DNA of 61,660 bases from an uncultured Elusimicrobium sp. Lineage in GTDB: Bacteria > Elusimicrobiota > Elusimicrobia > Elusimicrobiales > Elusimicrobiaceae. This document shows positions 1 through 61,660 of this stretch, piece after piece. Below the pieces are notes generated by a model that saw only the letters and a list, made by a program, of their open reading frames with translations, had not been told where the DNA came from and did no database searches. The position numbers were made by a program, and so were the translations under genes. Where the stretch lies: positions 1 through 61,660 of the forward strand of contig CACXER010000007.1 in the NCBI GenBank assembly GCA_902766765.1, read 5' to 3'. The stretch's first letter is position 1; every line of letters starts with the position of its first letter.

Positions 1-1
1 A

Positions 2-244
2 GCGTTTGTACGTTCGTTACAAACCGACCCGGTGAATGCGGAAACATATATGTATTTGGTACAAATCGGCTTACTGGAAAACAACGTTGATGAGGCGCAA
101 GCATGGTTGGATAAATTTCGGCAAGGTCCGGATGGGGTAAAGGAACAAGAATTTTTAACGCGTGCGGAAAATTATCCCCAAGCCAATATATTGCAACGGC
201 AAATCAATGCCCGACGCGCGCAAAATGCCCGACGGGGAAAATAG
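2..244 (+). CDS. TPR-type protein, C-terminal fragment (truncated by window edge)
   Basis: The frame is open from the first bases of the window, so this is the last 80 residues of a longer gene. A GTG at 32 is an internal codon rather than a likely start. The visible part reads as helical hairpins (YMYLVQIGLLENNVDEAQ, then a second helix around AWLDKF), typical of the end of a tetratricopeptide-repeat protein, and closes with a basic tail rich in Arg and Ala. TPR proteins usually scaffold protein complexes; no specific role can be given. The downstream neighbour is tRNA-Thr, 81 bp away on the same strand. Confidence 0.6.
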   Translation, partial: AFVRSLQTDPVNAETYMYLVQIGLLENNVDEAQAWLDKFRQGPDGVKEQEFLTRAENYPQANILQRQINARRAQNARRGK

Positions 245-325
245 CCGTTGCGCGCAAAGCCCCACAAGCCGCGTGCAAAAGTTATGCTTTTTTTGTAAAA
301 TATAAAAGTAGCGAAAAGATTTATT

Positions 326-398
326 GCCAAGATAGCTCAGCTGGTAGAGCAATCGCTTCGTAAGCGATAGGTCCGGGGTTCGATCCCCCGTCTTGGCT
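326..398 (+). tRNA. tRNA-Thr (anticodon CGT)
   Basis: A full cloverleaf can be drawn. The acceptor GCCAAGA pairs with TCTTGGC, the D-arm is GCTC/GAGC, and the anticodon stem ATCGC/GCGAT encloses the loop TTCGTAA with anticodon CGT. The T-arm is CCGGG/CCCCG around TTCGATC. It reads ACG threonine codons. CCA is not encoded. A terminator hairpin follows at once, and a structured element follows the hairpin; that element carries the reverse complement of this tRNA's T-arm (see findings). Confidence 0.96.
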
Positions 399-404
399 GG
401 AATT

Positions 405-434
405 AAAAAAGCACCCATCAGGGTGCTTTTTTAA
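405..434 (+). terminator. Rho-independent terminator after tRNA-Thr
   Basis: The stem AAAAAAGCACCC / GGGTGCTTTTTT with an ATCA loop ends in a T-run, 7 nt after the tRNA. Confidence 0.9.
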
Positions 435-437
435 TTT

Positions 438-716
438 CACTCAAGACAGGGCACAAACTGCTTTGTGCCCGTGGGGGATCGAAGCCCGCAGCGATGTTTT
501 TGTTTGAGCGCGCGTAAGCCGCGAAAGGCAAAAACCGCGAGGGCGGGCCCGGGTAAAAGCCCGCAAAGCCTTGCGGGCGTATCAATAAGCGTTGCCGAAG
601 GCAAGGTTAATCCCGTTAGGGATTTAACCGTCAGGAAATTTATGCAGGGCGATCCCGAAAAAGTCCCTCTTTTTGTGAGCACTCAAGACAAGGCACAAAC
701 TACTTTGTGCCCGTGG
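438..716 (+). repeat. tRNA-linked structured element, copy A
   Basis: This non-coding stretch holds several hairpins. A 37-bp sequence at 438-474 recurs at 680-716 with 35 of 37 bases the same. Each copy carries a hairpin (GGCACAAA/TTTGTGCC). Between the copies lie CGCAGCGATG (489-498), ACCGCGAG, and a TCCCGTTAGGGA hairpin near 611-622. The same order of motifs follows tRNA-Arg on the other strand (46480-46616), so the two are members of one family. Bases 473-483 are the reverse complement of the T-arm of the adjacent tRNA-Thr (379-389). The open frames here have no start signals and do not look like protein. The role is unknown. Confidence 0.7.
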
Positions 717-728
717 ATTGGTCAGTCT

Positions 729-761
729 AAAAAGCCGCCCCTTGTATTCACAAGGGGCGGC
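729..761 (-). terminator. Terminator of preA
   Basis: A perfect 12-bp stem (GCCGCCCCTTGT/ACAAGGGGCGGC) with an ATTC loop is followed on the minus strand by a T-run. It lies 24 bp past the preA stop codon. Confidence 0.9.
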
Positions 762-784
762 ATATTTCCAAATACAATTTCCGC

Positions 785-1969
785 TTATTTTCCGCTCGTA
801 ATTGCTCCCACCGGACAAACAAAACGGCATAATCCGCACCCGACACAACGAGTCTTATCCACCCGAATATATCCATCGTCCAAACGCAGCGCTTGGTGTT
901 CCGATTCGCTACAAATCGTTACACACTTGCCGCAACGGCCGCAAACATCGTGTGCAATCTGCGGATAAGCCAGCGGGGTTTTTGGTAAATTCTCGTGCGT
1001 ACAAAGCGTTGCAATGGCTTTGTCCTTCAAGGCGCGAACCTCACTGAATCCTTTTTCTTCCAAATAGGTGCTCAGTCCTTTTAACATCGGCCCGATTACC
1101 TTGTATCCATTGAGCATCACTTCCGTGCATACTTGCACCGCATCCGACCCCACTGCTATGTATTGCACGGCGTCTTCCCAGGACGAAATTCCCCCCATTC
1201 CCAAAATGGGCAATTTACTGGCTTGACGTATTTGGGCTACACACCGTAGTCCAATCGGTTTAACCATCGTGCCCGAACAACCGCCGTAGGTGGTTTTTCC
1301 GTTGACGTTGAGTAGGGGTTTAAATGTATTTATATCTATCCCCATAAAACCTCGCACCGTATTGATAGCGGCCAAGCCGTCCGCATTTGCACTTTCTACG
1401 GCACGGGCAATACGGGCAATATCGGAAACATTGGGAGATAATTTTACAAACACCGGTTTTTGGGCCACTTCTTTTACCCATTTAGTAATTTGCGCCGACA
1501 CTTCCGCATCCGTACCGATAGCCATACCAATGCCTTTTTCCGGCATCCCGTGCGGACATGAAAAATTCAATTCAAACGCATCTGCCGGCGTGTTGTTAAT
1601 CGTTTTAACCAAATCTTGCCACGCGTCTTTATTGACAGGGGCCATAATGCTGGCAATAATCACTTTGTGCGGATATTTTTGTTTCAAGAATTTAATTCCC
1701 TCACACCAGTATTTGACCGTTTGGTGGCTGAGCAACTCTATATTTTGAAACCCGATAATTCGTTTTCTATCATGCAACACCGCATAACGCGGGCTGGCTT
1801 CATTCATTTCTAAATCATCGGGCGTAATGGTTTTAAGTACGGCTCCCCCCCAACCCATTTCAAAGGATTTATCAATGCTTTCTATCAAGGCCGTCGGCGG
1901 AGCCGAAGCGAGCAAGAACGGATTTTCAAAATCAATCCCTAAAAAAGATGTATGTAAGTTGGCTGTCAT
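785..1969 (-). CDS. preA: Dihydropyrimidine dehydrogenase subunit PreA-like / DHOD-family flavoprotein with ferredoxin tail
   Basis: The N-terminal 310 residues form a dihydroorotate dehydrogenase-type FMN barrel (NFSCPHGMPEKGIG, then the GGISSWEDA phosphate-binding turn). Two [4Fe-4S] motifs follow at the C-terminus: C343-C346-C349-C353 and C375-C378-C381-C385. This is the layout of PreA, which with PreT reduces uracil or thymine using NAD(P)H in the cytoplasm. The length of 394 aa fits. No preT lies next to it, so the electron partner must be encoded elsewhere or differ. By eye, the position of the human DPD active-site Cys (GLACGQD) is Ile here (GMAIGTD). An AGAGAGG ribosome site precedes the ATG. 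Pyrimidine specificity is inferred from family membership. Confidence 0.85.
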   Translation of the reverse strand: MTANLHTSFLGIDFENPFLLASAPPTALIESIDKSFEMGWGGAVLKTITPDDLEMNEASPRYAVLHDRKRIIGFQNIELLSHQTVKYWCEGIKFLKQKYPHKVIIASIMAPVNKDAWQDLVKTINNTPADAFELNFSCPHGMPEKGIGMAIGTDAEVSAQITKWVKEVAQKPVFVKLSPNVSDIARIARAVESANADGLAAINTVRGFMGIDINTFKPLLNVNGKTTYGGCSGTMVKPIGLRCVAQIRQASKLPILGMGGISSWEDAVQYIAVGSDAVQVCTEVMLNGYKVIGPMLKGLSTYLEEKGFSEVRALKDKAIATLCTHENLPKTPLAYPQIAHDVCGRCGKCVTICSESEHQALRLDDGYIRVDKTRCVGCGLCRFVCPVGAITSGK

Positions 1970-2032
1970 AAAAAACCTCTCTATTAAAAGTCTTTTTCAT
2001 TCTAGCAAAATTTTCACCCGGGTATTAAATGA

Positions 2033-2062
2033 TTTTGTATTTTAGCCAATTTTTGCTATACT
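2033..2062 (+). promoter_or_regulatory. Extended -10 promoter of the pilin gene at 2101
   Basis: TGC-TATACT (2054-2062) is an extended -10 box. The -35 (TTTTGT, 2033-2038, 18-bp spacer) is weak. The pilin ATG lies 38 bp downstream with a GGGAG ribosome site. Unlike several other pilin promoters in the window, its spacer has no A-tract. Confidence 0.55.
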
Positions 2063-2100
2063 ATGGTTAGCAGTAGGATCTTTTATATAGGGAGAAATGT

Positions 2101-2631
2101 ATGAAAAACCAATACGGTTTTACCTTGATTGAATTGTTAGTAGTTGTGTTGATTATCGGTATTTTAACGGCCGTTGCTCTGCCTCAATATACAACGGCGG
2201 TAGAGAAATCGCGCGCCGCCGAGGCCCTCACGCTGATGAGTGCCGTGGCCGGGGCTGCTGAACGTTACCGCTTGCAAAAAGATGTTTGGCCGAATTCTTT
2301 TGCCAAATTAGATTTGGAAGTACCCGTACGGAACGATGGCAAACCTGGCGGTAAAAGTTTTATTATTTCCATGGGAGACGATGCCAGTGACTCCAATCGG
2401 TTTGTAGTTGTAGCTGAACGGGATATCAACAATGCTAAATATGTACTTAAAACCATCATTACCGAAAACGGAAACGGTTCCTTTTCACAAAACCGTATTT
2501 GCACGGAAGAAACATCGTTTGACAGCGGCAAAGTAGACGCTCCGGGTGACGCACAAGCCAAAAAATACTGTGATGCTGTAACAAACGGTGCAGAAAATGT
2601 AGATGGAAACGGTAACCTAGCCGGCTTCTAA
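2101..2631 (+). CDS. Type IV pilin-like protein 1
   Basis: This is a 176-aa prepilin. A short charged leader (MKNQYG) precedes the prepilin peptidase site and the FTLIELLVVVLIIGILTAVA helix, with Glu at mature position 5. Next come the PQYTTAVEKSRAAEAL stalk and a divergent globular domain with two C-terminal cysteines (near 148 and 158) that could form the usual pilin disulfide. It would be processed by PilD and assembled into a pilus or pseudopilus in the inner membrane. It is a single-gene unit with its own promoter and terminator, one of seven such genes in the window; PilT is encoded about 30 kb away. Its role among the paralogues cannot be told. Confidence 0.88.
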   Translation: MKNQYGFTLIELLVVVLIIGILTAVALPQYTTAVEKSRAAEALTLMSAVAGAAERYRLQKDVWPNSFAKLDLEVPVRNDGKPGGKSFIISMGDDASDSNRFVVVAERDINNAKYVLKTIITENGNGSFSQNRICTEETSFDSGKVDAPGDAQAKKYCDAVTNGAENVDGNGNLAGF

Positions 2632-2648
2632 CCTTTGTTATTCTGCAA

Positions 2649-2683
2649 CAAAAGCGGAACTTGTAAAAGTTCCGCTTTTTTTT
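2649..2683 (+). terminator. Terminator after pilin 1
   Basis: The stem AAAGCGGAACTT/AAGTTCCGCTTT with a GTAA loop is followed by a long T-run. Confidence 0.92.
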
Positions 2684-2770
2684 ATGTAAAGAGGGCCCAG
2701 ACGAATCTAGGTCCTAAGGCCCTGGAATTTTCTATCGTTTCTCTTAAACTAACTATATGGGAGGCCCGTT

Positions 2771-3550
2771 ATGAAACGTTTTTTAGTGTATATTTTTCTT
2801 GCCTTTATGGCAGTTCCCTCATTACACGCCACTGTTTTCTTGGTGGGACGTAACATTGCGATTTCTCCCGGGAAATCCGAGGACTCTCTCATGCTCAAAG
2901 ACATGGGGCACTCGTACCTTGTGATTGTACCCGACTCACCCGAAAAAGTGAAACAGGTCTCTCCGCTCTATGCCCAATGGGAAAAAGAAATCGGTTGCGG
3001 CAAACGCGGCGTCATTATCGGCGCATACCCGGAAGATAATGTCAGTTTACTTAAGGCCTCTTTACAAGCCCAAATCAATGCGACACGGGAAGATGTACCC
3101 ACACAATCGTTCTTATGCGGCACGCAAGATAAAAAAACCGTGTGGAATTTTACCGGCGGCCCCGTTAAGTCTAATTTAGCGGAAGAAGAATTCATCCGCC
3201 GCCTCTTACTCAATGTGCAAAGATACATCACGGTCACCAAAGAGCATCCGATAGATTACCATGCGCTGCGCTCGGTGGCAGAGAGAACCAAAAATCCAGA
3301 AGCGACCTGGGCACAAAATTGTAATGCTTTCGCGTTCTCGCTGTTAGTTTATAGCGGGGTAAATGAAATCCCGACGATATCCACTCGTCATCGCGCCATG
3401 CCGGGGCATCATCGTTTATTACCGGACACCCTGTTCTATACATTCCCCCCAACCTCGGGAATATTAGAGAAGTTGCGCACGGAAAAATCTACTTTTCCTC
3501 ACGTGCTCAACCGAATTATACGCAGTATTCGCTGTCAGTTACAGCGTTGA
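2771..3550 (+). CDS. Secreted protein of unknown function, possible permuted papain-fold peptidase
   Basis: This is a 259-aa protein with a clear signal peptide (a hydrophobic stretch ending at about LHA, residue 21). A conserved-looking GHSYLVIVP sits near residue 48, and NCNAFAFSLLVYSG near residue 178 with later histidines (RHRAMPGHHR). A His early and an Asn-Cys-Asn later is the order seen in circularly permuted NlpC/P60-like and PPPDE-type cysteine peptidases, but the assignment is by motif only and is weak. GGGAGG precedes the ATG. The last 16 bp overlap the convergent phage Rz1-like gene, so it sits on the prophage border and may be host gene or phage cargo. Confidence 0.6.
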   Translation: MKRFLVYIFLAFMAVPSLHATVFLVGRNIAISPGKSEDSLMLKDMGHSYLVIVPDSPEKVKQVSPLYAQWEKEIGCGKRGVIIGAYPEDNVSLLKASLQAQINATREDVPTQSFLCGTQDKKTVWNFTGGPVKSNLAEEEFIRRLLLNVQRYITVTKEHPIDYHALRSVAERTKNPEATWAQNCNAFAFSLLVYSGVNEIPTISTRHRAMPGHHRLLPDTLFYTFPPTSGILEKLRTEKSTFPHVLNRIIRSIRCQLQR

Positions 3551-3726
3551 GCATCTACGCAAAGGCAATAATGCACCAATAAGGCACGGGCATTTTGGTC
3601 GTTGACGCCGGTATCTTTATAATCAAAAGCAATCCGGCAGGCGGGGAGGTTACTTGGTTTGTTTAAGTTTATCCCGCACGCAGTGAGCAGACATCCGCCC
3701 CACAGCATCAGTAATATCCTGTGCAC
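3535..3726 (-). CDS. Rz1-like outer-membrane spanin lipoprotein
   Basis: This is a 63-aa protein with a short signal sequence and the lipobox LTAC (lipidated Cys at about residue 17), then a short mature part. Its first 77 bp lie inside the end of the upstream Rz-like frame in another reading frame, the classic embedded Rz/Rz1 arrangement. Such pairs fuse the inner and outer membrane in the last step of lysis of Gram-negative hosts. Sequence identity to known Rz1 proteins is not recognisable, which is normal for spanins; the call rests on architecture and on its place at the end of the lysis cassette. Confidence 0.72.
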   Translation of the reverse strand: MHRILLMLWGGCLLTACGINLNKPSNLPACRIAFDYKDTGVNDQNARALLVHYCLCVDAQRCN

Positions 3727-3853
3727 GTGAAATTTCCTTGATTTCCTGTTTGAGTGCGGCCAGTCGCTCGGCTTTCTTTCCGTCCTGCCGGACGAAATAC
3801 ACTAGCACTCCTAACAAGCCGCACCCAACAAGCAGTCCAAAAACTGTTTCCAT
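3650..3853 (-). CDS. Rz-like inner-membrane spanin
   Basis: This is a 67-aa protein: one N-terminal membrane segment (VFGLLVGCGLLGVLVYFV) followed by a charged, coiled-coil-like helix (AERLAALKQEIKEI). Its start overlaps the stop of the upstream small membrane protein (TAATG), which suggests translational coupling. With the overlapping lipoprotein frame it forms a two-component spanin. It is shorter than lambda Rz but matches the compact spanins of many podoviruses. Confidence 0.68.
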   Translation of the reverse strand: METVFGLLVGCGLLGVLVYFVRQDGKKAERLAALKQEIKEISRAQDITDAVGRMSAHCVRDKLKQTK

Positions 3854-4032
3854 TATTTAACCAGTTTCCCGTCGGGATTAAATAAAGACAAGGCCGCTAA
3901 AAGGTTAATAATCTTCGCCAGCACATTGTCGTCTTTTTGCGTGGGCGTCAGTTTTACAATGATAGACGCCACGGTTACTACACCGCCGATAACGGCTAAA
4001 ATATCTTTCCAATTACTATGTATCCACTCCAT
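3853..4032 (-). CDS. Small phage membrane protein, possible holin
   Basis: This is a 59-aa protein starting MEWIHSNWKDILAV, with a GGAG ribosome site 9 nt before the ATG. A longer frame upstream has no such site. It has one clear membrane segment (ILAVIGGVVTVASIIVKL) and a second weakly hydrophobic helix (IINLLAALSLF). Its position between endolysin and spanins and its size fit a holin or lysis regulator, but the XhlA-like protein encoded just upstream competes for that role. Confidence 0.6.
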   Translation of the reverse strand: MEWIHSNWKDILAVIGGVVTVASIIVKLTPTQKDDNVLAKIINLLAALSLFNPDGKLVK

Positions 4033-4034
4033 AC

Positions 4035-4424
4035 TTATTTCTCCTTTATTTCGATGTGCGGCCAATCTTTTAGATGGGCCCATTTGCCCCCATACACAAA
4101 TTCACTTGTAATGATTCCCTCGGCCCGTAATATATTTGCCACCGTATCAAACCGGATAAGCATTTCGTTAAACCGGCTGATGTTCTGCCAATCAATCGGA
4201 TACGGGGCTATATCTACGGCAAGGGATGGAATTTTGTTGTGCGCCGAATGCGGATAACGTACTTTACTCGTACCTTGCTTGTATGCGGCATTTTGTGCTT
4301 GTTCCCCCCGGCGTCCTTCCAACACCGAAAAATCATACTGCTTGATGAGTTCGTTGCAAACGGATTGCAAGTCCGGGTGGCACGTAGCCAAACGAGCCAA
4401 ACTCGTTTTACTGAATTTCGGCAT
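4035..4424 (-). CDS. Endolysin, M15 family L-Ala-D-Glu / D-Ala peptidase
   Basis: This is a 129-aa protein starting MPKFSKTSLARL with GGAG upstream. The zinc peptidase motif of the VanY/M15 family is present: S60-A-H62, then D71 in SLAVDIAP, and the late WPH (H123) followed by E125. Such enzymes cut the peptide part of peptidoglycan for host lysis. There is no signal peptide, so export depends on a holin. It overlaps the upstream XhlA-like gene by 17 bp and is followed 3 bp later by the small membrane protein. Confidence 0.88.
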   Translation of the reverse strand: MPKFSKTSLARLATCHPDLQSVCNELIKQYDFSVLEGRRGEQAQNAAYKQGTSKVRYPHSAHNKIPSLAVDIAPYPIDWQNISRFNEMLIRFDTVANILRAEGIITSEFVYGGKWAHLKDWPHIEIKEK

Positions 4425-4617
4425 TATGTTGCTCCTGCACTTCGGCCAAGGTTTCAAGCCGGATAATCCGACGGTCAAAGTTATTATGCTTTTCCACTTT
4501 TTTATCTAGCCGTGCTATATCCCGCCGGATGGCTTTGAGTTCAAACCACACAAACCCCGCCATAAAGGTGAGATACAGCACTTCTTTCCACGAGAGTCCC
4601 ATATCTGCCGGTATCAT
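4408..4617 (-). CDS. XhlA-like phage membrane protein (holin-associated)
   Basis: This 69-aa protein has one N-terminal membrane helix (EVLYLTFMAGFVWFEL) and then a heptad-rich coiled coil (IRRDIARLDKKVEKH ... IRLETLAEVQEQ). This is the layout of haemolysin XhlA and other pinholin-type proteins, though topology could also fit an anchor. The ATG follows the stop codon of the preceding gene directly. Confidence 0.6.
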   Translation of the reverse strand: MIPADMGLSWKEVLYLTFMAGFVWFELKAIRRDIARLDKKVEKHNNFDRRIIRLETLAEVQEQHNAEIQ

Positions 4618-4944
4618 TTATAACTCCTCTAAGGCGTGCCGAATTTTTTCGGCTTGTTGTTCCAGTTCCGTCAGTTTGGCAGTATCTTTTTCCGTAGAAG
4701 TTCCCGCCTGAATAGCACGCATAGAACGGATGGCCTTTAAGTCTATTTCGTCTAACTGTTGGATAAGTTCTTCTTTGTGCGCTCGTTTTTGTTGCTCGGC
4801 TTTTTCTTCTTCGGTGTGTCCCCACGCTTCAAGAGCGGCTTGTGTTTCTTTGATTTCATAACCGTTTTGGTGGTTTTGCTCCACAATAAACTCAAGTCTT
4901 TGTGCATCGGTATAAGGTTTATTTAATGTTGCTTTGATTTCCAT
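4618..4944 (-). CDS. Phage tail-fibre-linked protein, coiled coil
   Basis: This 108-aa soluble protein starts MEIKATLNKPYTDAQRLEFI and is mostly charged helix, with the segment ELIQQLDEIDLKAIRSMRAI. Proteins of this type sit just after tail fibre genes in many gut prophages and may help fibre assembly; no activity is known. It starts 9 bp after the tail fibre stop. Confidence 0.6.
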   Translation of the reverse strand: MEIKATLNKPYTDAQRLEFIVEQNHQNGYEIKETQAALEAWGHTEEEKAEQQKRAHKEELIQQLDEIDLKAIRSMRAIQAGTSTEKDTAKLTELEQQAEKIRHALEEL

Positions 4945-4953
4945 AATTCCCCC

Positions 4954-6000
4954 TTAACTCAAACTGATATATCCGCAAGTCCTCCAAAATTTATATCCTA
5001 CTGTATCGCCTGCCCATAACTCAAAATAAGTAGATGTAACAGCACCCCTCACGCCAACGGCCGCATACCCCGCCGCCACTTCTGTAGAAGAATTAAGGGT
5101 GATTTGTATGTTATAGTTAGCATTGGCATACGGTTTCAAAAAATAAACTTGTAAATAACTACCTGTAACAACTCCGCCTTGCTCACACCAGCCGTCGGAA
5201 TATACCCGATACCACGAAGTACCGTTTGAATAAGTTTCTGTAATTACGGTAGGTGTATCCGTTAAATCTTCGTACGAACCGCTTGTTGCCACCATAGAAA
5301 GTGCTCCCGGTTGCAAGGCGGTAGCCCCCGCCGCCGCCCCGGCGCGAATGGTAGCCAAGTCGGCAATAACATCCTGTTTAGCCGCCAACCCCGTCGTCAG
5401 AGAGGAATTCGTGGCATAATCGCCGGCCTCTTGTTTGCCGGCCAGGGCAGTTTGCAAAGCAGTAATATTATTTTTGTTCGTTTCAATTTGTGCGATATCC
5501 ACATTGAATGGACTGCCGATGGAGGCCATTTGTTCGCGTGTAGCACCGGAATTGAGTGCATCTACTTGCGCTGCGGTCAGTTCCGTCTGCGCTTCCGTAA
5601 GCGATTGGGCAGAAACCGGATATTTCATGCAACGGTCCACCCGTTCTGAAAGTTCTTGGATGAGATACGTGAGTTTATCGTACCCTTGTTCGAGAACTTC
5701 TGCATCTAATTCGCCTTGACGCAGTAAATCAATTCCTTGCGTGAGCGGCGTACACCGCACTAACGTAATAAGCCACCCGGTGGCCAACGGTTCCATCTCA
5801 CTATCTAGAGTGGGATAGGTCAATATATGCGAAGTTTCATCAAACTCGTAATTAGATTCCACTTCACTCTGTACCCCTTGCGGCGACGTGATAAATATAC
5901 GAATATCCTGGAGCGAAGATACCGGAAAATCCACGCTCCACTCGCGAGCCAGTCCGTTACCGCTATAAACACATTTTGTCAGTTGCGTAGAAACAGTCAT
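4954..6000 (-). CDS. Tail fibre / tail spike protein with T7-fibre-like N-terminus
   Basis: This is a 348-aa protein. The chosen start is MTVSTQL, with AGGAG directly upstream; a 5-codon longer frame lies inside that ribosome site. Residues 1-130 resemble the podovirus T7-type fibre attachment domain (a SVDFPV, DIRIFI, ...TPLTQGIDL pattern). The middle is Ala/Thr-rich and likely a trimeric stalk. The C-terminal 100 residues are aromatic and Gly-rich (YRVYSDGWCEQGGVV) like the receptor-binding tips of other fibres. It would bind the virion to the cell surface. Confidence 0.75.
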   Translation of the reverse strand: MTVSTQLTKCVYSGNGLAREWSVDFPVSSLQDIRIFITSPQGVQSEVESNYEFDETSHILTYPTLDSEMEPLATGWLITLVRCTPLTQGIDLLRQGELDAEVLEQGYDKLTYLIQELSERVDRCMKYPVSAQSLTEAQTELTAAQVDALNSGATREQMASIGSPFNVDIAQIETNKNNITALQTALAGKQEAGDYATNSSLTTGLAAKQDVIADLATIRAGAAAGATALQPGALSMVATSGSYEDLTDTPTVITETYSNGTSWYRVYSDGWCEQGGVVTGSYLQVYFLKPYANANYNIQITLNSSTEVAAGYAAVGVRGAVTSTYFELWAGDTVGYKFWRTCGYISLS

Positions 6001-6008
6001 TTTTTCTC

Positions 6009-7232
6009 CTAACAATCTAATAAGGTTTTAATTTGTTGCCAACGTGCAAGACGTCCTTTATTATCCGGCGCCCCACACAATACCGCATAAGAAACGCGGG
6101 TAATATCTTGCGTACTAAAGCCATGTGTATTCATCCACGTTTGGATACCGCAACAAAGCCATTGTTCTGCCGGGAAATTTTCCCCGCTTTGGCGAGCCTG
6201 CTGGGCTGATTTCAACCGGAAGTAATCCCGCGCATTGCACCACCCTTTATCCAATGCTTTTTCCGCATCAGTATCCTCTTGAAAATAATGATTTACGAAC
6301 CAATTTTGTTGGGCCGGAGTAGCCGGTAGGTCCTGTAGTTGCATGGCTTTTTCAGCCGCCGCTAATTGTGAAGTATCTAATACAGTTTGCGACGTTAAAA
6401 GTTTCCGTTGCATTTGCACGGTATCGGCGTGTGCTAATCGTGAAAACACATCTGCTTGTGCGGCAGCCGATTGGCGTTGTTGTTGTGCGGCCAGACGGTT
6501 TATTTCTTCCGCAATCGGTTGCCGCAATTCCTCACCCACATCTTGCAGGTGGGACGTGGCTTGTTGTTTGGCGAGCGTCACGTTGGAATCACTTTCCTGC
6601 CAAACACGTTGCCATAAACGAGAAGCCGTGTCATGTACCGCCTGTTGCTGCACTTGTTGTGCGCAGCGTTGGCGTACTGCATCAGATAAGTAGGAACCTT
6701 GCGCGTGCAACACTTGCTGAGCCGTGTGCCAATCTCCCCCCGCCAGCGAACGGGAAATATGTTGCGCCACTGTTTGTGCACGCAAGCGTTTGCCTGCCTG
6801 GACAGATTGTTCTTCGCTAATACCACTCTGTTGCAAATGCGCCTGATAGACCGGCAGTTGTACCGATAAATATGTTTCTAACGCCGCATTATCCGCCGTT
6901 AAAACACCTACTTGTTTGGTCCAAGCGGCTTCTTGATCCAGTTGCGCAAGTTGTTGTTGGTGTTGCTGTTTTTCCTCTTCGCGCTTGGCACTATCGCGCA
7001 AGGCAGCATAGTCCCAGGCGGCCGGTGTATCAACGGCTGATTTTTCCAAATGTGAAACGGCAAATTGGTCTAAAAAACCACTGGACACTGTACCGGTTTT
7101 ACTGACTTGCTTTTGCACTTCCTGTGCGAGTGTATGACGCACCTCTTCCGGGTTATATGGGGATACTGTTGCCTGAGGGGTGAACGTCTGTTCCGTCGGT
7201 AAAAGATGCGATGTAACAGGTACTGTTGGCAT
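6009..7232 (-). CDS. Internal virion / DNA ejection protein candidate
   Basis: This 407-aa protein is rich in Gln and Ala, with long helices (KREEEKQQHQQQLAQLDQEA) and no membrane segment. Its place between the tail tubular proteins and the fibre is where podoviruses encode the core proteins ejected with the DNA (T7 gp15/gp16 type). No enzymatic motif is seen. The call rests on position, composition and the similar neighbour encoded just upstream. Confidence 0.55.
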   Translation of the reverse strand: MPTVPVTSHLLPTEQTFTPQATVSPYNPEEVRHTLAQEVQKQVSKTGTVSSGFLDQFAVSHLEKSAVDTPAAWDYAALRDSAKREEEKQQHQQQLAQLDQEAAWTKQVGVLTADNAALETYLSVQLPVYQAHLQQSGISEEQSVQAGKRLRAQTVAQHISRSLAGGDWHTAQQVLHAQGSYLSDAVRQRCAQQVQQQAVHDTASRLWQRVWQESDSNVTLAKQQATSHLQDVGEELRQPIAEEINRLAAQQQRQSAAAQADVFSRLAHADTVQMQRKLLTSQTVLDTSQLAAAEKAMQLQDLPATPAQQNWFVNHYFQEDTDAEKALDKGWCNARDYFRLKSAQQARQSGENFPAEQWLCCGIQTWMNTHGFSTQDITRVSYAVLCGAPDNKGRLARWQQIKTLLDC

Positions 7233-7233
7233 A

Positions 7234-7725
7234 TTAAAAACCTCCTAATACATTGTGAATCAGGGAACTTACCGTCATTCCGAATGACCCCTTATTGGCG
7301 GCTTTGCGTTTTGCCAACGCCGAGGCTTGTAAGGCTTGAATATACTGTTCGGTTTCTTTATTATTTTCATACACAGCCGCCTGTAATTCATTGGCCAATT
7401 GTCGCTCTTCCAAGAGAGATTGAAAGCGGCTGTTGTTTAATAGATACTGTACCGTAGCCGAATCTTGCCGCAATCCCGAGGCCGCCAACTGTGCCCGTTG
7501 CGTGGCTTGAGTTTGCAACTGCGTTTGATACAACCCGCGGGATTTCTCCGCCGCCGAAGTCAACAAGTATGTATTTTTCGCCGAGTTTTGCGCCGCAGCG
7601 AGGGCGGCTTGATAAACATCATTATCGGCCTGATCATGCAACGTGTTGCGGGTGCGTCGTTTCTGTGATAAGGCCTGTAAGAAGGTCGTCAATCCCTTCT
7701 CTATTTCTTCTAAGGTTTCTCCCAT
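7234..7725 (-). CDS. Internal virion protein candidate (T7 gp14-like by position)
   Basis: This 163-aa protein is mainly amphipathic helix (AAEKSRGLYQTQLQTQATQ) with a hydrophobic end (TVSSLIHNVLGGF). It lies directly before the larger ejection-type protein, 1 bp apart, with a GGAG ribosome site. T7-like phages encode a small membrane-inserting ejection protein at this place. The specific assignment is inference. Confidence 0.5.
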   Translation of the reverse strand: MGETLEEIEKGLTTFLQALSQKRRTRNTLHDQADNDVYQAALAAAQNSAKNTYLLTSAAEKSRGLYQTQLQTQATQRAQLAASGLRQDSATVQYLLNNSRFQSLLEERQLANELQAAVYENNKETEQYIQALQASALAKRKAANKGSFGMTVSSLIHNVLGGF

Positions 7726-7753
7726 AGTTCCTCCTAACTAATAAAAATAAAAT

Positions 7754-7784
7754 TTGGAAGTTTTCTCTTTTAAAAAGGTATAAT
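7754..7784 (+). promoter_or_regulatory. Rightward promoter of the cargo gene at 7812
   Basis: TTGGAA (7754-7759), a 19-bp spacer, and a perfect TATAAT (7779-7784) point against the phage late transcription. An AAGGAGA ribosome site and ATG follow. Confidence 0.65.
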
Positions 7785-7811
7785 GAAAAAAACTACTATC
7801 AAGGAGACAAT

Positions 7812-8576
7812 ATGTTTGGACTAATTATTTTTGTACTGTTGGTTATCGCCATTACGTATGGCCTGTTTTTCCTGATTTTTAAGGGGATTTGGTTGTTATG
7901 CAAAAAGCATAAAAACCTGTGGCCGCTTGTATTGGCCGGTATTAGCACCATCGTCACCATGTTGGCGCTTGCGGCTCTGACCGCTTGGGGTGTAATGCTG
8001 ATTTTAGCCCCTTTTCTTCCGATGAAACAACGCTGGGAAGAACACCCTCAACCCATTTACGGTTTACACGCTTATACCGACCCGGCTTATCATTTCACGT
8101 TGCAACTTCCCGACGGGATGGACTACTCAGAATGGATTGATTTCGACGGCTATTCCGTTAAATTGGGCTTCAATACCAACTTGGTAAAAAAAGATCAAGC
8201 GGGAAAAGGAATCACCGGCCCGTTACTTTTTTCTCTTATCATCCGCCAGAGCAAACAAGTCAATCCGGCCAGTCCGTTTAGCGTGTTAGAAAAGGAATTA
8301 CTCACACAAGAATCCCAACGCCGGTTAACCTTGCAAGAACATCGGGAAATAGACATCAACGGATATCCGGGCTATTATGCCTCGGGAATATCCCATACCA
8401 ACCGCGGTAACGTACCGTTATGGTTACAAGCCGTGTATCAAAATGGTGTCATTGTGTACGTCGTCTCTTCCGAAATCAATAACGGAAACGCGTCTTCGAC
8501 AAGTGATGCTCGAACATTGGCCACCAGTTTGCAACCGGCCTTAGCCCCGTTACTTACGGAGTCGGCAGGCAACTAA
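7812..8576 (+). CDS. Membrane-anchored protein, prophage cargo (moron) of unknown function
   Basis: This 254-aa protein has two N-terminal membrane helices (about 3-28 and 38-68) and a soluble C-terminal domain (about 80-250). The domain starts AYTDPAYHFTLQLPDG, a pattern like PsbP-type or lipoprotein domains of host membrane proteins. It is encoded opposite to the flanking virion genes and has its own promoter and its own terminator (8591-8626). That is the mark of a lysogenic-conversion gene expressed while the late genes are silent. Function unknown; surface exclusion or envelope change would fit the topology. Confidence 0.8.
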   Translation: MFGLIIFVLLVIAITYGLFFLIFKGIWLLCKKHKNLWPLVLAGISTIVTMLALAALTAWGVMLILAPFLPMKQRWEEHPQPIYGLHAYTDPAYHFTLQLPDGMDYSEWIDFDGYSVKLGFNTNLVKKDQAGKGITGPLLFSLIIRQSKQVNPASPFSVLEKELLTQESQRRLTLQEHREIDINGYPGYYASGISHTNRGNVPLWLQAVYQNGVIVYVVSSEINNGNASSTSDARTLATSLQPALAPLLTESAGN

Positions 8577-8590
8577 TCTATTGGCTAGAT

Positions 8591-8626
8591 AAGGCGGACT
8601 TGCTTAAAGGCAGGTCCGCCTTTTTT
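8591..8626 (+). terminator. Terminator of the cargo gene
   Basis: The stem GGCGGACTTGC/GCAGGTCCGCC with a TTAAAG loop is followed by TTTTTT. It lies 7 bp from the end of the oppositely oriented tail gene. Confidence 0.9.
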
Positions 8627-8633
8627 GTGGGGA

Positions 8634-11240
8634 TTACGCCACCCGGCACAAGAGTGCCAAGAGCGTAATGGGTAGAGGATCCGTTTGCGTTAGTACTAAA
8701 GACGGCCCTAAACGATGCGTTCCGGATAACGTTAAAACATAGTTTTCCGTCTGTAACGCAAGCGGTGTATTATAAGGTTCGCTACGGCGTTGGATAATTT
8801 CTTCCCCAGTTTCTTCGGCGGTAGAAACAACTCCTCCGCGACTATCGGCCAGTTGTACGGTAACAGATACGATACGCTTTTTCTGGTCGGAAGAAAATCC
8901 GTTTTCCGACGCAAACACAACCGGCAATGTTTCCAGCCGGGCTTGATAGGCAAGACCCACATGCACACAATTTACCGCATGCGGTAACGTAATACTCCCT
9001 TGACTAACCGTCCTGTTTTCCAACGGATTTCCGTCGGCTAATACGTTCACGCTACGCCCTTCCAAATGCGTCAGCCCCGTTACTTGGCTAAAAGGCGTAT
9101 CTGATCGCTTTGTCACACAGGCATCTAAAAAGATTTGGTCTTGCGGCAATTTACTGGATAACCGGGGTAACAACTTTTCAATCAAATACGCGCCATTGCG
9201 TTCCACGACCAACCAAATTTCGTCGTAACCGCGGTTGGGAATTGTACACACACTGCAAAATTTTCCTTGCGTCGTATGATGCGTCCAGGCACATACATTT
9301 TGTTCGGGCACATAGGTGAGCGAAGCCAACACTCCGTCGGCAAGAACACACCATACTAAATTATCGGGTTCTTGTTGGTAACAAATTTCCCGAATCTCAT
9401 TATTATGAAATAAGTGTTTAGCGCACAACGTAAGGTCTTCGCCGATATATGACGTGGAACGGTAATCGTAATAAAAATCCCGTAACGATCCGCCGCGTGC
9501 TTGTACGTAAAGAGCACGGTTGCCCACCATAATAACGCCGCAACGGCTTGCCCCGCGCTCACTTTGTTGCTGGATTTGCAAATTGTACGGTGTCAACGCA
9601 CCGGAAGAAGACAGTGTCCACTCGCTTCCGGCGGTAAATATCATCAGCCGCCCCGCCACGGCCACATGACAAATAGCATTTAATTTCTTGCCGGATAATT
9701 TAACACTCAACGCATCGCTGTCCAACAATCCGGCGCGCGCATGGCCAAAATCACTATAGGCACCCGTTTTAGAAAACCATACGGTTTGCGGTTCGGCCGT
9801 CGTACCGGCAAGCCCCAAACGGTCTTGGTAAAAAAATACGCACACTGGGTATCCGTTTTTAGGGCTGAACGACCCCTCTGCCCAATTATCCGTCCAATCG
9901 GTCGCCCCGTACGGTCGTTCCAGCGATACTTTTACTTGGCGCGCATTGATAAAATCCGTTACGATCGCAATACCCTCCTGCACAAAAGCCGCCGCCGATA
10001 ATTCATACCCGGCTTGTCCGGTAATGTCGGTAGCACGTAATCGTAAATAGTAAATTTTTCCAATATCTTCCAGTGTACCGAAATCCACAATATTATCGTC
10101 GTTAGAGGTACGGCTATAGTGGCGCACGGCCTGCCAGGTTGTGCCTAAATCTTCCGATTTTTCCAACACAACGGTTCCCGTCCACGTGCCGGAAGTTTGC
10201 AAACGCCAATCGGAACCGGATTTTATCACGTTGGAAATTCCCTCATACCCTACGCTGCCCGTCTGGTATTGGCTTTCAATCGGGTGGGTGACACTAAACC
10301 GCCCGCCTACGTTTAACGGAGAAAATAAATCAAAATTACTTTCCAACAAATACGTTAAATCCCCTACGGCTACCGTTCCTCCTTCGTTGACACCCCCGTT
10401 CAACGTTTCCTCTATAGCAAAACTGGGGTTTTGAGCAAAACTCAGACGATACGTCAACTTGAAGGTCGCACCGTTCCAATCTCCTCCGGTGGCCGCGGGC
10501 GAGGTAATTTTCAGCACTCCCCCCAAATTGACCGCCGTCAACCCTTGCGAACCATAGCGCGTATTGAAACTGGATACCAGTTGATTGAGGTCCAACCCGT
10601 AATTGTCCGGCATAAAAAACTGTTCGTTATTAAAGTACCCAAATACAATGTAACGGCTATCCGTTACCGGAGAAACACTGAGCGAGGCCGCCACCCCTTC
10701 TACTTCCATAGTGTCTTGCGTAGTCGTAATGCGTAGTTGCCGGGAAGATTGGGTATTGGCCAGTTGAAACGGCCCAAAGTGAATAGGATATTCCGCCAAC
10801 GTAAACCGCCCCGCCGACACACGCGACAAACAATACACGGGATGAGCCGGATGGGCCAAAAACAGTTGTTGGTCATACTGGGCAAACGAAATAACGGCCA
10901 CCTCCGCCGCCGTATACGGGGAAACAATCTCGTACGGAGCGGCATTATCCGCCAATACCTGTCCCGCCGACGTATAGACCCGGATATACTGGTTTCCAAA
11001 CTCCAGCACATACGCTTCGTCTTCTCCGATTACAAACGGAATCAACCGGCACGGCTGATTAGTTTTGGCTGTTCCCATATAGGCCGTGCCCGGTCGGTTG
11101 GACGCGCCCCCTTGCGGATGAACAAAAAAGTTACAGGCACTTTTGACCCAAGACGTATACGCGGCACTATCTATCCGCGCGGCTAATGCCGGGCTGACTT
11201 CCCCCCCGGCAAAAGAAGGTTGAACATGACGTGAAAACAT
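8634..11240 (-). CDS. Tail tubular protein B-like (podovirus nozzle)
   Basis: This is an 868-aa virion protein. The N-terminus (SFAGGEVSPALAARID, then NFFVHPQGGASNRPGTAY) is the recognisable start of the large nozzle/tube proteins of BcepC6B- and T7-like podoviruses. It would form the tip of the short tail through which DNA leaves. Its ATG overlaps the stop of tail tubular protein A by one base (TAATG). The length is typical. Confidence 0.8.
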   Translation of the reverse strand: MFSRHVQPSFAGGEVSPALAARIDSAAYTSWVKSACNFFVHPQGGASNRPGTAYMGTAKTNQPCRLIPFVIGEDEAYVLEFGNQYIRVYTSAGQVLADNAAPYEIVSPYTAAEVAVISFAQYDQQLFLAHPAHPVYCLSRVSAGRFTLAEYPIHFGPFQLANTQSSRQLRITTTQDTMEVEGVAASLSVSPVTDSRYIVFGYFNNEQFFMPDNYGLDLNQLVSSFNTRYGSQGLTAVNLGGVLKITSPAATGGDWNGATFKLTYRLSFAQNPSFAIEETLNGGVNEGGTVAVGDLTYLLESNFDLFSPLNVGGRFSVTHPIESQYQTGSVGYEGISNVIKSGSDWRLQTSGTWTGTVVLEKSEDLGTTWQAVRHYSRTSNDDNIVDFGTLEDIGKIYYLRLRATDITGQAGYELSAAAFVQEGIAIVTDFINARQVKVSLERPYGATDWTDNWAEGSFSPKNGYPVCVFFYQDRLGLAGTTAEPQTVWFSKTGAYSDFGHARAGLLDSDALSVKLSGKKLNAICHVAVAGRLMIFTAGSEWTLSSSGALTPYNLQIQQQSERGASRCGVIMVGNRALYVQARGGSLRDFYYDYRSTSYIGEDLTLCAKHLFHNNEIREICYQQEPDNLVWCVLADGVLASLTYVPEQNVCAWTHHTTQGKFCSVCTIPNRGYDEIWLVVERNGAYLIEKLLPRLSSKLPQDQIFLDACVTKRSDTPFSQVTGLTHLEGRSVNVLADGNPLENRTVSQGSITLPHAVNCVHVGLAYQARLETLPVVFASENGFSSDQKKRIVSVTVQLADSRGGVVSTAEETGEEIIQRRSEPYNTPLALQTENYVLTLSGTHRLGPSLVLTQTDPLPITLLALLCRVA

Positions 11241-11821
11241 TAGCGAACCTCCGTAAAAGCATCGGGGGTATTGCCCGGCGTGAACGATTCCGAAGCGTTA
11301 CTGCGGCGGGCTTCTTCTAAACTAAGCGTATATTTTTGCAATAACTGGGCGGCCAATTGCGTATCGGCCGTTAGAGATACCGCCAAATCACAGGCCAACG
11401 CCAAGGAAAAACTCTTGATAAACGCCGCATCAAACAGGTTTTCGTCGGTAATCCGACGGGTATATTCCCCATACGCCTGCTGGGAGGGAATTACCAATAC
11501 CCGGCTATGTAAATCCGGGCGGAAAAATTCTTGAAACGGCAGCCGGGAACGGTTCGGGTCAAATACGCGCCGGATAAAAAGGGCTTCGACCGGGTACTTA
11601 TAAACAAACCGCCCTTGTTCATTGGCTTGTTCTTCCAGCAGAGCCAAGGGCTCCGCCACTGCGGCAAAAGCCCAATTATGGGTACGCAAAACCTCATCCC
11701 GCACCGGAGCATAAAATAAATTTAACCGGCGCGCCTTTTCATTTTCCTGTTCCAAAGATGAAATGGGAGATTGGCCTAATTGTGCCAATGCCAAATTACA
11801 AATACTGATTTTTGATATCAT
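11240..11821 (-). CDS. Tail tubular protein A-like (adaptor)
   Basis: This 193-aa protein has the pattern CNLALAQLGQSPISSL, then LNLFYAPVRDEVLRTHNWAFA, as in T7 gp11-type adaptor proteins that join portal and tail. The position directly before the nozzle gene, with a TAATG overlap, supports the call. Confidence 0.85.
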   Translation of the reverse strand: MISKISICNLALAQLGQSPISSLEQENEKARRLNLFYAPVRDEVLRTHNWAFAAVAEPLALLEEQANEQGRFVYKYPVEALFIRRVFDPNRSRLPFQEFFRPDLHSRVLVIPSQQAYGEYTRRITDENLFDAAFIKSFSLALACDLAVSLTADTQLAAQLLQKYTLSLEEARRSNASESFTPGNTPDAFTEVR

Positions 11822-12312
11822 TTTTATACTCCATTTTAATTTTATTTATTTTTTAAGATATTTTTTATATTTTAAAATATATTATTTTTAAAATTAAATT
11901 TAATTTTACTTATTTTTTAAGTATTTATTTTTTTAATGTTATTTTTAATAAAATATTTTTTATATAAAAATAATTTTAATTGTATTTTTAAAAATACTTA
12001 AAATTTAAGTACTTTTTATTTTCAATACATTTTTAAGCAAAATAAGAATTGATTTTGAAAAAGTAAAAAAGTATGCGTATTGTTTCCTATCATCCACTCA
12101 CTTACGGCCCTGTGATTTTCATTATAAAATCCAAAAAACATACTCCTTTACTGGTTTCAAAAGGCATTTTCCCCCATTTTTACCCTGATTTTACGCAAAA
12201 TCACGCATAGATACGGTTTTTGAAGTCTGGACTATGGGATTTATTCCCCAAAACAGGTTTATAAGCCCACCGGGCGGTACGAAGCCCGCCCGGATCAGGC
12301 CTATTTGCGGAG
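11822..12312. other. Gene-free gap with extreme AT-rich tract inside the late operon
   Basis: No gene is visible. Bases 11825-12060 are almost pure A and T with only scattered G or C, unlike anything else in the window. 12061-12310 has normal composition and ends with a strong hairpin (CCGGGCGG/CCGCCCGG near 12269-12291) beside the capsid operon end. That hairpin has no clean T-run on the minus strand. A perfect minus-strand TATAAT lies near 12125 without a good -35. The gap splits the head and tail modules, so it may hold a terminator plus a tail promoter, or be inserted DNA. Confidence 0.6.
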
Positions 12313-12696
12313 TCAGTGCATATCTACGGTATCGGTCAAGAAGCAAGAGACCTTTCCGGCCGTAGCGGTGCCGGTTACCGTATATTTTGCGCGCAAGTAG
12401 CGTTTGACCCCCGCGGGGATGGCTACCGCCAACAAGGATTTGTTAGCAGTCAGCGCGGCAGCCAAAAAATCGGCCGAAGCCAACTCTACTGCATCTGAAA
12501 AGTTGGAATTAGCGGCCGTTTCCAGGGCAACTTTCATACTGGTTAGACCCGCAAAGTCCACATCTACGCGGCAAAGGGCAAATAGAGCCCCGGGCACAAA
12601 ATTCCCGGCCGCGGTTAAATCTACCACATTGGTAGAGGCCGCTGTGGTGGTAACGGCTTGTTTTTCGGATAATACACCATTTTGGTCAAGTAACAT
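12313..12696 (-). CDS. Bbp16-like capsid-associated protein
   Basis: This is a 127-aa protein. The start LLDQNGVLSEKQAVTTTAAS and the end GVKRYLRAKYTVTGTATAGK match the pattern of the Bbp16 family, which lies directly after the major capsid protein in BPP-1-type phages and probably decorates the head. It starts 9 bp after the capsid gene stop. Confidence 0.8.
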   Translation of the reverse strand: MLLDQNGVLSEKQAVTTTAASTNVVDLTAAGNFVPGALFALCRVDVDFAGLTSMKVALETAANSNFSDAVELASADFLAAALTANKSLLAVAIPAGVKRYLRAKYTVTGTATAGKVSCFLTDTVDMH

Positions 12697-12705
12697 AATT
12701 CCCTC

Positions 12706-13683
12706 CTAGGCAACAATGGCTTCCGTATCGGTAATAGCGTCGCAGATATGTACCGGGATTTCGTTGAACGTCATAAGCGGGCGGGCGGTCAACTGATCCG
12801 GCGTATATTGGACGTTGGAGCGGCTGCTGGCGAGTTTACGCAAGGCCGCTTTGACGGTACGGTTCATATACCACACCGGCTTACCCATAGACAAACTTTG
12901 GATGCGTTCTTCTAAGTCACACATTTTGTCAATGAGGTCGCTGGGGATATTGGTCGTATCAATATTGCAGATACGTCCGGCGAAACGCCAATCTTGTACG
13001 GCTAGACCCAGTTTCCACTCAAAATATTCTTTGTAAGCCGGGTATTCGTTGCCGTTAGCGTCTACGTGATTGACGAGCCCATGGTCTACGCGTTGGATAC
13101 CGGCCTTAGAGCCCTTGGGGAAGAAGGTAAACACCTTATCCGTATCCCATACCACGAGGTAGATAGACGAGTTTTTATTGGCGGTGCTGCTGCCCCCGTC
13201 AATAACGTTGCGGGAACTTTCCGCGCCGGAAAGTTCGCAATAGCGGGCGGCAAGTCCGGTAAAGCGTTCCGGGTTAGTCCCTACGTTTCCGTAGATAAGG
13301 TTTGTTGCCATGGTGTTAGACATACCGGCGATAATCGCACGGGATTGCCCGGTGCGTACGGCATCTACGTGGCCGCCTTTTTCCGCAACGAGTTTATCTA
13401 CCACGGAATAAGCGGACAACGTACCATACGATTCCACTACCACTTTCGTAGTGGCTTTGGCAGGTTCAATGCCTTGGTAAGCACGGCGCCAGGTGCCTTC
13501 CGGGATACCGGTGCGTACGGCGTATTCGTGGCCGCTGTCTAAGGAACTTTCGCACACGAGGGCATCGCCAACGATATCGTTAGATTGGCTAAGCACTTCT
13601 GCAATGGCAAGTTCCTGACCCGACGGGTCAAATTGTTTGGCGTAATCAACTAAACTGTATTGTTTATCAGCAATAATTGCCAT
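12706..13683 (-). CDS. Major capsid protein (BPP-1 Bbp17-like)
   Basis: This 325-aa protein has the pattern ADKQYSLVDYAKQFDPSG, then IVGDALVCESS and GTWRRAYQGIEPAKATT, as in the capsid subunits of BcepC6B/BPP-1-like podoviruses. A GGAG site precedes the ATG. Position after a scaffold-like gene and before a Bbp16-like gene agrees. It would form the HK97-fold icosahedral shell. Confidence 0.88.
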   Translation of the reverse strand: MAIIADKQYSLVDYAKQFDPSGQELAIAEVLSQSNDIVGDALVCESSLDSGHEYAVRTGIPEGTWRRAYQGIEPAKATTKVVVESYGTLSAYSVVDKLVAEKGGHVDAVRTGQSRAIIAGMSNTMATNLIYGNVGTNPERFTGLAARYCELSGAESSRNVIDGGSSTANKNSSIYLVVWDTDKVFTFFPKGSKAGIQRVDHGLVNHVDANGNEYPAYKEYFEWKLGLAVQDWRFAGRICNIDTTNIPSDLIDKMCDLEERIQSLSMGKPVWYMNRTVKAALRKLASSRSNVQYTPDQLTARPLMTFNEIPVHICDAITDTEAIVA

Positions 13684-13694
13684 ATTTTTCTCCT

Positions 13695-14264
13695 TTAATT
13701 TCTTTTTCCGTACAATGCTTCAGCGAAGGTTTTATCCTGCGGGGCAGACGGTATGCCGCCCGTGCTGGCGTCTTCGCTAATGGTACGTCCGATCCCGCTG
13801 AGCGTACGGATCACAACAGGATGATTTCCCAGCCCCGTTTCTTCCAGAAGTTGTCGCAATTCCGGGCCGCCAAATGTATCGGCGGCGCGAAGTGCAAAAC
13901 CTATTTCCCGCTCTAATCCGGCCCCGTATAAGGCGCGGGTTTGGTGCGCCCACGCCACCGTTTGAGCCCTTTTTTCTTCTTGGGCTTGTTGGACGGTGCG
14001 TTTGGCAACGTCGTTGGAAAACGCTTGTAATTTTTCCACTTGTTCCGGAGCGAGTTTCCACTCGCTGGCCAAGTTCTTAAACGTTTCCAACTCCGCTACG
14101 TTAAACGGTGCTTTTTCGCAAGCGGCAGATGAGTCTGGGGATGCGGACGGCTGTTCCCGGGGACGGTCTTGGGGTGTTGTTTCCAAGCCCGGTGCGGCAG
14201 TATCGGGTACAGACGAAGCCGTTAAATCGGTATTTTCAAGCGCAGGTGAAGTAGTTTCAGACAT
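13695..14264 (-). CDS. Capsid assembly (scaffold-like) protein
   Basis: This 189-aa protein has an acidic, Pro/Ser-rich disordered N-terminal third, then long helices (EKLQAFSNDVAKRTVQQAQEE). It is encoded just before the major capsid gene, the usual site for scaffold proteins. Its start overlaps the Bbp19-like gene by 8 bp. The exact family is not certain. Confidence 0.65.
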   Translation of the reverse strand: MSETTSPALENTDLTASSVPDTAAPGLETTPQDRPREQPSASPDSSAACEKAPFNVAELETFKNLASEWKLAPEQVEKLQAFSNDVAKRTVQQAQEEKRAQTVAWAHQTRALYGAGLEREIGFALRAADTFGGPELRQLLEETGLGNHPVVIRTLSGIGRTISEDASTGGIPSAPQDKTFAEALYGKRN

Positions 14265-14565
14265 GAGTGAGTTCCTCCGTTAGACGGTTGATTTCATTTT
14301 GTTCCGAGTTGACTTCGGAAACATATTCTCCCCGCATTTGTTGGTAAGCGGTGGGAGCGGCGTCCTCTATTTCAGACAGTAAGAACAGTCCAATACTTTG
14401 CTGTCCGCAATGAAACGCCGTCGCCGTAGAATCCCCCGGCACAAAACTGTGTTGGTGGACGCGGCACGCTTGCAACAAGCGCCACAGCACGCGGCGGCCT
14501 TGCGGTGTTTTTAAGACCGTTTGCAAGTCGGCAGTAGTACGTTTTTTAAGTTGTTTTTCGTTCAT
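14257..14565 (-). CDS. Bbp19-like phage protein
   Basis: This 102-aa protein has DLQTVLKTPQGRRVLWRLLQ and then QSIGLFLLSEIEDAAPTAYQ, the pattern of the small Bbp19-type proteins between portal and capsid genes in BPP-1-like phages. Function unknown; a minor head-assembly role is presumed from position. It starts 195 bp after the portal stop, across a gene-free stretch. Confidence 0.75.
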   Translation of the reverse strand: MNEKQLKKRTTADLQTVLKTPQGRRVLWRLLQACRVHQHSFVPGDSTATAFHCGQQSIGLFLLSEIEDAAPTAYQQMRGEYVSEVNSEQNEINRLTEELTHV

Positions 14566-14760
14566 AGAATTCCCCTGGGAAAAGACGCACCCGGACTTGT
14601 CTTTCCCTCCCCCGCCAAACAGCGTGCTCCTATTTTAGACGCCTGTTTGTGCAAGGGTATGCAGTCAGTAGCGAAAGGGGTTACTTCTCGGGAGTTTCCC
14701 CCTCCGCCCGCACCGGGCCGTAACGCTTATAAGGACGCGCCCGAGTGCGGTTTTTTCCCT

Positions 14761-16341
14761 TTAGTTTTCCGAATGTTCCGGGGAACCGACGGCAGGGGTG
14801 TCCGCCGCTTGCGGGGAGGGCGCTACAGCGTCACTCCCCGCCGGGGGAATTTCCGCGGTGCTCTTTAAGAGCGTAGGGGCTACGCCCAGGGCATTTAGGC
14901 CTTCTTCCAGCGCGCAGTCGTAGTCTACGCGGCTAAGAAGTTCCGGTTTGGCCGCCGCCAGATTAGCGGCATAATTGAGCCCCTGCACGAGCGCGGATAA
15001 TCCCGCCGCCTTCTGCGCTTGTGCGATGAGAGAAACATATTCTACTTTGAGCGGTAATCCCTGGATACTTTCCGGCGGTGTGGGCAATAATCCTTGCCGG
15101 GAAAGTAAATTAAACGCACGGTCAATAAGCGGGTCCAACAGTTCGTTTTTAAGCCGTTCCAGTACAGGCCCCAACACCAACATTTTTTCTTGGTGGCGTT
15201 CGGCCACTTCGGTCGCGGTCATACCGGTATAATTTTGTGCGGAAAGCGACAAAAACACGTCCGCAAAAAATTGTGAACGGATGAGCGTACGCACCGACTC
15301 AATCGCCGCTTCCAGCGCGTTTAAATCCGGCTGGACTTGATACGCCGGACGCACCGCCCCGTCAGCCGCACCGTTGTAGCGGGTAACGCCGCCGGGGAGC
15401 AGGTTGACTTCTCCTTGCACGTTGGCGGAAACCATGACGGGCGGATTCGTGCTTTTATCTAAGGCAACCAGTTTGGTTTTTTGCATTTTTTGAAGCATTT
15501 TCACGTCGCCCAAACACTTCCATCCCGGGCCTTTGCCGTACACATCAGATGCGTTTTTCACTTCCCACCGCGCGGCAATGACCGGAAATTCTTTATATCC
15601 TCCCCGACGTAACACGTGGCCATCTTCCAAGAAATACACGCTGGCAAAGGGCATATGTAAATTATCTTCAAAAAACGGCGCATGCTTAGCATTGGGCATA
15701 ATCAAGTGAAATACTTTATGGTAACTACGTGCCAGTTCCTCTGCGGGGCGGGAAGTAATTTGCGTAGGCACGTGGTCCGCACCGAATTTTTCAATCAATT
15801 GTTCCCCCGTCATAAAAAACTCACGTCCGAACTGATTGATACGGCCTTTTTCATCGTTGCCCAAACAATATTCACCAACGGTAAACGGACGGCAAAAGAT
15901 TCCTTTTTCGCGGTCTTCTTCTACCAAAAAGGCCGCCGTACCAAATACGGCAATTTCTTCATAAAACCCGTGTAAAACGCCGTAAACATTACTTTTGGCA
16001 AACACATCTTCCAACCGTTTTTTGACGTCAAATATCCATTCGCGCGCACCGGGCAATTGCATGAGGTCCGCAGGCGCCAAGGATAAATCAAACCAACTGC
16101 GCGACGGACTGGTAAGACCCGACATCATCCCCGCACACAATACTTCCACGGCCAAACACGGCGCGGAGTCCAGCAGTGTTTTGTGGTCAATGCGGCGACC
16201 TTGAGCGGGCGTTTGCCCGTCAAAGAAACCGCGGGTGGGAGCAAGATACGTTCCCAGTTCTTTCCAAACAGGCAGAAAAGTCGCTTGCCCGTTTTTGAGG
16301 GCGTCGTATTGACGCTTATAATTTTGTTGTAACTGTTTCAT
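14761..16341 (-). CDS. Portal (head-to-tail connector) protein, podovirus type
   Basis: This is a 526-aa protein. The N-terminus contains PVWKELGTYLAPTRGFFDG, then LLDSAPCLAVEVLCAGMMSG and TSPSRSWFDLSL, the standard opening of podovirus connector proteins, with a FGTAAFLVEED segment in the middle. The last 50 residues are Pro/Ala-rich. It forms the dodecameric ring for DNA entry. A strong minus-strand promoter at 16717-16746 lies upstream; a rightward cargo gene sits between that promoter and this start. Confidence 0.9.
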   Translation of the reverse strand: MKQLQQNYKRQYDALKNGQATFLPVWKELGTYLAPTRGFFDGQTPAQGRRIDHKTLLDSAPCLAVEVLCAGMMSGLTSPSRSWFDLSLAPADLMQLPGAREWIFDVKKRLEDVFAKSNVYGVLHGFYEEIAVFGTAAFLVEEDREKGIFCRPFTVGEYCLGNDEKGRINQFGREFFMTGEQLIEKFGADHVPTQITSRPAEELARSYHKVFHLIMPNAKHAPFFEDNLHMPFASVYFLEDGHVLRRGGYKEFPVIAARWEVKNASDVYGKGPGWKCLGDVKMLQKMQKTKLVALDKSTNPPVMVSANVQGEVNLLPGGVTRYNGAADGAVRPAYQVQPDLNALEAAIESVRTLIRSQFFADVFLSLSAQNYTGMTATEVAERHQEKMLVLGPVLERLKNELLDPLIDRAFNLLSRQGLLPTPPESIQGLPLKVEYVSLIAQAQKAAGLSALVQGLNYAANLAAAKPELLSRVDYDCALEEGLNALGVAPTLLKSTAEIPPAGSDAVAPSPQAADTPAVGSPEHSEN

Positions 16342-16408
16342 AATGTATAAAAGAGAAGCACAGAGGAAGAAAATTTACTACTATGTAGAAAACAAAAGGA
16401 GGGAATAT

Positions 16409-16591
16409 ATGGTGGGACTGATTGTGATTTTTGTTTTTGTGGTATTGATCGCCGTACCGGGGTTTTACATCATTACACGCAAGATGTTTCCCAAGAGCAG
16501 CAAACGCTCAACCTTGTGGATAACAATTTTGTTGACGGCTTTACTCGTGGCAGTGCTGGCGTGGGGAACGCTGACAAATCTGCCTATGTAG
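16409..16591 (+). CDS. Small two-helix membrane protein, second prophage cargo gene
   Basis: This 60-aa protein starts MVGLIVIFVFVVLIAVPGFY, with AGGAGGG before the ATG. Two membrane helices (about 2-20 and 34-54) are joined by a basic loop (TRKMFPKSSKRS). It is encoded against the late operon between terL and portal and has its own terminator. Like the gene at 7812 it looks like a lysogeny-expressed cargo gene. Function unknown. Confidence 0.7.
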   Translation: MVGLIVIFVFVVLIAVPGFYIITRKMFPKSSKRSTLWITILLTALLVAVLAWGTLTNLPM

Positions 16592-16616
16592 AAAACTAAC
16601 AGGATATTTTTGTGCC

Positions 16617-16641
16617 AAACCGCCTGAAAAGGCGGTTTTTT
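16617..16641 (+). terminator. Terminator of the small cargo gene
   Basis: The stem AAACCGCC/GGCGGTTT with a TGAAAA loop is followed by a T-run. Confidence 0.88.
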
Positions 16642-16716
16642 ACGCGCAAAAACCAATTACTGAAAATAAACTGCAAATTATTCGGGAAATAAAGGAAGTA
16701 CTACTAAGATTTTATA

Positions 16717-16746
16717 ATTATAGCATAAATGATGTATATTTGTCAA
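16717..16746 (-). promoter_or_regulatory. Leftward phage promoter upstream of portal
   Basis: On the minus strand there are TTGACA, an 18-bp spacer ending in TGC, and a perfect TATAAT. It lies between the terL stop and the small cargo gene and would transcribe the portal and head genes, running antisense through the cargo gene. Two further phage promoters (18618-18647 and 19308-19337) have the same 18-bp spacing and the same TTGACAAA start. Confidence 0.8.
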
Positions 16747-16765
16747 GTTCTAAGACGACAGAATT

Positions 16766-18073
16766 TTATAAAACTTCATATTCGCTGTTGGCAAATTCAG
16801 TATGACCGCGGGAAACTCCCGCACGCACAGGCGCCGCGAACGTGAGCGCGAGCGCATCGGCCAAATCGGGACTTTTGCCCGTACGCGCTTTGAGTTTTTC
16901 CTTCGGCTCTAACCGAAGCCGCCCGGCCGCATCGTAATCGTACGCGGTTTGGCATAAATCGGCTTTTAATTCAGCCACGTCGGGCAATGCACCGACCGAT
17001 TTTATCCACGACGCCATTTCCCCCCACATCTCCGCACGTTTGTTGGCATATTGTCCGATTTTAAGCGGAGCACCGCCAAAGGGCACTTCGGTTACTGTAA
17101 AACCCAACTGGCGCAAGCGGTCAATTACCCCACCGCCGCACCCGGCATCTATAAAAACTCCGTCGGGGCGGAACGATTCTATTTCGTGCGCCACGTGCGC
17201 AGCCAACGCCATATTATCCACTTGTTTGAGTACCATAGGCGCAAACGCTTGTACCCCTTGCCGACGAAAAATTACACTGCGGTCATCGCCAAAACGCGCC
17301 GGATCTACGCCTAAGATTTTGGGCGAAAAACGCAGTTCGGCGGGCGCATAATGACGTTTGATAGCGGCAGAAATATCATCTATGGGAATTAAAATATTTT
17401 CCGCACTGGCTGTAAAATCACACAGATATTCCTGACGGAAAATGGTAGTGGGTGTTTGCGCTTGAATACGCGCCAATTCCTGCGCAGAAATCACCCCCGA
17501 CTCGTCGGCACGAAAAACACCGCTCCACCAAACTGACGGTTCGGTTTTTGCTAACTTCTGTGCCTGATTGTACAGTTCGTAAAATGCGTTTTGGCCTTTG
17601 GGTGTGCCCATAAAAACCACCCATCCCTCACGTGACAAGAGCATCGGGCGGATAATTTCCGAAAACACACCGGGTTTAATTTGTGCATATTCGTCCAACA
17701 CTACTCCATCGGCATACGTACCGCGCAACGCATCGGGATTGTCGGCTCCGCCTACCCAAATGCGCGCTCCGTTTGGCAATTTTACACACAGTTCCGTTTC
17801 GTTTACGTTTACGTCCGGTAGCGGCGCTGAGTAGCGTTTGAGATAGTCCCATGCAATCAGTTTGGCTTGTTTTAAGAAGGGCGCCACGTAAAAATAACGG
17901 GCGTGCGCGCGCGGATTTTGAAGCGCTTTTTTGAGAATATGATTGACGGCACAAACGGTTTTGCCCAACTGCCGGTGCGTAACGAGTACACAAAAGCGGT
18001 GTGTTTCCAACGCAGCGTGAATTTGCCTTTGCACCGGTCGCGGGTGGTAAGGAATTACAATATGTGTTTTCAT
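16766..18073 (-). CDS. terL: Terminase large subunit
   Basis: This 435-aa DNA packaging ATPase/nuclease has a Walker A-like THRQLGKT (32-39), a Walker B GVVLDEYAQI with D127-E128, and the RNase H-type nuclease start ILGVDPARFGDDRS with a later acidic residue in FIDAGCGG. It cuts concatemeric DNA and pumps it into the prohead through the portal. Its ATG overlaps the terS stop (ATGA). All main motifs are intact, so packaging could be functional. Confidence 0.93.
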   Translation of the reverse strand: MKTHIVIPYHPRPVQRQIHAALETHRFCVLVTHRQLGKTVCAVNHILKKALQNPRAHARYFYVAPFLKQAKLIAWDYLKRYSAPLPDVNVNETELCVKLPNGARIWVGGADNPDALRGTYADGVVLDEYAQIKPGVFSEIIRPMLLSREGWVVFMGTPKGQNAFYELYNQAQKLAKTEPSVWWSGVFRADESGVISAQELARIQAQTPTTIFRQEYLCDFTASAENILIPIDDISAAIKRHYAPAELRFSPKILGVDPARFGDDRSVIFRRQGVQAFAPMVLKQVDNMALAAHVAHEIESFRPDGVFIDAGCGGGVIDRLRQLGFTVTEVPFGGAPLKIGQYANKRAEMWGEMASWIKSVGALPDVAELKADLCQTAYDYDAAGRLRLEPKEKLKARTGKSPDLADALALTFAAPVRAGVSRGHTEFANSEYEVL

Positions 18074-18498
18074 TTTTCATCCCAAGAGATGGTAATGGGA
18101 CCGACGGAAGAAGCATCGTCTTTGCCGTCTTTCCAGCCGAGTAAATTTTTAGCCGTAAATACCGCAAACGACGCGGAATAATTACCGCGCAAACTGTTTT
18201 GAATTAAAATGTTTCCTTGCAAATCACGTGCTTTTTGGGCGGCCTCGTGAAAGGCAGGATGTTTAACTTCCCAACCTTTTAACACTTCGCACGTTGTGCC
18301 GAGTTGCTTGGCAAACGCGGCAAAAGTGGGCAGTTCGGCGGCGGTTTCTACCAGGGAAACGGAACCGTCGCGCTTGGTTACTTCGGTTACGTGAAATGCA
18401 GGCACGTCAAAAAAAGCCAATAATCGCTCGCAAAATTCCGGCTGATATCGAAGTGCGGTAGATTTGGCAACGGCGTCGGCTGATTTTTTACGGGGCAT
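18070..18498 (-). CDS. terS: Terminase small subunit
   Basis: This 142-aa protein starts MPRKKSADAVAKS with GGAGAG upstream; a longer frame exists without a ribosome site. It has a basic N-terminus, a helical region with AAFAKQLGTTCEVLKGWEVK (an HTH-like DNA-binding segment), then FTAKNLLGWKDG, the usual end of terminase small subunits. It would recognise the packaging site. It is coupled to terL by a 4-bp overlap. Confidence 0.8.
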   Translation of the reverse strand: MPRKKSADAVAKSTALRYQPEFCERLLAFFDVPAFHVTEVTKRDGSVSLVETAAELPTFAAFAKQLGTTCEVLKGWEVKHPAFHEAAQKARDLQGNILIQNSLRGNYSASFAVFTAKNLLGWKDGKDDASSVGPITISWDEK

Positions 18499-18617
18499 TC
18501 TTCTCTCCAAACAAACGCGTCCCGTCTGGCGGGAGCACAATTCGGAAAGAAAAAAGGGAATAAAAAGGAAGATAAAAAATTACAAAGCCGAAGTTGGTGC
18601 TTTGTAACTATAAATAT

Positions 18618-18647
18618 ATTATAGCAAAAATTTGAATGGTTTGTCAA
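18618..18647 (-). promoter_or_regulatory. Leftward phage promoter upstream of terminase genes
   Basis: On the minus strand there are TTGACA, an 18-bp spacer ending in TGC, and a perfect TATAAT; it starts the terS-terL transcript about 110 bp upstream of terS. Confidence 0.8.
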
Positions 18648-18972
18648 ATTTCTCGATTTTCCTAAAATCAAAGGGCTTGATAAAATGTGCGGCAAGCACC
18701 CACCCATTTTTGACACCGCCATACGGCCAGGGGTCTTGCACGAGTTCACGCGCTTGGCATACGGTAGCGAAACAAGCATTATACAAGTAAATACTTACCT
18801 GCAAATACGGTTCCAGACATTGCGTCTGCAACCGCCCGGCCACCGCATACACCCTCGTTTCGAGGCACGCCGCACGTCGGAAAATAAAATTTTCCAAGGT
18901 AAGTTTTTGTGCGTAACTTTTAGACAAAGTTCCCCTCCCGCCTAGCGGGTATCCGTCCGCTGACACAAACAA
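18619..18972 (-). CDS. Doubtful open frame, 117 aa
   Basis: This frame opens with TTG and has no ribosome site. It contains five Cys and the segment RELVQDPWPYGGVKNGWV. I recognise no family. It lies downstream of the leftward promoter at 19308-19337, where a Cro-like or early gene would be expected, but it has no HTH pattern and its end runs into the terS promoter. It could be a real early gene or chance. Confidence 0.25.
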   Translation of the reverse strand: MFVSADGYPLGGRGTLSKSYAQKLTLENFIFRRAACLETRVYAVAGRLQTQCLEPYLQVSIYLYNACFATVCQARELVQDPWPYGGVKNGWVLAAHFIKPFDFRKIEKFDKPFKFLL

Positions 18973-19285
18973 AAAAGGGTTAATTACAAAATCTATTGTA
19001 TGTACAAAAAGGGACTTCTTCCGTCGTGGGTAGCAAAGTTAGTCCGTGGACCTGTTTCCGTTTTCAAGTAGGTTGGTCAGCGCGGAGCGTTAACTTTGCT
19101 AACCCAAGCAACTTATTATTTAGTACAATAACTACATAGTTTTTGGCTAAAATTATGTAGTTCGCGCACGACAGAGTACGCCCGCCGCAGGCGCGGCAGC
19201 AGTCGTAGCAGTCCGACTTCTCCGTTTGAGATTTCCTATAGATGAGGATATTTCAAATGCGCTTGGCAAGATGAAAAACGATAAG
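18973..19285. other. Gene-free regulatory stretch of the prophage
   Basis: No credible gene. It contains copies of TAGCAAAGTTAG (near 19032) and its inverse TTAACTTTGCTAAC (near 19090), which could be operator half-sites; a related TTAGCAAAG also occurs inside the repressor gene near 19446. A hairpin AACTACAT/ATGTAGTT lies at about 19131-19163, and a GC-rich stretch near 19185-19210. Confidence 0.5.
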
Positions 19286-19337
19286 TTGAGCCGTCTTTCA
19301 CAATGTTAGTATAGTAAGTATTGTTAGCATTTGTCAA
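19286..19337. promoter_or_regulatory. Overlapping divergent promoters of the lysogeny switch
   Basis: Rightward: TTGAGC (19286-19291), 18 bp, TATAGT (19310-19315), which serves the repressor. Leftward: TTGACA (19337-19332), 18 bp, TATACT (19313-19308), which faces the rest of the phage. The two -10 boxes overlap, so polymerase can occupy only one. A GTTAG repeat (19305-19309 and 19324-19328) lies within the overlap and is a candidate repressor site. Confidence 0.65.
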
Positions 19338-19378
19338 GTCTTTTTTACGCGTTTGTTTTTTACGAAAAATACCGTCCT

Positions 19379-20041
19379 ATGAATAAATTTGAAAAGCAAC
19401 TTGAAAAATGGAATAACGGCATACTGCGTGGAGCACAAGCCAAGTTAGCAAAGTGCTTGCAAGTTACCACAGCCACCGTGGCCTTGTGGGCCACCGGCAA
19501 GCGTCATCCCTCTAAGGGCTATGTTGCTCAAATGGCCCGATTGTTTGGCTTGGACGAACACAGCGTAGAACGGTTATTTACCCTCACAGATAAGTTACCG
19601 ACCGGCAATCCCCGCCCGACAATCGGATGGGCGTTGCAGGATTCTAACGATACGACATTCCCGGCTCTACGCGGTGAGGAAAAAATGGTATCGCTACCTG
19701 TATTTTCCATCCTTCCGGCGACGTATCCTCATTTTTTATCAAGAGAAACAAATGGGTGGTGGACTATTCCCGTCGTGTGGGCACCCAAGGCCCGGTTCTT
19801 GTTCCGACTCCCCGGGAAAAACGACCCGGATAGATTACTCTTTGTAGAACCGAGCACAACGTGGCAAAAAGGAAAGATGATGCTAGGCAAACAGGCGCGT
19901 ACTTATAAATTGTTTCGCGTAGAACAAAAGGGAAAACAGATCATCTTATACCCGGAAAAGGGGCCGGGTATACCCGCCCAACAGGCCACCTCTATCGGCG
20001 TGGTAACCCGATATTTTGGAAGAGTGAAATTTACCCCTTGA
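19379..20041 (+). CDS. LexA/CI-like prophage repressor, possibly non-cleaving
   Basis: This is a 220-aa protein from MNKFEKQLEKW. Residues 18-57 form an HTH (AKLAKCLQVTTATVALWATG, then VAQMARLFGL). Residues 105-215 resemble the S24 peptidase domain of phage repressors (LPVFSILPA at its start, IGVVTRYFGR at its end). The usual GDSM catalytic serine site is absent: the segment reads FRLPGKNDPDRLLFV. No matching Ser-Lys pair is obvious, so self-cleavage on DNA damage may be lost. An earlier in-frame start at 19331 would lie within the promoter overlap and is less likely. The ribosome site is poor. Confidence 0.75.
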   Translation: MNKFEKQLEKWNNGILRGAQAKLAKCLQVTTATVALWATGKRHPSKGYVAQMARLFGLDEHSVERLFTLTDKLPTGNPRPTIGWALQDSNDTTFPALRGEEKMVSLPVFSILPATYPHFLSRETNGWWTIPVVWAPKARFLFRLPGKNDPDRLLFVEPSTTWQKGKMMLGKQARTYKLFRVEQKGKQIILYPEKGPGIPAQQATSIGVVTRYFGRVKFTP

Positions 20042-20065
20042 TTTTTGCCAAAAAAGCATTATACT
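20038..20065 (+). promoter_or_regulatory. Promoter of the candidate non-coding RNA
   Basis: TTGATT (20038-20043), a 16-bp spacer and TATACT (20060-20065) sit over the stop codon of the repressor gene. Confidence 0.5.
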
Positions 20066-20071
20066 ATCTAT

Positions 20072-20456
20072 ACCTGGAGGATGCGCAGAAAAATCTTTCC
20101 GGTTTGCTTGTTTTCGGTTTCGGCCGGAGGTAAGCAAGGTGGTAGGAACTGTGGCACTTTGTGATTGGAGCAGGCGCGAAGAGCGTAGCCCTGTTTGTGG
20201 GTGCGGCAGAAAATAAGAGTTCTTTGTTTTAGTGCGGTACGGCAGGACGGTGCGGATGCAGCGCCCGGTTCACAAGCCCTGAGCCCGTTACTTGAGGGTA
20301 ATGGGAGTCCTCGGAGATATGGGCCGGAGCACCCCGCCTCAGGCAGTATGCGGCACAGCAAACTTCTTGACTGCGTGTTTTTTAGGTAAGAGAGTAGACA
20401 TGAGAATGTTGGCTAACTGAGTCCCTGTGTTATAACAACGCGGGGGCTCTTTTTTT
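20072..20456 (+). ncRNA. Unidentified structured RNA candidate
   Basis: About 385 bp with no credible gene lie between a promoter and a strong terminator (20419-20456). Possible helices include TTGCTT/AAGCAA near 20105-20140, CCCGTTAC/GTAATGGG near 20283-20305, and an outer GC/CCGG pairing around it. I looked for and did not find the marks of tmRNA (tag frame and TTCGA end), RNase P RNA (GAGGAAAGTCC, ACAGAA), SRP RNA (GGAAGGAAGCA) or 6S RNA. It could be a stable RNA of the host or phage, or a long leader of the dksA-like gene. Confidence 0.45.
20419..20456 (+). terminator. Terminator before the dksA-like gene
   Basis: The stem GAGTCCC...GGGGCTC with an AT-rich apex is followed by TTTTTTT. 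Confidence 0.85.
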
Positions 20457-20552
20457 ACCTATTGCAAAAACAAACGTACTTTGCTAAACTATCAAACAGC
20501 GTCCGGCAAAGGTGCTGTACCGAACGTCTTATTTTAATAAGGAATTAGATTT

Positions 20553-20930
20553 ATGCCTACTAAAAAAACAAGTAAAGAAACGCTCACTGCAGCGGAATTA
20601 AAAGAAATTAAAAAACACCTTTTGAAACTTAAAGAAGAAGCGACCGCACGGTTGAAAAACAAAAAAGACATGGATATGCCCGAAGCCGAAGTGGGCGACC
20701 CCATTGACGACGCTACCCGCAGTCTAGATAAAGAAATTTTATTTGAACTTTCCGGTAACGCTCATAACACCATTGAGCAAATTGAAGCGGCGCTACGCAA
20801 AATGGATAAAGGCATTTACGGCACGTGTGAATATTGCCGTCAACCTATCCCCAAAAAACGCATTAAAGCGCTGCCGTTTGCGCGCTATTGCGTAAATTGC
20901 CAACACACCAACGAACACCGCCACGGATAA
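20553..20930 (+). CDS. DksA/TraR-family zinc-finger transcription regulator
   Basis: This 125-aa protein has an N-terminal coiled coil whose tip keeps the DksA DxxDxA motif (DPIDDA, 49-54), then a C4 zinc finger with C92, C95, C113 and C116, and a His-rich end. DksA proteins enter the RNA polymerase secondary channel and, with ppGpp, retune rRNA and amino-acid promoters. The retained acidic tip argues for a true DksA-like action rather than a TraR-type remnant. An AAGGA site precedes the ATG, and its own terminator follows. Confidence 0.88.
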   Translation: MPTKKTSKETLTAAELKEIKKHLLKLKEEATARLKNKKDMDMPEAEVGDPIDDATRSLDKEILFELSGNAHNTIEQIEAALRKMDKGIYGTCEYCRQPIPKKRIKALPFARYCVNCQHTNEHRHG

Positions 20931-20955
20931 TTCTATTCGCAAATTCGTTATTATT

Positions 20956-20988
20956 GACCGCCCGCTTTTACCTGCGGGCGGTCTTTTA
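20956..20988 (+). terminator. Terminator of the dksA-like gene
   Basis: GACCGCCCGC/GCGGGCGGTC with a TTTTACCT loop is followed by TTTT. Confidence 0.92.
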
Positions 20989-21023
20989 CTAACTCTTCCA
21001 CCGTCACAAAAGCGAAAAAATCC

Positions 21024-21052
21024 TTGACAAACCAAAAAAAAAAAAACAATAA
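21024..21052 (+). promoter_or_regulatory. Pilin 2 promoter with A12 tract in the spacer
   Basis: TTGACA (21024-21029), a 17-bp spacer holding twelve consecutive A, and AATAAT (21047-21052). The same layout recurs before the pilin at 40567. Confidence 0.8.
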
Positions 21053-21086
21053 TAAGGTGTTGGCAAAAATAACAAGGAGAACAACC

Positions 21087-21635
21087 ATGAAAAACACAAA
21101 AGCATTTACGTTGATTGAATTACTTGTAGTCGTGCTTATTATCGGTATTTTGGCTGCAGTGGCCCTACCGCAATACCAAAAAGCGGTAAAAAAGGCCCGA
21201 ATGACAGAATATATGTCTTACTTAGATATGTTCTACAAAGGGATAGAAGTATATATAATGACAAACGGGGTGCCAAGTAGCACAACTTGGTTGATAGAAG
21301 AAAATTCCACTTTATTGGATATCGATCCATCTTGCTCCAAGATAGAAGACCACCGCTGCTATACTAAATTTGGTCGAATTGTTGCTGCTTGTGCACCGAC
21401 ATCGTGTTATGTAGATTTAGGAACAAATTACACGGGATATAACGGCTTTTGGCTTAAGGGTACTTCTGTAGAAACGTCTATATCTTTTGACGGTTCTTTC
21501 AACAATCAATTCTACCTACATAAAACCCCCAGTAATACCGAACGCAAATTATTCTGCGAAACATGGGCAAAAACATACGGGAAAGAACGTATGGATGCAA
21601 CAGCATTAAGTCAATGTGCGGAAGTAGGCATCTAG
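21087..21635 (+). CDS. Type IV pilin-like protein 2
   Basis: This is a 182-aa prepilin. Start MKNTKAF follows AAGGAG by 8 nt; an upstream in-frame start lies at the promoter and is rejected. The AFTLIELLVVVLIIGILAAV helix is followed by LPQYQKAVKKARMTEYMSY. The globular part carries paired cysteines in CSKIEDHRCYT and CAPTSCYV and two near the end, suggesting more disulfides than the other copies. Single-gene unit; a strong hairpin follows. Confidence 0.88.
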   Translation: MKNTKAFTLIELLVVVLIIGILAAVALPQYQKAVKKARMTEYMSYLDMFYKGIEVYIMTNGVPSSTTWLIEENSTLLDIDPSCSKIEDHRCYTKFGRIVAACAPTSCYVDLGTNYTGYNGFWLKGTSVETSISFDGSFNNQFYLHKTPSNTERKLFCETWAKTYGKERMDATALSQCAEVGI

Positions 21636-21636
21636 C

Positions 21637-21670
21637 AACTATCCCCCGCCAATTTTGGCGGGGGATAGTT
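21637..21670. terminator. Hairpin shared by convergent pilin 2 and RDD gene
   Basis: A 14-bp stem AACTATCCCCCGCC/GGCGGGGGATAGTT with an AATTTT loop lies between convergent genes. T-runs are poor, so it may act on both strands as a terminator or as an mRNA end protector. Confidence 0.65.
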
Positions 21671-21690
21671 AGTTAAACCAGTGAACAATT

Positions 21691-22554
21691 TTATCTTTCC
21701 GGCGGAGCAAACACAACTTGCGTATGTTTTTTATCTTTGGCATACGCGCTAATTTTGTAGGTATTTTCTTTCACGCCGATTTTAAATCCTTTCGGCTCCA
21801 AAATTTTCTGCGTATCGCGTTGGAATTGCACCGGATCGCCGGACAAGAGCGACAAGCGCAACAAATCGTGTGTATAATAGCCATACTGTGCGCGGTGGCC
21901 TTCTTCCAACAGGGCAATTTTTTTCAAGTGTTTCTGGGCTTGGCTGACATAATATTTATCCACCAAGGCACCCGCCCCAAAAAATTGCACATATACCGTC
22001 CACGCAAATGTAATCAGTAATAGACTCCCTAAGAAACGCAGCAACATCCGTTCAGCCGCACTTTTCTGCCGAATTTGCACCACCACACTTCCGCCGAACA
22101 CATCATGCAGCGCGCGGTGTTTGTCATCAAAGAAAGCAATTAAGAAACCGCCCAACAACAAAATTCCGCTGATGTAATATCCTATCGCACGGAAAAACGC
22201 CCGTACAAACGAAATCGGGCCACTTAAATCTTTTTTCACGACGGCAATTCCCACCAGGGCCTTTCCTAACGTCATCCGATCCCCGCAAGAAAACACCGTT
22301 TCATACAAAATGAATAGTACGTTGATAGCCAAGTTGGCTGCTATATAGTGCCACAAATCCCACTCGGGGCGGAATGTTTTGAGCAACCATTCCCCGATAA
22401 AACGACATGGTAAAAAGATCACTCCATAGTCAATCAGCAACGCCACAAACCGTTCCGAAACGGCCGCATACTCTACCTTAGGTTCCTGAGGTTTTTGGTC
22501 TACCGCCACGATAGCGGGCTCATCTTGCATGATATTGATACGTTGTTGTTCCAT
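21691..22554 (-). CDS. RDD-family membrane protein with pilin-like C-terminal domain
   Basis: This is a 287-aa protein. Residues 28-165 match the RDD domain: Arg in VSERFVALLIDYGVIF, the ...FSCGDRMTLGKALVGI segment, and Asp-Asp in AFFDDKHRALHDVFGG. A further membrane helix sits near 176-195. The C-terminal about 90 residues read like the body of a type IV pilin after its first helix: QAQKHLKKIALLEEGHRAQY, YGYYTHDLL, then a beta-like NTYKISAYA. RDD proteins are proposed ion carriers or membrane anchors. The pilin-like part suggests a link to the pilus system; this is inference. The start has GGAG upstream. Confidence 0.78.
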   Translation of the reverse strand: MEQQRINIMQDEPAIVAVDQKPQEPKVEYAAVSERFVALLIDYGVIFLPCRFIGEWLLKTFRPEWDLWHYIAANLAINVLFILYETVFSCGDRMTLGKALVGIAVVKKDLSGPISFVRAFFRAIGYYISGILLLGGFLIAFFDDKHRALHDVFGGSVVVQIRQKSAAERMLLRFLGSLLLITFAWTVYVQFFGAGALVDKYYVSQAQKHLKKIALLEEGHRAQYGYYTHDLLRLSLLSGDPVQFQRDTQKILEPKGFKIGVKENTYKISAYAKDKKHTQVVFAPPER

Positions 22555-22683
22555 AGTCGGCTCCTTGTAAACTTATTATAAAAAGTTTTGACGGGTTGTA
22601 TAGCCGCATTTTCCGCTTGATTTCCGGCCCATTAAATCTTATACTGATAAAGTAATCATCATTCCGGTCAGGAGGAAGCATAT

Positions 22684-23208
22684 ATGGTGGCATGGTTTTT
22701 ATTCGGTGCAATGTGTATTTTAGTGATTTTGCTGGTATTGGCGTATTTCAAATTTGCCTCTCTTAACAAGCAAGTTAAAAAGGCCTGGCAAGAGTTGGAC
22801 CACCAGTTGAAGTTCCGCACGGAACTAATTCCCTCCGTGGCGTTATCGGCCGCCTCCTTGCCGGAGTTAGAGCGCGACTTTGTCTACCAGTTAAGTTCGC
22901 TCAAAGAGCCCAAACAGCAAAAAACGATTTTGAAAGAGCGCGTGGCGTATGAAACTCAACTAACACAAGCGTTGCAAAAAGTATTTGAAGCCGTCAAAAA
23001 ACATCCGGAATTAACCACTGACGAGCATTTCACTAAATTACAAACGAGTGTCATGCAATCGGAAAAGAAAATCCAAGCGGCCAAGAAAAAATACAATTCC
23101 GCCGCGCATACTTTCAACATTATCACAACGGTCATTCCGCTCAATTTAATTGCCAAAGTCTTTGAAATGAACCCGTACGATTACTTTGACTTTGACTCCA
23201 GCCTTTAA
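22684..23208 (+). CDS. LemA-family membrane protein
   Basis: This 174-aa protein has an N-terminal membrane helix (VAWFLFGAMCILVILLVLAY), then a helical bundle with the LemA pattern: LNKQVKKAWQELDHQLKFR, ELIPSV and a late YNSAAHTFNIITTVIPLNLIA-type stretch. LemA proteins expose the bundle on the outer side of the inner membrane; their role is not settled. AGGAGG precedes the ATG. It is divergent from the RDD gene. Confidence 0.88.
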   Translation: MVAWFLFGAMCILVILLVLAYFKFASLNKQVKKAWQELDHQLKFRTELIPSVALSAASLPELERDFVYQLSSLKEPKQQKTILKERVAYETQLTQALQKVFEAVKKHPELTTDEHFTKLQTSVMQSEKKIQAAKKKYNSAAHTFNIITTVIPLNLIAKVFEMNPYDYFDFDSSL

Positions 23209-23221
23209 TTTATAGTCCAAA

Positions 23222-23248
23222 ACCCCGGCGTCCGGCCGGGGTTTTTTT
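23222..23248 (+). terminator. Terminator of the lemA gene
   Basis: CCCCGGC/GCCGGGG stem followed by TTTTTTT; it lies just before the hydG start region. Confidence 0.88.
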
Positions 23249-23261
23249 GCGCCTAAAATGG

Positions 23262-23267
23262 TATCAT
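23262..23267 (+). promoter_or_regulatory. -10 box for leaderless hydG
   Basis: TATCAT followed by 6 nt and then the ATG; the expected start of transcription falls on the A of the start codon. The -35 region overlaps the lemA terminator and is poor. Confidence 0.45.
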
Positions 23268-23273
23268 ATAAGT

Positions 23274-24656
23274 ATGATTATTGATGATGAAAAACTACAA
23301 CGAACGTTGGAAGATGCCCAGTCGCATACCGATTCCGACGTGACGGCTATTTTAGAAAAAGCAAAAGGATTGAAAGGCATTTCGCTTTCGGAGGCGGCAG
23401 TTTTACTCAATTTAACCGACCGCAACTTATTAAACAAACTCTACGACACGGCTAAATTTGTTAAAGAAGCCATTTACGGCAACCGCATTGTTCTGTTCGC
23501 GCCACTCTACATTTCCAATTTATGCTCTAACGAGTGCGTATACTGTGCATTTCGCCGCTCTAACACGAAATTGAAACGCCACGCCAGTACACAAGATGAA
23601 ATCAAGCAAGAAGTTACCGCGCTCTTACAACAAGGTCACAAACGCATTTTAATGGTAGCGGGCGAAGCATACCCCGGCGGCGGCCTGCAATACGTCTACG
23701 ACAGCATTAAAACGATTTACGACACCCGTTGGAACGGTCAAAATATTCGTCGCGTCAACGTCAATATTGCACCGCTGACAGAGCCGGAATTTGAACAACT
23801 TAAAAAGTGCAACATCGGCACGTATCAACTTTTCCAAGAAACCTATCATAAAGAAACGTATGAAAAGTTGCATATCGCGGGCGCCAAGAAAGATTACCAA
23901 TTCCGTTTGGATGCCATGGACCGCGCCTTGGAGGCCGGAATCAACGACGTAGGCATCGGGCCTCTCTTGGGCTTATACGACCACAAATACGAGATTTTAG
24001 CCACGCTGGAACACTCGTGGTATTTGGATAAAAAATACGGTATTGGACCGCATACAATTTCCATTCCGCGCATTGAACCCGCCGAGGGAAGTGATTTCAG
24101 CCAGCACCCCAACGACGTATTGTCCGATGATGATTTCAAAAAATGTGTAGCCGTCTTGCGCTTAGCCGTACCGTACACGGGCATTATTTTAAGTACACGT
24201 GAAACGCCCGCTATGCGTAATGCGTGTTTGGAGTTGGGCGTATCGCAGATTTCCGCCGCGTCGCGCGTCAATCCGGGCGGCTATTCGTACGATAAGGACA
24301 ACGGCAGCCAGTTCACCTTGACCGACGACCGCACGTTAGCACAAGTAATTGATGCCGTAGTAGACGCTAAACACATGCCGTCGTTCTGCACGGGTTGTTA
24401 CCGCTTAGGGCGCGTGGGAAAAGACTTTATGGATATGGCTAAACCGGGGCTGATTAAAACACATTGTCTGCCCAATGCCATGTTCACATTTGCCGAATAT
24501 TTGGAAGACTTCGCCCCCGCGCCGCTAAAAACCAAAGGGTACGCACTCATTGAAAGCACGGCCAAGGATGCCTTCCCGGCGGATTCCCCCATCCACAAAC
24601 TGATTGAGGACAATTTAGCCAAGATTAAAGCCGGTAAACGGGATTTGTATTTTTAA
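23274..24656 (+). CDS. hydG: HydG, radical SAM enzyme of [FeFe]-hydrogenase H-cluster assembly
   Basis: This 460-aa protein splits tyrosine to give the CO and CN ligands of the H-cluster. It shows the radical SAM cluster C84-x3-C88-x2-C91 (CSNECVYC) and the second cluster typical of HydG near the C-terminus (CTGCYRLGRVGKDFMDMA, with a third Cys in THCLPNA), which separates it from ThiH. The N-terminal region and length fit the family. No hydE, hydF or hydrogenase gene is nearby. The start has no ribosome site; a TATCAT box lies exactly 6 nt before the ATG, which suggests a leaderless mRNA. Confidence 0.92.
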   Translation: MIIDDEKLQRTLEDAQSHTDSDVTAILEKAKGLKGISLSEAAVLLNLTDRNLLNKLYDTAKFVKEAIYGNRIVLFAPLYISNLCSNECVYCAFRRSNTKLKRHASTQDEIKQEVTALLQQGHKRILMVAGEAYPGGGLQYVYDSIKTIYDTRWNGQNIRRVNVNIAPLTEPEFEQLKKCNIGTYQLFQETYHKETYEKLHIAGAKKDYQFRLDAMDRALEAGINDVGIGPLLGLYDHKYEILATLEHSWYLDKKYGIGPHTISIPRIEPAEGSDFSQHPNDVLSDDDFKKCVAVLRLAVPYTGIILSTRETPAMRNACLELGVSQISAASRVNPGGYSYDKDNGSQFTLTDDRTLAQVIDAVVDAKHMPSFCTGCYRLGRVGKDFMDMAKPGLIKTHCLPNAMFTFAEYLEDFAPAPLKTKGYALIESTAKDAFPADSPIHKLIEDNLAKIKAGKRDLYF

Positions 24657-24663
24657 CGACACT

Positions 24664-24695
24664 AAGGTGAGATCCTGAATCAAGTTCAGGATGAC
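24664..24695 (+). repeat. REP-like palindrome R1
   Basis: AAGGTGAG is followed by a hairpin ATCCTGAA/TTCAGGAT and GAC. It is one of four related copies (with 25024-25056, 25072-25105 and 31602-31633). R1 and R2 are inverted relative to each other around the GIY-YIG gene. Confidence 0.85.
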
Positions 24696-24717
24696 AACAT
24701 TTTTATGGGGTATAAAT

Positions 24718-24996
24718 ATGCTCGCCTACGTCTATATTCTAACCAATGACACGAATACCGTCTTATATATTGGTGTTACAAACGACATAGCAAGACGCAT
24801 ATATGAACATAAAAACGGTTTAGTACCCGGATTTTCCAAGCGTTATAAATTGCACAAACTGGTTTATTGTGAAAGTTGTACCAGTATTATAGATGCTATA
24901 CGTCGTGAAAAACAACTAAAGCGATGGCATAGAGAGTGGAAGCAAAATCTCATCAATTCCGTGAATCCTACTTGGAAAGATTTGTCTGTTTTATAA
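24718..24996 (+). CDS. GIY-YIG nuclease domain protein
   Basis: This 92-aa single-domain protein has YVYIL (4-8) and YIGVT (17-21), the catalytic-type Arg at 26-27, and Glu at 64 (REKQLKRW), as in the UPF0213/YhbQ group. Such proteins may cut DNA; their cell role is unclear. The start at 24718 has GGGG about 8 nt upstream. It lies between inverted copies of a palindromic repeat, an arrangement that suggests the repeats and the nuclease belong together. Confidence 0.85.
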   Translation: MLAYVYILTNDTNTVLYIGVTNDIARRIYEHKNGLVPGFSKRYKLHKLVYCESCTSIIDAIRREKQLKRWHREWKQNLINSVNPTWKDLSVL

Positions 24997-25023
24997 ATAA
25001 CATCCCTCTGAATAAAACAAGGA

Positions 25024-25056
25024 CGTCATCCTGAACTCGTTTCAGGATCTCACCGC
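25024..25056 (-). repeat. REP-like palindrome R2 (inverted copy)
   Basis: Reverse complement of the R1 pattern: GGTGAG, ATCCTGAA, 5-nt loop, TTCAGGAT, GAC. It lies 28 bp past the GIY-YIG stop. Confidence 0.85.
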
Positions 25057-25071
25057 TTTCTAAACCAACAC

Positions 25072-25105
25072 AAGGTAAGATGCTGAAATAAATTCAGCAT
25101 GACAA
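25072..25105 (+). repeat. REP-like palindrome R3
   Basis: AAGGTAAG, then ATGCTGAA/TTCAGCAT and GACAA. Relative to R1 one base pair of the stem is changed on both sides (C-G to G-C), which supports a selected hairpin. Confidence 0.8.
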
Positions 25106-25117
25106 TCTTTTTTTCAG

Positions 25118-25149
25118 AAAAAAAGCCCCGCTCTCACGAGCGGGGCTTT
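25118..25149 (-). terminator. Terminator of the porin gene
   Basis: AGCCCCGCT/AGCGGGGCT stem with a TTTTTTT run on the minus strand, just after the stop codon. Confidence 0.9.
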
Positions 25150-25166
25150 ACAAATTTCTAAGAAAC

Positions 25167-26369
25167 TTAGAATTTGATTAACATGCCGAGTTGGCCTTTG
25201 TAGTTGTCAGAATCCAACGCAGCTTTGTTGAAGGCGGTGCCATTATCACCCGTATACTTGGCATAGCCTACGCCGGCAAACAATTCCACATTTTCATTGT
25301 GGGCATATTTGGCGGTTAAGTCAGCTTCCCAAGTAGAGGAGTGTTTCATGCGGTGATCTTGGAAGGAATAGCCGTCCAAGGATACGGTCCATTTTTCAGC
25401 CGGTTTAACATCAAAACCGAGGTTGAACAAGGCCACACCGTTGATGCTGTAGTTATCGATTTGACCAGCCAAAGGATGACCGATTAACAAACCGGGGGTG
25501 TAGTTGCCATACGCAAAGAAGTTATCGTTGGCATAGTAGAAGGTACCGCGCAAGGTTACTTTTTCCAAGTCCGTGGCGGCATCTACTTTCACCATGTGTC
25601 CGGTGTCTTTGTGTTCTTTTACTAAGCGGTGACCACCGAAGTTGCGCGCATATTCAGCCGCAAAGCGTACGGGGGTGTTCAAGCTTAATTTAGCACCGTA
25701 GATACCTTGATGATCATCATAAACACCTACGTTGCCATCTTGGTTGTGAATGTCATAACCATAAACTTGAGCAGTCAAGGTGTCGGTCAAATTCATTCTG
25801 AAATCAACACCAAAGAGGTCAAAGTGATCAGGACCCACCACACCGAAGGTCGTTTCGTTTACGCGACCGGCGAGCAAGGTGAGGGCTTTGACGTCATCGC
25901 CGTAGGTTAATTTGGCTGCATCAATAGAGCGAGCATAACCGTTGGCTTCGGCGTTGTAGTGGTTCGGCCCAAAATAGATTACGGCGCTGTCTTCATCACC
26001 GTAGAATTGGCGGCCGACCGTAGCTTCCAAGCAGCAGAACAAATTGTGGAGTACCACATTGGCTTCCACCAAGCGAACATTGTTCCAGTAGGTTTGGACA
26101 TTGTTGCCAATGGCAGGATCGTTACCCCAAATATTGGCGTATTGGAACGTCAAGTTGGCGGTCACGTCTTCCACTAAATCAGCGGAAATGCCGGCAAGTA
26201 CGCGGGCCGTGGTGGCGGTGTTGTACAAGTTCGGCGCAACCGTGTTGTGATTTACATCAGAGGTAATAACTTGGATATCACCTTTGAGGTTTACATTTTG
26301 TAATACTTCAGCGTTAGCGGCAACCGGCATCAAAGCGGCAACAGCCAACAAGCTTAGTAGTTTTTTCAT
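25167..26369 (-). CDS. Outer membrane beta-barrel protein (major porin candidate)
   Basis: This 400-aa protein has a clean signal peptide (MKKLLSLLAVAALMPVAANA). Then come alternating amphipathic strands rich in Tyr, Asn and Gly, and a C-terminal Phe (MLIKF), the mark of Bam-inserted barrels. The pattern is loosely like alginate-export or phosphate porins, and strands such as LRGTFYYANDNFF and VSLDGYSFQDHR fit. It has AGGAGGAAG upstream and a strong terminator, suggesting high expression. The transported substance is unknown. Confidence 0.8.
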   Translation of the reverse strand: MKKLLSLLAVAALMPVAANAEVLQNVNLKGDIQVITSDVNHNTVAPNLYNTATTARVLAGISADLVEDVTANLTFQYANIWGNDPAIGNNVQTYWNNVRLVEANVVLHNLFCCLEATVGRQFYGDEDSAVIYFGPNHYNAEANGYARSIDAAKLTYGDDVKALTLLAGRVNETTFGVVGPDHFDLFGVDFRMNLTDTLTAQVYGYDIHNQDGNVGVYDDHQGIYGAKLSLNTPVRFAAEYARNFGGHRLVKEHKDTGHMVKVDAATDLEKVTLRGTFYYANDNFFAYGNYTPGLLIGHPLAGQIDNYSINGVALFNLGFDVKPAEKWTVSLDGYSFQDHRMKHSSTWEADLTAKYAHNENVELFAGVGYAKYTGDNGTAFNKAALDSDNYKGQLGMLIKF

Positions 26370-26502
26370 GCTAAGTACTTCCTCCTAATTTAAGTTTAAC
26401 TACTCCTACACTTCTATTAAAACTCTTTGGCAAACAAATTGCAAGTTTTTTTAAAAGTTATACTTGACATTGTTTTTCCAAATTTGTTATCTTGCACGGA
26501 TT

Positions 26503-26535
26503 TAAAAAGAAACAGGCCGGGCAACAGACCCGGCC
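26503..26535 (-). terminator. Terminator of the PPC-domain gene
   Basis: GGCCGGG/CCCGGCC stem with a 7-nt loop; an interrupted T-run follows on the minus strand. Confidence 0.75.
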
Positions 26536-26565
26536 TATTTTTTCCGATTGATAAACTGTTGCGTC

Positions 26566-26994
26566 TTAACTCCACAATGCCAGTTTGGTTACTTTATCGG
26601 TGCGGCGCACTTTGGGTTCACCCACCAGTTCTTGCACATACGCTTCACAGACATGGATTTTAGTACCCAACATCAAATGCCCGCCGATAACGGTATATTC
26701 CTCATCGGCCAGCGTCACGTGCGCGTGTACCATCGGGCGGTTATCTTGAATAGAAATGTTACCCGTTAAATTCAAGAGTTCCAACGGCTGGTTGATAACG
26801 GTTTTCTCATAGCGTTTTTTAGCCGGATCGTAGTAACCGATAGTCGCATTGGCCACCGTACCGATTACGCTGACGATACCGCATTTAACTTGGTTATCGT
26901 GGCAAAAATCGGCCAGGGCCTCCAATAAATCTTTCCCCTTGGGAAGTTTAAAGATATACGTCCGTCCGGTTAAATAAGGTTTTTCTTCTGCCAT
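26566..26994 (-). CDS. PPC-domain (DUF296) protein, putative DNA-binding
   Basis: This 142-aa protein is a complete single PPC domain. It has FKLPKGKDLLEALADFCHDN at the start, the metal-site pattern MVHAHVTLADEEYTVIGGHL, and the LMLGTKIHVCEAYVQEL strand. In plants such domains join AT-hooks; the bacterial stand-alone proteins are of unknown role. It is the third gene of an apparent operon after the M42 peptidase and transketolase, with GGAGGAG before the ATG. Confidence 0.85.
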   Translation of the reverse strand: MAEEKPYLTGRTYIFKLPKGKDLLEALADFCHDNQVKCGIVSVIGTVANATIGYYDPAKKRYEKTVINQPLELLNLTGNISIQDNRPMVHAHVTLADEEYTVIGGHLMLGTKIHVCEAYVQELVGEPKVRRTDKVTKLALWS

Positions 26995-27010
26995 AGTTTC
27001 TCCTCCAAAA

Positions 27011-29359
27011 TTATAGCCAATGTTTGGCTTTTTTTAAATCTTTTACGTACGTCTTGATAGCGGCCAACATATCGCTGCCCGCAAGACCTGCCTCTTCATA
27101 CACTTTGGCCGCGCTGCCGCTACCTAAAAACGCACCGTTTTTATGCGGCCACAAGGTATGATTGCGCCCCGCCTGGCTCAGCAGCCACGCATCTAACGTC
27201 GGGCGCGTAAAATCGGTAATACCCATCGCCGTGCGCCGCAGTTCAAGCGGCAAGAGTTTTTCTTGCGTTTTTTGCGGCAAGGCCTCAAAAAGTTCACGGC
27301 TCGTGATATACACCACGTTTACATTGAGTTTTTGTTTGGCCAGTTCGGGCAAAACTTGTTGTGCTACAATGCGTCCTACGCCGGCCCCTTGCACCATGAT
27401 TGTACCGTCGGCCTTACCTTTCGCGCGGTGCATATAATACAGCCCGTTTACCGCCTGTTGCGCGGGGTCCATTCCCAGGGCCTTTCTATCCAAAAACGCG
27501 TTAGACGGTCGCGCCACAAACGGCGCAAACACCGCCGGGCGCAACGATAACGCTTTGGTTACAAGCGGCCAAATCTCATCCACTTCCATCGGCGTCGCCG
27601 TAATGCACGCCCCCGCCGGAAAGTTGTCTTGCACCAATTGCAAGGATTGCGGATCGGCATGTGTGGGGCCATCCTCGCCGGTAGGCACGCTGGCATGCCC
27701 GTTAAACAAAATCAAGGTATTAGGCGTGAGCCCTGCTTCGCGCGCGGCTTGCACACCGATGGCGTGCAGACGTGCGGCCACGTGTTCAAACGCTAAAAAT
27801 GCTCCGTATGACGCACTCACCGCGATATGTTTACCGAAAGACGAAATACCGCTACACACCGCGGCCATACCGTCTTCGCAAATACCGCCCATGGCTACGC
27901 GACGGGAAAGCGGATTTGTTACCGCATTAAAATTGCCCGCAGCAAAATCTTTCGCCACCGCTCCGGCACCGGTAGAACCATATAAATCGGCCGAACCGAC
28001 GAGCAAGGTGCCTTTGGTTTGTTTGTTGAGGTATCCCAGCACACTGCCCAGCACGCTGCGCGTGGCATAGGGCTCACCCTTTTTAAAATTAAATTCCGCC
28101 GGAACTTTAGACGACGCAAACTGATAGAGCGCCTGGCTGTTCCCCAAACTTTTACGCACGGTACGTTTGGCTTTTTTCAACGCACCGGAACGCGCAACTA
28201 ATAACTTAGCCATATATTTGGCAGTTGTTTTTTCTTTTTCAAGTGCCGCGCGGATAACAGCCAAACTGGCCCAGAAATATTTTTCCACATTGGCGGGCGT
28301 TTTATCACCTTCAAAACGCGGGAAAGACACGCCAAACGTTTTTTCAAATTCGGCTAGCGCCTGATAGAAGCCGTCTGAGGCAAATTTGTGTCCTCCGCCG
28401 TGCGAGGCCTTGCCTTCAATCCCGTAGTGCCACCCTTTAACGGTACGATATATAATCGCCGTCGGTTGGTGGTTTTCCATGTTAGCAGCTAACCGCTGGG
28501 CCACGTGGATTTGGTTAAAATCGTGGCCGTTGGGCACGTAAATTACATTAAAATCGTGAATGCGGAAAAATTCACACGGATTCCATTGGACGTATTCGCC
28601 GGGGTTTTCCCCTTCTGCCGTTACGCGGTTGGTTTCAATGGAGGCCTCGTTCCAGTCAATGTGAAAAACCACATTTTTAAGTTGCGCCGTGGACGCAATC
28701 GCCGCGGCTTCGCTGACGCGTCCGGCGGTAAGGCCGCCTTCGCCCTCAATAATGTGAACAACCGGACATTTTTTCCCGTAAGCATCCGCCGCCGCTAAAG
28801 CAAGCCCAACCGCGGAACCGTCGCCCACGCCGCTGGCCCCGGTGCTCGTACGCACAAACGGCACAAGCGGCTCGGGGTGGCCACCTAACGGTTTAGAATG
28901 GAATTTAGTAAACAAAGGCGTTCCGTGCACTTTATTATGACGGAAACCGAGCAAATCTTCCAAGCGCAATTGTTGTTCTTTTTTCGTAGGAAGTAACGCG
29001 GGCGCGGCCATGCGTGCACACTCGTTACGTAGCGCCCACATGGCATATAACCCAAGCGCTTTATGTCCGGCCGCGTAGGAAATAATATCGTTTTCACTTG
29101 CTAGCGGACGTTTCAAATCGTACGCCATCTCTTTATATAAAAGGTGTTCTACGATGCGTCCGCTGGAAATACTCCCCCCCGGGTGGCCCGAAGTAGGTAC
29201 ATAATTAAAAAGTATTGCCACCAGAGTACGATACGCTAAATCCAATTTAGTCAGTGCCGATAATTCCGGTGCACTAAGTGCATAAGGCGCATGTTTGCTA
29301 TAATCGGTTACATCTACAAACACACCCCGTTTTTGACCTAATAGAACGTTTTTCTTCAT
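27011..29359 (-). CDS. Transketolase-like thiamine diphosphate enzyme
   Basis: This is a 782-aa protein. The N-terminal ThDP domain has SGHPGGSIS (about 56-64), and the cofactor/metal region is EGEGGLTAGRVSEAA with HIDWNEASI. The pyrimidine and C-terminal domains follow (VSASYGAFLAFEHVAARLHA, then FNGHASVPTGEDGPTHADPQ). The ...GEDGPTHADPQ... signature is typical of transketolases. It exceeds the common 660-690 aa and belongs to a longer subtype. It would move two-carbon units in the pentose phosphate pathway. It lies 10 bp after the M42 gene. Confidence 0.85.
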   Translation of the reverse strand: MKKNVLLGQKRGVFVDVTDYSKHAPYALSAPELSALTKLDLAYRTLVAILFNYVPTSGHPGGSISSGRIVEHLLYKEMAYDLKRPLASENDIISYAAGHKALGLYAMWALRNECARMAAPALLPTKKEQQLRLEDLLGFRHNKVHGTPLFTKFHSKPLGGHPEPLVPFVRTSTGASGVGDGSAVGLALAAADAYGKKCPVVHIIEGEGGLTAGRVSEAAAIASTAQLKNVVFHIDWNEASIETNRVTAEGENPGEYVQWNPCEFFRIHDFNVIYVPNGHDFNQIHVAQRLAANMENHQPTAIIYRTVKGWHYGIEGKASHGGGHKFASDGFYQALAEFEKTFGVSFPRFEGDKTPANVEKYFWASLAVIRAALEKEKTTAKYMAKLLVARSGALKKAKRTVRKSLGNSQALYQFASSKVPAEFNFKKGEPYATRSVLGSVLGYLNKQTKGTLLVGSADLYGSTGAGAVAKDFAAGNFNAVTNPLSRRVAMGGICEDGMAAVCSGISSFGKHIAVSASYGAFLAFEHVAARLHAIGVQAAREAGLTPNTLILFNGHASVPTGEDGPTHADPQSLQLVQDNFPAGACITATPMEVDEIWPLVTKALSLRPAVFAPFVARPSNAFLDRKALGMDPAQQAVNGLYYMHRAKGKADGTIMVQGAGVGRIVAQQVLPELAKQKLNVNVVYITSRELFEALPQKTQEKLLPLELRRTAMGITDFTRPTLDAWLLSQAGRNHTLWPHKNGAFLGSGSAAKVYEEAGLAGSDMLAAIKTYVKDLKKAKHWL

Positions 29360-29369
29360 AGATTACCTT

Positions 29370-30410
29370 TTATTTAGTAATGCCGTTTTTGGCTACGTGC
29401 GAAACAAGTTGGAACATCGCCTCTATATCCGATTTGGCAGATACTTCCACACACGAGTGTATATTGCGCGCCGCCAATGACAACGCACACGCCGGGATAC
29501 CCGTTTTGGACAAATGAATCACGCCCGCATCGTTACCGCCGCGCGGCGCACAACGCACTTGCCAGTTGATTTTTTCCTGACGGCAAATTTGTTTAAGCCC
29601 TTCAAAGAGCCAATCCGGCGTAATGGTGCGTCCGTCAATAACAGACACCCCCACCCCGCCACCAACACGCATAATGTGGTTTTGCGGCGCACAGCCGGGG
29701 ATATCCGCTGCGCCGGTAGCGTCCAACGCAAACCCAAGGTCGGCATCAATACCAAAAGCCGCCGTCGTCGCTCCGCGCAGCCCTACTTCTTCCTGCACGG
29801 TAAATACCGCATATATATTGTAAAAGGGATTTTTAATCGTACGGACCAGTTCCGCCAGCACAAACGCGCCCGCACGGTCGTCTAACGCTTTGGCACAAAT
29901 GCGGCCGTCACCAAATTCTTCGTATTGGCGGTCCAAGACTACGCTGTCGCCGGGTTCTACAAATTGGTGCACTTGTCCGGCGGGGAGCCCGGTATCAATA
30001 TAAAGGTCACTCAAAGGAACGGCTTTGGCGCGGTCGGCTTCCGTCGTAATATGGGCCGGCTTTGTGCCGATAACACCCAAAATCGGGCCGTTCTTTGTCT
30101 GCACGCGGACCCGCTGGGCCAGCAAGGTGCGCGGGTCAATACCGCCCACCGTCACAAAATACAAAAATCCGTTATCGTCTACATAGCGCACCATGAGCCC
30201 CACTTCGTCCATGTGCGCACACAACAATAAATTTTTATCCGACGTGCCTTTTTTATATACGATTAAATTGCCTAATACATCGGTGCGGATCTCATCCGCA
30301 TACGGGGTCAAACGCTCTTGCAGACACGCACGGACGGCCGATTCGCGCCCGGAAACACCTGCTAAATTGGTAAGAGTTTTAAGAAGTGAAAAATCCATTT
30401 TTTCCGTCAT
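29370..30410 (-). CDS. M42-family aminopeptidase
   Basis: This is a 346-aa metallopeptidase with the M42 metal and catalytic motifs in order: CAHMDEVGLMV, ALDDRAGAFVLAEL, VQEEVGLRGA, LDATGA, and a late GGNDAG with an IHS motif near the end. These enzymes form tetrahedral dodecamers in the cytoplasm and trim peptides. The start MTEKMDF follows GGAGG at good spacing. It is the first gene of the M42 / transketolase / PPC operon. Confidence 0.9.
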   Translation of the reverse strand: MTEKMDFSLLKTLTNLAGVSGRESAVRACLQERLTPYADEIRTDVLGNLIVYKKGTSDKNLLLCAHMDEVGLMVRYVDDNGFLYFVTVGGIDPRTLLAQRVRVQTKNGPILGVIGTKPAHITTEADRAKAVPLSDLYIDTGLPAGQVHQFVEPGDSVVLDRQYEEFGDGRICAKALDDRAGAFVLAELVRTIKNPFYNIYAVFTVQEEVGLRGATTAAFGIDADLGFALDATGAADIPGCAPQNHIMRVGGGVGVSVIDGRTITPDWLFEGLKQICRQEKINWQVRCAPRGGNDAGVIHLSKTGIPACALSLAARNIHSCVEVSAKSDIEAMFQLVSHVAKNGITK

Positions 30411-30621
30411 ATTTCCTCCGTTTTTTGATAATTTGGGTATTTACATTATACTCACAAACCCTTTTTTTTGCAAGACCCTGCGCCAGGAAGGGCGCGAGGC
30501 CCAGGACTTCGTTTCCCGTGCCTTTGCCAATATTAAATTTCCTTTCTTGCACAAGACTTGCACGCGGAACAAGAAAAAATTGTAGAATATGAGGGAAGAA
30601 GTTTATTTTTAGGAGGAATAC

Positions 30622-31599
30622 ATGACTGTTTCTTACAAAGAACTTGGCCTCGTAAATACCCGCCAAATGTTCAAAGATGCTATGGCTGGTGGCTATGCCA
30701 TTCCGGCTTACAACTTCAACAATATGGAACAACTCCAAGCGATTGTTACCGCTTGTGTGCAAACCGGGTCTCCCGTGATTTTGCAAGTATCTAAGGGCGC
30801 CCGCCAATATGCCAACGCTACCTTGCTACGCTGGATGGCCCGCGGTGCCGTAGAAATGATGAAGGAAATCGGTAAACCGGTTCCGCTCTGCTTGCACTTG
30901 GACCATGGAGATAGTTTTGAACTGTGCAAAGACTGCATTGACAATGGTTTCTCCTCTGTAATGATTGACGGCTCCAGCCTCCCTTACGAAGAAAACGTAG
31001 CGCTCACCAAAAAAGTAGTAGACTACGCGCACCAACACGACGTAACCGTGGAAGGCGAACTGGGCGTTTTGGCCGGTATTGAAGATGAAGTTTCCGCCGA
31101 ACACCACACCTACACGGATCCTGCCCAAGTGGAAGATTTCGTTAAACGCACGGGCGTGGACTCCTTGGCTATTTCCATCGGCACGAGCCACGGTGCTTAT
31201 AAATTTAAAGTAAAACCCGGCGAAAAATTACCGGAACTTCGCTTTGATATTTTGGAAGAAGTTTCCAAACGCTTGCCCGGTTTCCCGATTGTATTACACG
31301 GTTCTTCCTCCGTACCGCAATGGGCCGTGGAACAAATCAACAAATACGGCGGCAAATTGGATAACACCGCCGGTATCCCGGAAGAACAACTGCGCAAAGC
31401 CGCCAAAATGGCTGTGTGCAAAATCAATGTGGACTCGGATGGCCGCCTCGTGATGACCGCCACCATCCGCAAAATCTTCGCTGAAAAACCGGCTGAATTT
31501 GACCCGCGCAAATACCTCGGCCCGGCCCGCGAAGCCTTGATTAAAATGTACGCCGAAAAGAACGAAAACGTATTTGGTTCTGCCGGACGTGTTAAATAA
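30622..31599 (+). CDS. fba: Class II fructose-bisphosphate aldolase
   Basis: This 325-aa enzyme shows the zinc-site HLDHGDSFELC (His and Asp), EGELGVLAGIEDE, the IGTSHGAYKF His, and HGSSSVP near 226, typical of class II aldolases. It cleaves fructose-1,6-bisphosphate in glycolysis or joins the trioses in gluconeogenesis. AGGAGG precedes the ATG. A likely promoter (TTGCAC, 19 bp, TAGAAT) lies near 30557-30587. It is divergent from the M42 operon. Confidence 0.93.
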   Translation: MTVSYKELGLVNTRQMFKDAMAGGYAIPAYNFNNMEQLQAIVTACVQTGSPVILQVSKGARQYANATLLRWMARGAVEMMKEIGKPVPLCLHLDHGDSFELCKDCIDNGFSSVMIDGSSLPYEENVALTKKVVDYAHQHDVTVEGELGVLAGIEDEVSAEHHTYTDPAQVEDFVKRTGVDSLAISIGTSHGAYKFKVKPGEKLPELRFDILEEVSKRLPGFPIVLHGSSSVPQWAVEQINKYGGKLDNTAGIPEEQLRKAAKMAVCKINVDSDGRLVMTATIRKIFAEKPAEFDPRKYLGPAREALIKMYAEKNENVFGSAGRVK

Positions 31600-31601
31600 T
31601 T

Positions 31602-31633
31602 AAGGTAAGGTGCTGAAATAAATTCAGCTTGAC
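31602..31633 (+). repeat. REP-like palindrome R4
   Basis: AAGGTAAG, then GCTGAA/TTCAGC around ATAAA, then TTGAC. It lies right after the aldolase stop, 6.5 kb from the other copies. Confidence 0.75.
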
Positions 31634-31644
31634 TTCTATATAAC

Positions 31645-31666
31645 TCCCCGGGTTCTATCCCGGGGA
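31645..31666 (+). terminator. Hairpin after fba
   Basis: TCCCCGGG/CCCGGGGA with a TTCTAT loop, then AATATTT; a likely aldolase terminator. Confidence 0.7.
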
Positions 31667-31674
31667 ATATTTGA

Positions 31675-31709
31675 AAAAACGGCCCCGCACATATGTACGG
31701 GGCCGTTTC
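31675..31709 (-). terminator. Terminator of pilin 3
   Basis: An ACGGCCCCG/CGGGGCCGT stem ends in TTTTTT on the minus strand, just after the pilin stop. Confidence 0.88.
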
Positions 31710-31723
31710 ATTCTTAAACGATA

Positions 31724-32254
31724 TTAAGGCAACACATAATAATTGTGACCGCCACCCGTCGTTTCCAACTCAGTAGCCCTTTCTATATCAGCACAAAAAT
31801 TGGTCGTGTCGCTGATGGGTTGTATACAGTATATATTTCCATCGGGAAATCTAGAAAATCCTCTCCCGCGATATTTCCCTGTCTTCCACAACCCCAACAC
31901 AGATACGCTGGCAGTAGTGTTACAATTTAAAATAATTTCAAAATCTGTAGCCGAACGACTGGTATCTGTACCGCAAACCACATAACCCGAAAATGGACTT
32001 GCTTGCGGAGTAAGGGGCAAGTCCAACGAAAGTTCATCAAAATTGCCGGCATATACACCATTGGCTAAAAAGAATTCATCTTCGGCTTGCCCGATACTTT
32101 TAAGGATCGTTTTTATTTGTGTGTTCCTACTTTTCCATACCGCTTTTTGATATTGCGGCAGAGCCACCGCAGCTAAAATACCGATAATTAAAACCACTAC
32201 TAATAATTCAATGAGTGTAAAACCATTTAATTTGCCCAATCTGGTGTTTTTCAT
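31724..32254 (-). CDS. Type IV pilin-like protein 3
   Basis: This 176-aa prepilin has a longer leader (MKNTRLGKLNG) before FTLIELLVVVLIIGILAAVA, then LPQYQKAVWKSRNTQIKTIL. The region AEDEFFLANGVYAGNFDELS, seen in similar form in several copies here, opens the globular part. Cys pairs lie at about 100/120 and near the end. Single-gene unit. Confidence 0.88.
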   Translation of the reverse strand: MKNTRLGKLNGFTLIELLVVVLIIGILAAVALPQYQKAVWKSRNTQIKTILKSIGQAEDEFFLANGVYAGNFDELSLDLPLTPQASPFSGYVVCGTDTSRSATDFEIILNCNTTASVSVLGLWKTGKYRGRGFSRFPDGNIYCIQPISDTTNFCADIERATELETTGGGHNYYVLP

Positions 32255-32290
32255 AGTCTCTTTCCTTTTTTTGCCGGATTTTATCTATAC

Positions 32291-32319
32291 ATACAATTTA
32301 GCAAAAAAATCAAAGTCAA
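32291..32319 (-). promoter_or_regulatory. Pilin 3 promoter
   Basis: On the minus strand there are TTGACT, a 17-bp spacer with a seven-T run, and TTGTAT; a weaker member of the pilin promoter pattern. Confidence 0.5.
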
Positions 32320-32380
32320 GTCATTTTTAATTTACCGATACGAGGGCACAAAAAATCAATCTCAACCTGCCATAAAGAAA

Positions 32381-32404
32381 CAAGGGCCTTAAAAAGGTCC
32401 TTGT
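32381..32404 (-). terminator. Terminator after pilT
   Basis: CAAGGACC/GGCCCTTG-type stem around TTTTTAA, with short T-runs on the minus strand. Confidence 0.6.
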
Positions 32405-32430
32405 TCTTTGATATCTTGTTATTGCAATAC

Positions 32431-33543
32431 TTACTTAAAATTGGCCGTTCCCAATTTCTGTTGTAAGTACGTTTTCAAACCGGACGGATCGCCCGAGTGA
32501 GAAAGTGCTTCTTGGTAACTGATCTTCTTTTGGATGTACAAGTCGCCAAGCGCTTGGTTCATGGTGATCATACCCATACCGGCATTGGTTTGCATGGTAG
32601 AGAGAATCTGCTCGGCTTTTCCGTCGCGGATTAAACTGCGCACGGCCGAGTTAGCCAAAAGCACTTCCGCCGCCATAGCACGGCCACCCGTTAAGGTAGG
32701 AATAAGTTGCTGGGAAATAATTGCTTCCAACACGAAGGACAACTGCGTGCGGATTTGCGGTTGTTGGTTCGGCGGGAACACGTCAATAATACGGTTGATG
32801 GACTGCACTGCATCGTTGGTGTGTAACGTAGCAAACACCAAGTGACCCGTTTCGGCCAAGGTAAGACACGCTTCCATGGTTTCAATATCGCGTAACTCCC
32901 CTACCAGGATGATATCCGGGTCTTCGCGCAGGAAGTGCTTTAGTGCCGCCGCGAATGATTTAGTATCCGCACCGACTTCACGCTGGTTGACAATACTGCG
33001 TTTGTGTTGGTGTACGAACTCGATAGGGTCTTCTACCGTCATGATGTGGTTACTTTCGTTCATGTTGAGGTAGTTGATCATACTGGCCAGAGAGGTAGAT
33101 TTACCGGAACCCGTTGCCCCGGTAACGAGCACCAACCCCTTGTTGAGTTTCATGATGTTATATACAACAGTAGGCAAATTTAATTCTTCAAACGATTTGA
33201 AATCATTCGGAATAGCACGTAACGCCGCCGCTACACAACCGCGTTGTTTATATACGTTCACACGCAGACGCCCTAACGATTTAAGACCGATAGAGCAGTC
33301 CAACTCCAACGTATCTTCAAAAGTTTGGCGTTGTTCGTCGTTCAAAATAGAATAAACCAACGTTTGGGCCGTTTCTTTATTGAGCGGTTCAAACGGCGTT
33401 TGGTACAATCGCCCTTGAATACGTAGCACCGGCGGCACGCCTACCGTTAGGTGAATATCGGAAGCGTTTTTGGCTTTCATGAGTTTAAACAGGTCATCCA
33501 TGGTGGCCTGCGGCAAGTTTTGCGTTGTTTGTTGTTCTGCCAT
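32431..33543 (-). CDS. pilT: PilT, pilus retraction ATPase
   Basis: This 370-aa hexameric ATPase pulls type IV pili back for twitching. It has Walker A GATGSGKST (142-150), an Asp box (TVEDPIEF), Walker B ILVGELRD (212-219), a His box TGHLVFATLHT (232-242), and the AIR-like C-terminal ILLANSAVRSLIRDGK region (here EVLLANSAVRSLIRDGKAEQ) needed for retraction. It is the last gene of gltX / GYF-like protein / pilT. With seven pilins in the window it points to an active retractable pilus. Confidence 0.95.
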   Translation of the reverse strand: MAEQQTTQNLPQATMDDLFKLMKAKNASDIHLTVGVPPVLRIQGRLYQTPFEPLNKETAQTLVYSILNDEQRQTFEDTLELDCSIGLKSLGRLRVNVYKQRGCVAAALRAIPNDFKSFEELNLPTVVYNIMKLNKGLVLVTGATGSGKSTSLASMINYLNMNESNHIMTVEDPIEFVHQHKRSIVNQREVGADTKSFAAALKHFLREDPDIILVGELRDIETMEACLTLAETGHLVFATLHTNDAVQSINRIIDVFPPNQQPQIRTQLSFVLEAIISQQLIPTLTGGRAMAAEVLLANSAVRSLIRDGKAEQILSTMQTNAGMGMITMNQALGDLYIQKKISYQEALSHSGDPSGLKTYLQQKLGTANFK

Positions 33544-33575
33544 AAAATTCCTCGCTTTTGTTACGTTTTAAAAAA

Positions 33576-35360
33576 CTAAATTCGTCCGATCAAATCCAGC
33601 GCAATATTATTCAAAGCGCCGGTCAACTGTCCCCGTACGGCATCGGCCTGAAATACATATACCACCGGTTCGGTACGGGTCTTAGTCAATCTGTATTTTA
33701 CAATATATGTGCTTTTATGCAAAGGTTCAACCGACCAATGCGCGGTATATCCTTGTGCGATACGGTCCTGATATACCCGGTCAAAATAAGAAGCAATGGT
33801 GCCCTTATCGCCCGGTAATTGGAAATTTTGCACGGCTGCCAATGCCTTTTCTTCCGCGGTCATCGGTTTGGGGGTAACAGGCGCGGGCGTTACTTCCGGC
33901 TCGGCCGGTTGCGGTTGCGGAGCCGGTTGTGTTTGCACCGGAGCCGGCTGTTCCACGACGGCCGGTTTGGGTTTCATGTATTTATCCCAAGCCACCCATC
34001 CGGCCCCCACCAACACCACCACCAGTAACATCCATAATACAGTGTGCGCACTGCGGCGGGTGGGTTGTGCAAGCAGTTGTTGTTCCAACAAAGCATCCTC
34101 TTGCGGTTGGGCATGAGGCACCGATTTACGTTCAATTTCTTCAATAATTTCTTCTTGCGGACGTTGCGGCATCGGGTAACTTTTTTCGGCTTGCGCAGCA
34201 ACCCGTTCTTCAGGTTCGGGGTCGGACGCAGATTGCGATTTATCCGCCACTGCGGGTGCTGCAGCCGGAGTTATTTCACTAACCGGTTGCGCCGCGACAG
34301 AAGCATTCCCCGCTGCCGGAGTGACCGGCCGGGAGGAATTCTCTGCCAAAAATTCTTTCAAATCAAATTCCGGTTCCGCCGGGAGCGCAACAGGTTGAAA
34401 TCCCCCCTCCGGCAAACACGGCAAATCACTTTGTGTTAAAACTTCATTGATGATCGGTAAGGTGCAAGTGGATAAAATTTCTGTTTCCGGGGTAGCCAGC
34501 GAAGAAACTTTTTCCTTTTTCTCTTCCTTTACTTCCGGTTTTGGTTCTTCTTTCGGTTCCGGTTTGGAATCTTGGGCAACGGGCGACTCAACGGCTTGCG
34601 CACTTTGCGGTGCGGCGGCTACCGGTTCGGTTTTGGGTGCCTCGGCCCCCGGATTTTCTTTCGTTTTCTCTTTCGTTTTTTCCGTCGGAGTTGAAGGCGT
34701 GGAAATTGCAGATTTTTCCGCTTGCGGTTGCACCGTGGTGGGCGCTTGTTTAGTTTCTTCTGTCGGTTTTTCCGGCAATACTAAATCTACTTTGTCATTT
34801 GCTAAAGCCACCGGAACGGGCGGCTGGGTTTTAATTTTTTCGCTGGAAATACGGACGGGCTGCGGCGTTGGTTTTTCTGCGACGGGCGCGACTTCCTTTT
34901 CGACCGTTACTTTAGCGGGAACAGGTTTCCTCTCCGTGTGATGAACCACTTGCGCAGGCGGCACCCAACTGGGATTTTCTTGGGCTTGCATTTCGGGGGC
35001 GGGGGCTTTTTCCGGCCCGGTTCCCGGCTTAAGTACATCGGGCAAAATGGCGGCTTCTTGTGCGGCGGCTCTGGCAGCCGCTTGACGGTCCACCTTTTTT
35101 TCCGCAGCGATGTTTGGGTTTTCTTCAGACGTAGCCGCCCGAAGAGAAGACCCGTCCGGCAAGACGATTACTTCCAATTTTCCGGTTACCGAGTTAAAAC
35201 GGAACACATCAAAAAACGAGGCCATCTGCCAACCGGCAGCATCCTCGCTGGCGTCTTCGGCGCAAATGAGTGTATTGGCAGAAAAATCCGCACGCGCGGC
35301 AATCTCTTGCAACGCGAACGGCCCCACCACATCATTTCCGTCGAAAACCCAATATTTCAT
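33576..35360 (-). CDS. Large Pro/Glu-rich membrane protein with GYF-like N-terminus
   Basis: This 594-aa protein starts MKYWVFDGNDVVGPFALQEI; that start lies 4 bp after the gltX stop. Residues 1-60 resemble the GYF_2 domain of bacterial membrane proteins. Residues about 90-440 are low-complexity (Pro, Glu, Lys, Ala). One membrane helix (VLWMLLVVVLVGAGWVAW) lies near 455-475, then a second Pro-rich linker, then a folded C-terminal domain of about 95 residues (YFDRVYQDRIAQGYTAHWSV). The N-terminal part is thus probably cytoplasmic and the C-terminal domain outside. Position before pilT suggests a pilus-linked scaffold; this is inference. Confidence 0.7.
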   Translation of the reverse strand: MKYWVFDGNDVVGPFALQEIAARADFSANTLICAEDASEDAAGWQMASFFDVFRFNSVTGKLEVIVLPDGSSLRAATSEENPNIAAEKKVDRQAAARAAAQEAAILPDVLKPGTGPEKAPAPEMQAQENPSWVPPAQVVHHTERKPVPAKVTVEKEVAPVAEKPTPQPVRISSEKIKTQPPVPVALANDKVDLVLPEKPTEETKQAPTTVQPQAEKSAISTPSTPTEKTKEKTKENPGAEAPKTEPVAAAPQSAQAVESPVAQDSKPEPKEEPKPEVKEEKKEKVSSLATPETEILSTCTLPIINEVLTQSDLPCLPEGGFQPVALPAEPEFDLKEFLAENSSRPVTPAAGNASVAAQPVSEITPAAAPAVADKSQSASDPEPEERVAAQAEKSYPMPQRPQEEIIEEIERKSVPHAQPQEDALLEQQLLAQPTRRSAHTVLWMLLVVVLVGAGWVAWDKYMKPKPAVVEQPAPVQTQPAPQPQPAEPEVTPAPVTPKPMTAEEKALAAVQNFQLPGDKGTIASYFDRVYQDRIAQGYTAHWSVEPLHKSTYIVKYRLTKTRTEPVVYVFQADAVRGQLTGALNNIALDLIGRI

Positions 35361-35364
35361 CGGC

Positions 35365-36840
35365 TTAGTTTGCGGGCACTTTACACAGCGCAAGCGCGTC
35401 TTTCAAGCGTGCAAGCACGGTGTCTTTGCCCATGCACTCCAACATTTTAAATAACGTCGGCCCGTGGGTGCGACCCGAAACGGCCACACGCACCGGGTGG
35501 AAAATTTGTCCCGCTTTCAAACCGTTCTCTTTGGCAGTGGTGCGGGCGGTTGTTTCCAAATTAGCTTCGGTAAACTCGGTAAGTTTGCTATACGCGTCAA
35601 TCATGAGTTCCAAGGCCTTTTTGGCTTCCGGTTTCGCAAATACTTTTTCCAGCGCGTCTTGTTCAAAGACAGGTTTTTCAAAAAAGAAGCGGATTAAATC
35701 CGGAATTTCCGTTAAAAGTTTATATTTTTCTTGTTCCAGCGCAATAATACTTTCCAACTGCGCGCGGCTCACACCGGACACATCAATCCCGGCTTTTTCA
35801 ATAAACGGCATAGCCAGGTCCGTCAAGCGGGAAATGGAGGTAGCGCGGATATATTCCCCGTTCATCCAGTTGAGTTTTTCCGGGTCCATGACGGCCGGGC
35901 TGGGTTGACAGCCGGAAATATCAAATTTTTCTTCCAACTCGCCGGGAGCAAATAATTGTTGGGAATCGCTCGTGGCCCAACCGAGTAAAGCCAGATAGTT
36001 TTTTAAGGCCTCGGGCAAATACCCCATATTGCGAAACTCTACGACGTTTGTCGCGCCGTGGCGTTTGGATAATTTCTTCCCGTCCGGCCCATGAATCATG
36101 GACAGGTGGGCAAAAATAGGTTCCTTCCAACCAAGTGCGCGGTAAAGTTGAATTTGCGAGGGCGTATTGGAAATATGATCATCCCCGCGGATAACGTGCG
36201 TCATACGCATCAAGTGGTCATCTACCACAACGGCAAAGTTATACGTCGGGTACCCGCTTGTTTTTTGGATAACCAGGTCATACAAATCTTTACTGGCAAA
36301 TTTAACGTGCCCGCGAATGAGGTCATCCCATTCCACATCGCCTTCTTGCGGCATGCGGAAACGGATCACGTATTTGCGGCCTTGGGCTTCCAATTCTTTT
36401 TGCTGTTCCGGTGTTAAATGGGCGCATTTACCGTCGTATTTGGGCGGACGGTGTTCGGCCAAACATTTTTGGCGGTTGGCTTCCAACTCTTCTTCCGTAC
36501 AATAGCATTTGTACGCTTTGCCTTCGGCTAAAAGTTGGTCAATGTATTTTTTGTAGATGCCCATGTCGGCACGTTGGGCTTGGTAATAAGGGGCGTCCGG
36601 ACCTTTGGAAGTACCGTCGGTCATCGGGCCTTCATCCCACAATAAATTCATCCATTGCATCCCTTCAAAAATCGCATCGGTAGACGCTTGGGTGGAACGT
36701 TCTTCGTCGGTGTCTTCAATACGCAAGAGAAACGTACCTTTGTTTTTCTTGGCAAACAGATAATTAAACAGCGCCGTGCGCACTCCGCCAATATGCAAAA
36801 ACCCTGTCGGAGACGGGGCAAAACGAACTCGTACAGTCAT
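35365..36840 (-). CDS. gltX: Glutamyl-tRNA synthetase
   Basis: This 491-aa class I synthetase has FAPSPTGFLHIGGVRTALFN with the HIGH-type HIGG (16-19) and the KLSKRHG loop at about 255. A CYCTEEELEA / CAHL Cys-rich insert binds zinc in some members. It charges tRNA-Glu. The start MTVRVRF has AGGA upstream; a 57-codon longer frame is AT-rich and not coding-like. It heads the operon with the GYF-like gene and pilT. Confidence 0.95.
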   Translation of the reverse strand: MTVRVRFAPSPTGFLHIGGVRTALFNYLFAKKNKGTFLLRIEDTDEERSTQASTDAIFEGMQWMNLLWDEGPMTDGTSKGPDAPYYQAQRADMGIYKKYIDQLLAEGKAYKCYCTEEELEANRQKCLAEHRPPKYDGKCAHLTPEQQKELEAQGRKYVIRFRMPQEGDVEWDDLIRGHVKFASKDLYDLVIQKTSGYPTYNFAVVVDDHLMRMTHVIRGDDHISNTPSQIQLYRALGWKEPIFAHLSMIHGPDGKKLSKRHGATNVVEFRNMGYLPEALKNYLALLGWATSDSQQLFAPGELEEKFDISGCQPSPAVMDPEKLNWMNGEYIRATSISRLTDLAMPFIEKAGIDVSGVSRAQLESIIALEQEKYKLLTEIPDLIRFFFEKPVFEQDALEKVFAKPEAKKALELMIDAYSKLTEFTEANLETTARTTAKENGLKAGQIFHPVRVAVSGRTHGPTLFKMLECMGKDTVLARLKDALALCKVPAN

Positions 36841-37046
36841 ACTAATTTTTCCTCTTTTTACGAAAATAAAAATATACAGGTATATTATACCTTTTTTCCA
36901 CGCATTCCGTGGGAGAAAATCTGCGTTTGCGCAGCAAAAAAAATCCGGCCTTGTAAAATAGCGGATTTTCTGTCTGTCAGTTTTAATATCAACCTTTCCT
37001 TGCTCCCCCACCTCAAATTTCTTAAAATAGAAGTTTGAGGGGTTTT

Positions 37047-38126
37047 ATGGCTGCATTTTTTATTTTATCTACTATCGTAATTTGGGGATTATTCGCCACT
37101 ACGGGTCTGTGGCTACTGACGTTTTTCCCCGCGTTAGGCAAAATCAGCCCCGCAGGGTGGCTACCGATTTTATGCACACTCTTCGTACTAGCCGGACTTT
37201 CTTTGACGCGCACCCACTACAACATTTTCACGAGCCTGCTTTATTATTCTTCCTACATTTTATTTGGCCTGGCGTTTATTGCGTTTTGCGTAAGCGCGGG
37301 CTGCGCCGTTTTATTTTTACTTCTCAAAATCTGCCACGTTTCCGCACGCGCTTATTTGGGAATGGTCAGTATCGCGGTAACTGCCATATTATTTATTTGC
37401 GCGTTGTGGGGTGGATTTTCCGCACCGAAAATCAAACGAATTGCGATTGCTTCCCCCCGCTTACCTGCGTTAAAAATCGCGCTGGTTTCGGACGCACATC
37501 TGGGCATGGGTGTTTCATACGAGCGTTGGGATCAAGCACTTTCCCGTCTGGAAAATGAAAAACCGGACTTGCTGCTCATACTTGGCGATGTGTTTGAATA
37601 TGGCCCGCACGCGGACAAATACGCCGCGCGTTTAGCCGCCTTTCAAACGCCACTCGGCTCGTACGGAGTGCTAGGCAATCACGAGTATTATAACGACTTC
37701 CAAACCGCGTTAGATTTTTACCAAAAAGCCGGTATCACGCTTTTACAAAATGAGATTTTCACACTCCCTAGCGGCATACAAATTGCGGGATTAAAAGATA
37801 TCAAAACCGCCCGCGTAAGCGCTCAAGAAGTAACTGATTTATTAGCCACCGCCGATGAGAAAAAACCACTTATTTTGCTTTCCCACACACCTTCGTACGC
37901 CGAAGAAGCCGCCGCACACCACACCGATTTGATGTTCAGCGGCCACACGCACAACGGACAAATCTGGCCGTTTAATTACTTGGTTAAATTGCAATTTTCA
38001 CGCATATATGGTTTATTTAACATAGACGGTATGAAATTTTATATTACGTCCGGTATGTTTTACTGGGGCATTCCCTTGCGGCTTTTTGCCCCGGCGGAAC
38101 TGCCCATCATAGAGGTCAACCGATGA
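37047..38126 (+). CDS. Membrane-bound calcineurin-type metallophosphoesterase
   Basis: This 359-aa protein has four membrane helices in the first 135 residues, then a phosphoesterase domain with ALVSDAHLGMG, LLILGDVFEYG, GVLGNHEYY, LLSHTPS and FSGHTHNGQIWPF, the full metal-site set of the YkuE/YaeI type. YaeI-like enzymes act on lipid head groups at the membrane; the substrate here is not known. The ATG at 37047 follows GAGGGG; the in-frame TTG at 37035 is part of that region. The stop overlaps the nagZ start (ATGA). Confidence 0.88.
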   Translation: MAAFFILSTIVIWGLFATTGLWLLTFFPALGKISPAGWLPILCTLFVLAGLSLTRTHYNIFTSLLYYSSYILFGLAFIAFCVSAGCAVLFLLLKICHVSARAYLGMVSIAVTAILFICALWGGFSAPKIKRIAIASPRLPALKIALVSDAHLGMGVSYERWDQALSRLENEKPDLLLILGDVFEYGPHADKYAARLAAFQTPLGSYGVLGNHEYYNDFQTALDFYQKAGITLLQNEIFTLPSGIQIAGLKDIKTARVSAQEVTDLLATADEKKPLILLSHTPSYAEEAAAHHTDLMFSGHTHNGQIWPFNYLVKLQFSRIYGLFNIDGMKFYITSGMFYWGIPLRLFAPAELPIIEVNR

Positions 38127-39808
38127 AAAAATTTCTTCTTTTATGTCTAGTATTCATGTATGCGGTAGTGGCCCGCGGGGCGGTGACGTTTGAACAACTT
38201 TCGCCGGAAGAAAAATTAGGCCAAACCCTCGTTGTGTTTGTGGACGTAGATAGTGCCGAACTGGTCCGCCCGGTCATTGAAGCCGGACACGTCGGCGGCG
38301 TGCTCATTCAATGGGGCAATTATTCGCTGGCGCAGACGGCAGAATTAATTAAAAAACTACAAACGTGGGCACAAAACAGCCCGCATAAAATCCCGCTTTT
38401 AATTTCCATTGACTACGAAGGCGGCACCGTTCACACGCCTATTACCTTGGGCTTTGATTACTTACCTACTAACATGATGCTTACTGCCGCCAATGACGAA
38501 GAAGCGGCCGCCTCTATTGCTTATTTAGCCGGGTTGGAACTTAAACGTGCCGGTGTACATATCAATTTTTCCCCGGTACTGGACGTAAACAGTAACCCAA
38601 AAAATCCGATTATCGGCGTTCGCTCGTTCGGTTCAGATCCCAAAAATGTAACGCGGATGGGAATGTCGCTTATTCACGGCTTTCAGGCGGCGGGAATTTT
38701 AAGCGTCGTTAAACACTTCCCCGGCCACGGCGACACCGCCCTGGATTCCCACTACGACGTACCTGTTGTGAATGCAACGTATGAAGAATTGCAAAAAGTT
38801 CATCTGGCCCCGTTCAAGGAAGCCGTCCAACAGGGCGTAGACGGTATTATGACCGGACACGTGCGTTATCCCGCGTTGGACAATACGACGATTGCCACTT
38901 TTTCCAAACCGATTTTACACGATTTACTGCGCGAGAAAATGGGATTTAAAGGGCTACTTGTTACTGACAGTTTGGATATGAAAAGTGCCACTTCTTTCTG
39001 CACGATTGCCGGCTGTGCCGTGCGGGCCCTTGCCAGCGGGGAAGATATGATTTTGCTGGGGCGTTATATTAAACCTGTTACGGTATTTAATCAAATTACC
39101 GCGGAAGTAAAAAAACAAAATTTACAACCGCGCGTGGAAGAAGCCGCTCATAAAATTTTTGCGCTGAAAGAAAAACTGGGATTACTTTCCGATGAACCGG
39201 CAACTCCGGTCCCCCCCGTACAAAAGGCCTACCAAGCGGAACTGACTAAAATCAGTAATCAGGCCGTTACACTGGTGCGCAATGATAAAAATTTAATTCC
39301 GTTCCGCCCGACCAAAACCGCTCAAAAGCCGACGGTCTGTGCCGTATTCTTCGCACCGGCCCGCTTTGCGGACCAACTGCCCGATTTTACGGAGCCGTTT
39401 TTGGCAAACGGGTGGAATGTGCGCAGTTACAACGCGGCCCTTACTCCGCGCAAAAAAGACAGCGAGCGCGCTGCCGCCTGTGCCAAGGGGGCCGATTTAC
39501 TGGTGCTAACCAGTTTACAATGGGCAGATAAAACAAATATCAACCAGAAAAATACAATTAGCGGACTTATCAACGAGAATAAAAATGTCGTATTTATTTC
39601 TACGATGAGCCCGTATGATATCCCCAACTATCCCGAGGCCCATACCGTGCTGGCCACTTACGGGCTCAATCGTCACGTGTTGCACGCGGCGGCGGATATT
39701 ATTTTAGGGAATTTGCAACCGAAAGGCAAACTGCCTGTTTTGTTTAATGCGACTTCTTTTGGTAGCGCGCAGTCAAAAACTCGTACACCGCAGGTAAAAC
39801 GGAAATAA
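38123..39808 (+). CDS. nagZ: Glycoside hydrolase family 3, NagZ-like beta-N-acetylglucosaminidase
   Basis: This 561-aa protein has a signal peptide (FLLLCLVFMYAVVARG). The GH3 barrel has LISIDYEGG, the NagZ His/Asp loop KHFPGHGDTALDSHYDVP and the nucleophile in LLVTDSLDMKS. A C-terminal sandwich-like domain (about 370-560) makes it longer than the cytoplasmic E. coli NagZ, like exported Bacteroidetes-type enzymes. It releases GlcNAc from muropeptides in wall recycling. The last 65 bp overlap dedA on the other strand. Confidence 0.88.
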   Translation: MKKFLLLCLVFMYAVVARGAVTFEQLSPEEKLGQTLVVFVDVDSAELVRPVIEAGHVGGVLIQWGNYSLAQTAELIKKLQTWAQNSPHKIPLLISIDYEGGTVHTPITLGFDYLPTNMMLTAANDEEAAASIAYLAGLELKRAGVHINFSPVLDVNSNPKNPIIGVRSFGSDPKNVTRMGMSLIHGFQAAGILSVVKHFPGHGDTALDSHYDVPVVNATYEELQKVHLAPFKEAVQQGVDGIMTGHVRYPALDNTTIATFSKPILHDLLREKMGFKGLLVTDSLDMKSATSFCTIAGCAVRALASGEDMILLGRYIKPVTVFNQITAEVKKQNLQPRVEEAAHKIFALKEKLGLLSDEPATPVPPVQKAYQAELTKISNQAVTLVRNDKNLIPFRPTKTAQKPTVCAVFFAPARFADQLPDFTEPFLANGWNVRSYNAALTPRKKDSERAAACAKGADLLVLTSLQWADKTNINQKNTISGLINENKNVVFISTMSPYDIPNYPEAHTVLATYGLNRHVLHAAADIILGNLQPKGKLPVLFNATSFGSAQSKTRTPQVKRK

Positions 39809-40397
39809 CGATAATCGCTGCTACTACGTAGTGGAAATGATGTTGTACAATAGGCAAATCGGCAAAGAAATAGCCACCGCCCACAAAGAGTAACACCCAC
39901 AACAAGGCCCCGATTACGTTGTACGAAGCAAAGTGAAAATACGTCATCTTACCGATGCCCGCTACAAACGGCGCGAACGTGCGAATGATCGGAATAAAAC
40001 GCGCTAAAATAATGGTTTTCCCACCGTATTTCTCATAAAAATTGTGCGCTTTTAAGAGATGATTTTTATTGAGGAAAATACTATCCTCGCGCGTAAAAAC
40101 TTTAGGCCCGAGCCACTTGCCGATTTCGTAATTGCAAAAATCACCGAGTACAGCCGCGCAAAACACAACAGGAATAAGCACCCACAACGAAATGGCACTG
40201 CCGTCGCGCGTGGCCAATGCGCCGCACGCAAAGAGGAGCGAGTCCCCGGGTAGAAACGGTGTAACCACCAGCCCCGTTTCGCAAAATACCACGATAAAAA
40301 TAACGACGTAAAGCCATACGCCCATCCACGCGGCCCACGCGTTTAAGTGGACGTCCAAATGCAAAAAGATATCAAAAACTTGTGAAAGAATTTCCAT
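39744..40397 (-). CDS. DedA-family membrane protein
   Basis: This 217-aa protein has five or six membrane segments and the DedA marks: an E in FCETGLVVTPFLPGDSLLF, GDFCNYEIGKWLG, and RFIPIIRTFAPFVAGIG. DedA proteins flip undecaprenyl phosphate or phosphatidylethanolamine and help proton balance. No ribosome site; a perfect TATAAT sits exactly 6 nt before the ATG, fitting a leaderless mRNA. It overlaps nagZ by 65 bp end to end. Confidence 0.92.
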   Translation of the reverse strand: MEILSQVFDIFLHLDVHLNAWAAWMGVWLYVVIFIVVFCETGLVVTPFLPGDSLLFACGALATRDGSAISLWVLIPVVFCAAVLGDFCNYEIGKWLGPKVFTREDSIFLNKNHLLKAHNFYEKYGGKTIILARFIPIIRTFAPFVAGIGKMTYFHFASYNVIGALLWVLLFVGGGYFFADLPIVQHHFHYVVAAIIVISVLPAVYEFLTARYQKKSH

Positions 40398-40403
40398 ATA
40401 TAT

Positions 40404-40409
40404 ATTATA
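40404..40409 (-). promoter_or_regulatory. -10 box for leaderless dedA
   Basis: On the minus strand TATAAT is followed by ATATAT and the ATG; the -35 is weak. Confidence 0.5.
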
Positions 40410-40503
40410 TCAAACCCATTATTTAAGTCGGATCAGCAAAAGGCAGGAAAAAATTTTGTCATTTATCCGCCCGATAGCGTGCCGTTAAAAAGCGAAAAAA
40501 AGG

Positions 40504-40532
40504 TTGACAAATCAAAAAAAAAAAATAATAAT
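40504..40532 (+). promoter_or_regulatory. Pilin 4 promoter with A12 tract in the spacer
   Basis: TTGACA (40504-40509), a 17-bp spacer with twelve A in a row, and AATAAT (40527-40532). It is nearly the same as the promoter at 21024. Confidence 0.82.
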
Positions 40533-40566
40533 AGAGTATCGGACAAAAAATATAAGGAGCAAAAAT

Positions 40567-41103
40567 ATGAAAAACACTCAAGCATTTACACTGATTGAAC
40601 TTTTAGTGGTCGTACTTATTATCGGTATTTTAGCGGCGGTGGCCTTGCCGCAATATCAAAAATCGGTTTGGAAAAGCCGTACGACGCAGTTGTATACCGC
40701 CGTAAAAGCCCTTGCGACAGCACAAGAGGCTTATTTTATGGCAAACGGGAATTATGCCACGCGTTTTGACGAGTTAGATTTAGCCTTTGATAATCTGGAT
40801 CCTAAAACATCCATTGAAAGCCCTGTCGTTAGTTCCGATGACGCTATCCGCGGGACGGATGATATGGAACTGATTGTAAATAACGGAGGGAGTTTTGTAT
40901 GGTCGCGCGGACAATTTAGACAAGGCCCCTATTTAGCCGCCGGCATTACGTTTGTCCACAAAGGGGATGCTTCTTTGGTAGGAAATATGTATTGCACTGA
41001 AGCCGTAGCGCAGGTTTCCCCCGCCGGAAAATTTTGTAAAAATGTAATGGGAATTTCCGCCGAACCGACTGTTTCGGTTGGCGCGCGTTTTTACAAACTA
41101 TAA
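40567..41103 (+). CDS. Type IV pilin-like protein 4
   Basis: This 178-aa prepilin starts MKNTQAF with AAGGAG upstream. The FTLIELLVVVLIIGILAAVA helix and LPQYQKSVWKSRTTQLYTAV lead into AQEAYFMANGNYATRFDELD, close to the matching part of pilin 3, while the rest is different. Two cysteines near the end (YCTEAV and FCKNVM). Single-gene unit. Confidence 0.88.
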   Translation: MKNTQAFTLIELLVVVLIIGILAAVALPQYQKSVWKSRTTQLYTAVKALATAQEAYFMANGNYATRFDELDLAFDNLDPKTSIESPVVSSDDAIRGTDDMELIVNNGGSFVWSRGQFRQGPYLAAGITFVHKGDASLVGNMYCTEAVAQVSPAGKFCKNVMGISAEPTVSVGARFYKL

Positions 41104-41128
41104 ATTTATAAGTGTGGCCCACCACCTA

Positions 41129-41167
41129 AAGCAACAACGCACAAAATTGGTTTATTTTGTGCGTTGT
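41129..41167 (-). terminator. Terminator after holA
   Basis: CAACGCACAAAAT/ATTTTGTGCGTTG stem with a short loop between convergent pilin 4 and holA; it may serve both. Confidence 0.75.
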
Positions 41168-41191
41168 GCGAGGGACGAAACAAAGCCGTTT

Positions 41192-42199
41192 TTATCTAAA
41201 CAACGTAAGTAAAATACCTTTAAGCGCCAGTTTCGGGTCGCTGGTACTACCGGATTTAAACCCGGCGTCCGCGTCAATCATTTTATTTAGGGCAGATAAA
41301 AATTGTTTTTGGCTGGGGTAATTGCGCGCCGCCGTAACAAGCCGGCTTTCCCACGGAAGCAGCCCCGCCGCGTGCACAATATCTCCCGCCGGAACGCCCC
41401 CCTCGCTCATGCGTTTAATGCGCGCCATTTTCAAAATCGGGAACGTCATTTTAGATAAGACTGCCACTGGTTCTTCGCCGTCGTCCAACAGTTTATCTAC
41501 TAATTTAATGGCTTTATTTTTGTTACACGCCAAAATCGCATTAGAGAGTTCAAACGGGTTTTCTTCCTTGCTAAATCCGATACAGGCCAGCACATCATCC
41601 TTGGTAATCGTTTTACTTTCGCGCTCTAACGTATAAAGAAATAATTTTTCAATTTCGTTTTCCAGCGCGGCCAACTCCGCACCTACACTTTGGCATAGTA
41701 AATCCACCGTGTCAAAATCGCCGGTAAGTCCGCGCGCGGAAAGTTTATTTTTTACCCACACATTAAGTTCGGCTTGTTTAAGTTCGCCGAAGTCCGCCAC
41801 CCGTCCGTTAGCCGCGCATGCTTCGGCCAATACTTTTTCCGTTTTCATTTTTTTACTATCATCATGCGTAAGCACCAGTGTCGTCGTAGAAAGCGGGTCG
41901 GACACGTATTTCAAAAGAGCGGCTTTAGGGTCCTTGCGTAGTTTTTCTATCCCGGTCAAAACCACCATACGCGTGGATGAAAAAACAGGAGCCGTATTGG
42001 CAAGCGCCAGCACTTCGCCCATGTCGGCCTTGTCTGCGGAATTAGCATAAAAATTGAAATCGTCCGGTTGCAAAGCCGCGCGGATTTGGCTAATAATTTC
42101 TTGTTTGCGGTAAGTATCTTCCCCCGTCAGCAGATAGACAGGAGCAATCTTTTTGGCGGTAATTTCCGCCTGTAATTTTTCCGCAGTAAGTTTGGGCAT
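41192..42199 (-). CDS. holA: DNA polymerase III delta subunit
   Basis: This is a 335-aa clamp-loader subunit. It opens with APVYLLTGEDTYRKQEII, the standard HolA start, then FNFYANSADKADMGEVLALA, and the middle has GAELAALENEIEKLFLYT. It opens the sliding clamp for loading. The leuS-lptE-holA order is the same as in enterobacteria. It starts 2 bp after the lptE stop. Confidence 0.9.
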   Translation of the reverse strand: MPKLTAEKLQAEITAKKIAPVYLLTGEDTYRKQEIISQIRAALQPDDFNFYANSADKADMGEVLALANTAPVFSSTRMVVLTGIEKLRKDPKAALLKYVSDPLSTTTLVLTHDDSKKMKTEKVLAEACAANGRVADFGELKQAELNVWVKNKLSARGLTGDFDTVDLLCQSVGAELAALENEIEKLFLYTLERESKTITKDDVLACIGFSKEENPFELSNAILACNKNKAIKLVDKLLDDGEEPVAVLSKMTFPILKMARIKRMSEGGVPAGDIVHAAGLLPWESRLVTAARNYPSQKQFLSALNKMIDADAGFKSGSTSDPKLALKGILLTLFR

Positions 42200-42201
42200 A
42201 A

Positions 42202-42780
42202 CTAATCGGTAATCGTGGTATATTCCGGATTATTCATGACTTTCTTTTTGCTTTCGCTCCACACCGAGCCAAACCCGTCCACCGTGCGTTTGACGATATC
42301 GCGCGAAAGTTGCTCAAAGACCACGTCGCGCGCTTGTACTTCGGTCAGCCCCCCCGGTAGCGTAGAAGCCGCATACACTTGCATACCCATAAATGCGGGC
42401 TCACGCCAAACGGGTTGGTTAGTAGTTTTGTCCATAAGAACGACATCTAACCAAATGTTCATTTGGTACACGGTAGGGATCAGCTGGCTATCGTACTGTA
42501 CCGGTACGTTTAAGTAGCGCGAAATCGTAGTAATGACTACGCCTTCGGCCCCGTCGTTTTCCGGCACAATCTGATAGGATCCGTTACGTAAAAACTCGTC
42601 ATACAACTCGTTGTAGAATTTATCCTCCAGCGCAAACACTTCGGTTTTATTTAAGATGGGCCGCACGGCAATTTTTTTAATATGTTGCGGCATAATTTGC
42701 GCTTGAGGTTTATAGTAAGCGCCTTCGCTGGCACACGCGGCCAACCAGGCGGCACAAATTAAAATGACGAGTTTTTTCAT
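42202..42780 (-). CDS. lptE: LptE-like LPS-assembly lipoprotein
   Basis: This 192-aa protein has a lipoprotein signal (LVILICAAWLAAC, lipidated Cys at 16). The body has IKKIAVRPILNKTE, FYNELYDEFLRNGSYQIV, and a long helix/strand pattern as in the LptE family, which plugs the LptD barrel that places LPS in the outer membrane. Its position between leuS and holA strongly supports the call, since sequence similarity in this family is low. Confidence 0.85.
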   Translation of the reverse strand: MKKLVILICAAWLAACASEGAYYKPQAQIMPQHIKKIAVRPILNKTEVFALEDKFYNELYDEFLRNGSYQIVPENDGAEGVVITTISRYLNVPVQYDSQLIPTVYQMNIWLDVVLMDKTTNQPVWREPAFMGMQVYAASTLPGGLTEVQARDVVFEQLSRDIVKRTVDGFGSVWSESKKKVMNNPEYTTITD

Positions 42781-42788
42781 AGTTTCTC

Positions 42789-45302
42789 CTATTTATTGGG
42801 CGCGGCTACAATACTTACCATACGCCCCGGCACGACGATAATTTTCTTAATTTGAAGTCCTTCCATGCTGCGCTGTACTTTAGCGCTGGCCAGGGCGGCT
42901 TTTTCAATATCTTCGCGCGAAGCGTTAGTGGGGACAGAAATACGGTCGCGTACTTTGCCATTGATTTGTACGCCAAGTTCCACACTATCTTCTTGCAAGA
43001 AATTCTTGTCTGCCACCGGCCACGCTTGTTGCAGTAAGAAATCCATATGACCGTGTTGTTGCCAAATTTCGTCGGTAATGTGCGGCGCAAACGGGTGCAA
43101 CAATTTCAAAAACACTTCAAACGTCGCACGACTCACTTGCGGCAATTTGCTGATATCGTTAAAGAGTACCATGAGTGCAGATACCGCCGTATTAAAGCGG
43201 AAATTTTCAATATCATCGCCAACTTTAACAATCGTTTGGTTCTTCAAAATTTCGCTCTTTTTGGGATCTTGTCCGTCAAAGAGTTTCACGTTTTCGCTCC
43301 AGCCGTATACGCGTTTTAAGAAGCGCGATACCCCTTCAATCCCTTTCATATCCCAAGGTTTGCTGGCTTCAAACGGCCCCATGAACATTTCGTACATACG
43401 GAAGGCATCGGCCCCGTATTGATTCAAAATATCGTCGGGATTGACCACGTTTTTCTTAGACTTAGACATCTTTTCCACCATCGGCGAAAGTTCCTCTCCC
43501 GTGGCGGCTAAAAAAGCCTTGCCGTCTTTAAAATCAATTTCATCATATCCGTGGTAATTACCCATTTTGTCGCGGTATGAAAACGCTAAAATCATCCCTT
43601 GGTGGCGTAGTTTTTTAAACGGCTCTTTGGTTGCTACCACGCCCAAATCGTACAGCACCCGGTGCCAAAACCGCGCGTACAACAAGTGCAGTACCGCGTG
43701 TTCGGCGCCGCCGATGTAACAATCTACCGGGCCATAGGCTTTTTCAATGGCGGGGTCTACCAGTTTTTCCGTGTTGTGCGGATCCATATAACGTAAATAA
43801 TACCAGCAAGAACCGGCCCATTGGGGCATGGTGTTCGTTTCGCGTTTGGCCGGGCCGCCGCATTGGGGGCAAGTCGTGTTGACCCAATCGGTTACCGTCG
43901 CCAGCGGCGATTCGCCGGTGCCGGACGGTTCAAATTTTTCCACTTCGGGCAGACGCAAAGGCAGTTCGCTTTCCGGCAAGGCAACCACGCCGCATTTGTC
44001 GCAATGTACGACGGGGATAGGTTCCCCCCAATACCGTTGACGCGCAAACACCCAATCGCGCAGTTTATACGTTGTTTTTGCGTTTCCGCAGTGATGTTCG
44101 GTCAGCCATTTAATCATGGCGGCCTTGCTCTCTTGGACGTGAAGCCCGTTTAAAAAGCCGGAATTGACCAGTTCGCCGTCGCCGGTAAACGCTTCTTTTT
44201 CTACGCCCTGTTCGCTTTTGATAACTTCAATAATATCCAAGCCGAACTTTTTAGCAAAAGCATAGTCGCGCTCGTCGTGCGCAGGTACGGCCATAATGGC
44301 CCCTGTACCGTAACCCATGAGCACATAGTCAGAAGTCCACACCGGAATTTTTTTCCCGTTGACCGGATTGATAGCATACGCACCCGTGAACACACCTGTT
44401 TTTTCTTTGTTGAGTTCGCCGCGTTCTAAATCACTTTTTTTGGCGGCCTCCTTTTGATAAGCGGCCACAGCTTCTTTTTGCTCGGGCGTAACGATTTTTT
44501 CCAAAATCGGATGTTCGGGCGAAACGACCATATACGTCGCGCCGAAAAGCGTATCGGGGCGGGTGGTATAGACGGTTAAAATTTCATCGTGTCCGTCCAG
44601 TTTAAAAAGCACGTTCGCGCCGTTGGATTTACCAATCCAATTTTTCTGCATGGTTAGCGTGCTTTCCGGCCAATCCAAATCATTGAGCCCTTCCAATAAT
44701 TCTTCGGCGTAATCGGTAATTTTTAAAATCCATTGGCGCAGCGCCTTGCGTTCAATTTCGTGGCCGCAACGTTCGCATTTTCCGTTAAAAACTTCTTCGT
44801 TCGCAAGCCCCGTTTTGCACGACGGACACCAGTTTATCGGCACCGTAGATTCGTAAGCCAGACCTTTTTTGAAAAGTTGCAAGAAAATCCATTGGGTCCA
44901 TTTGTAATATTGGGGGTCAGTGGTGTCTACCTCGCGGCTCCAATCATAAGCCAAGCCGATAGATTTAATTTGACGGCGAAAATTATCAATGTTTTTCTGC
45001 GTCGTTACGCGCGGATGCACTCCGGTAGCGATAGCATAGTTTTCCGCCGGGAGCCCAAACGCGTCCCACCCCATGGGGTGTAAAACGTCGTAGCCGTTCA
45101 TACGTTTATAGCGTGTCAAAATGTCAGACGCGGTATATCCTTCCGGGTGGCCGACATGAAGGCCCGCCCCCGACGGATACGGGAACATATCCAAACAATA
45201 AAATTTTTTGTCAGACGGCATTTTGGGGCTGGCAAACAGGTTGGCCTCTTGCCAGCGGGCTTGTTGTTTTTTGTCAATTTGCGGAAAATTATCGTTACTC
45301 AT
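42789..45302 (-). CDS. leuS: Leucyl-tRNA synthetase
   Basis: This 837-aa class I enzyme has the HIGH-type HVGHPEGYTASD near 50, zinc-type Cys pairs in CPSCKTGLANEEV and CERCGHE, the editing domain (TTRPDTLFGATYMV) and the KMSKSKKNV loop at about 610. Full length and complete. It is the first gene of the leuS-lptE-holA operon; the start has no clear ribosome site. Confidence 0.96.
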   Translation of the reverse strand: MSNDNFPQIDKKQQARWQEANLFASPKMPSDKKFYCLDMFPYPSGAGLHVGHPEGYTASDILTRYKRMNGYDVLHPMGWDAFGLPAENYAIATGVHPRVTTQKNIDNFRRQIKSIGLAYDWSREVDTTDPQYYKWTQWIFLQLFKKGLAYESTVPINWCPSCKTGLANEEVFNGKCERCGHEIERKALRQWILKITDYAEELLEGLNDLDWPESTLTMQKNWIGKSNGANVLFKLDGHDEILTVYTTRPDTLFGATYMVVSPEHPILEKIVTPEQKEAVAAYQKEAAKKSDLERGELNKEKTGVFTGAYAINPVNGKKIPVWTSDYVLMGYGTGAIMAVPAHDERDYAFAKKFGLDIIEVIKSEQGVEKEAFTGDGELVNSGFLNGLHVQESKAAMIKWLTEHHCGNAKTTYKLRDWVFARQRYWGEPIPVVHCDKCGVVALPESELPLRLPEVEKFEPSGTGESPLATVTDWVNTTCPQCGGPAKRETNTMPQWAGSCWYYLRYMDPHNTEKLVDPAIEKAYGPVDCYIGGAEHAVLHLLYARFWHRVLYDLGVVATKEPFKKLRHQGMILAFSYRDKMGNYHGYDEIDFKDGKAFLAATGEELSPMVEKMSKSKKNVVNPDDILNQYGADAFRMYEMFMGPFEASKPWDMKGIEGVSRFLKRVYGWSENVKLFDGQDPKKSEILKNQTIVKVGDDIENFRFNTAVSALMVLFNDISKLPQVSRATFEVFLKLLHPFAPHITDEIWQQHGHMDFLLQQAWPVADKNFLQEDSVELGVQINGKVRDRISVPTNASREDIEKAALASAKVQRSMEGLQIKKIIVVPGRMVSIVAAPNK

Positions 45303-45392
45303 ATCTTATTTATTTTATCATTTTAGTAAGTTCTTTTGGCGCAATTTGATAAGCCAATCGGTAACGATGGAATGGACAGCGTGAGAAAGGAA

Positions 45393-46280
45393 TTACCCTC
45401 TGGGGTGAAACTTCTTATGCTTGTTTTTGAGGTCTTTAACGTCCAGGTGCGTGTAAATCTGCGTCGTCGTTAAATTGGCGTGGCCGAGCATTTCTTGCAA
45501 ACTGCGCAAGTCCGCCCCGCCTTGCAGTAAATGTGAGGCAAATGTATGACGGAATAAATGCGGGTGTAAAGGTCGCGAAATGTTGGCTTTTCGCCCAAGC
45601 GCAGCCAGATCCCGCCACACACTCACGCGGCTTAGTTTCTTACCGCGATTATTCAAAAAAACTTCGGAGTCCACCTCTTTACCCACGAAATGCGCCGTAC
45701 GCAACGATAAATACTCTTTGAGCCGTTGGCAGCACGCCGGATGAATCGGCACAAAGCGTTGTTTTCCCCCCTTGCCAAACGCCAAAATCCACCCTTCGTC
45801 CGTATTGATATTTTCCAAACGTAGCCCCAATAATTCACTCACGCGCAGCCCCGCCGCATATAAAAGTTCCACAATTGTAAGCGTGCGCACTTCATCAAAT
45901 TTTTCCGCCGGATACGAAAGCAACCGCTCCATTTCTTCGCGCGTGAGTTGTTCCGGAAGAGAAGCCGGTAATTTAGGCGATTTTAGAAACCGCGTCGGGT
46001 CATCTTGGATACGTTGCTCCAAAAGCAGAAATTTATAAAAACTTTTCACGGCTTCCATTTTGCGAAACACACTCGCCGCCGATAGCCCTTCCACATTTTT
46101 AAGTTGGTAATTATACTGATCTATCAGCCGGTCGGTAACGTCTTGCGGTAACACTTCGTTTACTTCGCAATATTCTAAAAAGTGCTGCACGTCGGACGCA
46201 TACGCCGCCTGCGTATTTTTAGACAACTGCCGCTCAAACGATAAGTGGTTTACAAAATCTTCTAAAAGTACCCTATCCAT
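45393..46280 (-). CDS. xerD: XerD-type tyrosine recombinase
   Basis: This 295-aa enzyme has the catalytic set R146 (AAGLRVSELL), H241 and R244 (HPHLFRHTF), H267 (LGHANL) and Y276 (TTTQIYTHL). Size and motifs match XerC/XerD, which resolve chromosome dimers at dif. It could also be used by integrase-less mobile elements. The start MDRVLLEDF is chosen because homologues begin here and the longer frame runs into the tRNA-linked element. A TATAAT lies exactly 6 nt before the ATG and no ribosome site is present, suggesting a leaderless mRNA. Confidence 0.92.
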   Translation of the reverse strand: MDRVLLEDFVNHLSFERQLSKNTQAAYASDVQHFLEYCEVNEVLPQDVTDRLIDQYNYQLKNVEGLSAASVFRKMEAVKSFYKFLLLEQRIQDDPTRFLKSPKLPASLPEQLTREEMERLLSYPAEKFDEVRTLTIVELLYAAGLRVSELLGLRLENINTDEGWILAFGKGGKQRFVPIHPACCQRLKEYLSLRTAHFVGKEVDSEVFLNNRGKKLSRVSVWRDLAALGRKANISRPLHPHLFRHTFASHLLQGGADLRSLQEMLGHANLTTTQIYTHLDVKDLKNKHKKFHPRG

Positions 46281-46286
46281 ACGGGT

Positions 46287-46292
46287 ATTATA
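46287..46292 (-). promoter_or_regulatory. -10 box for leaderless xerD
   Basis: On the minus strand TATAAT is followed by ACCCGT and the ATG. Confidence 0.5.
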
Positions 46293-46479
46293 GAAAAATT
46301 TAAGCCATGGGGTTTTCAAACTAAAATGTTCTAATGCTAGGCGCGCGCCCCTAATTGCTTCAAAGAAAAAAGCCTTATCCCTAGGCACGCCCAAGGGAAA
46401 GATACTCACGCTATCTGACCGAGGGCGTAACAACGAGACAAGGTTTTTTACGAAGAAGAAATACCCCCGGCGGAGGTTG

Positions 46480-46616
46480 CCTTCCGGTAAAATTCCTAAC
46501 GGAATTTTCCTGCAGTCCGGGCTCGCGGTACTCGCCTTGCGGCTCACAAGTTCGCACGCAAACTCGTACATCGCTGCGCCTTTCAACTCCCGCCGCACAC
46601 CAAGCAGTTGGTGTGC
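46480..46616 (-). repeat. tRNA-linked structured element, copy B
   Basis: On the minus strand, after tRNA-Arg and its terminator, come the hairpin GCACACCAA/TTGGTGTGC (46595-46616), the reverse complement of this tRNA's own T-arm (46582-46595 against 46668-46681, 14 of 14), CGCAGCGATG, an AGCCGCAAGGC segment, ACCGCGAG, and an AATTCCGTTAGGAATT hairpin with ACCG after it. The order is the same as in copy A after tRNA-Thr. The stems differ in sequence but still pair. Low-similarity sequence with more hairpins continues to about 46360. Confidence 0.7.
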
Positions 46617-46631
46617 TCCGGGACCAAAAAT

Positions 46632-46655
46632 AAAAACCCGCCAAGGCGGGCTTTT
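46632..46655 (-). terminator. Terminator after tRNA-Arg
   Basis: AAGCCCGCC/GGCGGGTTTTTA stem on the minus strand, 7 nt past the tRNA. Confidence 0.8.
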
Positions 46656-46661
46656 GAATTT

Positions 46662-46735
46662 TACCCCCGGCGGGAGTTGAACTCGCAACCTCTTCCTTAG
46701 GACGGAATCGCTCTATCCAATTGAGCTACGGGGGC
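46662..46735 (-). tRNA. tRNA-Arg (anticodon CCT)
   Basis: A cloverleaf with acceptor GCCCCCG/CGGGGGT, D-arm GCTC/GAGC and anticodon loop GTCCTAA reads AGG codons. Two stem mismatches are visible: A-G at the base of the anticodon stem and A-C in the T-stem. The tRNA lies only 5 bp after the sigma-factor stop codon, so it is probably cut out of the sigma mRNA. Confidence 0.93.
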
Positions 46736-46740
46736 GTAAA

Positions 46741-47910
46741 TTATTTTTTGGATTTGCGGCGCGGTGCCGGGCGGGAAATTTTTTTCACGGCCTTTTTAAC
46801 CGTTTTTTTAGCGGCTTTTTTAGGCGTTACTTTTTTAACCGTTTTCTTTTTCCCGGTTTTCTTTGCGGGTTTTACAGATTTCGCCGGTTTGGCAGATTTA
46901 TGGATTTTTTTCTTTGCCGCGGATTTGACGGCTTGTGTGAACTGTTGGGCTTTGCGCAATAATTTAGCAAGCGCCCCTTGCGGTTTTTCTTCGCCCAAGA
47001 TATTCGTTTTTACTTTGCCGCGCATAGCCGTATGCAAATTGCGAGTGCGGTAATCCGCCGGAGCCGCAACTTCAATGAGCCCCGCCCGCATAGCTTCGCG
47101 ACGCAGGGTGCGGATGGCACGGTCTTCAATTTGGCGCACCCGCTCGCGCGAGAGCCCTAACGCATCGGCGACTTCGCCCAGCGTTTTAGGCTCGTTATCG
47201 TCCAATCCGTAGCGCATGATAATAATTTGGCGATCGCGATCGCTTAAATCGGCCATGCTTTGGCGAATCGTATTATGATCTTCTTGTTGAAGAAACACAT
47301 CATGCGGATTGCCTTTTCCGTCGTCGCTAATCGTATCTTCCAACGTCAGATCTTCTTCGTCGTACACGACACTGGTAAGCGAATCAATCCCCTTGGCGGC
47401 ACTCAAGGTATCTATAATAGATTTTACTTGGCGGGCACTTAAATCCAACTCTTTGGCCATTTCCTGTAAGGACGGCTCACGTCCGTTGGCTTCTTTGAGT
47501 TCGTTCCAGGCGCGAAACCAACGTTTCAATTTTCCCCAAGCGTGCGACGGAATTTTAATGGAACCGGATTGTTCTTCAATATATTTACGGATATATTGTT
47601 CAATCCAATATACCGCATACGTGGAAAAACGATACCCTTTGGTCGGGTCAAATTTCTCAATGGCTTGGAGTAGCCCTAAATTACCTTCTTCAATTAAATC
47701 CATCAGTTCCATACCGGGACGCAAAAAGCGTTTAGCCGTCGGAACAACGAGCCGCAAATTAGTTTCCAAGATTTGGCGTTGGGCCTCTTTATTTCCTTTC
47801 TTGGCTAGCGCCCACAAGCGGGAAATTTCCTTGCGGTCCATGTCTTGGGTAATTTTACCCAATTGTTTAAAGTATTCCGTAGTACTATCTAAAGAAGTAT
47901 CCTGTTCCAT
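46741..47910 (-). CDS. Sigma-70 family factor with histone-H1-like lysine-rich C-terminal tail
   Basis: This is a 389-aa protein. Regions 2-4 are complete: region 2.1-2.4 with NLRLVVPTAKRF and KFDPTKGYRFSTYAVYWI (86-103), region 3, and the region 4.2 HTH TLGEVADALGLSRERVRQIE (243-262). Region 1.1 is absent. After residue 300 comes a tail that sigma factors normally lack: residues 331-389 hold 25 Lys with Ala and Pro repeats (AKPAKSVKPAK, KKAVKK), like bacterial histone H1 proteins. It may be the main or a stationary-type sigma. A TATGAT box sits exactly 6 nt before the ATG (leaderless). tRNA-Arg follows. Confidence 0.9.
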   Translation of the reverse strand: MEQDTSLDSTTEYFKQLGKITQDMDRKEISRLWALAKKGNKEAQRQILETNLRLVVPTAKRFLRPGMELMDLIEEGNLGLLQAIEKFDPTKGYRFSTYAVYWIEQYIRKYIEEQSGSIKIPSHAWGKLKRWFRAWNELKEANGREPSLQEMAKELDLSARQVKSIIDTLSAAKGIDSLTSVVYDEEDLTLEDTISDDGKGNPHDVFLQQEDHNTIRQSMADLSDRDRQIIIMRYGLDDNEPKTLGEVADALGLSRERVRQIEDRAIRTLRREAMRAGLIEVAAPADYRTRNLHTAMRGKVKTNILGEEKPQGALAKLLRKAQQFTQAVKSAAKKKIHKSAKPAKSVKPAKKTGKKKTVKKVTPKKAAKKTVKKAVKKISRPAPRRKSKK

Positions 47911-47916
47911 ACTAAT

Positions 47917-47922
47917 ATCATA
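47917..47922 (-). promoter_or_regulatory. -10 box for the leaderless sigma gene
   Basis: On the minus strand TATGAT is followed by ATTAGT and the ATG; no ribosome site. Confidence 0.45.
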
Positions 47923-48050
47923 TCAAATTTTCCGCCAAACGCCACCGTTATCTGACCATATAAAAGGGCTGTTCGCAGGCGCAACAACACTATTATAGTG
48001 AAAAGAGCAGAGAGATGATTGAACTCAATGACAGGTAATCTATTACGAAA

Positions 48051-48599
48051 TTAAAAATAATAGATATTCCAATTCTCGTGAGCAAGCGGACTTGTTTTTT
48101 GGGTAGCATTCTTACAAAGTTGATTGGCAAAATTATCGCTTGGAGTCGCGTAACACGCCCGTTTATTATTCCAAGATTGCTGATTGCTTCCTGCATCACT
48201 GTAAGCAAAAATCAACAAAACTCCGGATAGACGGGGATCTTGAGAGTACACAGAATTTGGCTGTCCACTTACTAATTTGTTGAGTTTCAATGCAAAAACT
48301 CCTCCAGCCGCAGTAGTAACTGTTTTGTTTTGACTAGACAATGTGCCTTCTATCCCTATATCTAAATTTTCCCAATCGTTCGTATACTCTCCGTTGGCCA
48401 AAAAATACCGTTCTTCCGCTTGTACCGTCGCATTAGAAAGTGTAATAAGGTGCGTCATGCGCGCTTTCCCCACCGCTATTTTATATTGCGGCAAAGCCAC
48501 CGAGGCCAGGATGCCGATGATTAACACGACCACCAATAATTCTATTAACGTAAATCCTTTTTCGTCTAAAACACCCAACAAACTACTTTTGTTTTTCAT
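48051..48599 (-). CDS. Type IV pilin-like protein 5
   Basis: This 182-aa prepilin has a leader of about 15 residues (MKNKSSLLGVLDEKG) before FTLIELLVVVLIIGILASVA, then LPQYKIAVGKARMTHLITLS and AEERYFLANGEYTNDWENLD. Two cysteines near the end (ACYATP and LCKNAT). It is divergent from pilin 6; the 156-bp space holds both promoters. Confidence 0.88.
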   Translation of the reverse strand: MKNKSSLLGVLDEKGFTLIELLVVVLIIGILASVALPQYKIAVGKARMTHLITLSNATVQAEERYFLANGEYTNDWENLDIGIEGTLSSQNKTVTTAAGGVFALKLNKLVSGQPNSVYSQDPRLSGVLLIFAYSDAGSNQQSWNNKRACYATPSDNFANQLCKNATQKTSPLAHENWNIYYF

Positions 48600-48631
48600 A
48601 TATATCCCTCCACAGGAATTTAATACATGCT

Positions 48632-48717
48632 TATTAAAGCAAAAAAAAAAACAAAGTCAAGCCCTTTTTGTGCCTTTTTAAAAAGCACTTGATAAACCTA
48701 AAAGAAAAAACGATAAT
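48632..48717. promoter_or_regulatory. Divergent promoters of pilins 5 and 6
   Basis: Leftward: TTGACT (48660-48655), a 17-bp spacer with an eleven-T run, TTAATA. Rightward: TTGATA (48689-48694), a 17-bp spacer with an A-rich stretch, GATAAT (48712-48717). Both keep the 17-bp spacing of the other pilin promoters. Confidence 0.65.
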
Positions 48718-48755
48718 AAAGTATCAGTTTTTTGTTAGCAAAAGGGAGAAATAAC

Positions 48756-49262
48756 GTGAACAACACAAAAGCATTTACCTTGATTGAACTTTTAGTTGTC
48801 GTACTCATCATCGGCATTTTGGCCTCGGTGGCGCTGCCGCAGTATCAAAAGGCAGTAGACAAAAGCCGCTTCTCCAACCTAATGGCTATCACTAAATCGT
48901 TGGCGGACGCCAACGAAGTATATTATTTAGCCAACGGGGAATACGCAACCGATTTTGACGCCCTCGCTATTAGTATCCCGGCACAAAGCATTTCCGGATC
49001 CGTGGCCACTTTTAATTGGGGACATTGCTACTTATACGGACAACAAGAAGTACGATGTGATAACAACACCACATTAAACAACGAATATATCGTGCATTAT
49101 GCAAATGATACTAGCGGTTGGAAAGGTTGGACATATTGCACAGCGATCACAACCCAACGGGGTTCCCGGTTTGATAAAGTGTGCGCTACACTAGGCACTT
49201 ACGTAAGCCAAACCACCTGCGGACTGGGAACTTGCCAAGTTTATAAAATGAGTCAGCGTTAA
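48756..49262 (+). CDS. Type IV pilin-like protein 6
   Basis: This 168-aa prepilin starts at GTG (48756, reads MNNTKAF) because GGGAG lies 8 nt upstream. The FTLIELLVVVLIIGILASVA helix and LPQYQKAVDKSRFSNLMAIT are followed by ANEVYYLANGEYATDFDALA. Cysteine-rich end (CAT, TTCGLGTCQVY), different from the other copies. It ends 5 bp before the convergent kinase gene. Confidence 0.88.
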   Translation: MNNTKAFTLIELLVVVLIIGILASVALPQYQKAVDKSRFSNLMAITKSLADANEVYYLANGEYATDFDALAISIPAQSISGSVATFNWGHCYLYGQQEVRCDNNTTLNNEYIVHYANDTSGWKGWTYCTAITTQRGSRFDKVCATLGTYVSQTTCGLGTCQVYKMSQR

Positions 49263-49267
49263 GTATT

Positions 49268-50212
49268 TTATTTCGCTACTGCCGCCGGCGTTTTGGGAAT
49301 GCGGAACCAGAACATCGCGCCCTGACCAAGCCCGGCACTTTCTACACCGATTTCCCCACCGTGCGCATGGACAATTTCTTGCGCGATAGATAAGCCGAGT
49401 CCCCACCCTTGTTTTTTGAGGTTACGGTCGTTATCGGACTGGTGGAACTTGAGGAAGATTTTTTCCTTTTCGGTATGCAAAATCCCCGGGCCGTTGTCGG
49501 CGACGCGGCAAGTGAGTGTGTCTCCCTCTTCGTAGAAACTAACTTCCACCCGGCCGCCTTGCGGGGCAAATTTAATAGCGTTACCGATCAAATTGCTGAG
49601 CACTTGCGATAAGCGGAATCGGTCCGCCACCACGGGAATCGTAATCGGATAATCGTATTTTTGCAAGAAAATCCCTTTCTTCTGGGCGTTGACGGCCTGC
49701 AACGTAACCACATCATCTACCAGGGTATTAAAGGTAAAAGGTTGGCCGTCCATTTTAAACCGGCCCGATTCCATCATGGAAATATCCATTAAATCGGTCA
49801 TCAACATATTCATATTATCGGTGGCTTTCAAAATATTATTTAAGGCAATTTGGTCGTTATTACCCCCGCCTTGCGGACTATCCATCATCAGAACCGACGC
49901 AAACCCTTGAATGGACGAAAGCGGTTGACGCAAATCATGCGCGACGATAGACATGAATTTGGAGCGGATTTCGTTAAGCCGCGTAAGCTCTTGGTTAGAT
50001 AAACGTAACTTGTTAACCATTCCTTCCAACACCGTTACTTTACCGGAAAGTTGCTGTTGCAGAGACGCAATTTGTTGTTGGTAATTGTGTTCCGCTTTCA
50101 TAATGGTACGGTTCATTTTACGGAGTACAAATTTCTTCGTAATCCAATAGGTAAGTAACGATAACGACGACGCAATAATAACAATGTATACAACTACCAG
50201 TTGCCAAGGCAT
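49268..50212 (-). CDS. Membrane-bound sensor histidine kinase
   Basis: This 314-aa protein has one N-terminal membrane helix (VVVYIVIIASSLSLLTYWI), a coiled-coil linker, a HisKA domain with H92 in IVAHDLRQPLSS, and an ATPase domain with N-box NLIGNAIKFAP, G1 VADNGPGI and G2 WGLGLSIAQEIV. There is no obvious sensor domain outside the membrane, so the signal may come from inside the cell or the membrane. No response regulator gene lies nearby (orphan). It is co-oriented with tsaC, 11 bp after it. Confidence 0.9.
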   Translation of the reverse strand: MPWQLVVVYIVIIASSLSLLTYWITKKFVLRKMNRTIMKAEHNYQQQIASLQQQLSGKVTVLEGMVNKLRLSNQELTRLNEIRSKFMSIVAHDLRQPLSSIQGFASVLMMDSPQGGGNNDQIALNNILKATDNMNMLMTDLMDISMMESGRFKMDGQPFTFNTLVDDVVTLQAVNAQKKGIFLQKYDYPITIPVVADRFRLSQVLSNLIGNAIKFAPQGGRVEVSFYEEGDTLTCRVADNGPGILHTEKEKIFLKFHQSDNDRNLKKQGWGLGLSIAQEIVHAHGGEIGVESAGLGQGAMFWFRIPKTPAAVAK

Positions 50213-50223
50213 AAACTTTCTCC

Positions 50224-50853
50224 TTACGCTAATGTTTCGCCCAACGCTGCTTGCAACGCAGAACGTGAAATGGCTCCTTCCCGCAGTAACCGCGGAGCAG
50301 CCGTCAAATCTACCACGCTGGAAGCCACCGGACTAAGCGTACCGCCTAATAAAATATAGTCCACTTTTCCGTCAAAGGTTTCCAACAAAATCTTTTCTTC
50401 GGTAATAACATCCTGTCCGTGTAAATTAGCGCTTGTACACGCCAGCGGGCCGGACATCTTACGTAGTAATTCTACTAAAAAAGGATGCCCCGGGATACGA
50501 AACCCCAGTCCGGCAAAACCGCGACAAAGCGGTTTCCCTTGCTCGGTCGGCGGAACAATCAGCGTAAGTCCACCGGGCCAAAACCGAACGGCTAGTTTTT
50601 CGGCATTTTCATTAAACTCGGCCGCTTGCCGCGCTTGGGCCAAACTGCCCGTGAGTAGTTGCAAGGGGCTTGTGGCCGGGCGGTTTTTGAGTTGGTAAAT
50701 TTTCTGGATACTTGCTTCCTGATACGCTCCCGTACCGATACCGTATACCGTATCGGTGGGCAACACTGCCACCGCGCCGGCTTGCAATTCACCGGCTAAA
50801 CGGAGCATATCTTCTAACGACACATCGGCTATTTTAAAAACACGGGTTTTCAT
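50224..50853 (-). CDS. tsaC: L-threonylcarbamoyladenylate synthase (YrdC/Sua5 domain)
   Basis: This is a 209-aa protein. The YrdC domain has VAVLPTDTVYGIGTGA, KIYQLKNRPATSPLQL, ACTSANLHGQ and a final SSVVDLT. It makes threonylcarbamoyl-AMP for t6A in ANN-reading tRNAs; tsaB and tsaE lie at 58.6-59.7 kb. The start MKTRVF follows GGAAG and overlaps rsmI by 20 bp. Confidence 0.92.
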   Translation of the reverse strand: MKTRVFKIADVSLEDMLRLAGELQAGAVAVLPTDTVYGIGTGAYQEASIQKIYQLKNRPATSPLQLLTGSLAQARQAAEFNENAEKLAVRFWPGGLTLIVPPTEQGKPLCRGFAGLGFRIPGHPFLVELLRKMSGPLACTSANLHGQDVITEEKILLETFDGKVDYILLGGTLSPVASSVVDLTAAPRLLREGAISRSALQAALGETLA

Positions 50854-51541
50854 TTTCTTCCTCAGATTCCGGGGCGGCAGGCCGGTCAATGATGAGTACA
50901 AATTCGCCCTGCACCTTGGAGCGTGCGGACAAGTTTTTGATTAGTTCACTCGCGCTCCCGCGGAGCCATTCTTCATATACTTTGGAAAGTTCGCGCGCCA
51001 CTATCAGGGGCGTATTCTCGCCTAATGTTTTGGAAATCAATTCCAGCATTTTTATCACGCGGTAAGGTGACTCATAGAGTACCACCGGCACGTTTAACGT
51101 GTAGGCACTGGAAATGAGTTTAGCCGCCTTGCCGGGTTTGCGCGGCAAAAAACCTAAAAATGTAAAGGCACCGCCCGTAATGCCCGCACCGGCCAAGGCA
51201 CACGCCACCGCACTCGGGCCGGGCAGTGAGGAAACCCGGATACCCGCTTCCACCGCGTCTCTAACCAACTTCCAACCCGGGTCGGAAATGCACGGCGTAC
51301 CGCAATCGGAAACCAGAGCAGCCGTCTTGCCTCCTTTTAACATTTCCACACAACGCAAAATAGAACGGTCGTCATTTTCGTTATAGCGAACCGTCGGTTT
51401 GGAAATCGCAAAATGGGAAAGCAAAATCTGCGTACGGCGGGTATCCTCACAAAACACCACATCGGCGTTTTTGAGAACGTCCAAAGCACGCAAGGTTATA
51501 TCTTGTAAATTGCCAATCGGCGTCGGAACGATGTAGAGCAT
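50834..51541 (-). CDS. rsmI: 16S rRNA (cytidine-1402-2'-O) methyltransferase
   Basis: This 235-aa SAM enzyme shows the RsmI start LYIVPTPIGNLQDITLRAL, CEDTRRTQILLSHF, SDCGTPCISDPGW, the SLPGPSAVACALAGAG loop and GEFVLIID. The start at 51541 is where the family begins; the frame upstream is rejected. TATACT lies exactly 6 nt before the ATG with no ribosome site, so the mRNA is probably leaderless. It overlaps tsaC. Confidence 0.94.
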   Translation of the reverse strand: MLYIVPTPIGNLQDITLRALDVLKNADVVFCEDTRRTQILLSHFAISKPTVRYNENDDRSILRCVEMLKGGKTAALVSDCGTPCISDPGWKLVRDAVEAGIRVSSLPGPSAVACALAGAGITGGAFTFLGFLPRKPGKAAKLISSAYTLNVPVVLYESPYRVIKMLELISKTLGENTPLIVARELSKVYEEWLRGSASELIKNLSARSKVQGEFVLIIDRPAAPESEEENENPCF

Positions 51542-51547
51542 AGATAA

Positions 51548-51553
51548 AGTATA
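51548..51553 (-). promoter_or_regulatory. -10 box for leaderless rsmI
   Basis: On the minus strand TATACT is followed by TTATCT and the ATG. Confidence 0.5.
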
Positions 51554-51641
51554 TAAAATAATCACGAAAAACTGGACGCATTTAGTACAATATATAGTTG
51601 TTGCAAATACATTATTAAACAAAGAGGAAAACCCGAAAGAA

Positions 51642-53108
51642 ATGTCTAAAATTCTGTCCAAAATCAAATTAAACACGTTCGCCATCATTTTATCTATTTT
51701 GGCGATTGTGGCCGCGCTGACGTGGATTATTCCCTCCGGCGCTTATGACCGGACCGATGTAAACGGCCGTCTAGTTGTGGTAGCGGGAACGTATCACCGC
51801 GTCGCCGCTAATCCGCAAGGTTTGTTTGATTTATTAAAAGCACCCATAGAGGGCTTTAGCCGCACCGCCGAAGTAATCGTATTTTTACTCGTTATTGGCG
51901 GCGTACTAAGTATTGTTGAAAAAACGGGAGCGATTACTGCCGGCATTCAAGCCGCCAGCGGTTTTTTCCACCGTCATCCCAAATTACGTTTCTTGTTTAT
52001 TCCGCTGGGGGTAATCGTGTTTTCGCTCTGCGGTGCCACGTTTGGCATGTGCGAAGAAGCCCTCATCTTTGTTCCGATTTTCATCCCGCTTGCCTTGTCT
52101 TTAGGGTATGACTCGGCCCTCGGTACGGCCATTCCTTTTGTGGGGGCCGGCGTCGGGTTTGCCGCCGCATTTACCAACCCTTTTACCGTCGGGATTGCCC
52201 AAGGGATCGCGCAAGTGCCGCTTTATTCCGGCTTGGGCTACCGCTTGATTATTTGGGTCATTTGCACTTCGGTCATCATCACGTGGTTGAGTCTGTATGC
52301 GCGCCGCATTCGCAAAGATCCTACCAAAAGTTTGACCTATGAATTTGATACAGAAAAACGGAAAGAATTAAAACTCAGCCAAACCGAAATGCATATGACG
52401 CGCCGCCAAAAATGGGTGCTCGTGGCTTTTGGGTTAGGAATGGCCGGGCTCATCATCGGCGTACTCAAACCGCAAGTGTGCGCGTTTATCCACCGCACCT
52501 GGGGCATTGATTTAATGACGATGCTTAAACTGGAAGATTCCGGTTGGTACATCACCGAAATTGCCGCTTGGTTTTTAGGAGTCGGTTTTGTATGTGGCAT
52601 TTTGGGCAAAATGAAAATGCAAAAATTCAGCGATGCGTTCTTTGACGGCGTACGCAGCATGGCCGAAATTGCTATGCTGCTTTGTTTTGCGCAAGCCATT
52701 GTGATTGTAGCCAACAACGGACATATCTTGGACACCATTTTAGAAGCCATGTCCAGCGCTATCAAACACTTGCACCCGATTTGCGCGTCGTGGGCGGCCA
52801 TGATGTTGCAAACGGTCATAGACTTTTTTATCCCGTCCGGTTCGGGCAAGGCCGTGCTGACAATGCCGATTTTGGCTCCGCTGGCTGACCTGATCGGTAT
52901 TACTCGGCAGACGATGGTCTTGGCTTTCCAGTTAGGAGGCAGTTGGATGAATATGGTAATCCCCACCGACCCGGTAACTATTGCCGCTATCGGCTTTGCA
53001 CGCATTGCCTATCCGAAATGGCTTAAATGGATGTTGCCGCTGCTGATTACGATGTATTTACTCTCGTTCCTACTGCTCATTCCGCCGTATTTTATGAAAT
53101 GGCAGTAA
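51642..53108 (+). CDS. YfcC-family (C4-dicarboxylate/arginine-type) membrane carrier
   Basis: This 488-aa protein has about 12 membrane helices. It has LTWIIPSGAYDRTD at the start, FGMCEEALIFVPIFIPLA, and the late FFIPSGSGKAVLTMPILAPL hairpin, the pattern of YfcC/ArcD-like carriers of the ion transporter superfamily. YfcC and relatives carry small acids or amino acids in anaerobes; the substrate is unknown. A weak AGGA lies well upstream of the ATG. Confidence 0.85.
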   Translation: MSKILSKIKLNTFAIILSILAIVAALTWIIPSGAYDRTDVNGRLVVVAGTYHRVAANPQGLFDLLKAPIEGFSRTAEVIVFLLVIGGVLSIVEKTGAITAGIQAASGFFHRHPKLRFLFIPLGVIVFSLCGATFGMCEEALIFVPIFIPLALSLGYDSALGTAIPFVGAGVGFAAAFTNPFTVGIAQGIAQVPLYSGLGYRLIIWVICTSVIITWLSLYARRIRKDPTKSLTYEFDTEKRKELKLSQTEMHMTRRQKWVLVAFGLGMAGLIIGVLKPQVCAFIHRTWGIDLMTMLKLEDSGWYITEIAAWFLGVGFVCGILGKMKMQKFSDAFFDGVRSMAEIAMLLCFAQAIVIVANNGHILDTILEAMSSAIKHLHPICASWAAMMLQTVIDFFIPSGSGKAVLTMPILAPLADLIGITRQTMVLAFQLGGSWMNMVIPTDPVTIAAIGFARIAYPKWLKWMLPLLITMYLLSFLLLIPPYFMKWQ

Positions 53109-53140
53109 ATACGCCGTTGACATCGTTTATTTAGTAAAAT

Positions 53141-53176
53141 AAAAGAAGCCCGATGGATAAAACCAGGGCTTCTTTT
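53141..53176 (+). terminator. Terminator after the YfcC-like gene / leader hairpin of the symporter gene
   Basis: AAAAGAAGCCC/GGGCTTCTTTT with a 14-nt loop. A TTGACA at 53117-53122 lies upstream of it, so a second transcript might start inside and carry this hairpin in its leader, 5 bp before the next ATG. Confidence 0.75.
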
Positions 53177-53181
53177 AAATT

Positions 53182-54609
53182 ATGCTCAATGAACTGAAAA
53201 CAATTTCATATTTTCATACGGCCGATTGGATTGTATTCGGAATTGTGGTATTAGCAATCGCAGCCGCGGCAGCGTACGGACATATTCGTTTACGTCATAC
53301 CGAACAACAAGACAAACTTTCCGCTTTAGATTATTTGCTCATGGGCCGCCAACTCACTTTGCCCCTCTTTGTGGCCACGTTGGTAGCCACCTGGTATGGG
53401 GGCATCTTCGGCGTCAATGAAATCACGTTTAATTATGGGATTTTCAACTTTGTTACCCAGGGCATCTTTTGGTATGTCGCCTATTTGATTTTCGCCTTTT
53501 TTATCGCTGATAAAATTGCTCGTTATAATTCCATGACGTTGCCCGATTTGACCGAACACATGTTTGGTTCCAAATCCGCTAAAGTATCCGCCGTTTTTAC
53601 GTTTCTGTATGTCACTCCCGTAGCGTACGTGCTAAGTATAGGACTGTTTTTACACATGGTTTTTGGAATGGACGTTTTACTGGGAATGATTGTAGGCACT
53701 TTATTTACTTGTTTGTATACGGCCTGGGGAGGATTCCGCTCAGTCGTATTTTCGGACTTTGTCCAATTTATTGTGATGTGTTCTGCCGTGTTGTTGGTAG
53801 TGGTTTTTTCTGTAAGCGTGTTTGGCGGGATGTCCTTTTTAAAAGCCAATTTGCCCCCCTCTCATTTTACATTAACGGGCGGAAACTCGTGGACAAGCAC
53901 ATTTGTGTGGGGATTTATCGCTCTAGCCACTTTGATCAATCCCAGTTTCTACCAATGTTGTTTCGCGGCTAAAAGCCCGCGGGTAGTAAAATGGGGGCTT
54001 CTCATTTCTACCGTCATTTGGTTCTGTTTTGATATTTGCACGACGGCCGGTTCCCTCTATGCACGGGCTTTGTTGCCGCACGCCGAGCCCCGGCAGGCTT
54101 ACTTTTATTATTCCATACAACTATTGCCGGTGGGACTGCGCGGATTCTTTGTGGCAGGCATTTTGTCTATTATTCTATCTACCCTTAACTCGTTTTTATT
54201 CATTGCCTCCAACACGTTGAGTTTCGATTTGCTGCGCAAACGATTCAAAAATATCGTTCTTTCCAACCGTATTTGTATCTTTGTGGTAGGCGCAGTGTCT
54301 ATTATGCTGGCGCAATTATTTCACGGAAGTTTTAAAGAAATTTGGTTGGTTGTGGGTTCGTATTTTTCGGCTTGTTTACTCATTCCAATTCTTATGGGGT
54401 ACCTATATCCCGGACGTATCAGCGACAAACTATTTACCATTTCGTCCTTAGTCAGTGCCGCAGTAATGACGGTGTGGTACGTGCTGGTGCCCGACCAATG
54501 GTTGGACGTCATGGATCCCTTTTATATCGGCGTACTCACCAGTTTAATTATCCTGGTCAGTTGTAGGAGCAAACGTGAAAACATTTCCTCACGCATTATT
54601 GATCGGTAA
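53182..54609 (+). CDS. Sodium:solute symporter (SSS family)
   Basis: This 475-aa protein has about 13 membrane helices. SALDYLLMGRQLTLPLF, then VATWYGGIFGVNE, and the SILSTLNSFLFIASNTLSFDL segment near 330 are the SSS core. It takes up a small solute with Na+. It overlaps the thiamine pyrophosphokinase gene by 35 bp, which suggests thiamine or a precursor as the substrate; this is inference. No ribosome site is visible before the ATG. Confidence 0.85.
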   Translation: MLNELKTISYFHTADWIVFGIVVLAIAAAAAYGHIRLRHTEQQDKLSALDYLLMGRQLTLPLFVATLVATWYGGIFGVNEITFNYGIFNFVTQGIFWYVAYLIFAFFIADKIARYNSMTLPDLTEHMFGSKSAKVSAVFTFLYVTPVAYVLSIGLFLHMVFGMDVLLGMIVGTLFTCLYTAWGGFRSVVFSDFVQFIVMCSAVLLVVVFSVSVFGGMSFLKANLPPSHFTLTGGNSWTSTFVWGFIALATLINPSFYQCCFAAKSPRVVKWGLLISTVIWFCFDICTTAGSLYARALLPHAEPRQAYFYYSIQLLPVGLRGFFVAGILSIILSTLNSFLFIASNTLSFDLLRKRFKNIVLSNRICIFVVGAVSIMLAQLFHGSFKEIWLVVGSYFSACLLIPILMGYLYPGRISDKLFTISSLVSAAVMTVWYVLVPDQWLDVMDPFYIGVLTSLIILVSCRSKRENISSRIIDR

Positions 54610-55207
54610 CGGGCCGGACGTTTCCCCTCGTTTACTACGCACCTTAGCCCGGCAAGCCGATTTTATCTTAGCCGCCGACGGCGGGGCCAATATCGCCCAA
54701 AAAGCCAACGTGCGCCCCCATACTATTATTGGCGATTTTGATTCCGTTACTACCGCCACTCGCCGACAATTTTCTACAGTTCAGTGGGTTTTTGTAGATA
54801 ACCAAAACAATACTGACTTGCAAAAAGCGCTTGATTTTTTGCTGGCCCGCGGTTACAAAACGTGCACGTTAGTCGGCTTTATGGGCGGACGATTGGATTT
54901 TACTTTGGGTAACGCCTTAGCCTTGTTACCGTATGCTAAAAAAATGGACCTCAAAATGATTGGAGAGGGCTGGCAATTATTCCCCGTTTGCAGCCGACGC
55001 ACGTTCCACGCTAAAGTAGGAGCACGCGTGAGTTTACTGCCACTGACCCGATGTACAGATGTCTGTTTAACCGGATTTCAATTTCCGTTACAAAAAGCCC
55101 GATTGCTACCGGGCACCACACGTACGTTAAGTAATCAAGTTTCTCGCCCTCAATGTACCATTTCGCTGACCCGCGGCACATTACTTGTTTATCTGGAAAC
55201 GAAATAG
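54575..55207 (+). CDS. Thiamine pyrophosphokinase
   Basis: This 210-aa enzyme starts at GTG with TAGGAG upstream. Core motifs: LAADGGANIAQ, IIGDFDSVT, NNTDLQKALDFLL and VGFMGGRLDFTLGN, as in TPK/ThiN. It turns thiamine into thiamine diphosphate, the cofactor of the transketolase encoded at 27 kb. The C-terminal substrate-binding part is short but present. Confidence 0.9.
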   Translation: MKTFPHALLIGNGPDVSPRLLRTLARQADFILAADGGANIAQKANVRPHTIIGDFDSVTTATRRQFSTVQWVFVDNQNNTDLQKALDFLLARGYKTCTLVGFMGGRLDFTLGNALALLPYAKKMDLKMIGEGWQLFPVCSRRTFHAKVGARVSLLPLTRCTDVCLTGFQFPLQKARLLPGTTRTLSNQVSRPQCTISLTRGTLLVYLETK

Positions 55208-55326
55208 TCCCATTTTCTCGTAGGCCTTTTTTCTAATTTTTTTGGGTCCTTTGACCCTGTTTTTACCAATATCATTTTTTCCATAATTAAGGTATCAGTT
55301 TTTGTAAACTCAAGGAGAAAACGAAA

Positions 55327-56574
55327 ATGAAATTCTATCGTGCTCAAATTAAACACTTACTTTTAATGGCGTTTATTATGTCTTGCTTGGTGCCGGCCGC
55401 GGCTCAAATGCCTAGGCATCCGAAACCCAAACCAAAACCAGGGACTCATACGCCGGGCAGACCGGTCAAGTCCAAAAAAGCCCCGAAAAAACATAAAAAA
55501 TCGTCCGCGACACCCGTAGCGAACAAAACGCATACACCGAACAACTACTTGACTTCCTCTGGAGAAAATGCCGGGATTGTCGCTGATAATACCAGCATGA
55601 ATCACATTAATTTGGCCTCCACCATTACGCGCGGTGTGCAAATACACCGCTCGGCCATACGAGACCTTTCCGAAGCCGCACAAATCGGCCTCAGCCCCGT
55701 ACAGCAACAACCACTCCCAGTACAAATTCAACAAACTATTGAATTTGCGCTCAAACCGTTGCTCAAGAAAGAAAACACCTGGAACGAACAACAACGGTTT
55801 ATGACAAATATGTTCCGAACCCACGATGTCTCTTACTGGTTCTCCCTGAGTGATGCTTTTTTGGAAACGGGAGTTCCCGTGCAAGATGTATTGGCGGTAT
55901 CCTTGCCATATGCGCCCGTAGTTGGCCATGTGCTTGGTGTTACGCCGGAGTCAACGACGTTAGCCAAAGAATTAGCCCAAAAACGCGAACTTTACCTGTA
56001 TCCTCAAACGGTATTAGTGGTGGCACGCACGATACAACAGGAACCCAAAGCCATCAATGATATGTTACTTCAAGCGGTAGCCAATCAAAGTTTAGATTCC
56101 GCGGGGAAACTAGTTGATGTTTTTCAAGCAGACCCCAATTATGCCTTCCAACATTATTTCTCTTTTGATATATGGCATGATTATGGATTTAGTAATGAGG
56201 CAGTAAAATTTTTATTAGATAATCAGGCTGACGTAAATCAAGAAGTGTTTGATTCTTTTACCAAGCCAACCAACACGCGGGCGATTCACCAAGTGGTACA
56301 TTACAATGCATTTGAACTGTTACACATGCTTAAAAATCGCGGCGCAGATATCAACGCTCCCGATGGCCATGGGAATACTGCCTTGCACTTAGCCGTAGAA
56401 CGCTTAGATGCGTTGATGGTGGAAAATCTGATTTCTGCCGGGGCACGGCCCGATATTGCTAACCGCGCGGGACTCACCCCCAGACAGTTGTTTAAACAAC
56501 GCACACGTAGACACTGGCAATTAAAGCCCAATCAAAAAGTAAGTGCCCAACGTATTAAAAAAGCACTCAACTAA
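55327..56574 (+). CDS. Secreted ankyrin-repeat protein
   Basis: This 415-aa protein has a signal peptide (LLLMAFIMSCLVPAAAQ), a Lys/Pro-rich segment (about 28-65), a helical middle part of unknown fold, and ankyrin repeats at the end (about 315-395, with DGHGNTALHLAVERLDALMV and AGARPDIANRAGLTPRQLF). The repeats would bind a protein partner in the periplasm or outside. Ankyrin secreted proteins are common in host-linked bacteria. Own terminator. Confidence 0.82.
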   Translation: MKFYRAQIKHLLLMAFIMSCLVPAAAQMPRHPKPKPKPGTHTPGRPVKSKKAPKKHKKSSATPVANKTHTPNNYLTSSGENAGIVADNTSMNHINLASTITRGVQIHRSAIRDLSEAAQIGLSPVQQQPLPVQIQQTIEFALKPLLKKENTWNEQQRFMTNMFRTHDVSYWFSLSDAFLETGVPVQDVLAVSLPYAPVVGHVLGVTPESTTLAKELAQKRELYLYPQTVLVVARTIQQEPKAINDMLLQAVANQSLDSAGKLVDVFQADPNYAFQHYFSFDIWHDYGFSNEAVKFLLDNQADVNQEVFDSFTKPTNTRAIHQVVHYNAFELLHMLKNRGADINAPDGHGNTALHLAVERLDALMVENLISAGARPDIANRAGLTPRQLFKQRTRRHWQLKPNQKVSAQRIKKALN

Positions 56575-56580
56575 TTCATA

Positions 56581-56610
56581 ATCCCCGATCAATCGATCGG
56601 GGATTTTTTT
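56581..56610 (+). terminator. Terminator of the ankyrin gene
   Basis: ATCCCCGATC/GATCGGGGAT with an AATC loop followed by TTTTTTT. Confidence 0.92.
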
Positions 56611-56613
56611 GCC

Positions 56614-58164
56614 TTATTTTTGACGGGATAATTTCTTGTATAACTTCTCAGCCGCGGGCCAGCCACTGCGGGCTTTTTCCAAGTACGTTCGGGCTTCTTC
56701 CAAACGGCCTTGCTGATAATATAACACACCGATATGGTAAGCAATTTCGGGATATTTTTCCAACGTGTCCGGCGAAAAGGAAAGCAAAATATTCTCAGCC
56801 GCCTTTAGATTACCCTGCTTTACATACACCCAGCCCAACGTGTCTTGAAACGACACATCTTGCGGAACCGCCGCTAACGCGCGCGTAATATATTCTTGCG
56901 CTTCCTCCAGCCGCGTTTCACGCTCAGCCAAACTATACGCCCACAAATTGAGCGCTGCCGCATATTGAGGTTGTTGGGAAAGAATGATCTGAAGTTGTTG
57001 CTCCATCTCTTTATATTTTTTCAAACTTTCCAGCGCATACGCATAATGTAACCGTGCGTCGGTATATTCGGGGCGTTCATCCACTAATTTACCAAAAACA
57101 CGTGCGGCTCGTTTAAACTCTTTTGCATCGTTAAGAAGTAGTCCATAATAAAATGCCACTTCCACATTGCCCTCAAAACGTTTATAAGCCGCCTCTAATG
57201 TACGCAAACTTTCTTCCGGTTGGCCCATTTTTTGTTGTAAAAACGCCACCTGAATTTGATGCGCCGCGTTGGTAGCATAATCGGACCCATCTTGCAAATA
57301 CGTGATGGCCTTTTCGAAATCACCCTTTTGCTCTGCCAACATAGAGAGAAAATAATTGGAAGCCGGATCCCCGTTATCGTGGGCTTTGGCTTTTAAAAAA
57401 TATTCCTCTGCTTTGCCCGTATCTTGCACCACCACAAATACAGCCGCCATACGCGAAAAAATACCGGCACTGCCGTATCCCATTTTTTCTAATTCTTCAA
57501 ACTCATGCAGCATCAAAAAATATTGAGAGGTCTTCTCGTAAATTCCTCCCTTGGCCAGTCGGGGGGCGGGGTCAGCCGGATCGGCTTTAACGGCTTTATC
57601 TAAAAACGTTAACGCCTTTTGAAACTGATGGCGGCGAGCATATAACTTACCGATTTGCGTATAGGCCTGGGCAGCAATTTCCGAACGGTCATGCGCCATT
57701 TTTTCCAATGTTTCTATCGTTTTTGGCTCATCATACGCCGATAATAGTACCAAATACCGGTAGGCAATTTCGCTATCTTCCGGGGCTAAGGCAAAGGCCT
57801 TTTCATAGGCCGACAGCGCTTCTTGCATATTTTTCTTTTGGGCCTGATAAGCGGCGTATACAACAAAATCTTCTGCTTCGTTTTCACCATCTTGGATATA
57901 GGAAATATACGGATCGGCAAGTTCCGGTTTATTCATGGCAACCGCCGATTCTACCAACAACCGCCGCAAATATTTGGAGTCCGGCTCGTATTCAAGCGCT
58001 TGTTGCAACGAGGCAAACGCCCGCGGCGCATCGTTTTGATAAACATAAATGGCTTCTAAAAACGAATTAAATAGTTGTGCTTCCCGTTTCCCTTCTTCGC
58101 TAATTTCCAGCGCGAACACCGGGACGGTTGCCAACAAATACAATCCCAACACAATTTTTTTCAT
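56614..58164 (-). CDS. Exported TPR-repeat protein
   Basis: This 516-aa protein has a signal peptide (MKKIVLGLYLLATVPVFA), then about 12 tetratricopeptide units (for example AYEKAFALAPEDSEIAYRYL and ALTFLDKAVKADPADPAPRL). It probably scaffolds envelope complexes; such proteins in this phylum often go with pili or outer-membrane assembly, but nothing here fixes it. The start overlaps the rimI stop (ATGA). Last gene of the operon that starts with the radical SAM gene. Confidence 0.82.
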   Translation of the reverse strand: MKKIVLGLYLLATVPVFALEISEEGKREAQLFNSFLEAIYVYQNDAPRAFASLQQALEYEPDSKYLRRLLVESAVAMNKPELADPYISYIQDGENEAEDFVVYAAYQAQKKNMQEALSAYEKAFALAPEDSEIAYRYLVLLSAYDEPKTIETLEKMAHDRSEIAAQAYTQIGKLYARRHQFQKALTFLDKAVKADPADPAPRLAKGGIYEKTSQYFLMLHEFEELEKMGYGSAGIFSRMAAVFVVVQDTGKAEEYFLKAKAHDNGDPASNYFLSMLAEQKGDFEKAITYLQDGSDYATNAAHQIQVAFLQQKMGQPEESLRTLEAAYKRFEGNVEVAFYYGLLLNDAKEFKRAARVFGKLVDERPEYTDARLHYAYALESLKKYKEMEQQLQIILSQQPQYAAALNLWAYSLAERETRLEEAQEYITRALAAVPQDVSFQDTLGWVYVKQGNLKAAENILLSFSPDTLEKYPEIAYHIGVLYYQQGRLEEARTYLEKARSGWPAAEKLYKKLSRQK

Positions 58165-58595
58165 ACTGTTTTCCCGAGTAGTAACGCATCTTCGTTACCG
58201 GCATAAAAATTTTTTCGCACACCTACCTGTACAAACCCCGCCTGCTCATAGAGTTTAACGGCAGGGACATTATGCACGCCGACTTCTAACGTAATTTGCC
58301 CCCCACCTTGAGCACGTACCCATGCCAATGCTTGGTCCATCAGGGCGCGTCCGATACCACGTCGTAACGAAGTAGCAAGTACTCCCACATTTAGAATTTC
58401 ACCTACTCCGGCCACAAATCGCAATGCCAGAAACCCTACAATCTGTCCGTTTTCTTCCGCACACCAAATCCGAGCCGAGGCTTCCGCCAGTTCCGTCTTC
58501 CACCCGTTTTCCTTCCACTGAGCACAACGTGGCTGTCCGGCTTCTATAGTGGCCAGCGCAGGCACATCGGCAAGTACGGCAGGACGAAAAATCAT
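58161..58595 (-). CDS. rimI: RimI-like ribosomal protein N-acetyltransferase
   Basis: This 144-aa GNAT enzyme has the acetyl-CoA loop VLATSLRRGIGRALMDQAL and the LEVGVHNVPAVKLYEQAGF end. In many bacteria rimI follows tsaB, as here (ATGA overlap). It acetylates the N-terminus of S18 and perhaps others. Confidence 0.88.
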   Translation of the reverse strand: MIFRPAVLADVPALATIEAGQPRCAQWKENGWKTELAEASARIWCAEENGQIVGFLALRFVAGVGEILNVGVLATSLRRGIGRALMDQALAWVRAQGGGQITLEVGVHNVPAVKLYEQAGFVQVGVRKNFYAGNEDALLLGKTV

Positions 58596-59287
58596 TTAGG
58601 AGTAATCAGTTCAAAACGCGCGGGCTTTAGATATAACGGTTCTAACGCGTCTTGCTTTAGTAATTCATCTTGCGCTAGCGCCAACAATGTTTGCGGACGT
58701 ACCCGACAATCGGCCGCGGCGGCTAACGGATATTTATTTTCGGTGAGTTCGGCGAGCGAATCCCCGTTTTTGTCGGTACCTGCCAACAATAACGGAGCCG
58801 GATAATCAGCCAAACGCGTGAGCAATTCTTCACGAGAAAGCCACATCGGTTGACTATTTTTCTCATCAAAAATCTGCAGGAAATATTCCTCGCGAAACGC
58901 GTGCAATACAACTCCCAACACACCGGACGGATAAGACTTTATAAAGCGTCTATAGACGGCTGAAACAACAACTTGCCGACGTAAAATTTCAAACAAAGTG
59001 GCTCCGTACACTTCGGCTTGGTTTAGGTATTTCATCATAGAGGCAAACGTAAGCGCAATGCGTATTCCCGTAAAACGACCCGGGCCGCGCACGATACAGA
59101 TTTTCTTTACATCTTGTAATTGAGCCCCGCCGGCAGCCAACGTACGCTGCATCAACGGAAACAACAAGCGCTCTTGCTTGATTCCTTTTTGACGGCGGGC
59201 TAATTTTTTTGCAGGGGTTTGCGCTGCCACCAAGAGTGGCGAGCCCGACGTATCTAACCCTAAAATGACGGTTTTACCGCTTTGCAT
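58592..59287 (-). CDS. tsaB: TsaB, t6A complex subunit
   Basis: This 231-aa ASKHA-fold protein has VILGLDTSGSPLLVAAQT at the start and the KICIVRGPGRFTGIRIALT loop typical of TsaB. It has lost kinase activity in the family and supports TsaD in t6A formation. The start MQSGKT has GGAGG upstream; it overlaps tsaE by 28 bp and rimI by 4 bp. Confidence 0.9.
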   Translation of the reverse strand: MQSGKTVILGLDTSGSPLLVAAQTPAKKLARRQKGIKQERLLFPLMQRTLAAGGAQLQDVKKICIVRGPGRFTGIRIALTFASMMKYLNQAEVYGATLFEILRRQVVVSAVYRRFIKSYPSGVLGVVLHAFREEYFLQIFDEKNSQPMWLSREELLTRLADYPAPLLLAGTDKNGDSLAELTENKYPLAAAADCRVRPQTLLALAQDELLKQDALEPLYLKPARFELITPK

Positions 59288-59742
59288 AACGCCTCCAAAC
59301 ATACGTCCGATACACGCCCGAATGAAGCTAATTTAATGATCCGTTTATCCCCTTGTTGTAACACAAAATCCATTTCTAAACGGTCTCTGGGCAACATGGC
59401 GGCTATCGGGTCGGGCCATTCGGCCAAGATAATGGCTTGTTCATCTTCTAACATTTCTTCAAAACCTAAATTAAACACTTCGCCTTCTTCCAAACGGAAT
59501 AAATCAATGTGAAATAAGCAGCGATTTTTGTTCTGATATTTTTTCATTAAACTGAAACTGGCACTTGTGGGCGAACTTTTGAGTCCAAGTGCACCGGCAA
59601 TCCCTTTAACAAAAACTGTTTTCCCCGCGCCAATGGGGCCACGCAAAAAGATAATTTCTCCCCCCTGCAAAGCGCGCGCAAAATGCGCCGCTATTGCCAG
59701 CGTTTCTTCACGAGAAGACGTAGTAATTTGGGCTGTTTTCAT
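59260..59742 (-). CDS. tsaE: TsaE, t6A complex ATPase
   Basis: This 160-aa protein has a Walker A (GPIGAGKT, 35-42), the SPTSASFSLMKKY switch, and HIDLFRLEEGEVFNLGFEE, as in the TsaE/YjeE family. It drives turnover of the TsaBCDE complex. Its ATG shares one base with the stop of the upstream gene (TAATG). Confidence 0.94.
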   Translation of the reverse strand: MKTAQITTSSREETLAIAAHFARALQGGEIIFLRGPIGAGKTVFVKGIAGALGLKSSPTSASFSLMKKYQNKNRCLFHIDLFRLEEGEVFNLGFEEMLEDEQAIILAEWPDPIAAMLPRDRLEMDFVLQQGDKRIIKLASFGRVSDVCLEALCKAVKPSF

Positions 59743-60200
59743 TATTTCACCGTTTTAATACATACGGTACGGCCATCAATAACTTGGCGGTCCTCGTTCA
59801 TCGGGTCCAACACATCATCACCGTCCACGACAAACACATACTTATATTCTCCCGCCGTCAACGCCACCGAAGTTTCAAAATATCCTTTGCGGTATGCTTT
59901 GAGTTCAATAGGGTCTTGCCCCCAACGGTTAAAATCAGCTGCCAGTTCCACTTTTTTGGCTCCGGGAACCGTAAGATAAAATTTACGATATTTCACTTCC
60001 GTATCGTAGGGAAGCGGACGAGGTTTTTGGCGTACTTGCAAACTATCTTTACTCAGCGGAGCAATCGAAGCGGTATTTTCTATAGCGCTGGCGGCGTATT
60101 CATAGTAATCCGATGCTACCGCAAAAAACCACGTCAGCATAAATACCATTAAAAACAGAAAGAATGCAAACAACACACCCGGTTGTTTAGTCTTGGACAT
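59742..60200 (-). CDS. Membrane-anchored glycogen-binding-like (AMPK/CBM48) domain protein
   Basis: This 152-aa protein has an N-terminal membrane helix (VLFAFFLFLMVFMLTWFFAV), a linker, then an early-set domain of the AMPK/CBM48 kind (about 72-152: FYLTVPGAKKVELAADFNRW, then GYFETSVALTAGEYKYVFVV and DGDDVLDP). Such domains bind glycogen or act as protein modules. By topology the domain faces the periplasm. It lies inside the t6A operon; the reason is unclear. Confidence 0.82.
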   Translation of the reverse strand: MSKTKQPGVLFAFFLFLMVFMLTWFFAVASDYYEYAASAIENTASIAPLSKDSLQVRQKPRPLPYDTEVKYRKFYLTVPGAKKVELAADFNRWGQDPIELKAYRKGYFETSVALTAGEYKYVFVVDGDDVLDPMNEDRQVIDGRTVCIKTVK

Positions 60201-60831
60201 CTAAAAAACTCCTCAGGTAAAATTGGGCCCCACACGAGGTAACAACTTTTTCTACCGCTTTCGGATCGGCTCCGGTTTGATCTACACAACTGGCCACTAC
60301 TTTCTTCAAACCGGCCTGCACACATAAGCGGATAAATTCTACAACACTCTCGTAGCCGTCTTGATATTCCGTTTCCGGACGAACCAGTTTGCGCCACGTT
60401 TGCTCATCTTGTGCATTGAGACTAACGTTTATCGCGTCTAACACTTGGGCCAGTTCAGGCACGATATTTTTATGATTGATTAAATTGCCCAACCCGTTCG
60501 TATTTAAACGAATCGCAAAAGGCGGATACTTGGATTGCGCCCGCCAACCCTTGAGGGTTTGGGCTACAAAAAGAAGCACATCCAGCCGCATCGTCGGCTC
60601 ACCGTAACCACAAAACACCACCTCTTTAAAGGGGGCTTTGGGCAATTCCTTTTCTAAGGCGGCCACCACTTCCGCCGCCGAGGGCTCCCCGGTAGCCAAA
60701 CTTAAATTATTGCCGTGAAAATCCATTTTCCATTTCGTTTTGATACAAAATGTGCACAAATTCGGACAGCGATTTGTTAGGTTGATATAAACGCCGTCTT
60801 GGAAACGATAAACAATAGCAGGTGTCTTCAT
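60187..60831 (-). CDS. Radical SAM protein, TatD-associated type
   Basis: This 214-aa protein has the radical SAM motif CPNLCTFC in LTNRCPNLCTFCIKTKW, then FCGYGEPTMRLDVLL and IRLNTNGLGNL. It matches the short radical SAM group that is often found fused or next to TatD nucleases; no TatD gene is seen here. The reaction is unknown. The start has an AGG site; a TATAAT promoter lies near 60845-60860. First gene of a run through to the TPR gene. Confidence 0.85.
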   Translation of the reverse strand: MKTPAIVYRFQDGVYINLTNRCPNLCTFCIKTKWKMDFHGNNLSLATGEPSAAEVVAALEKELPKAPFKEVVFCGYGEPTMRLDVLLFVAQTLKGWRAQSKYPPFAIRLNTNGLGNLINHKNIVPELAQVLDAINVSLNAQDEQTWRKLVRPETEYQDGYESVVEFIRLCVQAGLKKVVASCVDQTGADPKAVEKVVTSCGAQFYLRSFLDVQD

Positions 60832-60946
60832 AAAATACCTCTTATAAGTATTATACCAATTTGGTTACAATGAAAAATCTACGAACCATCTTTCCTACTC
60901 CACTCTAAACTCCTGTTCCAGTCGGCGGTGCCGACTCCTTAAGGGC

Positions 60947-60975
60947 TGGACTTTTCGTGAATAAACTTCTATAAT
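60947..60975 (+). promoter_or_regulatory. Promoter of pilin 7
   Basis: TGGACT (60947-60952), 17 bp, and a perfect TATAAT (60970-60975). There is no long A-tract in the spacer. Confidence 0.6.
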
Positions 60976-61006
60976 GAGAATGTAAAAGTTTCTCAAGGAG
61001 CGTTCC

Positions 61007-61549
61007 ATGGTCTTACGTAAACAAGGTTTTACATTAATGGAAATATTGGCAACCATTTTGATTATCGGCATCCTAGCAGCGATTGCTGTACCGGAATACC
61101 AGACTGCCGTGGCTAATAGCCGTTTAAGCACCGTCATGGGAAACGTAAAAACTATTGCAGACAATTTAGAAGTGTATCACCTATCTATGGATTCGTACCC
61201 TACAAACGGACTGACTAATTTGGATATAGAAATTTCCGGCTGTACCCTTACCAACGGAGTCTATAGTTGTACCAACGGTACCGTCTATGCTTTTGGTATC
61301 AGCGCTACAGACCAACCTGTCGGCGGTTTCTTGGGAAACAAACAAGGGTTGGCATATATTCAATACTTAAAAGAAGAACCTACCATTACCAAACGCAATC
61401 AACGGGAATGTTGGGCCGATTCCAGCAATGAGTTGGCTAACCGCGTATGCTTGAATTTGGAAGGAGTACGACAAGGTACTAACACTTGGCGTAGCGATAG
61501 CGAACTCAATCACTCAAATTCGACGTGGAACGTCTATATCTTGCCGTAA
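61007..61549 (+). CDS. Type IV pilin-like protein 7, divergent
   Basis: This 180-aa prepilin has a more divergent helix than the others (FTLMEILATILIIGILAAIA, then VPEYQTAVANSRLSTVMGNV). Glu-5 is kept. Later parts have VYSCTNGT and two further cysteines (ECWAD, VCLNLE). It may be a minor pilin or pseudopilin rather than a major one. AAGGAG precedes the ATG. Confidence 0.85.
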   Translation: MVLRKQGFTLMEILATILIIGILAAIAVPEYQTAVANSRLSTVMGNVKTIADNLEVYHLSMDSYPTNGLTNLDIEISGCTLTNGVYSCTNGTVYAFGISATDQPVGGFLGNKQGLAYIQYLKEEPTITKRNQRECWADSSNELANRVCLNLEGVRQGTNTWRSDSELNHSNSTWNVYILP

Positions 61550-61575
61550 TTTTTTATTTCTTGTTGATTTGTTTA

Positions 61576-61660
61576 GGAAGGGTGGCCGAGTGGTTTAAGG
61601 CGTCAGTCTTGAAAACTGATGTAGGGGCAACTCTACCGAGGGTTCGAATCCCTCCCCTTC
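61576..61660 (+). tRNA. tRNA-Ser (anticodon TGA), 3' end cut by window edge
   Basis: Acceptor GGAAGGG pairs with CCCTTC at the window end (one base short). The anticodon loop CTTGAAA gives TGA for UCA codons. A long variable arm (TGTAGGGGCAACTCTACC) is typical of serine tRNAs. Confidence 0.93.

Follow-up and report, generated by a model that had tools for sequence, protein, structure and literature searches.

The closest described system to the element reported here is the tyrT/tyrV tandem repeat of E. coli, annotated as the RtT (RttR) sRNA (Rfam RF00391), which has the same plan and an unrelated sequence. Like our element, RtT lies behind a tRNA gene, and its unit, which is repeated in tandem in variable copy number, includes the tRNA 3' end copied directly together with bases downstream of it. 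It also holds a reverse complement of the tRNA T-arm (GGGGAAGGATGAGAA), with the GGATGAGAAG variant also present in several of our elements, and a hairpin core between this complement (T') and the direct copy (T copy). In E. coli NC_000913.3 the RtT/tyrV repeat at 1287066-1287243 (L283) bears the reverse complement of the tRNA-Tyr T-arm. The antisense T-arm is GCGGGGAAGGATGAGAAGC and the T copy is AATCCTTCCCCCACCACCA, and the repeat folds with T' and the T copy as a closing stem. The antisense T-arm scores 16 against a shuffled maximum of 12, and no mention of it was found in the literature searched. The RtT repeat was found in 4692/5426 E. coli genomes, at a median of 3 places. RtT is reportedly released by tRNA-processing enzymes. 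To our knowledge, this kind of target-matched tRNA repeat has been represented so far only by RtT, an isolated E. coli case.

The differences from RtT are also clear. RtT has no H1 hairpin with a CTGC loop, and the core sequences are unrelated. RF00391 gave no match in the source genome of our locus and, among 14 controls, matched only E. coli; our covariance model, R1, gave no hit at the E. coli RtT locus. Because the sequences are unrelated, the likeness is one of plan and not of membership. RtT was examined at one locus (tRNA-Tyr), whereas our family covers at least 13 amino-acid types and two phylum-level lineages.

Other known systems share parts of this plan. Integrative elements that use tRNA 3' ends as attB also have a direct repeat of the tRNA 3' end and leave the tRNA intact. 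Our family differs from them: it lacks genes and an integrase, carries its target in antisense, serves all tRNA types with one core, and has a variable right end. REP/BIME palindromes (RAYT/Y1) are likewise small, dispersed, imperfect palindromes, presumably mobilised in trans, with a strand-specific fold. Unlike them, our elements occur only at tRNA 3' ends, carry a target-matched arm, and live in a genus where Y1 is missing from 14/15 tested genomes. Integron attC and CTX-phage attP sites are proposed as an analogy only, on the basis of a hairpin, bulged bases, a variable terminal structure, and arms that would rebuild a double-stranded site, as the folded attC and attP sites do; the difference is that the target of our element is tRNA DNA. 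By eye, the H1 hairpin has AAC and no GTT partner (the attC boxes are RYYYAAC/GTTRRRY).

The window, which is the whole 61,660-nt stretch of Elusimicrobium DNA that was analysed, contains a copy of the element behind tRNA-Thr and another behind tRNA-Arg. The parts of the Thr copy are listed below, T being the tRNA sequence from the T-loop to the 3' end.

326..398, + strand: tRNA-Thr(CGU) (ARAGORN; Rfam RF00005, 69.5 bits)
379-398, + strand: T (tRNA-Thr T-loop to 3' end), partner of T', within tRNA-Thr
404..434, + strand: intrinsic-terminator hairpin of tRNA-Thr, at the tip of the long T-terminator-T' hairpin (sequence; DNA fold of 379-660)
441..448, + strand: outer part of T', an imperfect complement of the acceptor 3' strand (sequence; family statistics)
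449..470, + strand: H1 hairpin, GGGCACAAACTGCTTTGTGCCC, loop CTGC with AA/TT closing, between the acceptor and T-stem parts of T' (pair counts; sequence)
472..483, + strand: inner part of T', exact over 473-483 (sequence; shuffle test)
484..544, + strand: core domain P3, GCCC...AGCGATGT-stem-ACCGCGA...GGGC (alignment A1 and pair counts; RNA fold z = -5.1)
547..650, + strand: P4/H3 domain, GCCC...CCGTCAGG...GGGC, enlarged by a nested hairpin insertion (R1 model; fold; sequence)
651..657, + strand: remnant of a direct copy of the tRNA-Thr T-loop/T-stem, CGATCCC (sequence comparison)
660..717, + strand: truncated second unit with a T-rich hairpin, CAAGACA (684-690) and an H1-like hairpin at about 691-711 (sequence; array comparison)

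As a first-pass annotation of the window had stated, 473-483 (GGGGGATCGAA) is the exact reverse complement of the tRNA-Thr T-arm at 379-389 (TTCGATCCCCC). The complement resumes beyond the ACTGCT hairpin and into the acceptor stem (441-448), which that annotation had missed. By itself the Thr match is modest, with 8/1000 shuffles of the downstream 330 nt scoring equally well. A DNA-parameter fold of the sense strand 379-660 gave a single long T-terminator-T' hairpin from which H1 branches off (z = -10.4). The direct copy of the tRNA 3' end, likewise missed by that annotation, is reduced here to the remnant at 651-657 and is followed by the partial second unit. A T-box, a riboswitch or another known ncRNA was rejected for lack of an Rfam match: a gathering scan of the window and an E<=5 scan of 320-760 returned only tRNAs and sub-threshold chance matches.

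The Arg copy lies on the opposite strand.

46662..46735, - strand: tRNA-Arg(CCU), host of the second copy (tRNA scan)
46626..46655, - strand: tRNA-Arg terminator (sequence)
46618..46624, - strand: outer part of T', GTCCCGG (position read beside H1 in the sequence)
46594..46617, - strand: H1 hairpin (sequence)
46582..46593, - strand: inner part of T', GCGGGAGTTGAA, complement of the tRNA-Arg T-arm (shuffle test; sequence)
46520..46581, - strand: core P3 (alignment A1; sequence)
46479..46519, - strand: P4/H3 domain with a CGTTAG loop (alignment A1; sequence)
46462..46479, - strand: complete direct copy of the tRNA-Arg 3' end, CAACCTCCGCCGGGGGTA (sequence comparison)

The order noted earlier for both copies was confirmed: an ACTGCT-loop hairpin, the T-arm complement, GCAGCGATG, ACCGCGAG and a CGTYAG hairpin, with the complement fitted to the Arg T-arm in the Arg copy. 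The Arg complement, CGGCGGGAGTTGAA, is stronger than that of the Thr copy, with a 14/14 match equalled in 0/1000 shuffles. R1 scored the Thr copy at 98 bits and the Arg copy at 131 bits, the Arg copy being in the training alignment and the Thr copy outside it. For both T-arm complements the decisive support comes from the family-level data given below and not from the single copies. Beginning about 180 nt past the tRNA-Arg element, an ORF at 45393-46280 (- strand) has a tyrosine-recombinase C-terminal motif (HLFRHTFASHLL...LGH...TQIYTH) that is Xer-like by eye.

Across the family the order is tRNA, terminator, outer T', H1 with its CTGC loop, inner T', core P3 (AGCGATGT...ACCGCGAG), P4/H3 with a GTYA loop, and a copy of the tRNA 3' end. 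Outer T' is an imperfect complement of the acceptor 3' strand, and inner T' is the complement of the T-loop and the T-stem 3' strand. H1 splits T' at the acceptor/T-stem junction, where the D and anticodon arms leave the tRNA. The direct copy starts at T-loop position 56 of the tRNA. After it there is often another terminator and then another unit, full or partial.

The element was detected by blastn in 34/37 genomes of the same genus. R1, which was built from 78 copies (alignment A1), matched in 37/37 of these genomes with 1-27 matches each, and in most sister-family genomes, where the matches were mostly weaker. The source genome has 12 R1 matches, of which about nine are full elements. When GTDB genomes were searched with a core pattern, hits came from Elusimicrobia (Elusimicrobium and Avelusimicrobium of the gut, and genomes from digester and sediment) and from Patescibacteria (Kaiserbacteria, Lloydbacteria, Zambryskibacteria, Moraniibacteriota, Campbellbacteria and others). 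R1 matched in 16/16 Patescibacteria genomes (1-20 each), as expected because these genomes were picked via a pattern hit. The element was not found in IMG/VR, phage records or plasmid records.

Strong R1 hits begin about 40-60 nt past a tRNA 3' end. In genome G014, 13/16 hits have a same-strand tRNA 3' end no more than 130 nt away (typically 41-58 nt), against a chance fraction of 0.002; of the other three, two are the second units of tandems and the third is a partial hit, 137 nt away. The hit lists of G029 and G028, judged by eye, show the same adjacency. G029 has one strong orphan, a copy of the Asp type that a serine-recombinase island has parted from tRNA-Asp. Occupancy is patchy, with roughly 14/44 tRNAs bearing an element in G029 and 4/46 in G028 (6 hits). 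In most Elusimicrobium loci the tRNA is separated from the element by a terminator, and tandem units contain a further one. No match to a sigma-70-like promoter was found for the element. We read it as a dispersed, non-autonomous, non-coding unit of about 150-200 nt resident at tRNA 3' ends.

T' was compared with the adjacent tRNA in 116 distinct copies representing 13 amino-acid types. Inner T' reached a score of 9.55 with its own tRNA; with permuted tRNAs the score was 6.25 (sd 0.15, maximum 6.62 in 200 permutations). For outer T' (the acceptor part) the scores were 5.63 and 3.34 (sd 0.10). In these and the further T' statistics below, related copies are counted as independent; the effect sizes are large, and the p-values are inexact. 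At least 8 contiguous complementary bases are present in the T' of 78/116 copies. Many of the remaining copies have six, because GA replaces TC in T'; this GA faces G57-A58 of the tRNA, and a tandem G-A pair is possible there. Where the tRNA and the 3' copy differ, T' equals the tRNA in 135 cases, the copy in 11, and neither in 20. The core behaves differently from T'. Grouping of cores by genome or by tRNA does not prevail either way (27 vs 30), and core sequences are common to different tRNA types and genomes with no clear loyalty, whereas T' goes with the tRNA. The proposal that the family keeps its shape while tracking the neighbouring tRNA is thus supported by these copies, by the covariation described below, and by the second phylum-level lineage. 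Elements lacking the complement, which the first-pass annotation had named as counter-evidence, form a minority, namely several Patescibacteria copies (L127/L298, L137/L296, L299, L304 and L173) that have a long H1-like hairpin. Some Patescibacteria copies have neither T' nor the T copy, and many elements of the family show truncation or drift of the 3' copy.

The hairpins are well maintained. In the pair counts, 98.0% of cells are paired and 15 pairs show double-sided changes. Double-sided cells number 274 against 75 in shuffles, for a covariation score of 0.370 against 0.103. H1 has 128 cells changed on both sides and 0 changed on one side, and G-U intermediates are nearly absent from its variable pairs. 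The non-Watson-Crick cells are G-A (36, in tandem), G-T (10), A-C (3) and A-A (3), and these counts identify the tRNA-sense strand as the folding strand. In inner T', changes that keep a wobble pair occur at 32/632 and the reverse transitions at 4/710 (p = 1.7e-7), so that pairing on the sense strand is under selection.

The T copy reaches the tRNA 3' end in 65/116 copies. Beyond the two T copies, the sequence is identical for at least 15 nt in 23/65 and clearly different (local score below 12) in 28/65. A fixed target-site duplication was therefore rejected, and one simple duplication model fails to cover all copies. The tRNA-Ser(UGA) locus is empty in G028 (L207) and occupied in G023 (L255), and in the latter a 32-bp direct repeat extends from the T-loop to a point past the tRNA end. 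Arrays finish in partial units with variable ends, and one locus (L237) holds a core-less remnant that retains the terminator, T' and H1. On these data the likelier element is one that uses the T-loop of the tRNA gene as the point of insertion, or as the start of a duplication, and keeps the tRNA and its terminator whole.

Other repeats were seen at tRNA 3' ends. A sequence of ~265 bp with inverted ends GGGTTGGCAAGGTG...CACCTTGCCAACCC lies inside the T' of elements in G010 and the source genome, G000 (L049:2273-2540; L054:2300-2570; L058), each time after GGGAATC/GGGATT. It looks like a second small mobile element that targets the first. The tRNA-Ala(CGC) locus of G028 (L223) has tRNA 3' end and terminator repeats in tandem units of about 115 bp, and tRNA-Arg(GCG) (L214) has others; the inserts are unrelated, and no T-arm complement was seen by eye in L223 or L214.

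Of the two guesses in the first-pass annotation, the mobile element agrees more closely with the data than the RNA that would act on the tRNA precursor. It is favoured by the direct copies of the tRNA 3' end together with the terminator, by units that are tandem or partial, by the patchy occupancy, by the intervening terminator and by the lack of a promoter match; neither guess is proven. Our preferred reading, to which we give roughly balanced chances, is that the element integrates at tRNA 3' ends, non-autonomously, via a folded single-strand site. In this reading the unit consists of T (the tRNA from the T-loop on), the terminator (ext), T' split by H1, and the two-domain hairpin core. It would spread by integration at the T-loop, each unit bringing or duplicating a tRNA 3' end and terminator, which would leave the host tRNA intact. 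The strand-specific pairing of T' with T on the tRNA side suggests a folded single strand as the recognised form. With tRNA-sense polarity, T:T' pairing would rebuild a double-stranded image of the target, and this requirement would hold T' matched to the tRNA. In its fullest form the reading makes the family a new class of bacterial mobile element, directed to tRNA genes by the antisense copy of its target: a host recombinase of the Xer type would meet the tRNA 3' end as a double-stranded image in the folded sense strand, the address would be rewritten when a core changes tRNA type, and RtT would be a stranded relative; we advance this tentatively and consider it somewhat unlikely as a whole. 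Roughly split, an integrating element of some kind stands near even, and the specific combination of a folded single strand with Xer is doubtful.

Several enzyme families were considered as the mover. Y1 (IS200-like) transposase matched only in G002 among 15 tested genus genomes, with 0 matches in G010, G014, G029, G018 and G017. IS110 (DEDD) transposase was found in 0/13 tested genomes, and reverse transcriptase (RVT_1) in 0/7 tested Elusimicrobium genomes and 2/6 Patescibacteria. RAYT, IS110 and reverse transcriptase were rejected, as they are absent from tested high-copy genomes. Tyrosine recombinases, housekeeping Xer type included, are present in 22/22 genomes checked, and four Patescibacteria have a single one each; their presence is uninformative because it is universal. 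No dedicated recombinase was found among the Y1, IS110, reverse transcriptase and tyrosine recombinase families tested, so that Xer is a suggestion by elimination among these families and not a finding. Neither an ORF-bearing version with an integrase of its own nor a specific adjoining gene family was seen. Several observations count against an integrating element, the missing dedicated recombinase among them. No excised or circular form was seen; the right end varies, as that of a classical att site does not; outer T' is imperfect, and some Patescibacteria copies have no T' and T copy; there are no phage, plasmid or IMG/VR matches; and the model has no account of how T' is re-specified at a new tRNA type.

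The sense-strand pairing, the covariation and the RtT parallel suit an RNA equally well, so that a structured, RtT-like RNA retains weight, although we think it rather unlikely. Here tRNA read-through transcripts would contain the element. T' would pair with the tRNA 3' half in the precursor and thereby either block maturation of the 3'-extended tRNA or create a target for RNase III. Alternatively, T' would close a tRNA-like acceptor/T-stem helix with the 3' T copy, which would lead to release of the element by tRNA-processing enzymes. The G-U and tandem G-A pairs, the nearly complete pairing, the RNA fold of the core, the position of H1 where the D and anticodon arms branch and the annotation of RtT as an sRNA all agree with this. 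The terminator between tRNA and element, present also within tandem units, argues against it, as do the lack of a promoter match, the few hits for the many tRNAs of G028, and the scarcity of G-U intermediates in H1. A strict closing helix between T' and the T copy has lost ground, since it is the tRNA that T' follows where the tRNA and the copy differ. Near-perfect stems with hardly any one-sided changes, as in H1, are what hairpin-templated correction predicts, and around the terminator T and T' make up a single long palindrome. The family could then be a mutational by-product, in which an inserted hairpin resembled the universal T-loop by chance, template switching at the T-terminator-T' quasi-palindrome keeps correcting T' to the neighbouring tRNA, and slippage gave tandem units. 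We regard this as quite improbable: the acceptor part of T', which lies closest to the hairpin tip, matches least well, the reverse of what this account expects, the deviations of inner T' are biased to wobble and G-A pairs that correction would not yield, and the conserved core and constant T-loop boundary require an independent cause.

An integron-like system, in which the elements would be tRNA-linked attC-like sites that capture genes beside tRNAs, was first suggested by L069, where a 292-aa ankyrin-repeat-like ORF (1620-2498) is flanked by two Asp-type elements. A 15-kb island between tRNA-Asp and an Asp-type element (L262; G029:C1:262500-281500) also fits the idea. This island encodes a 540-aa serine recombinase-like protein and has the junction AAACTACAACCACCGT, with similar ones in L069 and L079. 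The idea is weakened because the junctions, which differ from the element (AAACTACA..CCGT), fit serine-recombinase islands. In addition, no integrase family tracks the element and the adjoining gene families are unspecific, which makes cassette capture very improbable. Pilin cassettes were rejected, since type IV pilin-like ORFs are abundant and not significantly enriched near elements (24/119 vs 8/77, p = 0.08). Such ORFs, very common in these genomes and often near tRNAs, lie in the window at 2100-2631, 31723-32254, 48050-48599 and 61006-61549.

The element family is real, widespread and target-matched, and as a family it is apparently undescribed. Our literature searches, which covered part of the literature, found no description of such an element. 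The earlier statement that none has been described has to be qualified, given that the tyrT repeat (RtT) of E. coli is built on the same plan and likewise contains an antisense T-arm. Our elements give the RtT repeat a family-level frame. With a constant core and an antisense arm fitted to each tRNA, the family must have either an integration mechanism that is addressable or a general role as a tRNA-linked RNA.
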